Assembly: GCA_023819145.1 (NCBI GenBank)
Contig: JAMWCW010000014.1
Location: 1 to 37,097, forward strand
Reading direction: 5' to 3'
Origin: Candidatus Omnitrophota bacterium
GTDB taxonomy: Bacteria > Omnitrophota > Gorgyraeia > DTHP01
Length of the DNA stretch: 37,097 nt
In this document: positions 1-37,097 of the stretch, piece after piece
How the letters are laid out: every line of letters starts with the position of its first letter
Numbering within the stretch: position 1 is the stretch's first letter
Made by a program: the position numbers and the translations under genes
Notes under the pieces: model-generated
Databases searched by the model: none
The model's input: the letters and a program-made list of their open reading frames with translations, nothing else
Told to the model about the DNA's origin: nothing

Positions 1-2824
1 AGGCATAATATTGGGTAAATAAATCAAGAGCAATGTCTATCTGTTCTAATTTTGATTCATTTTTAATTAAATCTAACAATTTTCTCTTAGCAGTTTCCTT
101 ATCAACTTCTCGGGTTACCAACTGCCATAAAATTTGATTTAAAAGATTATTTGCAGAATTGTGGATATCAAATTCGGTGACTTTTTTACTCAAAGATGTC
201 TGTCCGGAAAATATTTTTATAAAATTTTCTAATACTTCTGTGCAAAATTTTTCTATCGGACTTGAGATACTATAACTACTCATATACTTCGCCTTGGTTA
301 TATAAAAAGTAAAAGCGGAAATAAAATTTGTCTGCGGAACCAAAAGTGAAACCCAATCTTTAGGCCAAGGAGAATTGAATTTATCTATTGCCTGATAAAT
401 TCCTTTTATTCCTGCATAAACAGAAGCAATCGCTAAAATATCCTTAGCCGTCCCTCCTTGACTCATAATAAAAATAGCTTCATTACTTTCTAAAATCGGC
501 TCTTTTGTCTTGATAATCTCGGATAAAATACTGGAAAGTTTTAGAGAATCAATAACTAACAAAGCAGTTTCACTTAAATTCTCTTCTTTATGTATCTCTC
601 CTATCTCCCAGATTTTATAAACTATCTTTCCTTTTGCCTCACCAAGACTTATTTTCCCTTGTTTTAGTTCATTGAAAAAACCGGAGAAAGAATTCTTGTA
701 TAAATCATAAAGTTCTCTTCTTCCCCCCAAGGCACTCTCTACTAAACGCAAGAAATCGGCTTCGGTTATTCTTCCTGGTCTTACTTTTTCTAAATTAGAA
801 AATAAATCTTTGAGAGATTTCTGTAAATTGGCTAACTCGGTTGCGCGTAAAAAATCTTCTCCAGCGTATTTTAAGATATTATCTAACTCTACTTCTGATA
901 ATGATAAATTAACTGCCTTTAATTTAAGGGCTTCTTTGGATAAGGTTGTATCTAATTGCCCTGAGATAAAGATGCCTGTGGCTAAATTTATGTTTTGTGA
1001 CTGTACTTTAGAGAGTTCTAAAAGCAAACTATTTCTGGCGCTATTAAAATTGTTCCCTGCCTGCATTATATTGTCCAGTAATGAACTAAAATATCCATTG
1101 TTAAAAATAGTTTTATCTTCACGAAAAACTTTCTCCCCTAATGTAGTTAAAATCCTATTCTTTATCTCACCCCTTAAAACCGAAATCTCTTGAGTACTTA
1201 AGGTTTTTATCTTATCAAAGTATTCTTTTAAAGAAGAAACAATACTCTTTATCCCTCCATAAATAAAACCTACCTTAACCGCAGTTAAGGCATCTCCAAA
1301 ATTAATATACCGCTTTATCTCTGAAGAGTAAATCCTCTTTGAGGAACCTTCAATAATCATTCTTATCTCTTCTGTAGATAAAGTAGAATCTGTCTTAAAA
1401 AGTAAAGCCCCTAATGCACTGATAAGCGGAGCGGAGAAGGAAGTTCCCTTAACATACTCCTCAGTCAAGCGCCCGTCTCTTATCCATTGTGTCCAGATTC
1501 CCCTATCGTATCCGCCCGGAACATACACATTTACCCATTCTCCAAAATTGGAGTCACCTAAATATCCTTTAGAATCGCTTGCCCCCACTCCGATAACACT
1601 CGGATAAAAAGCAGGAAAATTAGCAGACTCGTTATGAAAATTACCCGCGGAAGCAACGATTAAAGCCTCTTGAGAAAACTGCTTAAAGTCCTCAGCCAAA
1701 GGTGACTTAGTAAATAAAAGAAATTTCTGCTTTGCCGCCTGCAGAGCATATTTAAGCACATTGATTTCTGCTTCGCTTAGAGAAAATTTATTCTTTAAGA
1801 ATTGATAATCAGTTTCACCCCAAGCAGAGTAGTTGCGTATTTCGCGATTTTTCACTGCTTGATTTATAGCACTGAAAAGCGAAGATGCTTTATCTATAAG
1901 TGGCTGGATAATCTGTTCCCATCGGATATAAATCTCTATATCGCTCATGGTCTTTCTCAAATTTTCTATCTCCATTCCTACATAATAATAGCGCAAAGAA
2001 ACGTCAATCTCCGCACGGTTATAAGACTCAGGATTAAGAGTGAAGCTGGAATTTATAATCAACCTCTTCCCCTCAATTTTTGCCCTTTCTATCGCCTGTT
2101 TTATACCCTCAATATAGGTCGCGAAACTTCCATCATAAAAAAGGGGCATAATCGTAATTCCTGCCTTAACCTCAGAGAGAATACCGGCAATTAAAGTAGT
2201 GACTGCCATATTGTGGGCGTCAGGGAGCATAGAGGTATCTTCGGTAGAATAAACAAATTTATTTGCTTGCGCATCCCATTTTAACACCCCTCCCCACATA
2301 CCTAAAGTTTTAAGAGAAGCAGTAAGTTCAGGATGTAATCCTGAAAGATCAGCTGTGGCTACCAGAATTCCTTTTCTCCCCAATAACCCCTTTCTTTCTA
2401 AATCGGCAATCCAAGTCAAGGCTTGAATAAGCCTTATCTGTTCTAAAACAGCGTTGTTTTTGGCTTTAACATCGGTAAGAATCGCTTTCGAGGCATCCTG
2501 TTGCTGAGCCATCGGGTAGTCAGGAAGCACATACCTAATACAATCTTCTTCTAAAAACTTCTCTACTACATCTTGATAGGTCAGCCCTTGAGGAAGGATT
2601 ATTCCGTAGACACGAAATTCACTTATAGGCCCCATCAACTGGCAGTGGTATTTTTCAAGAAACTTAAGTATCTCTGCTTCGGTAGTTTCTTCTCTAAAAC
2701 CCACAATTACTCTTTCGGATTCTTTTCGGTAAGAAATTAATTCTAAACCCTCGATCATTGCCCATGCAGAAGAGCTAATAAATAAAATCCCCATTATCCC
2801 TGTGAAAAAAAATAATTTTCTCAT
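1..2824 (-). CDS. Secreted subtilisin-like serine protease (S8), C-terminus cut by window edge
   Basis: The minus strand is open from an ATG at 2824 to the window edge, giving at least 941 codons with no stop. Residues 1-21 look like a signal peptide (MRKLFFF then a hydrophobic run ending SSSAWA), so the product is probably exported. Subtilase landmarks occur in order: D159 in VATADLSGLHPEL (compare VAVIDTG..HPDL), H204 in DAHNMAVTTLIAG, the oxyanion Asn N395 in VASAGN, and S462 in GTSFSAP. The spacing from H204 to N395 is about twice that of subtilisin, so the catalytic domain carries an insert of roughly 100 residues. At least 480 residues follow the catalytic Ser, with no recognised domain. 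An in-frame TTG at 2854, five bases after AGAGGA (2860-2865), is an alternative start; the ATG gives the cleaner signal peptide. The Asp and His contexts are divergent, so activity is likely but not certain. Confidence 0.85.
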   Translation of the reverse strand, partial: MRKLFFFTGIMGILFISSSAWAMIEGLELISYRKESERVIVGFREETTEAEILKFLEKYHCQLMGPISEFRVYGIILPQGLTYQDVVEKFLEEDCIRYVLPDYPMAQQQDASKAILTDVKAKNNAVLEQIRLIQALTWIADLERKGLLGRKGILVATADLSGLHPELTASLKTLGMWGGVLKWDAQANKFVYSTEDTSMLPDAHNMAVTTLIAGILSEVKAGITIMPLFYDGSFATYIEGIKQAIERAKIEGKRLIINSSFTLNPESYNRAEIDVSLRYYYVGMEIENLRKTMSDIEIYIRWEQIIQPLIDKASSLFSAINQAVKNREIRNYSAWGETDYQFLKNKFSLSEAEINVLKYALQAAKQKFLLFTKSPLAEDFKQFSQEALIVASAGNFHNESANFPAFYPSVIGVGASDSKGYLGDSNFGEWVNVYVPGGYDRGIWTQWIRDGRLTEEYVKGTSFSAPLISALGALLFKTDSTLSTEEIRMIIEGSSKRIYSSEIKRYINFGDALTAVKVGFIYGGIKSIVSSLKEYFDKIKTLSTQEISVLRGEIKNRILTTLGEKVFREDKTIFNNGYFSSLLDNIMQAGNNFNSARNSLLLELSKVQSQNINLATGIFISGQLDTTLSKEALKLKAVNLSLSEVELDNILKYAGEDFLRATELANLQKSLKDLFSNLEKVRPGRITEADFLRLVESALGGRRELYDLYKNSFSGFFNELKQGKISLGEAKGKIVYKIWEIGEIHKEENLSETALLVIDSLKLSSILSEIIKTKEPILESNEAIFIMSQGGTAKDILAIASVYAGIKGIYQAIDKFNSPWPKDWVSLLVPQTNFISAFTFYITKAKYMSSYSISSPIEKFCTEVLENFIKIFSGQTSLSKKVTEFDIHNSANNLLNQILWQLVTREVDKETAKRKLLDLIKNESKLEQIDIALDLFTQYYA

Positions 2825-2908
2825 TTCTGCTAAAAAATAATCAATAAATTTCAAAAAAATCCTCTCAGCCCTTTAATCTTTAAAAATCATTTTATTCTTT
2901 CCATAATA

Positions 2909-2937
2909 AGTATAATACAGAATGCTCAGGCTGTCAA
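2909..2937 (-). promoter_or_regulatory. Sigma-70 type promoter for the subtilase gene
   Basis: On the minus strand a perfect -35 TTGACA (2932-2937) is followed after 17 bases by TATACT (2909-2914). The predicted start of transcription is near 2902, giving a leader of about 75 bases. The -35 box lies only about 8 bases from the left end of the insertion sequence. Confidence 0.8.
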
Positions 2938-2944
2938 GCCTTTG

Positions 2945-2970
2945 TGCGGGCTGACCACATAGGTAACAGT
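2945..2970 (+). repeat. Left inverted end of the insertion sequence
   Basis: Begins TGCGGGCTGA and continues through CATAGGTAACAGT. It matches the right end at 4059-4087 in inverted orientation, with a two-base gap near GCGG and a one-base gap in the middle. Confidence 0.6.
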
Positions 2971-3022
2971 TCTGCAGGATTTCTTATCTTTGGTAGTTCT
3001 TTCTCAATATATTCCATCGGAG

Positions 3023-3802
3023 TCAAATAATCAAGAGACTTTTATGTGGCCGATTAAAATTATATTCTATTAACCATTCGGTTAAATTTCTGTTAAATCT
3101 CTCACAATCTAAATCTAAATTCCCATTATACAACCATTCATACTCTAAAGTCTCATTACATCTCTCCGCTTCAGGATTGTCTTGGGGCATTCTTACCCGC
3201 GAAAAATACCGCCTAATCCCTACCTTCTGGGAAGTCCTCTCAAAATAATGGGCAAATTCAGAACAATTGTCTGTCTGTATATTCTCAATAGGGTGATTAA
3301 TTAAATACCGTAAACGATATAGAAAATCTCTTGCTACCTTCGAACTCTTCGTCTTATACATCCTCGCATATCCAGGTTTAGAAGCATAATCTACCGCTGT
3401 TAAAATGTATCTCTTTATTTTACCCCAATAAATTACAATGGTATCTAATTGAAACAAAAACCATATCCTCTTCTCTTTCTTTAACTTCTGTATCCTTAAC
3501 TTCAGGTTCTCTCTCGCACTGGCTTGCTTCTTGGCAATCTTCTCCGCTCTTATTCTATCCGCATAAAGCCTGTGTCTCCTTATTACCCTCTCTATCTTCC
3601 AGCAACTTATCTCCTCTCTATTTTCCTTCTCATAAAGTATCTTTAACTTCTTCTTGCCATAATACATATATCTTCTTCTCAAAGTAATAATCTTTTCTTC
3701 TTGTAAAGGAGTTATTTCCCATTTACGCTTATTTATTGGCCTCGTAGATAAATCTCTTAAACTCTCTACATTCTCTTTACTCTCTTTAAAACGTTCAGCC
3801 AC
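3023..3802 (-). CDS. Transposase catalytic frame (integrase core, IS481-like)
   Basis: This frame carries the DDE catalytic core that would cut and join the element's ends. The visible triad is D120 (FQLDT), D178 (QTDNCSEF) and E213 (NPEAERCNETLE), with 34 residues between the second and third acidic residues, as is typical of the rve fold. The usual Gly of TDNGSEF is Cys here. The first residues (AERFKESKENVESLRDLSTRP) align in sense with the linker after the HTH of IS481 transposases. The true protein therefore probably starts in the upstream frame (3766-3960) and enters this one by a -1 shift at 3784-3790. The assigned ATG at 3802 overlaps the end of that frame and lacks a clear ribosome binding site. 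Confidence 0.85.
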   Translation of the reverse strand: MAERFKESKENVESLRDLSTRPINKRKWEITPLQEEKIITLRRRYMYYGKKKLKILYEKENREEISCWKIERVIRRHRLYADRIRAEKIAKKQASARENLKLRIQKLKKEKRIWFLFQLDTIVIYWGKIKRYILTAVDYASKPGYARMYKTKSSKVARDFLYRLRYLINHPIENIQTDNCSEFAHYFERTSQKVGIRRYFSRVRMPQDNPEAERCNETLEYEWLYNGNLDLDCERFNRNLTEWLIEYNFNRPHKSLLII

Positions 3803-3960
3803 TTATAAAAGGTCTTGCGGGATATGCCAAAATGTCTCGCAGTCTTGCTCCCATTCTTCTTTGCCTCTTTGTAATAAAATATCATCCATTCTACCCTCAA
3901 TCTCTCTCCAGAAGTTAACTTAAGCAGCTCGGCTACTCCCCGCCCATCTTGTAAACTCAT
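3766..3960 (-). CDS. Transposase N-terminal HTH frame (OrfA-like)
   Basis: A 64-residue frame with a helix-turn-helix of the kind found at the N-terminus of IS481/IS3 transposases: TARHFGISRKTFYKWL lies at about residues 40-55. It ends KRVKRM and stops, with the catalytic frame overlapping it by 37 bases in the -1 register. A -1 slip on T_TTA_AAG would give WLNVLK followed by ESKENVESL, which reads as an uninterrupted IS481-type linker. Alone it could act as a short DNA-binding protein, as OrfA does in IS3 elements. Confidence 0.7.
   Translation of the reverse strand: MSLQDGRGVAELLKLTSGERLRVEWMIFYYKEAKKNGSKTARHFGISRKTFYKWLNVLKRVKRM
3784..3790 (-). promoter_or_regulatory. Canonical -1 ribosomal slippery heptamer T_TTA_AAG
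   Basis: In the OrfA reading frame the codons are GTT TTA AAG, so the heptamer fits X_XXY_YYZ in phase. Slipping back one base leads directly into the integrase frame. I did not identify a definite stimulatory stem-loop downstream. Confidence 0.6.
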
Positions 3961-4058
3961 CTCCTAATTTAATTGGCTTACGCTTAACAAAGTAAAAACT
4001 AAAACTTCTTTCCATAGGTAACCTCCGGTATCATATCTAATCCCTTTATTATACCGTG

Positions 4059-4087
4059 AGTGTTACCTATGTATCTCAGCCTCCGCA
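4059..4087 (-). repeat. Right inverted end of the insertion sequence
   Basis: Read on the minus strand it begins TGCGGAGGCTGAG and contains ATACATAGGTAACACT. It is the inverted partner of 2945-2970. Confidence 0.6.
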
Positions 4088-4156
4088 GGGGATAAAAAAA
4101 GAGGTTTTAATTCCCAAGAGATGATAAAAAAATAAAAGTTGTTTTAGGAGTTTGAT

Positions 4157-5698
4157 TTATTTGACTTTAATTACCGGAACAGGTTCCTGACTTACATTGA
4201 CCATAAAACTATCTACTGCACTATCACACTTTGTCCCAGAATTATCTCTTACCGTAAGCGTAACATTGTAAGTACCAAGTTTAGTATAGGTGTGTTTTAC
4301 TCTTACCCCCTCTGCCTTTGTTCCATCTCCAAAATCCCAGTGGTAACTTAAGAAATCTCCCTCGGGGTCATAAGAACCAGAAGCATCAAAGACATTTTCT
4401 TGCCCGGCACAACATACTAAATTGGGTCCGGCATCGGCCACTGGTGGTTTATTAAGACAAACGTTAACGGTGTCTTCGGCTTTACTGCACGAAGTCCCCG
4501 CCCCATCATCCACAGTTAGTCTCACTTTATAACTTCCACCTCTTTTATACACATGGGTAACTTTCTCCCCTGTTCCTCTTTCGCCATCGCCAAAATCCCA
4601 TTTATAGGTAAGAGCATCTCCATCGGGGTCGTAGGATTTACTACCATCAAAAACCACCTCATAATCACCACGGGCATCAATGCAGAGATTAACATCCTTA
4701 CCTGCCTCAGCAATAGGAGGAGTATTTACTTTAATCAACTTAGTAAAACTACTCTTACTACATTCGGTACACTGATAATCATCAACTTCCAAAACTACCT
4801 TGTAGGTACCTTTTTTCTTATACGCCTTCTTTACCGTTATGCCCTCTCCTTTAGTCCCATCGCCAAAATCCCAAGCATAGCTAAGACACTCCGCATTGTC
4901 ATCAGTAGTTCCTGAAGCATCTAAAACAAATTCCTCATCAACACAAACCGCGCTGGGAGCAGAAAAAACGACCCGTGGAGGAGCATTGTATAAATAAACT
5001 TCTTTTACCTGAACCGGCTCTCCACAGCAAGAAGGAAGAACCTCACCATCAGTAAAGTAAATATTATCGATATAAATCCTACCTTTTTTCTGGGTTACAA
5101 ACTGTTCATCAAAAACAACGGTAAACTCAAAGGCCTCGGAAAAGTCTGCGTCTTTTAAAGCAGACTCAAGAGGAACAATTACCTGTCTCCACTGGGCATC
5201 TACTCCCTCTACCTCATAGATGGCAATATCGCTTTCTCTAATTCTACCTTTCTCTTGAGGTCCCTTACAAGGGCAACGTGTTGAGCGCGTGCCTTCTATA
5301 AACTTAACCATATTTTTTAACTCGATCTTGAAACGGCTGGTAAAACATTTGTAGTAATCTCCACGCACGTAGAAAACCAAGTATTTATATTTATTTAAAT
5401 CTATCTTTTCCAAACGCATCCACATTCCCGTATAGGCAGGTTGCCGAGATTCTACATCGTAGTCAAGTTGCAAGGAGCAACCTTTTCTTCCATAAACAAT
5501 ATCGGGGTTAGAAGTCAAACTGTCACTGCAATACATACTTCGATCCCAATCAGTCTTACTCCAGATTCCATAATCTCCACTGATAAGGTTTGGCTTCTGA
5601 CAGCGGTTAAAATCATCAATCAGAAGCACCTCTGCCCCTGCCCTTCCGGCCAGCATTGTTACAAAAGCCAAGATTAAGCATATTTTTTTTGTCTTCAT
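4157..5698 (-). CDS. Exported protein with N-terminal beta-sandwich-like domain and three PKD domains
   Basis: The 513-residue product has a signal peptide (cleavage after AGRAGA, residue 22). A region at about 23-205 (LLIDDFNR... YLVFYVRGD... IYIDNIYF) resembles carbohydrate-binding or CIA30-like beta-sandwich domains. Three PKD domains follow, at about 235-322, 325-412 and 415-505, each with a WDFGDG core. Each PKD repeat has a Cys near its first strand (AVCVDEE, VNLCIDARG, NLVCCAGQ) and one near its last (CSKSS, CSKAED, CDSAVD), which suggests a disulfide staple per domain. The protein is probably surface-attached or periplasmic and may bind glycans or other proteins. The start lies 4 bases after the stop of the upstream TPR gene, so the two are probably co-transcribed and translationally coupled. 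The specific function is unknown. Confidence 0.85.
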   Translation of the reverse strand: MKTKKICLILAFVTMLAGRAGAEVLLIDDFNRCQKPNLISGDYGIWSKTDWDRSMYCSDSLTSNPDIVYGRKGCSLQLDYDVESRQPAYTGMWMRLEKIDLNKYKYLVFYVRGDYYKCFTSRFKIELKNMVKFIEGTRSTRCPCKGPQEKGRIRESDIAIYEVEGVDAQWRQVIVPLESALKDADFSEAFEFTVVFDEQFVTQKKGRIYIDNIYFTDGEVLPSCCGEPVQVKEVYLYNAPPRVVFSAPSAVCVDEEFVLDASGTTDDNAECLSYAWDFGDGTKGEGITVKKAYKKKGTYKVVLEVDDYQCTECSKSSFTKLIKVNTPPIAEAGKDVNLCIDARGDYEVVFDGSKSYDPDGDALTYKWDFGDGERGTGEKVTHVYKRGGSYKVRLTVDDGAGTSCSKAEDTVNVCLNKPPVADAGPNLVCCAGQENVFDASGSYDPEGDFLSYHWDFGDGTKAEGVRVKHTYTKLGTYNVTLTVRDNSGTKCDSAVDSFMVNVSQEPVPVIKVK

Positions 5699-5702
5699 CT
5701 TT

Positions 5703-7391
5703 CTATATAAATAAACCGAATTTAAAAAGAAAGGTATCTACGCTCTCGTCTAACTCAAAGTAGTTGGTATGTCCATAACCGATACGGAAGTCGTTTAACC
5801 CTGGTTTTTTCCACTGCAGTTCTGCCCTTAAGGTATAATAATCAAAAGCATCAAAGCTCAAACCATTGCCATAATCTGCTCCCAGTTTCAATTTCAAATC
5901 GCGAATAAATTCGTATTCTAAGTTATTATCCCATCTCCAAGCAGAAGTAGTCACATTACTCGAAAGAGTTCCATAAGGGTCCTTAGTTCTGGTATAGTCT
6001 ATATATGTCCAGTCACTAACAAATCTCAGCATTCCGTTTAAATCCTTCTCTATTTTTATGCCGTTCTCTCTTTTCCACCAAGTGTTGTAGGAAGGATAAT
6101 GTCTTTCTCTTCCATAATAGAAATGGGGTTTTATCCTTAAGAATTTCTCTGGATAATAGAAGTCTAACTCTAACCAGTATTGATTTTCCTTGTACTTGCG
6201 TTCGTCCCATCCCTCAGCCATAGCTCTCTTATATTCCCCTTCATTATACTGATAATCAATTTTTACACCCACAGTTTTATCTAAGAAGGCAATATAGGGC
6301 CAAGTTTCTATGCCTACGAGATAAGAATTGAAAGATAAATACGTAGCGTTATCGTTAGGTCTATATCCTACATGGTCACCATAACGTAATACCCATTTTA
6401 AAGCTCCTAATTTAGGTAGACAGGGAATGGTATGCTCAAGTTTGTAATATCTTCTATTATAATGGTCATAAAAAACCTTATTATTGCTCCAGAGTAATTT
6501 GGGTTCATATTCACGGGTTGCTCTTTCTTCCATATAGGTATAGGTAAATTTTGGCCAGGTCTCTTTATAATGTAAAACAATTTCTTCTTGATGCCATCTT
6601 TTGCGATTTAGGGAAATATATCTTTTTGCCTCTTCAGCACTTCTTTGGTCAAACTCCTGTGCTTCCATTATCAAGTTCTCAATAGGAACAAGTTGCCGTT
6701 CAGTATTATATTCACCCCTTATGCCGATTACAGGAGTAATTTTTAAACCCTCTCTATCTCTATAATAAGGAATCTTAAAATCCTTATGTTTAGGATGATA
6801 GGGGTCAAGTTCAGAAGCAATGGCCGGACCCTTTCTCTGGGCTTTATACAGGTCGCGCTGAACAATACCGGTATAAACTCCTTCTAAAGCTCCTATTTCT
6901 TTAAGGGTAGTCGGCTCTGATGAAGGAAGAAATTCTTTTTCTTCCTGAATCAGTTCTTTTTCCCAAGCTTTTGCCTCTTTTATCATCTGCCAGCGTTCGC
7001 ACTCGGTACAGGAAGAAGCTCTTTCTGGGGTAACCACTTCTTTTCTTACGGGTTTAATTTCCTCTTTTTTGGGCAGAGAGGTTGTGGGTGGTTGATTGGA
7101 AAGAGCTGAAACTTTATAATACCCTGCCTTTTGATATGCTTCTTCTGCCTGTTCAAGACAGCCTTTGGCTTCGGCAATCTTAGCTAACTGATAATAAGCA
7201 TCTGTAAAATTTGGATTTATGGCTACGGATTTTTGGAAATACTTTTTAGCTTCCTCAAGGTTGCCAATAATTAATTCTTTTTCTCCCTGCTTATAGTATT
7301 TTTCTGCCTCTTTTAAAAGCAGAGAGTCTGCCCCAAAGACATCCCCTTTTAATAAACCCAGAAAAACTAAGATAAAAAAAATTCTTTTCAT
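5703..7391 (-). CDS. Exported TPR protein with probable outer-membrane beta-barrel
   Basis: The 562-residue product has a signal peptide (MKRIFFILVFLGLLKGDVFGA). Two to three TPR units follow at about 25-95 (EAEKYYKQGEKELIIGNLEEAKKYF, then AYYQLAKIAEAKGCLEQAEEAY). A proline/charged linker lies around 95-180. The C-terminal half is rich in alternating aromatic strands ending FKFGLFI, as in outer-membrane barrels. The TPR part would sit in the periplasm and the barrel in the outer membrane. It has its own near-consensus promoter and is followed after 4 bases by the PKD protein gene, so the pair may form one envelope complex. No named family recognised. Confidence 0.75.
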   Translation of the reverse strand: MKRIFFILVFLGLLKGDVFGADSLLLKEAEKYYKQGEKELIIGNLEEAKKYFQKSVAINPNFTDAYYQLAKIAEAKGCLEQAEEAYQKAGYYKVSALSNQPPTTSLPKKEEIKPVRKEVVTPERASSCTECERWQMIKEAKAWEKELIQEEKEFLPSSEPTTLKEIGALEGVYTGIVQRDLYKAQRKGPAIASELDPYHPKHKDFKIPYYRDREGLKITPVIGIRGEYNTERQLVPIENLIMEAQEFDQRSAEEAKRYISLNRKRWHQEEIVLHYKETWPKFTYTYMEERATREYEPKLLWSNNKVFYDHYNRRYYKLEHTIPCLPKLGALKWVLRYGDHVGYRPNDNATYLSFNSYLVGIETWPYIAFLDKTVGVKIDYQYNEGEYKRAMAEGWDERKYKENQYWLELDFYYPEKFLRIKPHFYYGRERHYPSYNTWWKRENGIKIEKDLNGMLRFVSDWTYIDYTRTKDPYGTLSSNVTTSAWRWDNNLEYEFIRDLKLKLGADYGNGLSFDAFDYYTLRAELQWKKPGLNDFRIGYGHTNYFELDESVDTFLFKFGLFI

Positions 7392-7431
7392 ATTATTCTC
7401 ATTTTCTTTAACTTAATCACTTACCTTAAAA

Positions 7432-7460
7432 AGTATAACACGAATTTAGGCTTTTGTCAA
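7432..7460 (-). promoter_or_regulatory. Sigma-70 type promoter for the TPR/barrel-PKD operon
   Basis: TTGACA (7455-7460) and TATACT (7432-7437) are separated by 17 bases on the minus strand. The -35 box overlaps the larC stop codon (7457-7459), so the exported-protein pair can be transcribed separately from the upstream que/lar operon. The predicted leader is about 35 bases. Confidence 0.85.
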
Positions 7461-8185
7461 GGGGAGGGAGTTTTTCCTAAGATAACGCGGAGAAGATTCG
7501 GGGAAGAACCAAAATTTATACTTCCTGCACCATAGCCGATTCCTAATATCTTGAAGCGCGGTAAATTAGCAATTCTCCCTCTGCTCAGTTCTTTTACCAG
7601 AACCGCACCCGTCGGAGTAATATATTCATAAGGGCTTTCAATGAGTTCTAAAGGAAAACCTTTGAGTAATTCTAAAACCGCAGGACCCGGAAGGGGAAGA
7701 CTTCTCTTACCGTGGCGGAAAAAACCTCCCCTTGCCAGTCTCAGCCGAGAAAAATAAACTTTTTCTATCTTCAACAAATCCAAAGCGATATAAGTTCCTA
7801 CAATATCCACTAAGGTATCCATTTCCCCTAGCTGTTCAAAATGAAAGTCCTTTCCCTTAACCCCATGAATCTTTTTCTCGGTTTCTGCCAAAGTAACAAA
7901 ACTGGAAAGCGCCTTTTTTTTAATCCTTAAGGGTAACTTGGAATTTTTTATCATTTCTTTAAATTCCAAATAAGAAAAAAGTTTCTTATTTCCACTCTTT
8001 ATTGCTATCTGCGTTGCCAGAATCTCTCCTTTAATTATCTTTCTTACCTTAAATTCAAAAAGAGGAAGCTCTGCCTTTCTAAAGCTTCCCAGAAAAACAT
8101 CTAGGTCAAGTCCTAAATCCAGTAAACTGGCTAAAAGCATATCTCCACTTATACCCCAGAAACAGTCAAAATAGACAATCCTCAT
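7457..8185 (-). CDS. larC: LarC N-terminal domain protein (nickel-pincer cofactor biosynthesis family, DUF111)
   Basis: LarC inserts nickel into the pyridinium-type pincer cofactor of lactate racemase-like enzymes. The 242-residue product begins RIVYFDCFWGISGDM, a close match to the family's YFDCFSGISGDM. It continues through FHFEQLGEMDTLVDIVG, LPLPGPAVLELLKG and YITPTGAVLVKEL, and ends NLLRVILGK, which is where the first LarC domain normally ends. Full-length LarC is about 400 residues and includes a CTP-binding second domain; that half is absent, since the stop is followed by another gene's promoter. In lactobacilli the two domains are joined by a frameshift, but I see no LarC2 coding downstream. 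It follows queF by 32 bases. No larB, larE or larA lies in this window. Confidence 0.85.
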   Translation of the reverse strand: MRIVYFDCFWGISGDMLLASLLDLGLDLDVFLGSFRKAELPLFEFKVRKIIKGEILATQIAIKSGNKKLFSYLEFKEMIKNSKLPLRIKKKALSSFVTLAETEKKIHGVKGKDFHFEQLGEMDTLVDIVGTYIALDLLKIEKVYFSRLRLARGGFFRHGKRSLPLPGPAVLELLKGFPLELIESPYEYITPTGAVLVKELSRGRIANLPRFKILGIGYGAGSINFGSSPNLLRVILGKTPSP

Positions 8186-8217
8186 TTCCCTTTTTCCTTC
8201 CTCACTCCCTCTAACTA

Positions 8218-8625
8218 CTAACTCTTGACCCTTTGTTTCTTCTTTGGCGGATAATTTGCCTCTACTATACTCCGCATTCCTCCCCTTACATTAAACTCTC
8301 CTTTTACCAGACACCATTTGGGTTTACAAGCCTTTACCAAATCTCTTAAAATACGGTTGACCGCATTCTCATAAAAGATTCCTAAGTTTCGATAACTTAA
8401 GATATAAAATTTTAAAGACTTAAGCTCAATACACCATTTTGTAGGCATGTATTGGATGGTAATCTTCCCAAAGTCGGGAAGTCCGCTACGGGGACAAATA
8501 GAAGTATATTCGGGAATCTCAATGGTAATGGTATAACCCGGGAATTGGTTAGGAAAACATTCAATCTTCGGTAATTTTTCCTTTAAACCCATCTGGGCAT
8601 GTTTAGCGGTATATTCTCCTCTCAT
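8218..8625 (-). CDS. queF: NADPH-dependent 7-cyano-7-deazaguanine reductase QueF
   Basis: QueF reduces the nitrile of preQ0 to the aminomethyl group of preQ1, the last free-base step of queuosine precursor synthesis. The product is 135 residues, the size of the short unimodular type I (YkvM-like) enzymes. The catalytic pair is visible as C44 and D51 in EYTSICPRSGLPDFG, and the substrate-binding ELKSLK follows. It starts one base after the queE stop, so the two are translationally coupled. The start ATG (MRGEYTAKHAQ) fits the family. Confidence 0.95.
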   Translation of the reverse strand: MRGEYTAKHAQMGLKEKLPKIECFPNQFPGYTITIEIPEYTSICPRSGLPDFGKITIQYMPTKWCIELKSLKFYILSYRNLGIFYENAVNRILRDLVKACKPKWCLVKGEFNVRGGMRSIVEANYPPKKKQRVKS

Positions 8626-8626
8626 A

Positions 8627-9289
8627 TCAATCCCTCCTTAATAATTTGTGCAGTTGGGGAATAATGCGCACATCTTTTAAATAATTAACGCAAGTTTTCT
8701 GAAATCTATCTAATTTTTCCCCGAGTTTATCTAATTCAAAAGTGTTTGGCTGTAAAACAAAAACTGTGTCCTTTCCTTCTAAGAGAGAAATTGCCCTCTT
8801 TAAATCCTTCTCTGTAGTAGACAAACAAATTACAGCTTTAACAAAAACTTTCTTTTGCAAAGCTATCTTCAAAAACTCTCTATGTTCTTGCCAGTAAGCT
8901 TCTCTTTGCGTAGAACTGGGTAATTTTATATCCATGGCAATAATATCAATAAGCTTAATTAATTTTTTCAACTCTTTAAAATGTATTCCGCTGGTTTCTA
9001 AATACACTTTAAGATGTTCTTTCTTTAATAAAGTAAGGAACTCTTTGAGAAAATCTGTCTGCTCTAAAGGCTCTCCTCCAGTAAGCGATAAGGAGTTTAT
9101 TCCTTGAGCATGCAATTTTACTTTTTTTAAAAGCTGGTATGGAGAAAAATTCTTGTAACGCCTTAAATATGTATCACAGAAAGAACAGTTTAATTTACAG
9201 CCATAAAACCTTATAAAAAGCTGGGGTATGCCGACATAAATTCCTTCACCCTGGATACTTTTAAAAATTTCCGCTATTTTACCTTTCAT
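8627..9289 (-). CDS. queE: 7-carboxy-7-deazaguanine synthase QueE (radical SAM)
   Basis: QueE rearranges 6-carboxytetrahydropterin to 7-carboxy-7-deazaguanine using SAM and a 4Fe-4S cluster. The product begins AEIFKSIQGEGIYVGIPQLF, the family's opening. Its cluster cysteines are C31, C35 and C38 (CKLNCSFCDT, the usual CxxxCxxC), and the SAM-binding SLTGGEPL follows. At 220 residues it is normal length. It sits between queC (7-base gap) and queF (1-base gap). Confidence 0.95.
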   Translation of the reverse strand: MKGKIAEIFKSIQGEGIYVGIPQLFIRFYGCKLNCSFCDTYLRRYKNFSPYQLLKKVKLHAQGINSLSLTGGEPLEQTDFLKEFLTLLKKEHLKVYLETSGIHFKELKKLIKLIDIIAMDIKLPSSTQREAYWQEHREFLKIALQKKVFVKAVICLSTTEKDLKRAISLLEGKDTVFVLQPNTFELDKLGEKLDRFQKTCVNYLKDVRIIPQLHKLLRRD

Positions 9290-9296
9290 CTTCTGG

Positions 9297-9986
9297 TTAC
9301 CGCTCTCTTTTTATCAAAGGATCAACCATCCCAGCTTCCCGAAATCCCTTTTCTCTAATTTGGCAACTATCACATCTTCCACAGGGCTTTTCCCCGCCTT
9401 GATAACAGGACCAAGTTAAGCCCAAAGGCACACCTAAACCTATTCCTAATCTGATAATTTGGGTTTTGGTTTTATCGATTAAAGGAGTGTAAAGCTTGAT
9501 ACTTTTTCCTTCACAACCTGCTTTGGTCCCTTTTTTAACAAACCTTCTAAAACACTGGAAATACTCTTTTTGGCAATCAGGATATCCCGAGAAATCTATG
9601 GCGTTTGCTCCTATAAAAATTGCTTCTGCTTTTATTGCTTCCGCATAAGACAAAGCAAAACTTAAAAAAATAGTATTTCTTGCAGGAACATAAGTCGAAG
9701 GAATTAAGCTAGCGGCCTTCTGCATTTGCGCATTCGTGCGTTTAGGTATACGCATACTCCTATCTAAAAGACTTGAACCTTTCCAAGGAAGCTTGATTTT
9801 AATCACGAGGTATTCACAATTTGCTATTTTTGCTATGCGTTTTGCAGAAGCTATTTCCTTTTTATGCCGTTGTCCATAATCAAAAATTAGGCAAAAGCAT
9901 TTAAATCCTTTCTCCTTTGCCCAGAACAAGGTAGTGGCAGAATCCAACCCTCCACTGAGTAAAACCACTGCTTTCTTCAATATCAA
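9297..9986 (-). CDS. queC: 7-cyano-7-deazaguanine synthase QueC
   Basis: QueC converts 7-carboxy-7-deazaguanine to preQ0 with ATP and ammonia. The PP-loop is SGGLDS at residues 11-16. The C-terminal zinc site is C194, C202, C205 and C208 (CYQGGEKPCGRCDSC). The open frame can begin with TTG at 9986, but AGGAG (9988-9992) is only one base from it. A second TTG at 9980 is 7 bases away and is the more likely start. A 92-base gap separates it from queD upstream; I see no clear preQ1 riboswitch there. Confidence 0.95.
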   Translation of the reverse strand: MILKKAVVLLSGGLDSATTLFWAKEKGFKCFCLIFDYGQRHKKEIASAKRIAKIANCEYLVIKIKLPWKGSSLLDRSMRIPKRTNAQMQKAASLIPSTYVPARNTIFLSFALSYAEAIKAEAIFIGANAIDFSGYPDCQKEYFQCFRRFVKKGTKAGCEGKSIKLYTPLIDKTKTQIIRLGIGLGVPLGLTWSCYQGGEKPCGRCDSCQIREKGFREAGMVDPLIKRER

Positions 9987-10078
9987 GCTCCTAACCCAAA
10001 TATGCTAAATATAAAAATAAAACTGACAAAATTAACACCACTTATTACAAATAAATGTACGAATTCTCTTATAATTAA

Positions 10079-10447
10079 CTATACAGAATAAGTTGCTGAG
10101 GAAGTTTCATTCTCCCACACAGTAACTTTCTTTAAACGGTGGTTTTGGGAACGGAGACGATTTTTTAAGCAACCAAAGATGAATTTGGCAATATTCTCTG
10201 AAGTAGGGTTATTTTTCCTAAAATAAGAAATTTCATTAAGATTCTTGTGGTCCAATTCCTCCAAGACTATTTTTAAATTCTGCTTCAACTCTCCAAAATC
10301 TAATAGTAATCCGTTTCCTTTTAATTTCTTCCCTTCCACAGTCACTCTTACCCGCCAGTTATGACCATGGAGGGATTCGCATTTACCTTGATAATCGCGT
10401 AAATAATGTGCCGAACTGAAAGACGATTCTACCTCTATTTTAAACAT
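10079..10447 (-). CDS. queD: 6-carboxytetrahydropterin synthase QueD
   Basis: QueD converts dihydroneopterin triphosphate to 6-carboxytetrahydropterin, the step before QueE. Zinc ligands H14, H27 and H29 and the catalytic C23 are visible in SSAHYLR and GKCESLHGHNW. The LDHKNLN and WENETSSATY motifs follow, and the length of 122 residues is typical. It begins 2 bases after murI ends, so it is read with the cell-wall genes. GTP cyclohydrolase (folE), which feeds this pathway, is not in the window. Confidence 0.95.
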   Translation of the reverse strand: MFKIEVESSFSSAHYLRDYQGKCESLHGHNWRVRVTVEGKKLKGNGLLLDFGELKQNLKIVLEELDHKNLNEISYFRKNNPTSENIAKFIFGCLKNRLRSQNHRLKKVTVWENETSSATYSV

Positions 10448-10449
10448 AA

Positions 10450-11271
10450 CTAATCCTTTATCTCGTGTATATTCTCTAATCTTCTACCCAAAAACCTGCT
10501 CCCTATTTCTTGGAAGATATCCGATTTATCGGTAACATAACAAGCCAATGCGGAAGCCCTTCTTTTCCCCGCATACAGTAAACTCTCTTGATTTAATAAT
10601 TCTTTAGCCTCGATTGCCACTTCTCTTGCTGAATCAATCAGCAAAATCTCTTTTCCCATAAACTTTTTTATCATTTTCTTTAGCAATGGATAGTGAGTAC
10701 AGGCAAGAATGAGGGTATCAATTTCTTTTTCTTTCAAAGGCGCAAGATAATCTCGAACAACTTTCTCCACTACATTCCCTTCCAACCAACCTTCCTCTAT
10801 CAAGGGAACAAATAAAGGACAACTCTTGGCAAATACTTTTATCTCTGGATCTAAGCGATGAATTTCTCTTTCGTAGGTGCCACTCTCAATAGTTGCTCTT
10901 GTACCAATTATACCAATGCGCTTGTTTCTCGTCGCATATACCGACTCTTTAACTGCAGGAATCACCACACCTAAAATGGGTATACGAAAATACTGCTTTA
11001 TAAGAGGAAGGGCAATACTGGAAGAGGTATTACAAGCAATGACTACCAATTTTACATCCTGCTTTAGAAGAAAGAGTATATTCTCTAAAGTAAATCTGAT
11101 TATTGTTTCCTTAGATTTATTGCCATAAGGAACCCTAGCGGTATCACCAAAATATATAAACCTCTCCTGGGGCAATACCCGCAGTAACTCCTTGACTACA
11201 GTAAGCCCTCCTATCCCTGAATCAAATACCCCCACTGGATTATCACTTTTTCCCATTCTATATCTTCCCAT
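10450..11271 (-). CDS. murI: Glutamate racemase
   Basis: MurI makes D-glutamate for peptidoglycan. The opening PVGVFDSGIGGLTVV contains D17. The two catalytic cysteines are C80 (VIACNTSSS) and C191 (LILACTHYPLL), and YFGDTARVPYG is also present. The length of 273 residues is normal. The first Met (MGRYRMGKSDN) and Met6 are both possible starts. It follows the amiC-type amidase by 33 bases and precedes queD by 2 bases. Confidence 0.95.
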   Translation of the reverse strand: MGRYRMGKSDNPVGVFDSGIGGLTVVKELLRVLPQERFIYFGDTARVPYGNKSKETIIRFTLENILFLLKQDVKLVVIACNTSSSIALPLIKQYFRIPILGVVIPAVKESVYATRNKRIGIIGTRATIESGTYEREIHRLDPEIKVFAKSCPLFVPLIEEGWLEGNVVEKVVRDYLAPLKEKEIDTLILACTHYPLLKKMIKKFMGKEILLIDSAREVAIEAKELLNQESLLYAGKRRASALACYVTDKSDIFQEIGSRFLGRRLENIHEIKD

Positions 11272-11304
11272 AAACTATGGTTGTAAATCTGTAATTATAG
11301 AATT

Positions 11305-12456
11305 TTAACGACTAAATCCATCGGTGCGTTCATATTCTTCTTTATAGGAAATTATTCCTTTACCAATAGCTTCGGCAATTCTCTGACTGTAGTAAGGGTC
11401 GGCAAGCAGTCTGCTTTCAATCCTATTGGATATAAAACCTGTTTCTACCAACAACGCCGGCATGTTAGCACCTTTTAAAACATAAAAATTTGCTCCCTTT
11501 ATTCCCCGATTATCAAGCCAATCAAAACTCTCTACATTGCTAGCGATATGATTAGCTAAACGCATTGCTTGGGCGCGGTTCTGCGTCTGAACGATATCCC
11601 AGAGGGTAGCCGCTAAGGCAGTATTTTCCGTAGATAAAAACCCCTCCTCAAATTCTAAAGCTGCATTTTCAATCTGAACTAAAGCTTTACTGGAATCGTC
11701 CATCCGGTCCGAAAGATAATAAATCTCAAATCCCCTTGCTTCTCTATACCGCGAACTATTGGCGTGAATACTGATAAACAGATCTGCCTTTTTGGTGTTG
11801 GCAAGATGAACTCTCCGCCAGAGGGAAACAAATTTATCCTCTTTGCGGGTAAGCACAACCTCAAGACCCATTTTCTCAAGATATTTCTTTAATCGTTTGG
11901 CAATATCTAAAACCACTTCTTTTTCCTTAAGACCCGCAGGACCTACTGCACCGGGGTCTTTCCCTCCGTGGCCGGGGTCAATAACTACACATTTTATCTT
12001 ATAAACAGACGGGGTGGGCAATTTTGCGGGAAGAGAAGGGAAAAGAATTTTGGAAACCTCTTCTGCTAAACCAAAAGGCAAGGCAATCTCATTATTATAA
12101 ATCTGCACCTTGTTTTTTAAATCTATTCTTTTTTCATTAATTAAACCTACAGTAGAACCAAGCGCTAAATTAATTTTAAAACCATTGCGATATAAAACCA
12201 GTTTCTTACCCAAGATATCCCAGTCCCAAACAAAATCGTAAAATCGGCAAAAATCTTTCAAATAAACATAATCGGTTTTACCAATACGAAAGGTTTTGTC
12301 TGCGGGTAAGATTGGTTTCTTAACTTCAGCACGCCGGGGATAGGTAGCGCAACCATAAAGATTCAAGATAGAAAATGTAAATATCAAAATACTAATGCCA
12401 AATTTAAAACTCTTCTTCGCAGCAAAACTTTCGTTTCTAAACTTTGAATTTCGCAT
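11305..12456 (-). CDS. N-acetylmuramoyl-L-alanine amidase (Amidase_3), possible lipoprotein
   Basis: This enzyme cleaves the bond between N-acetylmuramic acid and L-alanine in peptidoglycan. The zinc residues H163 (DPGHGG), E178 (LKEKEVV) and H231 (SIHANS), and the catalytic E338 (LLVETGFISN), are all present. The N-terminus has a hydrophobic segment ending LNLYGC (C36), which resembles a lipobox, so the protein may be anchored in the periplasm. An AMIN-like or copper-amine-oxidase-like region occupies about 50-150. It lies 13 bases after ssrA and upstream of murI, which fits a cell-wall operon. Confidence 0.92.
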   Translation of the reverse strand: MRNSKFRNESFAAKKSFKFGISILIFTFSILNLYGCATYPRRAEVKKPILPADKTFRIGKTDYVYLKDFCRFYDFVWDWDILGKKLVLYRNGFKINLALGSTVGLINEKRIDLKNKVQIYNNEIALPFGLAEEVSKILFPSLPAKLPTPSVYKIKCVVIDPGHGGKDPGAVGPAGLKEKEVVLDIAKRLKKYLEKMGLEVVLTRKEDKFVSLWRRVHLANTKKADLFISIHANSSRYREARGFEIYYLSDRMDDSSKALVQIENAALEFEEGFLSTENTALAATLWDIVQTQNRAQAMRLANHIASNVESFDWLDNRGIKGANFYVLKGANMPALLVETGFISNRIESRLLADPYYSQRIAEAIGKGIISYKEEYERTDGFSR

Positions 12457-12469
12457 TTTATATCCTCAA

Positions 12470-12903
12470 TGGAGGTGGCGGGAATCGAACCCGCGTCCTT
12501 AAGTTCTCTGCTAAAAGACCCTACATGCTTAGTCTATCTTTTTTATCTCGCTACGCTTACTCCGATAGACAGGATTAAACATAGCCAGCTCTTTAAATCT
12601 TTGCTTACCTTAGAAGAGCTAACTTGGTAAGCGCATCCTGTTTAAATTCTCTCTTCAGGTCCACAGGCAAGACCTCAAGAGAGGCCTTCCTGGCAATTAG
12701 GCAGGAAGGACTTCTACTACCGGACTGTAGTCGGCAGTTATCAATGTGCAAGGTGTTTTCTTCCGAATGCTGAGACTTATCCAGCCTCACCATCGGAATC
12801 CCGAAGCGATACTTGCGTATTCGCTTCATTCGGAACGAGGCCTCCTTGCAACCTCGGCATGCTTCTTTCAGCAAAGCTACTTAAGTCGAGACCTTTCACC
12901 CCC
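12470..12903 (-). ncRNA. ssrA: Transfer-messenger RNA (ssrA)
   Basis: The 5' end GGGGGTGAAAGGTCTCGAC and 3' end GACGCGGGTTCGATTCCCGC CACCTCC form the tRNA-like domain: GGGGGTG pairs with CACCTCC with one G-U. The discriminator is A, and CCA is not encoded. A 9-bp helix (TTCCGAATG with CATTCGGAA) and several hairpins fill the body. At about 434 bases it is longer than the usual 350-400. smpB lies immediately upstream on the same strand, which supports the call. Confidence 0.92.
12697..12735 (-). other. tmRNA tag-peptide reading frame (ADYSPVVEVLPA)
   Basis: After GATAACT, the usual context before a resume codon, the frame GCC GAC TAC ... GCC TAA encodes ADYSPVVEVLPA. The stop lies in the loop of a hairpin made by CCTTCCTG and CAGGAAGG, as in other tmRNAs. 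The tag ends LPA rather than the common LAA. Assignment is by context, not by comparison with a database. Confidence 0.65.
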
Positions 12904-12942
12904 TTTCTCTAATATCTTTGATACTAAAAAATACCTCCTAAC

Positions 12943-13395
12943 TCATTGGCTACCCTTTGCCTTCATTATCCTCCGCATTTGGAGTTCCTGTTCCCTTCTG
13001 CGAATTGTCTCGCGTTTATCGTAAAGCTTCTTCCCTCTGACCAGAGCTAATTCTAACTTTACTAAATGTTTCTTAAAATACAGTTTTAAAGGAACAAGAG
13101 TAAAACCGCGTTCTTTAACCTTGCCGATTAACTTGTCTATCTCTCTTCTATGTAAAAGCAACTTGCGTTTTCTCTTTGCATCCTCTTCTGTAAGATTAGA
13201 ATAAGCATAAGGACTAATATGTATATTATACACAAAAATTTCCCCATTTTCTACTCTCGCAAAACTATCCTTAAGATTTACCTTTCTTTCTCGGGCAGAC
13301 TTTACTTCTGGCCCAAGTAAAGAAATTCCCGCTTCATAAGTTTCTATAATCTCATAATCTCGCTTCGCTGATTTATTGGAAGCAATGATTTCCAT
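12943..13395 (-). CDS. smpB: SsrA-binding protein SmpB
   Basis: SmpB binds tmRNA and brings it to stalled ribosomes for trans-translation. The product shows the conserved [22 protein letters not shown] opening residues, [30 protein letters not shown] and [13 protein letters not shown]. An upstream ATG at 13410 would add five residues (MKLLL). The ATG at 13395 is preferred because family members start at this point and a promoter-like -10 box ends only 2 bases before the upstream ATG. The gene ends 40 bases before ssrA. Confidence 0.95.
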
Positions 13396-13412
13396 AAGCA
13401 ATAATTTCATAT

Positions 13413-13441
13413 ATCTTATCAGAAAAAGATAGAGAAATCAA
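13413..13441 (-). promoter_or_regulatory. Possible promoter for smpB
   Basis: TTGATT (13436-13441), 17 bases, then TAAGAT (13413-13418) on the minus strand. With this promoter the leader to the ATG at 13395 would be about 10 bases. Confidence 0.45.
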
Positions 13442-13444
13442 ACA

Positions 13445-14407
13445 TTATGGCAAGACCTTAAAAAAAATATTAAACAGAGATAGAAATAGCGGAATAGTGA
13501 CGAGACTAATGAGGTGGCTAAGAAATATACTTTGTGAGATATACTCGCGATTGCCCCCATAAACATTCGCAATAACTACCAGAGAAGTCGCCGAAGGCAT
13601 GGTTGACTCTAATAAAATGGTAAAAGATATAAGAGGGGGGATTTTCAGAAAATATAAAAAACATAAGCAGAAAAAGGGAATAACTATTAACCTTAGAAAG
13701 ACTGTTATAAAGACTTCTTTTTCCAATTTAACCCCAAATTTACAATTGGCTAAGGACGCCCCTACGATAAACATCCCCAAGGGAACAGTCGTATTTCCCA
13801 GAATTCTAAATGGATTTAAGAAAATTTGGGGAATAATCCTCTTAACAGGTAATAAAACTAAAGAAAACAATACTGCCAAAAAAGGTGGGCTGAATAAACG
13901 CATCCAGGAAAATTTTTCCTCTATCTTTTCTCTAAATGCATAAACTCCCCATGACCAGATAACTAAGTTAAATCCCATGAGAAAAAAGATAATATAGAGC
14001 ATTACGAGGCTTGCTTCTTCCTTTTTTAACAAAGCAGAAACTAGAGCCAGAGGGAGATAACCTGAGTTCTGAAAACTTACCAAAGTTTTAAACTCCAGCT
14101 GATTCCTGTTATATTTAGTTATTTTTACTACTATTTCCGCTAAAAAATAGCTAGTAACAATCATCCCCAAGGAAACCAAAGGAAAAATCCACCAATATCC
14201 TAAAGTCGAAAAGCTGAACTCCTCAATAATATGGGTAAAAATCATTAAAGGAAGAGTAATGTTGATAACTAACTCGCTTAAATAATCAACCAATTGAGCT
14301 TTAACTATTCCGGCTTTAATACTCAAGAAACCAATCAAGGCAGGAATAAGCACTTCAACAATAGCAAAAAAGGAGATAAAAAAAGTAGAAGAGAACATAT
14401 TGCCCAT
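13445..14407 (-). CDS. AEC-family (auxin efflux carrier-like) transporter
   Basis: The 320-residue product is mostly hydrophobic, with about ten predicted membrane segments in the two-halves layout of the AEC/MTR family. The opening region (IVEVLIPALIGFLSIKAGI... LSELVINITLPLMIFTHI) and the C-terminal region (TIPLFLSLFNIFF) fit it. In other bacteria these carriers move malate, other organic acids or undefined substrates, so the substrate here is unknown. The start may be the ATG at 14407 or that at 14398. The nearest -10 box ends 11 bases upstream of the first, so the mRNA may be almost leaderless. Confidence 0.85.
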   Translation of the reverse strand: MGNMFSSTFFISFFAIVEVLIPALIGFLSIKAGIVKAQLVDYLSELVINITLPLMIFTHIIEEFSFSTLGYWWIFPLVSLGMIVTSYFLAEIVVKITKYNRNQLEFKTLVSFQNSGYLPLALVSALLKKEEASLVMLYIIFFLMGFNLVIWSWGVYAFREKIEEKFSWMRLFSPPFLAVLFSLVLLPVKRIIPQIFLNPFRILGNTTVPLGMFIVGASLANCKFGVKLEKEVFITVFLRLIVIPFFCLCFLYFLKIPPLISFTILLESTMPSATSLVVIANVYGGNREYISQSIFLSHLISLVTIPLFLSLFNIFFKVLP

Positions 14408-14417
14408 AATTTTAGAA

Positions 14418-14447
14418 ATTATACCCTAAAATTAGATTATTTGACAA
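14418..14447 (-). promoter_or_regulatory. Promoter for the AEC transporter, sharing its -35 with the tRNA-Leu promoter
   Basis: On the minus strand TTGTCA (14442-14447), 18 bases, then TATAAT (14418-14423). Transcription would start near 14411, about 4 bases before the first ATG. Confidence 0.7.
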
Positions 14448-14469
14448 AAGAATATTTTTAATATATTAT
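14441..14469 (+). promoter_or_regulatory. Promoter for tRNA-Leu(CAG)
   Basis: TTGACA (14441-14446), 17 bases, then TATTAT (14464-14469) on the plus strand, 13 bases before the tRNA. The -35 bases are the same ones used in the other direction by the AEC promoter. Confidence 0.8.
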
Positions 14470-14482
14470 AAATTCAAAATAA

Positions 14483-14569
14483 GCCGAAGTGGCGGAATTG
14501 GCATACGCGCTACGTTCAGGGCGTAGTGACCTTCGGGTCTTGGGGGTTCAAATCCCCCCTTCGGCACCA
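14483..14569 (+). tRNA. tRNA-Leu (anticodon CAG)
   Basis: The acceptor GCCGAAG pairs with CTTCGGC, followed by ACCA, so CCA is encoded. The anticodon stem CTACG/CGTAG encloses TTCAGGG (anticodon CAG). A long variable arm and GGTTCAAATCC T-loop identify a class II leucine tRNA. It is the only plus-strand tRNA here. Confidence 0.95.
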
Positions 14570-14593
14570 GTTGAGAGTATTTATCCCAAGGAG

Positions 14594-14657
14594 GTTAAAT
14601 AGTTAAATAGTTAAATGGTTAAATGGTTAAATGGTTAAATGGTTAAATGGTTAAATG
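14594..14657 (+). repeat. Array of eight GTTAAAT(A/G) octamers ending in a start codon
   Basis: Two GTTAAATA units (14594-14609) are followed by six GTTAAATG units (14610-14657). AAGGAGG (14588-14594) immediately precedes the array, and the ATG of the last unit starts the downstream gene. Each GTTAAATG unit contains a TAA-ATG junction, so every frame through the array meets a stop. Confidence 0.9.
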
Positions 14658-15431
14658 AAGATAATGGAAGAGCTTAAAAATTTACTCGCCGAGGAAATAC
14701 CCCCAGAGATGGACTTTCCTCAGGTCTTTGTTCAACCAAAACTTGAGGTATGTTGTCGGGGGAAAAATAATATTCTGCAATTATTAAGAAAAATTAAAAA
14801 AAGCCGTGAAAAAAAAGATGGCGCAAGCTTTACCGATGCTTACAACAAATTACTGGTAGAATTTCGTCCTTTTTTAAAATGGGCTTCTTCCTGTTGGGAT
14901 TATTTATTAACTACAGAAGGCATCCGTTATGTTAGCCGACCAGAAACAGAAAAGGCTTATTGTCATGGTGATTACCGTGCTTTTACAGACAAAGATTTTC
15001 ATCACCTGATACATAAAGTTTTTAAAGCATGCGCTATAACTTACGCCGAGAAAAATGATGGGAAAAGTTTTATATTTTATCTTAAGAAGAATTTCTGGGA
15101 AAATATTCTGGAAGAATATAAAAGATTAGAAAACCCTCAGGACCCCCGCCAGAGAAAACTCACGCTCTATAGCTATTTAAGATGCGTCCCTTATGAATTC
15201 CTTAATCACTATCATCAGGAAATTGTTGATAATACGCTGATGAAATTAGAAAAAGAAGAGAAAGAAATTATTGAGTCGTATTTCTTGAATTTCCTGAAGG
15301 AAGAGGAAATTGTTAAGATAAGAAAAATATCAATTGAAGATTTTTATCGTTTCAAAGAAGAAGTTTTATATAAAATATCACTGCTTAATCCGCTCGTCTC
15401 TGCTCTGCTTATGCAGATTGAAAGATACTAA
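14655..15431 (+). CDS. Divergent sigma-70-like protein (tentative)
   Basis: The 258-residue soluble protein shows two stretches that read like sigma-70 regions. At about 45-150, [20 protein letters not shown] and later [20 protein letters not shown] resemble region 2 (compare FSTYAYPRIRGAILDELRRL of other sigma factors). At about 195-240, [26 protein letters not shown] and [12 protein letters not shown] resemble region 4, where a helix-turn-helix binds the -35 box. The match is by pattern only and no diagnostic motif is perfect. It is the only rightward protein gene here. Its start is the last ATG of the octamer array, with a second ATG 9 bases on. Its stop codon overlaps the clpB stop in convergent orientation. 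It could instead be an unrelated helical protein. Confidence 0.5.
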
Positions 15432-18010
15432 GTAGACTTTTGAAAAATTAGCTCTCCTTTCTTTCTATCCAAATCTATCTTAACCCTATCACCTTCCTTA
15501 AACTCTCTTCCCAAGATTTTCAAAGAAAGCACATCTTGAATCTTCTTCTGAATTAGGCGTTTAAGAGGACGGGCGCCAAAATCCGGAGAAAATCCTTCTT
15601 TAGCTAAATAATCTTTTACTTCCTCGGTTATCTCTAAGGAAAATTTCTTTTCCGCCAATCTATTCTGCAGGTAACCGAGTTGTATATCAACAATTTTTCT
15701 TATGTCTTGGGGATTAAGCTTATTAAAAATAATAATCTCATCAATACGGTTTAAAAATTCGGGACGAAAATGCACCTTTAATTCCTCATTAATTTTTTCC
15801 TGCAGTTTATTTCTATCGCCAATCTCTTGAAAATAATAACTGCCAATATTGGAGGTCATAATGATTACCGTGTTTTTGAAATTTACTATTCTTCCTTGAC
15901 CATCAGTAAGTCTTCCTTCGTCCAAAACCTGGAGTAAAATATTAAAAACCTCAAGATGGGCTTTCTCGATTTCATCAAACAAAACTACCTGATAGGGTCT
16001 GCGCCTTACTGCTTCGGTAAGTTGACCTCCTTCTTCATAACCGATGTATCCCGGAGGAGCGCCAATCAGACGGCTAACCGAATGTTTCTCCATATACTCC
16101 GACATATCGATACGAAGAAGAGCATTCTCATTATCAAACAAAAACCAGGCAAGACTTCGGGCAAGCTCTGTTTTACCTACTCCTGTGGGTCCCAAGAATA
16201 TAAAAGAGCCTATGGGGCGGTTAGGATCACTTAATCCCGAGCGCGCTCTCCTTACAGCATTGGAAACTAAAGAAATAGCTTCGTCTTGTCCTACAAGCCG
16301 TGATTTTAGACGTTCTTCCATAAATACCAGTTTTTCCGTTTCTCCCTCCATCAGGCGAGAAAGAGGGATCCCGGTCCATTTGGACACTATCTCCGCAATA
16401 TCTTCTTCGTCTACCTCTTCCTTAAGCATCTTTTTCTTCTTCTGTATCTTAACCAATTCTTCATTGAGCACCTTTAATTTTTTATCTAATTCTATCAGTT
16501 TCCCATAGCGAATTTCTGCCACCTTGTCCAAATCTCCTTGTTTCTCAAACTTCTGTTCCTCCAAACGTGCTTTTTCTATCTCCTCTTTTACTTTGCGAAT
16601 TTCCAAAATAAGTCCTTTTTCTTTCTCCCAGTGCTGTTTCATTTCTCTAACTGCCTTCTTTAAATCCTCAAGTTCTTTTTCTATTTTCTCCAACCTTTCT
16701 TTAACCTGAGAATCCTTCTCTTTCTTTAAAGCCTGTCGCTCAATCTCCAATTGAATTATCTTTCTTTCTTTTTCATCTATTTCCGTTGGAAGACTGTCAA
16801 TTTCTATACGCAACTTAGAAGCCGCTTCATCAATTAAATCTATCGCTTTATCGGGAAGAAATCTTTCACTAATATAGCGGTCGGACAAAACAGCTGCTGC
16901 TACCAAAGCACTGTCTTTTATCCGCACTCCGTGGTGCAGTTCGTAACGTTCTTTCAATCCCCGTAATATAGCAATAGTCTCCTCTACCGTAGGCTGTCCG
17001 ATGAAGATGGGTTGGAAACGTCTCTCTAAAGCCGGGTCTTTTTCAATATGCTTACGGTACTCGTCAAGAGTGGTAGCTCCCACGCAACGCAACTCTCCTC
17101 TCGCCAAAGCAGGTTTGAGCATATTAGAAGCATCCACCGCGCCTTCTGCCTGTCCTGCTCCCACAATGGTATGTAATTCATCAATAAATAAAATAATCTT
17201 ACCCTCTTTTGCTTGAACTTCTTTTAAAACTGCTTTCATCCTTTCCTCAAACTCCCCTCTAAATTTTGTCCCTGCAATTAAAGAACCGATATCCAAAGCT
17301 ACAACCTCTTTTTCCTTAAGACTATCGGGGACATCTCCTTTGGCAATGCGTTGAGCAAGTCCTTCTGCTACTGCGGTCTTTCCTACACCTGGTTCACCGA
17401 TAAGTACCGGATTATTTTTAGTTCTCCGCGAAAGAACTTGAATTACCCTTCTTATTTCATCATCTCTGCCAATCACTGGATCAAGTTTACCCAACATTGC
17501 CAATTCCGTGAGATTGCGCCCATATTTTTCCAATGCCTGGTATTTATCTTCTGGATTAGGGTCAGTTACTTGATATGTCCCACGCAAATCCATTAATGCC
17601 TTGAGTAAGCCCTCTCTGTTTATCCCAAATCTTTTGACAATCTTATTCTTTAAATCTACGTCCTCTATAATTGCCATTAAAAGATGTTCTGTGCTTACAT
17701 ATTCATCTTTTAGATTTTTTGCTTCTCGTAATGCTTCACTAAAAACTTTATTTAAACGGGGAGAAAGATAAAGAGAAGAAACAGCTGTCTCCACCTGTGG
17801 CTTATTTTCCAATTCCTTATTTACATAATTTTTAAGAGAAATTATATCTACACCCATTCTCTTTAATAAAGACGTAATAAAACCTTCTTCCTCTAAAAGA
17901 GCCAATAAGAGGTGCTCTGTTTCAACCTGTTGGTGGTGTCTTTCTTGAGCAAGTTGGGTTGCTTTTTCAATCGCTTCCTGTGCTTTTACCGTAAATTTAT
18001 CCAAACGCAT
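15428..18010 (-). CDS. clpB: ATP-dependent disaggregase ClpB
   Basis: ClpB is a hexameric AAA+ chaperone that rescues aggregated proteins with DnaK and small heat-shock proteins. Domains in order: Clp-N repeat (1-145); AAA1 with Walker A GEPGVGKT at 205-212 and Walker B ILFIDE near 275; the coiled-coil M domain (about 405-525) that distinguishes ClpB; AAA2 with GPTGVGKT at 607-614 and [10 protein letters not shown]; and a C-terminal D2 small domain. At 860 residues it is full length. The start has GGAGGG upstream. It lies 107 bases after hsp20, so it probably belongs to the HspR-controlled operon. Confidence 0.97.
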
Positions 18011-18117
18011 TATTATCCCTCCAAGAATCTGAAAGGTTTGTTATGATCTTATTATTATCTTAATTATTTTATATTTAAATGGGTTTAAAGAGGAAGGCAT
18101 AAATTTATATTTTATTA

Positions 18118-18585
18118 TTACTGTATTTCAACTTTGGTCCCTTTTGCTTTAGCCTCTTCATTCTTAGGAAGAGTAATCTCTAAAACCCCTTCCTTATAAG
18201 AGGCTTTTATCTTTGAAGTATCTACATAGGATGGTAGATTTATGGAACGTTGGAATACTCCATAAAATCTCTCCACTCTATGTAGATGTTTATCTTTTAT
18301 TTCTTCTTCCTTTTTCTTCTCTCCGCTGATAGTAAGCACATCTCCTTGAACCGATACATTAATCTCATCTTTTTTCATTCCGGGGATATCTGCTTTTACA
18401 ACTACCGTATCTTTTGTCTCATAAATATCTAACGGCACTGACCAAACTTTATCTCTCAACGAATGTCTACCAATGTGCCAACGCAGTAAAGGAAAATCAA
18501 AGAATTTGCTAATTTCTTCCTCTAACTCACTAAATTCCCTCAACGGATCCCATTCCTCTTTAGGTCTCCACTTAATCAAAGCCAT
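18118..18585 (-). CDS. Small heat-shock protein Hsp20 (alpha-crystallin domain)
   Basis: This chaperone holds unfolded proteins for refolding. The alpha-crystallin domain covers about 48-150: VWSVPLDIYETKDTVVVKADIPGM..DEINVSV..LTISGEKK, ending with GVLEITLPK. The start is the ATG at 18585 (MALIKWRPKEE). An in-frame GTG at 18594 is part of the very strong Shine-Dalgarno AAGGAGGTGAT (18590-18600) and is unlikely to be used. That ribosome binding site overlaps the end of the hspR-like gene, so the two are tightly coupled. Confidence 0.95.
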   Translation of the reverse strand: MALIKWRPKEEWDPLREFSELEEEISKFFDFPLLRWHIGRHSLRDKVWSVPLDIYETKDTVVVKADIPGMKKDEINVSVQGDVLTISGEKKKEEEIKDKHLHRVERFYGVFQRSINLPSYVDTSKIKASYKEGVLEITLPKNEEAKAKGTKVEIQ

Positions 18586-18590
18586 AGAAA

Positions 18591-18887
18591 TCACCTCCTT
18601 TCTTTATGCCCTTCCTCTTTAAACCCTATCTTGCCTTCCATTTCCAGAATAAATTTAATTCCGCTTATGTTTATCCCTTTTTCTTCCATAAGATAACGTA
18701 TGTAAACAAGCCTATCCAAATCCTCAATACAATAAAGTCGAGTCTTTCCTTTGGTTTTTTTAGGCCGGACTATTCCTTTACGGTCTAAAATTCTCAGCGT
18801 CCATTCCGGCAAATTAACTAATTTACTTACTACACTGATGACGAACACCGGCTCGTTTAAAGGTATCTTGAAATATTCCTTTTTCAT
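18591..18887 (-). CDS. MerR-family regulator, HspR-like
   Basis: HspR-type regulators repress chaperone operons and need DnaK as co-repressor. The 98-residue product has the MerR DNA-binding pattern: VFVISVVSKLVNLPEWTLRILDRKGIVRPKKTKGKTRLYCIEDLDRL carries the HTH and wing in sense, at about residues 13-58. Its position directly ahead of hsp20 and clpB supports the HspR role. The ATG at 18887 is preferred; a TTG two codons earlier lies almost at the predicted transcription start. No HAIR-type inverted repeat (CTTGAGT-N7-ACTCAAG) is visible near the promoter, so the operator must differ if this is the regulator. Confidence 0.8.
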   Translation of the reverse strand: MKKEYFKIPLNEPVFVISVVSKLVNLPEWTLRILDRKGIVRPKKTKGKTRLYCIEDLDRLVYIRYLMEEKGINISGIKFILEMEGKIGFKEEGHKERR

Positions 18888-18898
18888 AGCCAATAAAA

Positions 18899-18927
18899 CT
18901 TATAGCATAAATTAGAAAATTTGTCAA
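18899..18927 (-). promoter_or_regulatory. Promoter of the hspR-hsp20-clpB operon
   Basis: TTGACA (18922-18927), 17 bases, then TATAAG (18899-18904) on the minus strand. Only 11 bases separate the -10 box from the ATG at 18887, and no ribosome binding site lies between, so the transcript is probably nearly leaderless. Confidence 0.8.
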
Positions 18928-18945
18928 GAAAATTTTTTAAAAAAA

Positions 18946-19563
18946 TTATATTTTCTGAAATCTTTTATCAATTTTTCTAATCAAAGAGACGAATCTCTTT
19001 ACGGGAAGCCCAACAATATTATAGAAGTCTCCGTCGATTTCCTTAACCAACTTTCTTGCTCTTTCTTCGATGTCAATTCCGCCGGCACGGTCTAAACTTA
19101 CTGAATCTGACAAATAATCTTCAATGTCCTTTTCATTGAGTTTGCGAAAAATTACCTTAGTCTTCTCATAGTCAATATAGAAAGTATTCTTTTCAACATC
19201 AATAATTGCTATACCTGAATAAACCCAATGGGGATAGCGGGAAAATAGTCTTAAAAATTTCTTTGCCTCTTGATAATCATTTGGTTTACCGATAATCTTA
19301 CCTTTTACAAAAACCACTGTATCCGCTCCTACGATTATCCCCTCTTTGAATCTCTTTGCTACTTCCTCTGCTTTTTTAAAAGCATTAGCCTTTACTAATT
19401 CTGCGGGACCATGTTTCAGAACCCTCCTTTCTTTAATCATTGGAGGAGAAACAATAAACTTCAGCCCCAATTGCCTAAATAACTTTGCTCTTCTTGGCGA
19501 AGCTGAAGCCAGTATAATCTTTCTCTTGATTTTTATTCCTAATTTGGGAAGTTTGTATCTCAT
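18946..19563 (-). CDS. maf: Maf-family nucleoside triphosphate pyrophosphatase
   Basis: Maf proteins hydrolyse non-canonical or selected nucleoside triphosphates to monophosphates. The signature KIILASASPRRAKLFRQLG lies near the N-terminus, IIVGADTVVFV in the middle, and the later GRxxxxxAKxFLRLFS and YNIVGLPV motifs fit. The length of 205 residues is usual. It begins 15 bases after the BaiN-type gene and closes that operon. Confidence 0.93.
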   Translation of the reverse strand: MRYKLPKLGIKIKRKIILASASPRRAKLFRQLGLKFIVSPPMIKERRVLKHGPAELVKANAFKKAEEVAKRFKEGIIVGADTVVFVKGKIIGKPNDYQEAKKFLRLFSRYPHWVYSGIAIIDVEKNTFYIDYEKTKVIFRKLNEKDIEDYLSDSVSLDRAGGIDIEERARKLVKEIDGDFYNIVGLPVKRFVSLIRKIDKRFQKI

Positions 19564-19578
19564 CTCTTAAATCCAACG

Positions 19579-20874
19579 TTATAAACTTCTCCCTGCACTC
19601 TCACCTGCGAGGTATCCCGTAGAAAAAGCAGCTTGTAAATTGTATCCCCCTGTCTTTGCGTCTATATCTATAACTTCCCCGCAAAAATATAATCCCCTAA
19701 TTAATTTCGACTCCATCGTCAGAGGATTTATCTCCTTTGTATCTACCCCACCTCTGGTAACAATAGCATTCTCGATAGGAAGACAACCAGTAATGGTCAA
19801 AGGGAATTCTTTCAATAAATTTATAATGCTTTTCCGTTCATCCACTCTTAACTGATTTATTCTCTTATCTCTTGATAAATTAAGAATTTCCAAGAAAATA
19901 TCTGTAAAACGCACGGGTAGTAAATCTTTTAGATAGTTTCTAATACTTTTGTTCCCGCAAACATGCAAATCCCTAATTATCCTCTCTTCCAATTCCTTTC
20001 GCTCAATAAAAGGTTTAAAATCTATATAGAGTTTGATACCTCTTCTATCTTTAAAGGATTCAACGACGTCACCACTCAGCGATAACACAATGGGACCGGT
20101 AATTCCCGGAAAAGTTTTTTTTCTTCCTATTACCGGCTCATTAACTACAAAAGTAGCAAAGAGCATTTCTCCGGTTTCTGATACCAACTCTCTATCATTT
20201 TTTAGAAAATATATTTTAACATTTTTAAGACCTAAACCCTTTAACTGCTTAACAAAACTTTCCTTTACCAACAAAGGAACCAAGGCAGGGCTGAGAGGAT
20301 TAATAGTATGACCTAAACTCTTGGCTATTAAATACCCATCCCCTTCAGAACCGGTCTGCGGATAGGACATTCCTCCTGTAGCTAAAATTATCCTTTCTGC
20401 TCTAAAAACTTTTTCCCTTATCCTGATACCATAAACACTTTTCTTCCTAACCAATATCTCATCTACCTTAGAATTTAAGAGGACTTCTACTCTATTTCCT
20501 AAAATATATTTCTCCAGTACCCTTACTACCGAATCTGCCTTGTCCGAAAGAGGAAAAACTCTCCCTCCGCGTTCAACCTTGGGTTTCAAGCCGGAGCGTT
20601 CAAAAAACTCTATAAGTTCGGCATTGAAGAATCTATGAAAAGCATTACGTAAGAAATTACGCGTCTTTCCAAAATGCAGAAGAAAATCTTCAAGTTCTCC
20701 TACATTGGTAAAATTACATCTTCCCTTACCACTGATATTAAGCTTACGACCTAAACAATTCCCTTTCTCAATTAATAAAACCTTCTTTCCTAACTCTCCC
20801 GCCCTTCCTGCGGCCATCATTCCGCTTGCTCCTCCTCCCACAACAATCACCTCTTTTATCATATTATTTTCCAT
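19579..20874 (-). CDS. BaiN/YhiN (HI0933)-type FAD-dependent oxidoreductase
   Basis: A flavoprotein of the HI0933/BaiN family, which binds FAD and NAD(P)H; the physiological substrate is usually unknown. The N-terminal Rossmann motif VVGGGASGMMAAGRAGELG is followed by LGRKLNISGKGRCNFTN, a family signature. The C-terminus has GGVDTKEINPLTMESK and GYNLQAAFSTG, which contact FAD. The length of 431 residues is typical. It starts 5 bases after the radical SAM gene ends. Confidence 0.9.
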   Translation of the reverse strand: MENNMIKEVIVVGGGASGMMAAGRAGELGKKVLLIEKGNCLGRKLNISGKGRCNFTNVGELEDFLLHFGKTRNFLRNAFHRFFNAELIEFFERSGLKPKVERGGRVFPLSDKADSVVRVLEKYILGNRVEVLLNSKVDEILVRKKSVYGIRIREKVFRAERIILATGGMSYPQTGSEGDGYLIAKSLGHTINPLSPALVPLLVKESFVKQLKGLGLKNVKIYFLKNDRELVSETGEMLFATFVVNEPVIGRKKTFPGITGPIVLSLSGDVVESFKDRRGIKLYIDFKPFIERKELEERIIRDLHVCGNKSIRNYLKDLLPVRFTDIFLEILNLSRDKRINQLRVDERKSIINLLKEFPLTITGCLPIENAIVTRGGVDTKEINPLTMESKLIRGLYFCGEVIDIDAKTGGYNLQAAFSTGYLAGESAGRSL

Positions 20875-20879
20875 CTGGT

Positions 20880-21842
20880 TTACAACGATTCAAAATATTC
20901 TCCCGCAAAATCTAAACGGGTTTTGTCATCAATCTCATCCTGTATCCAACCATTATCAAACCCAAATTCAAAAACAATTTTAGTTGCCCATAAGTATTCC
21001 TCATGATTGATGGACCGATTCAGAAAGCTATCATCCCTTGCTTTATAAAAAGAATAATACTGACTCATTAAACTTAAGTAACACTTTGGGGATATTTCTC
21101 CTTTAATAAACTGCAAAATTTTCTCTAATCTGTTTAGATTGTGTGGGAGAATTAAAATCCTTATAAGTAAACCCTTACGGGCAGTTTCTCCTTCCATCAC
21201 CAAATTACCCACCTGTCGATACATTTCCTTAATCGCTGATTGATTTATCCTTACATAGTTTTTCATTAAAGAATACTTGTAAGCAATTTCATCATCTCCG
21301 TATCGCATATCCGGAAGATAGATATCGATGATTTCTTCTAACAACCGTAAAATCTCGGAATTTTCATAACCGCTGGTATTGTAGACAAGAGGTAATCTAA
21401 ATCCAGCTTCAACCGCTAACACCAATGCTTCTAAAATCTGAGTTAAATAATGAGTAGGAGTTACTAAATTAACATTATGACAATTCTTTTCCTGAAGAGT
21501 TAACATTATCTTTGCCAGTTCCTCTACAGTTATTTTCTTGCCTTCTCCCAACTGGCTAAATTTCCAATTCTGACAGTAAATACAACGATTAGAGCAATAA
21601 CTAAAAAATATAGTCCCCGAACCATTTCGTCCGGAGATTGGCGGTTCCTCTCCAAAGTGAACCTGATAATTAAATATCTTGAGCTCTTTACCTGCTTGAC
21701 AAAACCCGATTTCTCCTTTTTCACGATTGACTCTACATTCGCGTGGACAGAGAGAACAGGCTTTAAGCATTTTTTTAAATAGCATTACCCTTTCTTTCAG
21801 TCTACCATTTTTAAGAAGATTTAAGTAAGAAGGATAAGACAT
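20880..21842 (-). CDS. Radical SAM protein, PflA-like (COG1313 type)
   Basis: A predicted SAM radical enzyme of the pyruvate-formate-lyase-activase-like group. The cluster cysteines are C83, C87 and C90 (YCSNRCIYCQNW). An N-terminal cysteine set at C29, C32, C36 and C48 (CSLCPRECRVNR...GFC) is typical of this subgroup and may bind a second cluster or zinc. The length is 320 residues. The substrate is not evident. Gaps of 2 and 5 bases to its neighbours show it is embedded in one operon with the GlcD-type and BaiN-type flavoproteins. Confidence 0.9.
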   Translation of the reverse strand: MSYPSYLNLLKNGRLKERVMLFKKMLKACSLCPRECRVNREKGEIGFCQAGKELKIFNYQVHFGEEPPISGRNGSGTIFFSYCSNRCIYCQNWKFSQLGEGKKITVEELAKIMLTLQEKNCHNVNLVTPTHYLTQILEALVLAVEAGFRLPLVYNTSGYENSEILRLLEEIIDIYLPDMRYGDDEIAYKYSLMKNYVRINQSAIKEMYRQVGNLVMEGETARKGLLIRILILPHNLNRLEKILQFIKGEISPKCYLSLMSQYYSFYKARDDSFLNRSINHEEYLWATKIVFEFGFDNGWIQDEIDDKTRLDFAGEYFESL

Positions 21843-21844
21843 AA

Positions 21845-23344
21845 TTAGGAAATACCCAAAAGTATTTCTTTAGGAAAGATATTATCCAGCCCCAGAATAA
21901 GCGCAGGGTCAAACTGTTTCTTAAGGTAAGCCATCTCTAAGATGGCTTCCTTACCGAACATAATCTCCAGATATTTATGTTTAAGTTTGCCTATTCCATG
22001 TTCGGCAGAAACCGTACCTCCTGAAACTACTACCTTTTTAGCCATGGTTATATAAATCTCTCTTGCTTTCAAGAATTCTTGTTCATCCTCGGATAAAATG
22101 TTGATATGGAGATGATTATCTCCTATGTGTCCAAAAATTACATAATTAAGCCCAGATTCTTTAAGCAAAGATTTATAAAATCTAAAAATATTACTAAAAT
22201 TTTTATCCGGAACCGCCATATCTGTTCCTATTTTAGGAAAGCCATTCTTTTTTACTATTGTGTTTACCAATTCGGGTAGTGCGTGCCGGAATTCCTGAAA
22301 AAATTCTTTTTCCTTATCCGTTTGAGAAAACCAACTGTTTTCCAGAAGTATCCCTTTTTTGTCTAAAAAATTCACCCATTCATCCAGAACGCTATTCTGG
22401 TTTTCGGAAGTATATTCTTGTTCTACGAGTAAAGCCGATTCTGTCTCGGCTGGAATCTGGGTATATTTTTGTCTTAACAATTGAAGAGCAAAATAATCAA
22501 AAAATTCTAAAGAAAGACAATCAATGTTACTTTTTTCCTTACCCTTACGAGTAAGAAAAGAAATCTCTTTTACTTTATCAACTATCTCCAAAGCCTTCTT
22601 CTCTTCGCGGAAGAAAAGTATTATCCCAAATATATTTTTATTTATTTTAGAAAGAGTTAATTCAACCTCTCCTACAAAACCCAAGGTGCCTTCCTGTCCA
22701 ATAAAAAGGTCTATTAAATCCATGTTTTCTTTAACAAAATAGCCCGCAGATGTTTTTATGCCGGGAACAGTATACGAAGGGAGTTTTATCTCTCGGTCTT
22801 TTCCGTTAAGTATTAAATTAAACTTTCTTCCTTGAGCAAAATTTTCTCCTCTTCTTATCTCTAATGTATCTCCATTTGTTAAAACAACCTTTATCCGGCG
22901 CACATAATTACGAGTTGAGCCATACTTAAACCCACGAGCTCCGGAAGCATTGGTAGCCAGAGTTCCACCAATAAAAGCATTGTTTTCCGTAGGTTGAGGA
23001 AGATAGAATAAACCAAAACGCTTCGCTTCTTCTTCTAACTCCGCAATCCTTACGCCGGGTTCTAATACTACATAACCACCGTCCTCAGTTTTTCTTACCT
23101 CAATAATTCTATTCAACCTGTCCGTGGCTAAAACTACTCCTCCATAAGGTAATCCTGCTCCGGTTACTCCGGTTCTACCACCGCTAATCGTCACCGGCGT
23201 ATCCTCCAACGAAGCTTCCCTTAAAAAGTCCTCTACCTCCCGGATGTTTTCAGCTAAAACTACTGCTTCACAAAAAGCATCACGGATGCCAGAACTATCT
23301 TCAAGATAAGCCCTAATTAAATCCCTATCTTCTTTACGAATCAT
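21845..23344 (-). CDS. FAD-binding oxidase, GlcD / D-lactate dehydrogenase type
   Basis: This family oxidises 2-hydroxy acids such as glycolate or D-lactate. The PCMH FAD-binding domain spans about 40-225, with VTISGGRTGVTGAG, VLEPGV, FIGGTLATNASGARGFKYGS and GQEGTLGFV. The C-terminal cap includes VIFGHIGDNHLHINIL and VVSGGTVSAEHGIGKLK, both family hallmarks. It is 499 residues. No companion GlcE or iron-sulfur GlcF lies nearby. larC in this window makes lactate chemistry tempting, but the two are 14 kb apart. Confidence 0.9.
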   Translation of the reverse strand: MIRKEDRDLIRAYLEDSSGIRDAFCEAVVLAENIREVEDFLREASLEDTPVTISGGRTGVTGAGLPYGGVVLATDRLNRIIEVRKTEDGGYVVLEPGVRIAELEEEAKRFGLFYLPQPTENNAFIGGTLATNASGARGFKYGSTRNYVRRIKVVLTNGDTLEIRRGENFAQGRKFNLILNGKDREIKLPSYTVPGIKTSAGYFVKENMDLIDLFIGQEGTLGFVGEVELTLSKINKNIFGIILFFREEKKALEIVDKVKEISFLTRKGKEKSNIDCLSLEFFDYFALQLLRQKYTQIPAETESALLVEQEYTSENQNSVLDEWVNFLDKKGILLENSWFSQTDKEKEFFQEFRHALPELVNTIVKKNGFPKIGTDMAVPDKNFSNIFRFYKSLLKESGLNYVIFGHIGDNHLHINILSEDEQEFLKAREIYITMAKKVVVSGGTVSAEHGIGKLKHKYLEIMFGKEAILEMAYLKKQFDPALILGLDNIFPKEILLGIS

Positions 23345-23421
23345 TTTTTATGCTCTTATAAACAAGTCAATAAAAACACTCTTAACTCTTTATGTGAAAA
23401 TAAAATTAATTACAGAAAGAA

Positions 23422-24354
23422 CTACTTCTCCCAGGAAATGAGCCGATTGTCTTCAAAAATTAGTACTATCACCGATTTAAGAGCATATTTTTTATATTTA
23501 GAAGGAATCCCGTAAATCCATTTCTCCCTTCTCCGCTTGCCATCCTGGGTAAGTAGCCCTCGGGAAACCTCACCAAATTCAGAATCATTAATCCATTTAT
23601 TATACCACTCGGGTTGAATAATCTCTTTACCGCTTACAGTAATATTTTTTTTCTGTAAAGGCTGCCCATAAAGAAAAACGATGCTCTGCGGAGGCAAACC
23701 TAAAAGATAACTATTAATATCTGCTCGCGAAAGGTCGCGTTCTAAACGCAGATAGTTCTCAACCTGTTGACTTACCCCTGTTTCTGGTTCTTTGGAATAA
23801 ACAAAAAATTCTTTTTCTCTTTTTACGCCCATTTTTGTAGTTATGCCTTTTTTATCCTCTAATGCCTGATACATCAGGTTCTTTGCCTCTTCTTTTTTAC
23901 TAACTTCCTTATAGAGTTCCGGCGCATACTGGGAAAGTAAATCCTTTGCCTTCAATACCCAAGGGTCACCTGGGGGTCCGATCTCTATCCTTCTCTGCAA
24001 ATAAGGAATCGCCTTATCTGTCAAACCACGAGAAACATATAACAAAGCCAGATTCATTACCGCTTCTCCATAGTTAGGGTCAATATCAAGTGCCCTCAAG
24101 TATTCCTTCTCTGCTTTTTCTAACCATCCTTTCATTTCATAAATTATGCCCAGGTCATTGTGGGAAGGCGCATAACAGGAATCAAGTAAAGAGGCTTTCT
24201 GGAGATATTTTATGGCTTCATCGTAATCTTTGTTCTGCCAGGCAAGATACCCTTTCATGCGGTATTCTACCGCATCTTTAGAAAACATCTTTGCTTCACC
24301 AAAACCCTCCCCCACTATACAAAAAAATAGAAAAATAGTTATTATTTTTCTCAT
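23422..24354 (-). CDS. Exported TPR protein with GWxTD-like C-terminal part
   Basis: The 310-residue product has an N-terminal signal peptide (MRKIITIFLFFCIVGEGFGEA). Two to three TPR units follow at about 30-135: MKGYLAWQNKDYDEAIKYLQKAS, then DLGIIYEMKGWLEKAEKEYLRAL and ALLYVSRGLTDKAIPYLQ. A C-terminal region at about 180-310 includes IVFLYGQPLQKK, WYNKWINDSEFGEV and WIYGIPSKYKKYALKSVIVLIFEDNRL; this resembles domains that end FGxP-type exported TPR proteins, but I cannot name the family. It heads the operon with the GlcD, radical SAM, BaiN and Maf genes, 77 bases before the GlcD gene. It has its own promoter. Confidence 0.75.
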   Translation of the reverse strand: MRKIITIFLFFCIVGEGFGEAKMFSKDAVEYRMKGYLAWQNKDYDEAIKYLQKASLLDSCYAPSHNDLGIIYEMKGWLEKAEKEYLRALDIDPNYGEAVMNLALLYVSRGLTDKAIPYLQRRIEIGPPGDPWVLKAKDLLSQYAPELYKEVSKKEEAKNLMYQALEDKKGITTKMGVKREKEFFVYSKEPETGVSQQVENYLRLERDLSRADINSYLLGLPPQSIVFLYGQPLQKKNITVSGKEIIQPEWYNKWINDSEFGEVSRGLLTQDGKRRREKWIYGIPSKYKKYALKSVIVLIFEDNRLISWEK

Positions 24355-24366
24355 CTCTTACTTATG

Positions 24367-24395
24367 ATTTTAAAATTAATTTCAGAAACAGTCAA
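24367..24395 (-). promoter_or_regulatory. Promoter for the TPR-glcD operon
   Basis: TTGACT (24390-24395), 17 bases, then TAAAAT (24367-24372) on the minus strand. The ATG at 24354 lies 12 bases from the -10 box, giving a leader of only about 6 bases. Confidence 0.65.
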
Positions 24396-24445
24396 GAATT
24401 AATATCTTTATAATATTCTGTCTTTTACATGATGAGAAAAAATAG

Positions 24446-24625
24446 TTAAATGCGCTCCTTCCTTTCGCCTATAGATTTACCGCAACCGCAACAACGGTAG
24501 TCATAGAGATTGCCATCAGGAAGAATAAGCAAAAGTACTTCCTCCACCGGCATTGACCTTCCGCAGTTATCGCAGTAAAGATGAGTAGCTACAAATTTTT
24601 CAAATTGAGGTTTGTTATTCTTCAT
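24446..24625 (-). CDS. Small zinc-ribbon protein
   Basis: A 59-residue product with two CxxC pairs, LYCDNCG and RCCGCGK, about 25 residues apart, as in a zinc ribbon. The ATG at 24625 is preferred to the TTG three codons earlier. Either way it overlaps the release-factor-like gene's stop by 9-18 bases, so the two are coupled. Function unknown; such ribbons often bind nucleic acid or serve as metal-binding adaptors. Confidence 0.65.
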   Translation of the reverse strand: MKNNKPQFEKFVATHLYCDNCGRSMPVEEVLLLILPDGNLYDYRCCGCGKSIGERKERI

Positions 24626-25034
24626 CAAAAACAACCTTTTTCCTTAAAGACTTAATTTCTGAATGAATGCGTTTTTCTCGCAAAATTCTTTCCTTTGCTT
24701 TCTTGCTTCTCCTTATTTTCTGCCTTCTTATTTTTTCAATTCTCCTTCTCTCTATAGACTCCTTAACCTTTAAAAGAGATTCTAATTTTTCTGTGAGAAT
24801 TTTCCTCGCCAGAAATCTATTAATCACCTGAGAACGTTCCTGGCTGCACTTCACCTCAATCCCTGAAGGCATATGCTTCAGATAAACACAACTTGAAGCT
24901 TTATTGACTTTCTGTCCACCTTTACCCGGAGAATGCACAAATTTCTCCACAATGTCTTTGTCAAAAATACCCAAAGAATTCATTTTTTCATACAGTTTTC
25001 TGATTTTATCTGGATTTACCCCAAAAGATTCCAT
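24615..25034 (-). CDS. Release-factor-like protein with GGQ motif (ArfB/RFH-like)
   Basis: The protein carries the peptidyl-tRNA hydrolysing domain of class I release factors. SPGKGGQKVNKASSCVYLKH at about residues 34-53 holds the catalytic GGQ, and SQERSQVINRFLARK follows. A basic C-terminal tail (about 90-130, rich in Arg and Lys) resembles the ribosome-entering tail of ArfB/YaeJ. At 139 residues it lacks codon-recognition domains, so it probably releases peptides from stalled ribosomes. It sits 4 bases after the GroES-like gene. The alternative is a mitochondrial-type or RF-H accessory factor. Confidence 0.85.
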   Translation of the reverse strand: MESFGVNPDKIRKLYEKMNSLGIFDKDIVEKFVHSPGKGGQKVNKASSCVYLKHMPSGIEVKCSQERSQVINRFLARKILTEKLESLLKVKESIERRRIEKIRRQKIRRSKKAKERILREKRIHSEIKSLRKKVVFDEE

Positions 25035-25038
25035 TTTC

Positions 25039-25419
25039 CTATTCTTCTTCTAGTTCTTTAATACCTTTCGTAACATCATCTCTGACAATAAGGAGAATAG
25101 CAGAATGAGGAACAACAAGATATTTTCTCTTCTCAAACTCAATTTCAATTGCAGAATTGCGCAAAAAGATACAATAGTCACCTTCTTTTGCTTCAAGAGG
25201 AAAATATCTTTTATCTGTTCGTTGAGTAGTCCAGGGTTCTTCCTCTAAAACCGAAGGGTCGGGTACAGGATAACCCGGCCCTACCTTAACCACAGTCCCT
25301 CCTTGAATTTTATCTTTCTCCTTTACCCCCTCGGGGAGATAAAGACCACTATCGGTTTTCCCTTCTCCTGTATCCGGTTTAATTAAGACTCTATCCCCCA
25401 CTAAAATTAATTCTTTCAT
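25039..25419 (-). CDS. GroES-like co-chaperonin (Cpn10 family) with an insertion
   Basis: The 126-residue product starts LILVGDRVLIKPDTGEGKTDSGLYLPEG, as GroES does in its first strands and mobile loop. It continues with GTVVKVGPG and ends with VVPHSAILLIV. Compared with GroES (about 95 residues) there is an extra stretch around 50-80 (PVPDPSVLEEEPWTTQR...) in the place of the roof loop. No groEL lies nearby, and the gene is coupled to the release-factor-like gene, so it may be a specialised paralogue rather than the main GroES. Confidence 0.85.
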   Translation of the reverse strand: MKELILVGDRVLIKPDTGEGKTDSGLYLPEGVKEKDKIQGGTVVKVGPGYPVPDPSVLEEEPWTTQRTDKRYFPLEAKEGDYCIFLRNSAIEIEFEKRKYLVVPHSAILLIVRDDVTKGIKELEEE

Positions 25420-25455
25420 TTTATCTCCTATTTTTTAAAGTTAACTGCATAAAAA

Positions 25456-26073
25456 TTATTCTTCTCCAATTATTTTAACTTCACACTTACACAATTTTTT
25501 AAATTCTTCTGCATCTACCCGAGAACCCACAATGCTTCCCCAATGCATAGGAATGGCTATCTGAGGATTAAATAGATTTACAGCCGCAGAAGCCTCTTTA
25601 GCATTCATCGTATAAGTTCCACCCACAGGAACAAGGGCTATATCTGCTTTCAACTCTTTCATCTCAGGAATAAAATCGGTATCTCCTGCATGATAGATTC
25701 TCATATTTTCAATGTTGACTACAAAGCCTAAATATCCATTTTTTTTAGGATGAAAATTCTTATCTGTATTGTAGGAAAAAAAACCTTCTATATCTATTAC
25801 CTTGAGGTTAATTTTTTCTCCAGGTTTTATTAATCTTGTCGGATGCTTTAGCTTACCTCTTAAGGAATGCGGTCCTACAATTACTGTGTCAGGTTTTGAA
25901 ATCTTTTTAATGTCCTCTGGAGAAAAATGGTCGAAATGGTCATGAGTAATTAAAATTATATCCGCTGGGGAAAAAGTCTTCTTTAATTTATAAGGATCGA
26001 TGTAAATTTTTGACAAAGGAGCATCAATAAAAAATCCTGCATGCCCTAACCAATGAATTTTATCAAGCATCAC
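25456..26073 (-). CDS. Metallo-beta-lactamase-fold hydrolase (UPF0173/UlaG-like)
   Basis: The 205-residue product opens HWLGHAGFFIDA and has the metal-binding motif THDHFDHFSPED. Further metal ligands follow in IYHAGDTDF and IPMHWGS. The family contains lactonases and phosphodiesterases, so the reaction is not fixed by sequence. It lies 68 bases after the Dcd-like gene and 36 bases before the GroES-like gene. Confidence 0.9.
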   Translation of the reverse strand: MMLDKIHWLGHAGFFIDAPLSKIYIDPYKLKKTFSPADIILITHDHFDHFSPEDIKKISKPDTVIVGPHSLRGKLKHPTRLIKPGEKINLKVIDIEGFFSYNTDKNFHPKKNGYLGFVVNIENMRIYHAGDTDFIPEMKELKADIALVPVGGTYTMNAKEASAAVNLFNPQIAIPMHWGSIVGSRVDAEEFKKLCKCEVKIIGEE

Positions 26074-26141
26074 TTTCCACCCCCTTCTATTAAATCTAAA
26101 ACTCTAAATAAATTAAACTCTAACTCATAATTTATATATTT

Positions 26142-26678
26142 TTATTCTTGGGTTTTAAATTTTAAGTTTAAATTATATATTCCTTTATAGCCTTCTTTTA
26201 CCTCTTTAACTCTTAAAAAGACCAATTGTACAATACGGGCATTTTCTTTAATCCTTATCCCCTTGGGATTCTCTATTACTAGTATAAATTCACTTTTTCC
26301 TGTAAATCCTGCGTCCCATACACCTGTCTGAGTAAAAGCACCCATCCGCAAAAGGGAAGTGCGGGGAAAAGCAAGTGCTACCAAATCACGAGGTATATTA
26401 CATATCTCATTGGCAACTATTTTATACACCCCTTTTTTAAGAAACCACCAGCCATATTTATCTTGGGAGGATTTCTTAAAGGGTTTTCTTTTGCCTGTTT
26501 CTGACAACAATCGCTCTCGGTTAGAAAAATCCAACGCTCCTCTTTCTTTGAAGACATGAATCTCATCCACTGTAAGGTCAAATCCATTAGGAGTAATCTG
26601 TTTGTCTAAATCAATGTACCCCTCAATCAATTTAATTTTTTTTATCAACCCCCTAATCTCGTCTCCATTAAGAACCAT
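26142..26678 (-). CDS. dCTP deaminase / dUTPase-family protein (Dcd-like)
   Basis: The family removes the amino group from dCTP to feed dTTP synthesis, or hydrolyses dUTP. The product is 178 residues. Recognisable motifs are TPNGFDLTVDEIHVF, ALAFPRTSLLRMGAFTQTGVWDAGFTGKSE (the usual RSSxxR and VDPG(F/W)xG region) and ENARIVQLVFL. The start follows GGAGG by 3 bases and overlaps the SPL-like gene by 11 bases. It could also be a bifunctional dCTP deaminase/dUTPase. Confidence 0.85.
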   Translation of the reverse strand: MVLNGDEIRGLIKKIKLIEGYIDLDKQITPNGFDLTVDEIHVFKERGALDFSNRERLLSETGKRKPFKKSSQDKYGWWFLKKGVYKIVANEICNIPRDLVALAFPRTSLLRMGAFTQTGVWDAGFTGKSEFILVIENPKGIRIKENARIVQLVFLRVKEVKEGYKGIYNLNLKFKTQE

Positions 26679-27996
26679 AAACCTCCTTCCAGATAGCCCT
26701 ATTTTCCATACATAGATATACAGGAATTCCCCTCTTCCTTTTCTTAATCCATGAATAAACCTTTTTGTATATCATTATACGCAATTTATGATGATATCTC
26801 AACTTGTTATCAAAACCCAAGAAGAGTTCTTCATCAAGAATTTTATTATCCGGAAAACGGTTCTCGATGATTTTCTTTAACTGGGGATTAAATCTCAATG
26901 TTCCCAAGCTAATCCACGCAACTTTATCCTTGGATATGTTTTTAAAAATTAAATTTAATAAACCTCGATAATCATCTTCCCAATTTTTATGATAGATTAA
27001 TGGGTCTAAATGAAAACCTACTCTATAACCATGTTCAGCACAAAACTTAGCAGAAGCAATGCGCTCTTTTAATGAAGCAGTATAAAACTCAAGAGAATCT
27101 ATAATGCTTTGAGGGTTTAAAGACCAAGAAATAATGATGTTGTTTGCTGGCTTTATGTCTAAAAGGTTATCTATATTTTTTGATTTTGTTTTAAATTCAA
27201 ACAAAAGCTCTTTCCGTTCACGGAAAAACGATACCAAATCAAGAGACCACTTAGTTACATCATCGAGGGCAAGAGAATCGCTGAATTCTCCATTTCCTAA
27301 CCTTGGTTTACGAAAAAGTGGCGAATTAACGAAATTACGCGGTAATTTTTTAAAGAAGTCGTTAAGATTAGCGGGGATAACTATCCCTGGGGTATTTTTT
27401 AAATAAATCTGAAGATAACAATAAACACAATCGTAAATACAACCTACACCAAGATTCAGAACATTGTAACCGCAGGAAACGGATTTTTTTGTACAGGGGC
27501 ACCTTTTGAAAAAATCGTATCGCTCACGTATGATAAAGATGTTATCTCTTCTATAATTATATTCACCTATATCAAATTTTTTATCCTTCACATAATCCTT
27601 AAGCGAATCTATCTCTATAATTTTAGCGCTAGGGAAAAATTCCTTAAACCTCTGCACAAGATAACTATTCTTTATTTCTCTTTCTACGTAAATATTTTTG
27701 GGTAAGAACTTAAATGATCTCTGGGATTTAAATCTATTTCGAGCATCCAGCTCTAAATCAGGAAGATATAATTTCAAACCGTTACCACTTCTAAAGCTGG
27801 GGTATCTTCTTTTTAATAGGTTACTCTTTAGGCTTCTATAATCCTTATATTCTGTATCAGGAATTATTTCTGTAAAAGGCAAATTATCGCGTTTAGCTAT
27901 CTCAAAAATTAAACGCATAACTTCTCTTTTCTTATTTATGCCAAATGATGGGAATCTATACTTTACATATTCTTCTATTTTTCTAAAGTCGGGCAT
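26668..27996 (-). CDS. SPL-family radical SAM protein
   Basis: The protein resembles spore-photoproduct-lyase-like radical SAM enzymes. The cluster cysteines are C186, C190 and C193 (GCIYDCVYCYLQ), preceded by a CPCTKKSVSCGYNVLNLGVG segment with three further cysteines. It ends with FHLDPLIYHKNW and GTLRFNPQLKKII, both typical of the family. True SPL repairs UV photoproducts in spores; homologues in non-sporulating bacteria are of unknown function. Placement between purF-like and dcd-like genes suggests a nucleic-acid or nucleotide role, but that is inference. Confidence 0.9.
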   Translation of the reverse strand: MPDFRKIEEYVKYRFPSFGINKKREVMRLIFEIAKRDNLPFTEIIPDTEYKDYRSLKSNLLKRRYPSFRSGNGLKLYLPDLELDARNRFKSQRSFKFLPKNIYVEREIKNSYLVQRFKEFFPSAKIIEIDSLKDYVKDKKFDIGEYNYRRDNIFIIRERYDFFKRCPCTKKSVSCGYNVLNLGVGCIYDCVYCYLQIYLKNTPGIVIPANLNDFFKKLPRNFVNSPLFRKPRLGNGEFSDSLALDDVTKWSLDLVSFFRERKELLFEFKTKSKNIDNLLDIKPANNIIISWSLNPQSIIDSLEFYTASLKERIASAKFCAEHGYRVGFHLDPLIYHKNWEDDYRGLLNLIFKNISKDKVAWISLGTLRFNPQLKKIIENRFPDNKILDEELFLGFDNKLRYHHKLRIMIYKKVYSWIKKRKRGIPVYLCMENRAIWKEVYGS

Positions 27997-28008
27997 AAAG
28001 GCAGGTTT

Positions 28009-29454
28009 TTAATTTACTTGGTTGTTTCTTAACATTACTTTACTATCCTTTGCCAAACGCAAACATTTGCCTGTCCAGCAATAAAGACAAAGCTCATCCT
28101 CTGGTAGACCGATGGCTCTTATCATATCTTCAAGGGTCTGATATCTTAAAGTAGTAACCCCTAAATCCTCGGCAATCCAATCCACCATCTTTTGGTATTG
28201 GGGATTTTGGTAGTCAAGATATGCGGAAACATCATCTGTGTCCTTGCCTTCTAAATATCTAATTGCCCGACGAGCAGCAAGTTCATGAATAGTTCGCGTA
28301 GAAAAATTGAATTTACAAGGAAACATAAGCGGTGGACAGGCAACGCGCACATGCACTTCTCTTGCACCGCTATCCCAAAGTTTCTTTATGGTAAAATTTT
28401 TTAGCTGAGTCCCTCTCACAATAGAATCTTCGCAAACAACGATACTTTTTCCTGCAATTATTTCTTTAATCGGAACAAGCTTCATTCTGGCTATTAAATC
28501 CCTTGTCTCCTGTGAAGGAGGAGTATAGCTTCTTCCATATCCGGGAGTATATTTTACTAACGGCCGACGATAAGGTTTGCCCGATTCCATGGCGTATCCC
28601 AAAGCATGTCCTATACCTGAATCGGGAACGCCAGTTACAAGGTCTATAGCAATGTCTCTATCCCTTTTTGCCAAGAAACTTCCACATCTTTCCCTCACTA
28701 TTTCTACATTTATCCCTTCATAACTGGAAGCAGGAAAACCGGTGTATATCCAGAGAAAAGCACAGGTTTGTTTTTTATTTCCTCCAGAAACCTTTTGCAC
28801 CATACCACTATCATTTATCAGAACTATCCCTCCTGGCTCAAGATACTTGACAATCTCAAAACCTAAATTAAACAATGCCGAGGTTTCCGTAGTTACTGCC
28901 CAAGAATCATTACGCTTACCGATTATAAGCGGAGTGTATCCCAACTTATCTCTTGCGGCGTAAATACCCTCTTCCGAGAGGATAAGCAAAGAACAAGAAC
29001 CTTCGATAACCCTAAAAACATCCTCAATACCATCTACAATATCATCTCCGCGACTGATTAACTTAGCCACCAATTCAGTTTCATTAATCGCGCCTCTGCT
29101 CGTTTCGCTGAAAGACGCTCCTTGCTCCATTAGATAAGAAGCTAACTCTTTCTTATTCTCTACAAAACCATTGGTGACGATGCAAAAAGGACCAAGTTTT
29201 GATTTTAGATAGATGGGTTGTTCATCGGAAGAACTTATCACCCCTATGCCTTTATTTCCATCCATTCTCTTTATATCATCATAAAACTTTGCCTTGAATT
29301 GTGAATAACTTATATTATGAATCTGACGCACAAATTCTTTTCCCAAAATAGCTATTCCACCATATTCTGTACCCAAATGCGAATGATAGTCTATCCCATA
29401 ATAGAGGCTCTCTGCACAGTTATTCTTAGAAACCACTCCAAAAATTCCGCTCAT
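28009..29454 (-). CDS. PurF-like amidophosphoribosyltransferase lacking the catalytic Cys
   Basis: PurF makes phosphoribosylamine from PRPP and glutamine. The 481-residue product has an N-terminal Ntn glutaminase domain (about 1-230) and a C-terminal PRTase domain with the PRPP loop VVCEDSIVRGTQ (339-350) and LVTGVPDSG. C-terminal cysteines (CLYCWTGKC, near 455-465) recall the Fe-S ligands of PurF. The nucleophile Cys after Met1 is replaced: the start reads MSGIFGV. The GHxRY Arg region reads GIGVISSS, so that Arg is Ser74. N95-G96 is kept. The glutaminase site is therefore probably inactive, leaving ammonia-dependent PRPP amination or another PRPP-linked role. Its ATG overlaps the mazG stop (ATGA). 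Confidence 0.9.
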   Translation of the reverse strand: MSGIFGVVSKNNCAESLYYGIDYHSHLGTEYGGIAILGKEFVRQIHNISYSQFKAKFYDDIKRMDGNKGIGVISSSDEQPIYLKSKLGPFCIVTNGFVENKKELASYLMEQGASFSETSRGAINETELVAKLISRGDDIVDGIEDVFRVIEGSCSLLILSEEGIYAARDKLGYTPLIIGKRNDSWAVTTETSALFNLGFEIVKYLEPGGIVLINDSGMVQKVSGGNKKQTCAFLWIYTGFPASSYEGINVEIVRERCGSFLAKRDRDIAIDLVTGVPDSGIGHALGYAMESGKPYRRPLVKYTPGYGRSYTPPSQETRDLIARMKLVPIKEIIAGKSIVVCEDSIVRGTQLKNFTIKKLWDSGAREVHVRVACPPLMFPCKFNFSTRTIHELAARRAIRYLEGKDTDDVSAYLDYQNPQYQKMVDWIAEDLGVTTLRYQTLEDMIRAIGLPEDELCLYCWTGKCLRLAKDSKVMLRNNQVN

Positions 29455-30143
29455 TTTATACTTCCTTTACATCTCCTCATATATTTACTTGTCGCATCAT
29501 TAAGCACAGTCTCCGGCTCTATCTTCAAAAGGCGAGCGAGATTAACGATGTTAAACAACAAATATCCAATTGCTCTCTCTAACCCGGATAATTTGTCCCC
29601 ATTCTTTATCTTAATTTGCAACTCTTTTATCCCCCCTTCTACTTTTCTAAGAGTGCTTGGGATATCACTTTGTGCTAATCCTAAAAGCGACAATTTATTT
29701 TGCACCTTTATTGCTTTATGGAGTGCAGGAAGTATAGGGGGAATATCATCAAATATAGAACCATTCGATTCTTTAATCTTCCGTTTATGCCAAGCTTCTA
29801 TAACCTTATCTATTCCCATAATTTTCTCTTTTTCAAATACATGAGGATGTCTTCTTATCAATTTACTATAAATGCATTCGATTACCTCATTGATAGAAAA
29901 ATGCCCTTTTTCTTTGGCAAGCCGTGTATGAAAAACTATTTGATAAAGAAGGTCTCCCAATTCTTCCTTTAGCTTATGGGGATTCTTCCGGTCAATAGCA
30001 TCCAGGACTTCGCAGGTTTCCTCTATTAAACATATCTTCAGAGAACGATGATTCTGTTTTCTATCCCAAGGACATCCATGGGAAGAACGCAGGATATCCA
30101 TCAAGTTTACAAGACGAGAGAAAAGAAAATCGCTCTTTTTCAT
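29451..30143 (-). CDS. mazG: Nucleoside triphosphate pyrophosphohydrolase MazG
   Basis: MazG hydrolyses NTPs and dNTPs to monophosphates, in housecleaning or in response to starvation. The protein has tandem MazG domains. In the first, CPWDRKQNHRSL, EETCEVLDAI and EELGDLLYQIVFH supply the EExxE/ExxD metal site. The second (about 150-225), ending near NIVNLARLLKIEPE, is more degenerate. The ATG at 30143 is chosen over a TTG two codons earlier. The stop overlaps the purF-like start, so the two are translationally coupled. Confidence 0.92.
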   Translation of the reverse strand: MKKSDFLFSRLVNLMDILRSSHGCPWDRKQNHRSLKICLIEETCEVLDAIDRKNPHKLKEELGDLLYQIVFHTRLAKEKGHFSINEVIECIYSKLIRRHPHVFEKEKIMGIDKVIEAWHKRKIKESNGSIFDDIPPILPALHKAIKVQNKLSLLGLAQSDIPSTLRKVEGGIKELQIKIKNGDKLSGLERAIGYLLFNIVNLARLLKIEPETVLNDATSKYMRRCKGSIK

Positions 30144-30149
30144 AAACAA

Positions 30150-30179
30150 TAAATAAAAAAGGAATCAATAGCTCCTTTT
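30150..30179 (-). terminator. Possible rho-independent terminator after the EF-Tu-domain gene
   Basis: On the minus strand AAAAGGA (30173-30179) can pair with TCCTTTT (30157-30163) across a 9-base loop, followed by a T-rich run. The stem is AT-rich and weak, and the mazG start follows closely. Confidence 0.35.
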
Positions 30180-30267
30180 AAAAAGATTACCCCGATAATG
30201 AAAAACGGATGTTTTCTTTAATCGGAATGCTCGTGTTTCATAATTACTTAATCTTAAGAATGGTTTT

Positions 30268-30522
30268 TTAGGAAACTACTTTAAACACTTTATCATGAGG
30301 ATGGACTCTTTGTTCTACTTTTATACCTACCAACGCTCCTGCCTTTGCTTCTTCAACATTCTGATGTTCTACCTGGATAGAAGAAACTACTTGTTTAAAA
30401 TCGGTAGAGTGTCCTTTAATGTGAATAGTCTCTCCCACTTTTAGAACATCAGAAAGCTGGATAATACCCACATTGATGTTTCCGTAATAGTGTGTAATTG
30501 TTCCAATTTCTTTTTCCGACAT
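30268..30522 (-). CDS. EF-Tu domain-2-like small protein
   Basis: The 84-residue product (EIGTITHYYGNINVGIIQLSDVLKVGETIHIKGHSTDFKQ... AGALVGIKVEQRV) looks like a free-standing beta-barrel of the translation-factor domain-2 family. It has no GTPase domain. Such proteins are annotated as translation elongation factor-like in many anaerobes, but their function is unknown. The start has a very strong Shine-Dalgarno AAAGGAGGTGA. About 140 bases separate it from the PTS gene upstream; that stretch holds nothing I can name. Confidence 0.8.
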   Translation of the reverse strand: MSEKEIGTITHYYGNINVGIIQLSDVLKVGETIHIKGHSTDFKQVVSSIQVEHQNVEEAKAGALVGIKVEQRVHPHDKVFKVVS

Positions 30523-30662
30523 AACTCACCTCCTTTCTTTTTTACTTAGAACAGCAGTTAATAAATCATCAGGAACAAAATAAGAATAACCAAATTAAAT
30601 ATAAATACTTTAAACCCACTGGTTATTTATGCGTTTTCATTTTTTTGCGCTCTCTATTTCTT

Positions 30663-31133
30663 TTAAAACTTCTTCTGGTCCTCTTCTTTTATAATATTTA
30701 TAATTTCTTTATCGTCCTTTGCTTTAATGAGTGCATCTCTTAAATATTTGTCTTTAAGCAACCGCGAAATTCTTGCTAAAGCCTTGAGATGCGGACCTGC
30801 AGAATCTTCAGGAGCAAGCAACAAAAAGAAAATAAAAACTGGTTCCCCATCTAAGGCGTCAAAGTTTATTCCTCTTTTGGAAATCCCCATAGCAGCGGTA
30901 AGTTCTTTTAAACAATCACTTTTACCGTGAGGAATAGCAATTCCTTGTCCGATGCCTGTGCTTCCTAAAGCCTCACGATTCAAGATAACCTCAATTATCT
31001 TCTGCTTATCTTTATCTTTTAATTTTCCCGCTTTGATTAACAAATCTACTAATTCCTCGATAACTCCCTTCTTATCCAAAGATTTCAAATCAGAGTTGAC
31101 TGCCTTCTCACATAAAAATTCTGTTATTTTCAT
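30663..31133 (-). CDS. PTS IIA-type protein (fructose/nitrogen family)
   Basis: The 156-residue product has the EIIA-fru/PtsN fold. Phosphoacceptor His is in GQGIAIPHGKSD at about residue 70, and ALDGEPVFIFFLLLAPEDSAGPHLKALARIS is typical of the family. No other PTS proteins lie nearby, so it is more likely regulatory (as in PtsN) than part of a sugar transporter here. A Shine-Dalgarno (AAAGGAGC) precedes the ATG. Two octamer units (GTTAAAT-type) lie just upstream at 31152-31170. Confidence 0.9.
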   Translation of the reverse strand: MKITEFLCEKAVNSDLKSLDKKGVIEELVDLLIKAGKLKDKDKQKIIEVILNREALGSTGIGQGIAIPHGKSDCLKELTAAMGISKRGINFDALDGEPVFIFFLLLAPEDSAGPHLKALARISRLLKDKYLRDALIKAKDDKEIINIIKEEDQKKF

Positions 31134-31151
31134 CTCTGCTCCTTTCTTTTT

Positions 31152-31170
31152 CTATTTAACAATTTAACTA
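31152..31170 (-). repeat. Two GTTAAAT-type octamer units
   Basis: The minus strand reads AGTTAAATTGTTAAATAG, two units related to the array at 14594-14657. Short enough to be chance. Confidence 0.4.
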
Positions 31171-31183
31171 TTATTTTTATCAA

Positions 31184-31255
31184 GCGGGAGACGGGTTTCG
31201 AACCCGCGACAACAGCGTTGGCAACGCTGCGCTCTACCAACTGAGCTACTCCCGC
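31184..31255 (-). tRNA. tRNA-Gly (anticodon GCC)
   Basis: Acceptor GCGGGAG/CTCCCGC. The anticodon stem CAGCG/CGCTG encloses TTGCCAA, so the anticodon is GCC. The T-arm contains GGTTCGAAACC. CCA is not encoded. Confidence 0.95.
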
Positions 31256-31602
31256 GTCGTTCACTCTCGATTACTCAGCCTCTTGCCGTAATTCTACCGC
31301 TTATTATTTATCTAAATCCTAATTCCTTATGCAACGGCGTTCACTCCCCAAAGGGGCTCTACCCCTATGGCGCTCGCTCATCTTTATTCGCTCGCTGTTA
31401 CCCCGAAAGCGTGAGGGAACTTTTCCCCACAACCCCTTTTAGATTTTTGGCAGTTAGTATCTTATAGATATCCATTAATTATCCTGCATTGCAGGATAAC
31501 TGCCCAAAATCTCTCAAATTTTAATGACGGCATTAAACAAAATCTGCACCAATCTGTGTTTGATATTTAAAACCTATTTGAATCTATGTCATCTGTTATT
31601 TT
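31256..31602. other. Gene-free stretch between tRNA-Gly and tRNA-Leu
   Basis: About 350 bases with no coding frame I would accept. It contains degenerate GGCGTTCACTCCCC and CGCTCGCT-type runs around 31338-31400 and the hairpin element at 31441-31512. Confidence 0.6.
31441..31512. repeat. Compound hairpin element
   Basis: Outer arms AGATTTTTGGCAGTTA (31441-31456) and TAACTGCCCAAAATCT (31497-31512) are inverted with about one mismatch. Inside are TATCTTATAGATA (a small hairpin) and a near-perfect palindrome with arms TTATCCTGCA (31479-31488) and TGCAGGATAA (31490-31499). The palindrome overlaps the outer right arm, so the two folds are mutually exclusive. Confidence 0.7.
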
Positions 31603-31682
31603 GCGGACGGAGAGAGTCGAACTCTCAACCCAAAGGGATACGGTTCTAAGCCGTACGCGTATGCCAATTCCGCCACGTCCGC
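31603..31682 (-). tRNA. tRNA-Leu (anticodon TAG)
   Basis: Acceptor GCGGACG/CGTCCGC. The anticodon stem TACGG/CCGTA encloses CTTAGAA (anticodon TAG). A variable arm and the GAGTTCGACTC T-arm fit a leucine tRNA. Confidence 0.93.
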
Positions 31683-31690
31683 TTTTCTCT

Positions 31691-31763
31691 GGGCCGTGCA
31701 GGAATCGAACCTGCGACCTTGGGATTAAGAGTCCCCTGCTCCACCTATTTGAGCTAACGGCCC
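31691..31763 (-). tRNA. tRNA-Lys (anticodon CTT)
   Basis: Acceptor GGGCCGT/ACGGCCC. The anticodon loop CTCTTAA gives CTT, and the T-arm is GCAGGTTCGATTCCTGC. The 27-43 pair of the anticodon stem is a G-A mismatch, which is slightly unusual. Confidence 0.92.
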
Positions 31764-31877
31764 TACGCAGTAAACTCTTATTTTATTACCGCAATTTAAT
31801 TATTTTAACAAAGAATACAAATTTCTGCAACAAACTATTTCGTCCTGCAGAGGATATAAATCTATCGTAATCTCCTT

Positions 31878-31917
31878 TGGCGCGCCCGGGGTGAATCGAA
31901 CATCCAACCTAATGGTT
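31878..31917 (-). tRNA. 3' half of a split tRNA-Arg(TCT)-like gene, with encoded CCA
   Basis: Reads AA (37-38), CCATT (39-43), AGGTT, then T-arm GGATG-TTCGATT-CACCC, acceptor CGGGCGC, discriminator G and CCA. It has no 5' half in place. Its acceptor pairs fully, with one G-U, with GTGCCCG at 32093-32099. The T-stem has one A-C mismatch. Confidence 0.6.
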
Positions 31918-31935
31918 CTCCCGTAACTCATTGGC

Positions 31936-32008
31936 GCCCCGAGCAGGAGTTGAACCTGCAACCTTTGGGTTCGAAGCCCACTACTCTAGCCAATTGAGCT
32001 ATCGGGGC
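31936..32008 (-). tRNA. tRNA-Arg (anticodon TCG), lying between two tRNA halves
   Basis: Acceptor GCCCCGA/TCGGGGC. The anticodon stem GTGGG/CCCAA encloses CTTCGAA (anticodon TCG), and the T-arm is GCAGGTTCAACTCCTGC. It is a complete canonical tRNA without encoded CCA. It lies inside the 145-base interruption of the TCT-type tRNA. Confidence 0.93.
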
Positions 32009-32062
32009 ATGAATGGAAAACGGGATCCCGAAGAAATTCTATAGTAGTGAACTACATTCGGG

Positions 32063-32099
32063 AGAATCCAGCCACTCTATCCTATTGAGCTACGGGCAC
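32063..32099 (-). tRNA. 5' half of a split tRNA-Arg(TCT)-like gene
   Basis: Reads GTGCCCG, TA, D-arm GCTC-AATAGGATA-GAGT, G26, then GCTGG (27-31) and ATTCT. The last three bases would be anticodon TCT at 32063-32065. Joined to 31917-31881 it gives a 74-base tRNA with loop ATTCTAA. In that anticodon stem, three pairs are Watson-Crick, one is wobble and one (28-42) is a mismatch. After the T, the next bases CCCG form part of an 8-bp helix with CGGGAGAA at 31916-31923. Confidence 0.55.
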
Positions 32100-32100
32100 A

Positions 32101-32198
32101 TCCGACAATATCCCAATGTCAATCTCGCGAATTTACTATAGCCGGGAAACCTACTATTCTATCACTACTCCTAAGGTAGGTAATTGAGCTAAGGAAAC
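32101..32198 (-). pseudogene. Degenerate tRNA-like unit upstream of the split tRNA
   Basis: It begins GTTTCCTTAGCTCAATTACC, like the D-arm start of the two Arg-type units that follow, at a similar spacing (starts at 32198, 32099, 32008). I find no matching acceptor 3' strand and no clear anticodon arm. It may be a decayed tRNA or a spacer. Confidence 0.35.
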
Positions 32199-32214
32199 AA
32201 AGAAAATTTGTATC

Positions 32215-32244
32215 AGTATAACATAAAAAATATATTTTCTCCAA
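32215..32244 (-). promoter_or_regulatory. Possible promoter of the tRNA-Arg region
   Basis: TTGGAG (32239-32244), 18 bases, then TATACT (32215-32220) on the minus strand, 16 bases before the first tRNA-like unit. It could drive the whole tRNA cluster leftward. Confidence 0.5.
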
Positions 32245-32299
32245 TAGAAAAGAATTTGTTTTGAGTTTAGGGTTTAGAATTTGTGATTTATGGGTTTAA

Positions 32300-32734
32300 C
32301 TAATAAGCTTCTTCCCACTTCAATCCCGCAGGTTTCACTGCTACGCCGTGTGCAGGTGAATAATTTGAATATGTCCCATTAGTAGCAACTGCTCGTACTC
32401 GATAGACATACCAGTTGTTATCGCTCAAGTTATTATGAATGAAACTGGTAGCGGTGTAATTTGCCGGCGTAATTCCCGCAAAAACATTGGTAGGAGAATT
32501 AGTAGAAAAAGGATAATTGGAATATTCTAAATTATACCAGCTGGCACCAGAAGCAGAACTCCATTCTACATAAATGCTTCTTTTTTGTGGATGAAGTGGT
32601 AAAGCTCTTACCCAAGAGGTCAAAGCAGAGGGTGCAGATTGTTGAGAAAAAGCATACCTTATCATCCGGTAATCAAAAATAAGAAAACTAACCACCATTA
32701 TCAAAACCGACAATAAATTAACTAACCTTTTCAT
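32300..32734 (-). CDS. Exported protein with a fibronectin type III-like domain
   Basis: The 144-residue product has an N-terminal membrane or signal segment (MKRLVNLLSVLIMVVSFLIF). One FnIII-like beta-sandwich lies at about 45-138: SIYVEWSSASGASWYNLEYS, then WYVYRVRAVATNGTYSNYS. No catalytic site is apparent. It follows the O-antigen ligase-type gene by 48 bases, and that gap contains a TCTGCGT-type repeat. Confidence 0.75.
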   Translation of the reverse strand: MKRLVNLLSVLIMVVSFLIFDYRMIRYAFSQQSAPSALTSWVRALPLHPQKRSIYVEWSSASGASWYNLEYSNYPFSTNSPTNVFAGITPANYTATSFIHNNLSDNNWYVYRVRAVATNGTYSNYSPAHGVAVKPAGLKWEEAY

Positions 32735-32783
32735 TTTTGCGTTATTCCGCGTGGTTCTCAGCGTAAATCTGCTTCTAATCTTT
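32735..32783 (+). repeat. TCTGCGT-type degenerate repeat (copy D)
   Basis: TTCCGCGTGGTTCTCAGCG followed by TAAATCTGCTTCTAATC resembles the repeats at 34590-34645 and 36226-36365. Confidence 0.5.
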
Positions 32784-34492
32784 TATTCAAAGATCAGCTG
32801 CCTTATCTGCCAGGCATAATATTCTTTTTTATTCTTACTTAATACAAAATCAAATTCCCTTAATGCTCTCTCAATATCCCCTTTTTTAAAATAAACAAAT
32901 CCCAAATTATAATGTGCATTAAGATATTCAGGGGAAATTTCTATTGCTTTCTGATAGTAATCTATAGCTTTATCTAAATTATTTATCTCTGCATACACAT
33001 TTCCTAAATTTGTATAGGAGAATATAGAACTACTATCAAGACTTATTGCCTTTTCCAAATACGCTTTTGCTCTCTGCCAATCCATGATTTTAGCATAAAG
33101 TGTCCCTAATTTAAAATAAATTTGCGCATCTGCTTTATTATTCAAAATCTTTTCCTCACCCTCTTTCCTTATTATTTCAATCTCACTCAAATTTACTTTT
33201 AACCTTCTTACTGAATTGTGATATTCTTGGCTCATCTCAAAATTGTAAAAGGCTTGCTTTAGTAAAAAAATACCTAAAATTACACAAACAAGAAAAATAA
33301 TTATTCTTTTATATAAAATTGATTTTTGTAAAGATTCTTCTTTCATTTTCTCTATACTCCCTGCAATACCCATTATAAACCAGAAAAAAATTGCTGTAAA
33401 AAGAAAACGCAAGGAGACATCAAAAAGATTAACTAGTAAAATCCCGCTTAACGAACATAAACCTCCCAAACTAACCAAACTGAAAAGACTATCTTTACTC
33501 TTTAAATTTTTCTTTAACATAACAAAAGTTTTACCAAGAATCCATAAAAATAGACCCAAGCCCACTATGCCTAATTCTGCAGTCAAAGTTAAAAACTCAT
33601 TATGGGCATTGTTTACAAACTGGTCAGGATAAATCTGACGCAATGGTTGAGGAGAAAACTTAGGAAAATAGATGGGCAAGTTCCCCACTCCCCAACCAAA
33701 GAGCCATTTCTCTTTAATTAACCTTAATGCTCCCTGCCAGATATAAATCCTATCTTTCAAAACAAAGAAGGGAAGGATTTGCCGAAAGAAAATTAATCCT
33801 CCTATAATCGCTATAATTAAAATTTGGTAGAAACGTTTAAAGTTCTTTTTATTCCCAATAATTTCCTTATAAAATCCCAGACCAAAAAATAAAATTAAAG
33901 AAAATATCCCCCCACCAATTCCTGCTCTACTTTTTGTAAAAAAAAGGGCGATTAAAAATACCACAGCAGAAATAAAAAAAAGAAATTTCTCTTCTTTATC
34001 CTCAGTATGATAAAACCTTACCAGCGAAACAGGTATTAGAGAAACTAAAAAACTGGCAAAGAGATTAGGATTACCAAAACTCCCCACAAATTCTATCTGA
34101 TAGAGAAAACTGTAAAGACAAAGCAGTAGAGAAGAAAAAATCCAGAGGTTAAATAAATAGTTAATTTCTTCTTTTCTCCTTGAAGAATTAACCAAAAGAA
34201 AATAAAAAGCAATTAAAACGGAACTATTTAAGAATCTATAGCCGGAGGCACTTTTAAAGGGAGAAAATAGATAAGAAATAAATAGCCAGACAAAATATAG
34301 AAAAAGTGGCGTATCAAGAGAGGTCTTCGTGTAAAAATTTTCTTTAATTAAATAGCCAAAAGATCCGATAAAGAGAAGTATTCCTACAATCGTATAAGCA
34401 AGAAAAACTTTATAATTAATCCAATCTACATTGGGAATTATAATCTCTAAGATTAGTAATAAACAAATTCCCCCGTAAATTATTCTCTTCAT
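32783..34492 (-). CDS. O-antigen ligase/polymerase-like membrane protein with C-terminal TPRs
   Basis: The 569-residue product has about ten to twelve hydrophobic segments in residues 1-410. It contains the Wzy_C/WaaL-type periplasmic region (GWGVGNLPIYFPKFSP... FVNNAHNEFLTLTAELG), where NNAHNEFL is characteristic. Three to four TPR units follow at about 440-565 (AQIYFKLGTLYAKIMDWQRAKAYLEKAI, then NLGNVYAEINNLDKAIDYYQKA and NLGFVYFKKGDIERALREFD). Members join or polymerise surface sugars in the outer part of the inner membrane. Fused TPRs are known in pilin-linked PglL/PilO-like ligases, so with pseudopilin genes next door a pilin O-glycosylation role is possible. An inverted repeat lies just upstream. 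Confidence 0.85.
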   Translation of the reverse strand: MKRIIYGGICLLLILEIIIPNVDWINYKVFLAYTIVGILLFIGSFGYLIKENFYTKTSLDTPLFLYFVWLFISYLFSPFKSASGYRFLNSSVLIAFYFLLVNSSRRKEEINYLFNLWIFSSLLLCLYSFLYQIEFVGSFGNPNLFASFLVSLIPVSLVRFYHTEDKEEKFLFFISAVVFLIALFFTKSRAGIGGGIFSLILFFGLGFYKEIIGNKKNFKRFYQILIIAIIGGLIFFRQILPFFVLKDRIYIWQGALRLIKEKWLFGWGVGNLPIYFPKFSPQPLRQIYPDQFVNNAHNEFLTLTAELGIVGLGLFLWILGKTFVMLKKNLKSKDSLFSLVSLGGLCSLSGILLVNLFDVSLRFLFTAIFFWFIMGIAGSIEKMKEESLQKSILYKRIIIFLVCVILGIFLLKQAFYNFEMSQEYHNSVRRLKVNLSEIEIIRKEGEEKILNNKADAQIYFKLGTLYAKIMDWQRAKAYLEKAISLDSSSIFSYTNLGNVYAEINNLDKAIDYYQKAIEISPEYLNAHYNLGFVYFKKGDIERALREFDFVLSKNKKEYYAWQIRQLIFE

Positions 34493-34501
34493 ACCTTAGT
34501 T

Positions 34502-34536
34502 ATTTGACAAATTAAGTTCAACACAAAATGTCAAAT
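34502..34536. promoter_or_regulatory. Inverted repeat near the O-antigen ligase-type gene start
   Basis: ATTTGACA (34502-34509) and TGTCAAAT (34529-34536) are separated by 19 bases, 10 bases upstream of the ATG at 34492. A TATAAT-like box (34535-34540) partly overlaps the right arm. This could be an operator. Confidence 0.35.
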
Positions 34537-34589
34537 TATACCTCTATGGCAATCCATATTTATTTTAAAATATTCTCTTCTTTGTCTAC

Positions 34590-34641
34590 TACTTTTTCCG
34601 CGTTTTTCCGCGTTTTGTTCAGCGCATATCAGCTTCTACAC
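34590..34641 (+). repeat. TCTGCGT-type degenerate repeat (copy C)
   Basis: Runs of TTTTCCGCG followed by TCAGCGCATATCAGCTTCTAC, the same pattern as at 32735 and 36226. Confidence 0.5.
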
Positions 34642-34690
34642 TTTTTAACCACTTACCCATTTAACTATTTAACCTTTTAACCATTTAACC
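34642..34690 (-). repeat. Degenerate GTTAAATG octamer array
   Basis: The minus strand reads six units: GTTAAATG, GTTAAAAG, GTTAAATA, GTTAAATG, GGTAAGTG and GTTAAAAA. This is the same octamer as at 14594-14657, here just after the LamG pseudopilin stop. Confidence 0.75.
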
Positions 34691-34693
34691 AAA

Positions 34694-35860
34694 TCAATAT
34701 ATCCGTGGCACATTCACACTCACCACCCTCTGTGCCGGGGCTTTATCCAAAGAAATCACCTGTTTTGCTTCCACACTGCTTACCGAGGTAAGCAAACCAT
34801 TCTGCACGGCAGTGGCCATAAAACTTACAGAGAAAGAGCAATTGGATTGCCCAAGAGGATTAAAACCCGTTCCGGCAGCTAATCCTACAGGGGAAGGCTT
34901 ATACACTCCGGTAGTAGAGGTTGCTCCATAAACAGTCCCATTATTTCCCTTTCCCGAAGAATCAATTGATGTATAACCTGAAGCAAATTTCCACCAGCCA
35001 ACCAAGCCGGTTCTATTCAGAGGCATTTTGTAATTGTAAGAATATTGAATCTCTTCTTGAGTTAAAGCACGATTGTAGATACGCACCTCATCAATGATGC
35101 CTTGATAGTAAACTCCAGTATAACCATAACCAATAGTTACATTATAAGTGGAGGCAGTAGCACTTGCATAAGCGGCGGCAGTAGAAGTAAGTAAATTGCC
35201 ATCCTTATACCAGTAAAGCATCATATTAGTCAAATTTCTTACAAGAGCAAAATGATGCCATTCGTTCTGAACCACAGAATTTGCTCCTGAACCAAATCCC
35301 TGATAAGGCGTACACCTTCCTCCACAGGTTCCATAGTAAAAAGAAATACTACCATTTGTTTCTTGAGTAAAAGCAAACTCTCCACCGTAAGCTTTATCTA
35401 GAATATTTTGTCTACCCTTAGCGATATTCGTAGGCTTTATCCAGAACTCTACTGTTAAACTACCGGTAACCTTTAGGGAGGAAGAATCTCTCACATTTAC
35501 ATAATCATCTGTCCCATCAAAACTCAATGCATCAGAATCCACAAGCCACATTGGATCAGAACTTAATTGCATTAGCCCATATTCCACTCCTGCCTCAGCA
35601 AGATAATAGGCCTGCGTGGAATATAAAAGTTGATATGATGACTGATTATTGACAATCATTAAAGTTATAAGTACCAGTCCAATAATCACAAAGACAATAA
35701 TAATATACAAAACCATAGTCAAGACAATCCCCTTTTGATTTGTAGAAGCAGAGTTACGCTGCAAACTACGCAGATTTACGCCGAAATTAGTATTAATCAG
35801 TGCAGTCCTGCGTTGCCATCTGCATCTTTCTGTTTCTATACTTTTCACGTGCCTTATCAT
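34694..35860 (-). CDS. Pseudopilin (PilX/GspK-like) with an inserted LamG domain
   Basis: The product has a prepilin-like segment at about 42-68: NQKGIVLTMVLYIIIVFVIIG. The cleavage Gly is G44 and there is no Glu at +5, as in PilX/GspK proteins. The pilin-type YLAEAGVEYGL (about 85-95) follows. A LamG/concanavalin-like domain lies at about 110-265: LSFDGTDDYVNV, LTVEFWIKP, WHHFALVRN and GIIDEVRIYNRALTQEEI. The pilin scaffold seems to resume at about 335-388 (GQSNCSFSVSF... SSVEAKQVISLD). Minor pseudopilins of this type sit at pilus tips. The ATG at 35860 would give a leader of more than 40 residues, half of it translated repeat DNA and overlapping the GxxExxY gene by 68 bases. The real start may be a later codon such as the TTG at residue 33. 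Confidence 0.85.
   Translation of the reverse strand: MIRHVKSIETERCRWQRRTALINTNFGVNLRSLQRNSASTNQKGIVLTMVLYIIIVFVIIGLVLITLMIVNNQSSYQLLYSTQAYYLAEAGVEYGLMQLSSDPMWLVDSDALSFDGTDDYVNVRDSSSLKVTGSLTVEFWIKPTNIAKGRQNILDKAYGGEFAFTQETNGSISFYYGTCGGRCTPYQGFGSGANSVVQNEWHHFALVRNLTNMMLYWYKDGNLLTSTAAAYASATASTYNVTIGYGYTGVYYQGIIDEVRIYNRALTQEEIQYSYNYKMPLNRTGLVGWWKFASGYTSIDSSGKGNNGTVYGATSTTGVYKPSPVGLAAGTGFNPLGQSNCSFSVSFMATAVQNGLLTSVSSVEAKQVISLDKAPAQRVVSVNVPRIY
35740..35850 (+). repeat. TCTGCGT-type degenerate repeats (copy B)
   Basis: Contains GAGTTACGCTGC, CTACGCAGATTTACG and CCTGCGTTGCCATCTGCATC motifs of the same family as 36226-36365, lying between the GxxExxY and pseudopilin genes. Part is translated into both. 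Confidence 0.6.
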
Positions 35861-36227
35861 AAATACGCCTTTTTATCTCCAATTTCTCACTACCAAAATT
35901 TATCAAAAATCCCAATTTATAATCCGAAGCTTTCAAATAATACCAAAATTGCCTCTCATCTTCTTTAGTTAAATAGGGTTTTACTTTGAGCTCAATCAAT
36001 ATTTTATCATTAACCACTAAATCTGGCACATATACTCCCACTTTTTCATCTTTAAATCTGACTTCTATCTTCTTATCTATCTCCGGAAATAAGCCACGCT
36101 CTTTTAATTCTTTAACCAGAGCCTTCCGAATTACCGATTCCTTAAAAGCTCCTCCAAATTCTTTCCATACACAAAAACACGCCCCTCTTATTTGATATGA
36201 TTCTTCTTTATATAATAATTTGTCCAT
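35793..36227 (-). CDS. GxxExxY protein
   Basis: The family is defined by conserved Gly, Glu and Tyr and is thought to be nuclease-like; its function is unproven. The product has LYKEESYQIRGACFCVWKEFGGAFKESV, then VYVPDLVVNDKILIELKV (a PD-(D/E)xK-like core), and RQFWYYLKASDYKLGFLINFGSEKLEIKRRIY. The C-terminal YRNRKMQMATQDCTD looks like translated repeat DNA. The gene stands between two pseudopilin genes and is flanked on both sides by TCTGCGT-type repeats. It starts at an ATG preceded by CGCGGAA. Confidence 0.85.
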   Translation of the reverse strand: MDKLLYKEESYQIRGACFCVWKEFGGAFKESVIRKALVKELKERGLFPEIDKKIEVRFKDEKVGVYVPDLVVNDKILIELKVKPYLTKEDERQFWYYLKASDYKLGFLINFGSEKLEIKRRIYDKAREKYRNRKMQMATQDCTD

Positions 36228-36365
36228 TTCCGCGTGGTCATCAGCGTCAATCTGCCTCTACGCCTTTTCTGCGTATATCTGCGTTGCTATCTGCGTCATT
36301 CTGCTTCTACGCTTTTTCTGTGTCGTTCTGCGTTGCTATCTGCATCATTCTGCTTCTACGCTTTT
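36226..36365 (+). repeat. TCTGCGT-type repeat tract with a 39-base direct repeat (copy A)
   Basis: Two 39-base copies (36278-36316 and 36327-36365) beginning TCTGCGTTGCTATCTGC differ by one base. They are preceded by shorter related pieces (TTCCGCGTGGTCATCAGCG, TCTGCCTCTACGCC). The tract lies between the pseudopilin stop and the GxxExxY start. Confidence 0.8.
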
Positions 36366-36945
36366 ATTCTCCCGAGGTATAAAAATTCCTCAACTGAATA
36401 TCGGTATTAAGCGTTACATCTTGCTCGGGAGAAGGCATATCCAGCACCAAATCAACCCTTACGACGCGCACTGCAGTGGTAGATGTCGTAACTGCACCAT
36501 TTTTATCATAATAACTAAAAGTCAAATTATTTACACTCTTCGCCAAAGAAACAAAATCGTTTGCTGCTGCCATATTGGTTTTTTCACTGCGCCACAAAGC
36601 ATTGTTGGTAAACTTGTAGGCAATTACATAGGTTGTTCCGCTTAAAACCGCATTAAACTGTATATCCGTGGCATTCATGGTAGTGATGGTAAAACGTTCC
36701 GCTTGACGCAATTCTCGGGAAAGTCTTTCCAGGGCAACTCTTCCTCGGTCTACAATATCGGTTCTGGCTGTTCCTCCCATCCAGACCTTTAATCCCTGAG
36801 TAAGCATATAGGTAAGACCCACAGAAAGAATTCCCACAATGGCAATGGCAATGAGTAACTCGATGAGAGTAACAGACTTCTTTATCGCTAAAACACGCGA
36901 AAGCCAACGCGAAAATACGCTAAATTTTATTCCTTGCCGTGTCAT
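36364..36945 (-). CDS. Prepilin-type protein (PilW/GspJ-like)
   Basis: The product is about 193 residues. IKKSVTLIELLIAIAIVGIL lies near the start; with the ATG at 36945, S24|V25 is the likely prepilin-peptidase site and E29 is the conserved +5 Glu. The -1 residue is Ser rather than Gly. Downstream, GRVALERLSRELRQAERFT is typical of PilW/GspJ minor pseudopilins. A longer frame from 36984 is possible, but ATG 36945 has GGAGGG just upstream. It overlaps the 3' end of the upstream GxxExxY gene by 26 bases. Confidence 0.85.
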   Translation of the reverse strand: MTRQGIKFSVFSRWLSRVLAIKKSVTLIELLIAIAIVGILSVGLTYMLTQGLKVWMGGTARTDIVDRGRVALERLSRELRQAERFTITTMNATDIQFNAVLSGTTYVIAYKFTNNALWRSEKTNMAAANDFVSLAKSVNNLTFSYYDKNGAVTTSTTAVRVVRVDLVLDMPSPEQDVTLNTDIQLRNFYTSGE

Positions 36946-37097
36946 AGACCCTCCGAATAATCTCAACTTTATTTGCTGAGCCAAAATTAATCAAGTAACC
37001 CACTTTATACATTGAAGATTTAAGGTAATGCCAGAATTGCCTGATCTCCTCTTTGGTTAAGAAGGAATTCGCCTTTAATTCAATTAGAATTTCATCA
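36920..37097 (-). CDS. GxxExxY protein, 5' part beyond the window
   Basis: The minus frame runs from the window edge to a TAG at 36920-36922. It reads DEILIELKANSFLTKEE, QFWHYLKSSMYKVGYLINFG and KVEIIRRVYDTARNKI, matching the second half of the other GxxExxY protein residue for residue in most positions. The end overlaps the start of the PilW-like gene. Confidence 0.85.
   Translation of the reverse strand, partial: DEILIELKANSFLTKEEIRQFWHYLKSSMYKVGYLINFGSANKVEIIRRVYDTARNKI

Follow-up and report, generated by a model that had tools for sequence, protein, structure and literature searches.

Insertion of a two-hairpin palindromic element in a tRNA-Arg(TCG) gene of an Omnitrophota bacterium, with a second tRNA-Arg(TCG) inside the insert

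Rickettsia palindromic elements (RPEs) are short, non-autonomous palindromic repeats found in protein genes, where they are inserted in frame, as well as in tmRNA and RNase P RNA (PMC2229807). An element of the same general kind, which is not a member of the RPE family, interrupts a tRNA gene in the stretch of DNA analysed here, a 37,097-nt contig (JAMWCW010000014.1, hereafter the window) of a Candidatus Omnitrophota bacterium (GCA_023819145.1). Like RPEs, the Omnitrophota element is palindromic and non-autonomous, and occurs in tmRNA, in RNase P RNA and, in one clear case, in frame in a protein gene. Unlike RPEs, which are Rickettsia-specific and 105-146 bp long, it measures about 75 bp, with 54-bp variants (no Rickettsia sequence was compared directly). 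It also goes beyond RPEs in having two independent hairpins and in being found in tRNA loops, in riboswitches and, in one copy, around a tRNA. REPINs of the REP-RAYT system resemble it in that they, too, are dispersed, consist of two palindromic units in inverted order and have a GTAG-like motif near the unit end. However, REPINs are extragenic, whereas many copies of the Omnitrophota element lie within RNA genes, and the occurrence of the element in a genome does not consistently go with that of a Y1 (RAYT) transposase. Group I introns of bacterial tRNAs likewise interrupt the anticodon loop, but the present insert is much too small, the outer tRNA is decayed and the group I intron core (RF00028) has no match on the window, which rules out a group I intron.

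The locus lies on the minus strand. The 5′ half of the outer tRNA-Arg(TCG) gene (acceptor, D-arm and anticodon 5′ strand, ending ...ATTC) occupies positions 32064-32099, and its 3′ half, GAACC...CGGGCGCGCCA with encoded CCA, positions 31878-31918. Between them is a 145-bp variant copy of the element (31919-32063, TCCCGAATGTAG...CGGGA). Its exact boundaries follow from intact orthologues of the outer gene in two other genomes (G017, locus L026, and G030, locus L027), where GGCTTCGAACCAG runs uninterrupted across the junction and thus represents an exact empty site. The insert begins with the first, canonical hairpin of the element (TCCCGAATGTAG...CTTCGGGA, 38 nt, 32026-32063), continues with the 5′ arm of a second, non-canonical hairpin (TCCCGTTTTCCATTCAT, 32009-32025), an intact tRNA-Arg(TCG) (31932-32008) and the 3′ arm of that hairpin (ATGAGTTACGGGA, 31919-31931). 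In this right-hand structure, TCCCGTTTTCCATTCAT-[tRNA]-ATGAGTTACGGGA, only the ends TCCCG/CGGGA of the consensus are retained and the interior is replaced, while ATTCAT and ATGAGT are able to pair across the nested tRNA. Judging by its ends and by the variability of this part in other copies, it probably corresponds to the second hairpin of the element.

An initial annotation, made from the window alone, had recognised the minus-strand layout of a 5′ half, a 145-base insert with a full tRNA-Arg(TCG) and a 3′ half, but misplaced the junction by one base (32063/31917 rather than 32064 and 31918) and took the outer gene for tRNA-Arg(TCT). The junction is TTC|GAA in the anticodon loop, between anticodon bases 35 and 36 and not just after base 36; the first T of the insert had been counted as base 36. 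Without the insert, the anticodon loop reads ATTCGAA (CTTCGAA in relatives) and ARAGORN calls a tRNA-Arg(TCG) in the joined flanks. The same annotation suggested looking for an intact TCT gene in relatives and for another tRNA-Arg(TCT) in the genome: in G017 and G030 the intact orthologues have TCG instead, while the genome does have an intact tRNA-Arg(TCT) at C1:151603-151676. The empty site together with this gene rules out a TCT identity of the outer gene. Pairing of the acceptor strands at seven positions, one of them G-U, was borne out on the joined halves (7/7). The perfect 8-bp helix noticed at the junction (TTCTCCCG/CGGGAGAA) is also present, but it is composite, consisting of 3 bp of the host loop (TTC/GAA) and 5 bp of element ends (TCCCG/CGGGA).

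The nested and outer genes differ in their apparent fate. The nested gene was identified by ARAGORN, scores 67.7 bits with Infernal and is the only tRNA-Arg(TCG) found among the 41 tRNAs of the source genome, which has no tRNA-Arg(ACG). It should therefore be needed for CGN codons except CGG. Considering also its complete cloverleaf and conserved position, the nested tRNA should be functional. By contrast, the outer gene has six differences from the intact gene of G017, two of which break stem pairs, 29-43 (C-T) and 52-64 (A-C) in sequence numbering, whereas the G017 orthologue has no broken stem pairs. Decay, which the initial annotation had considered on account of stem mismatches, is thus apparent. 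In addition, no family match to a tRNA-splicing endonuclease or RtcB was found in the approximately 97%-complete genome, although positive controls matched; an archaeal-type bulge-helix-bulge intron is ruled out on these grounds. Taking the broken pairs and the missing splicing enzymes together, the outer gene is best read as a pseudogene.

A DNA search of related genomes matched, besides tRNAs, the segment that separates the nested tRNA from the 5′ half, and did so at many unrelated places. The underlying repeat is a dispersed palindromic element with terminal inverted repeats, TCCCGAATGTAG-N-CTTCGGGA|TCCCGAAG-N-CTTCATTCGGGA, mostly 73-79 bp long and inserted without target-site duplication. 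In 73 distinct copies, the two hairpins display 42 double compensatory changes, compared with a shuffle mean of 5.4 and a maximum of 14; these shuffles ignore relatedness, yet the changes are independent between the hairpins (for instance, TG/CA on the left together with TC/GA on the right, or vice versa). Within each hairpin, the outer bases covary, T-A with C-G and C-G with G-C on the left and likewise on the right. Pairing of the two ends of the element with each other, on the other hand, gives only 2 double compensatory changes in the same copies. Since the two hairpins covary and the end-to-end pairing barely does, the element consists of two tandem hairpins and not of a single long stem. 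Variability is concentrated in the right-hand hairpin, which frequently takes the form of a mini-hairpin (TCCCGCCTTTGGCGGGA, for example).

Using a covariance model built from 13 copies, we detected the element in 44 of the 292 genomes of the Omnitrophota class and at five places in the source genome. Among the matches listed in a phylum-wide draw, all came from this same class, and no match was obtained in seven genomes reached via other loci, including two of Planctomycetota and one of FCPU426. Viruses gave no exact-pattern match and plasmids no match, and a phage search with the locus retrieved tRNA similarity only. The element is presumably mobile. A Y1 transposase (PF01797) is unsupported as its mobiliser, for it is missing in several element-bearing genomes; two of these draft genomes (G003 and G053) have good copies of the element and no PF01797 match. 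No description of the element was found in the open-access literature, and the two-hairpin Omnitrophota element is apparently an undescribed family.

To see where copies reside, we sampled sixty of them (L157-L216) down the ranking of the covariance model, disregarding their flanks. About 15 of the 60 lie in RNA genes (tRNA fragments were classified by eye), while genes for tRNAs and other small structured RNAs occupy well under 1% of such a genome (41 tRNAs, 1.5 Mb), a background that is an estimate and not a matched control. Relative to this estimate, tRNA, tmRNA, RNase P RNA and riboswitch sequences contain the element far more often than expected. According to Rfam, copies lie inside an RNase P RNA (L207) and inside riboswitches for TPP (L185), FMN (L194) and c-di-GMP-I (L177, L191, L201 and, weakly, L202); in these short stretches most scores fall short of the curated cut-offs, an effect that a 75-nt insert would be expected to have. 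Longer stretches gave no Rfam confirmation of apparent insertions in cobalamin riboswitches (L193, L208), which are not claimed. In five c-di-GMP-I-like riboswitches from four genomes (L177, L191, L201, L202, L216), the element sits at the same point, ACG|CAAAG (GCG in L216), reflecting either one insertion that spread or a strong site preference.

In tRNAs, copies interrupt sequences for Glu, Gly, Pro, Val and Leu; an intact counterpart of the same kind is typically found alongside, as at L159, L186 and L197, and the hit tRNAs other than that of the window are often truncated. Copies collected earlier, a biased set because the query contained a tRNA, include those in tRNA-Arg(TCG) and tRNA-Pro of G053, tRNA-Glu of G002 and a tRNA-Leu fragment of G035. 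At five further loci (L195, L213, L198, L199, L214), the element-bearing sequence is a tRNA-like 5′ fragment that has GIY-YIG-like frames and group I introns next to it. At L312, L313 and L314 (G121, G163 and G061), Rfam places group I introns close to such element-bearing fragments, and small GIY-YIG-like frames lie between the fragments or next to them. None of the other copies examined has a tRNA or other long cargo inside.

The second copy in the window (12761-12835, minus strand) is in the pseudoknot 1 loop of the tmRNA gene (12470-12903), which is thereby lengthened to about 434 nt; the remainder is well conserved and the tag frame intact. Similarly, the sole RNase P RNA found in G055, a genome 83% complete, reaches 176 bits despite the element that it contains. 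For these RNAs, which should be functional, removal of the element at the RNA level is conceivable. The one clear in-frame case in a protein gene is a 508-aa frame of a gltD-like gene, resembling the glutamate synthase small subunit, in G023 (L319, contig C150). The in-frame element there apparently adjoins or lies within an older copy. Elements inserted into elements were found at L019 and L189 as well.

The order Arg(TCG)-Lys(CTT)-Leu(TAG)-Gly(GCC)-PTS EIIA is conserved across Omnitrophota, and tRNA-Lys(CTT) (31690-31763) and tRNA-Leu(TAG) (31602-31682), both on the minus strand, belong to this cluster in the window. In most of its members, the Arg place is taken by a gene of the outer (GCGCCCG) type. 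In a relative of the same family, G001 (sequence as in L029), and in G015, the nested (GCCCCG) type stands alone at the Arg place, and no element was found there. Upstream of the outer gene, at 32146-32197 of the minus strand, there might be a third, strongly decayed 5′ remnant of a tRNA-Arg (TTTCCTTAGCTCAATT...GATAGAATAGTAGGTTTC). In local alignments to tRNA-Arg, 0-1 of 500 shuffles were as good, and with the promoter region included, 2 of 1000 shuffles matched the similarity to G001. The tentative remnant lies behind a TATACT promoter-like site and ends at the same TTC position. It hints at repeated turnover at the locus.

The locus is neither an intron nor a split tRNA but a clean insertion of a palindromic element. 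Of the two options of the initial annotation, a novel interruption or a tRNA inserted in a decaying gene, the latter is close in that the outer gene is decaying, but what interrupts it is a palindromic mobile element. We consider it very probable that this two-hairpin mobile element of about 75 bp killed the outer tRNA-Arg(TCG), that the tRNA-Arg(TCG) inside the element serves the cell and that the outer halves are not spliced. The non-autonomous element would have inserted precisely, without target-site duplication, into TTC|GAA of the anticodon loop, inactivating the gene, and the cell would depend on the second tRNA, sited in the loop of the second hairpin. The latter would be transcribed with its surroundings and released by ordinary tRNA 5′ and 3′ processing, leaving the outer halves unspliced and free to drift. 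A functional interrupted tRNA, in which the cell uses the outer tRNA-Arg once the element has left the RNA like an intron of a novel kind, is very improbable. The precision of the insertion, its place in the anticodon loop and the copies in otherwise intact-looking tmRNA, RNase P RNA and riboswitches would fit it; however, the outer stem pairs are broken, neither a splicing endonuclease nor RtcB nor a group I match was found, truncation is common among the other tRNAs hit by the element, and maturation of the nested tRNA would sever the precursor. A chimera joining two tRNA loci deserves equally little credence: the assembly is a draft and repeats near tRNAs can be misassembled, yet the boundaries coincide exactly with the element ends and with the intact orthologue, the flanking synteny is conserved and unrelated assemblies show similar insertions.

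Two histories are compatible with insertion of the element and inactivation of the outer gene. The chances appear evenly balanced that two tRNA-Arg(TCG) genes were once neighbours, that the element hit one of them and that a later hairpin-mediated rearrangement enclosed the other. Consistent with this, element-hit tRNAs in five genomes (G053, G002, G035, G071 and G046) nearly all have an intact tRNA of their own kind as neighbour, elements are also found inserted in other elements, and there may be a third remnant upstream. Such a history, however, needs two illegitimate joints, and the inner and outer genes are identical at only 54 of 77 positions and so do not represent a fresh duplication. 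Rather unlikely, in our view, is that the incoming copy already had the tRNA-Arg(TCG) in its second hairpin and replaced the resident gene at once. The position of the tRNA exactly between hairpin arms bearing the element ends, in the variable part of the element, would suit this account, as would the phylum-typical type of the outer gene at the syntenic place, the different type of the nested gene and the rescue of the same anticodon. Against it, the window copy is the only one examined that has cargo, and the nested-type tRNA alone at the G001 and G015 locus, where no element was found, may be the resident gene. It is improbable, as a general property, that a miniature mobile element with a preference for the loops of structured RNAs is able to bring along a tRNA gene in its second hairpin as a substitute for the one it destroys.

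Interpretation of the locus as an element insertion turns an apparent split tRNA into something testable, namely, apparently undescribed two-hairpin mobile repeats in Omnitrophota. It also serves as a warning for annotation, as insertions of hairpin elements can mimic introns or split tRNAs. The strong bias towards RNA genes echoes the tmRNA and RNase P insertions of Rickettsia in an unrelated lineage and raises the question of whether such elements are directed to the loops of folded nucleic acids or merely tolerated there. Two minor observations concern partial or weak matches. In the RNase P RNA of G003 (L248), a single hairpin like half of the element, CCCCGAAGGTAG...CTACATTCGGGG, constitutes a peripheral helix. 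A weak match in G000 (L143, C4:80714-80788) overlaps the apparent signal peptide of a lipoprotein-like frame (...LSGC).
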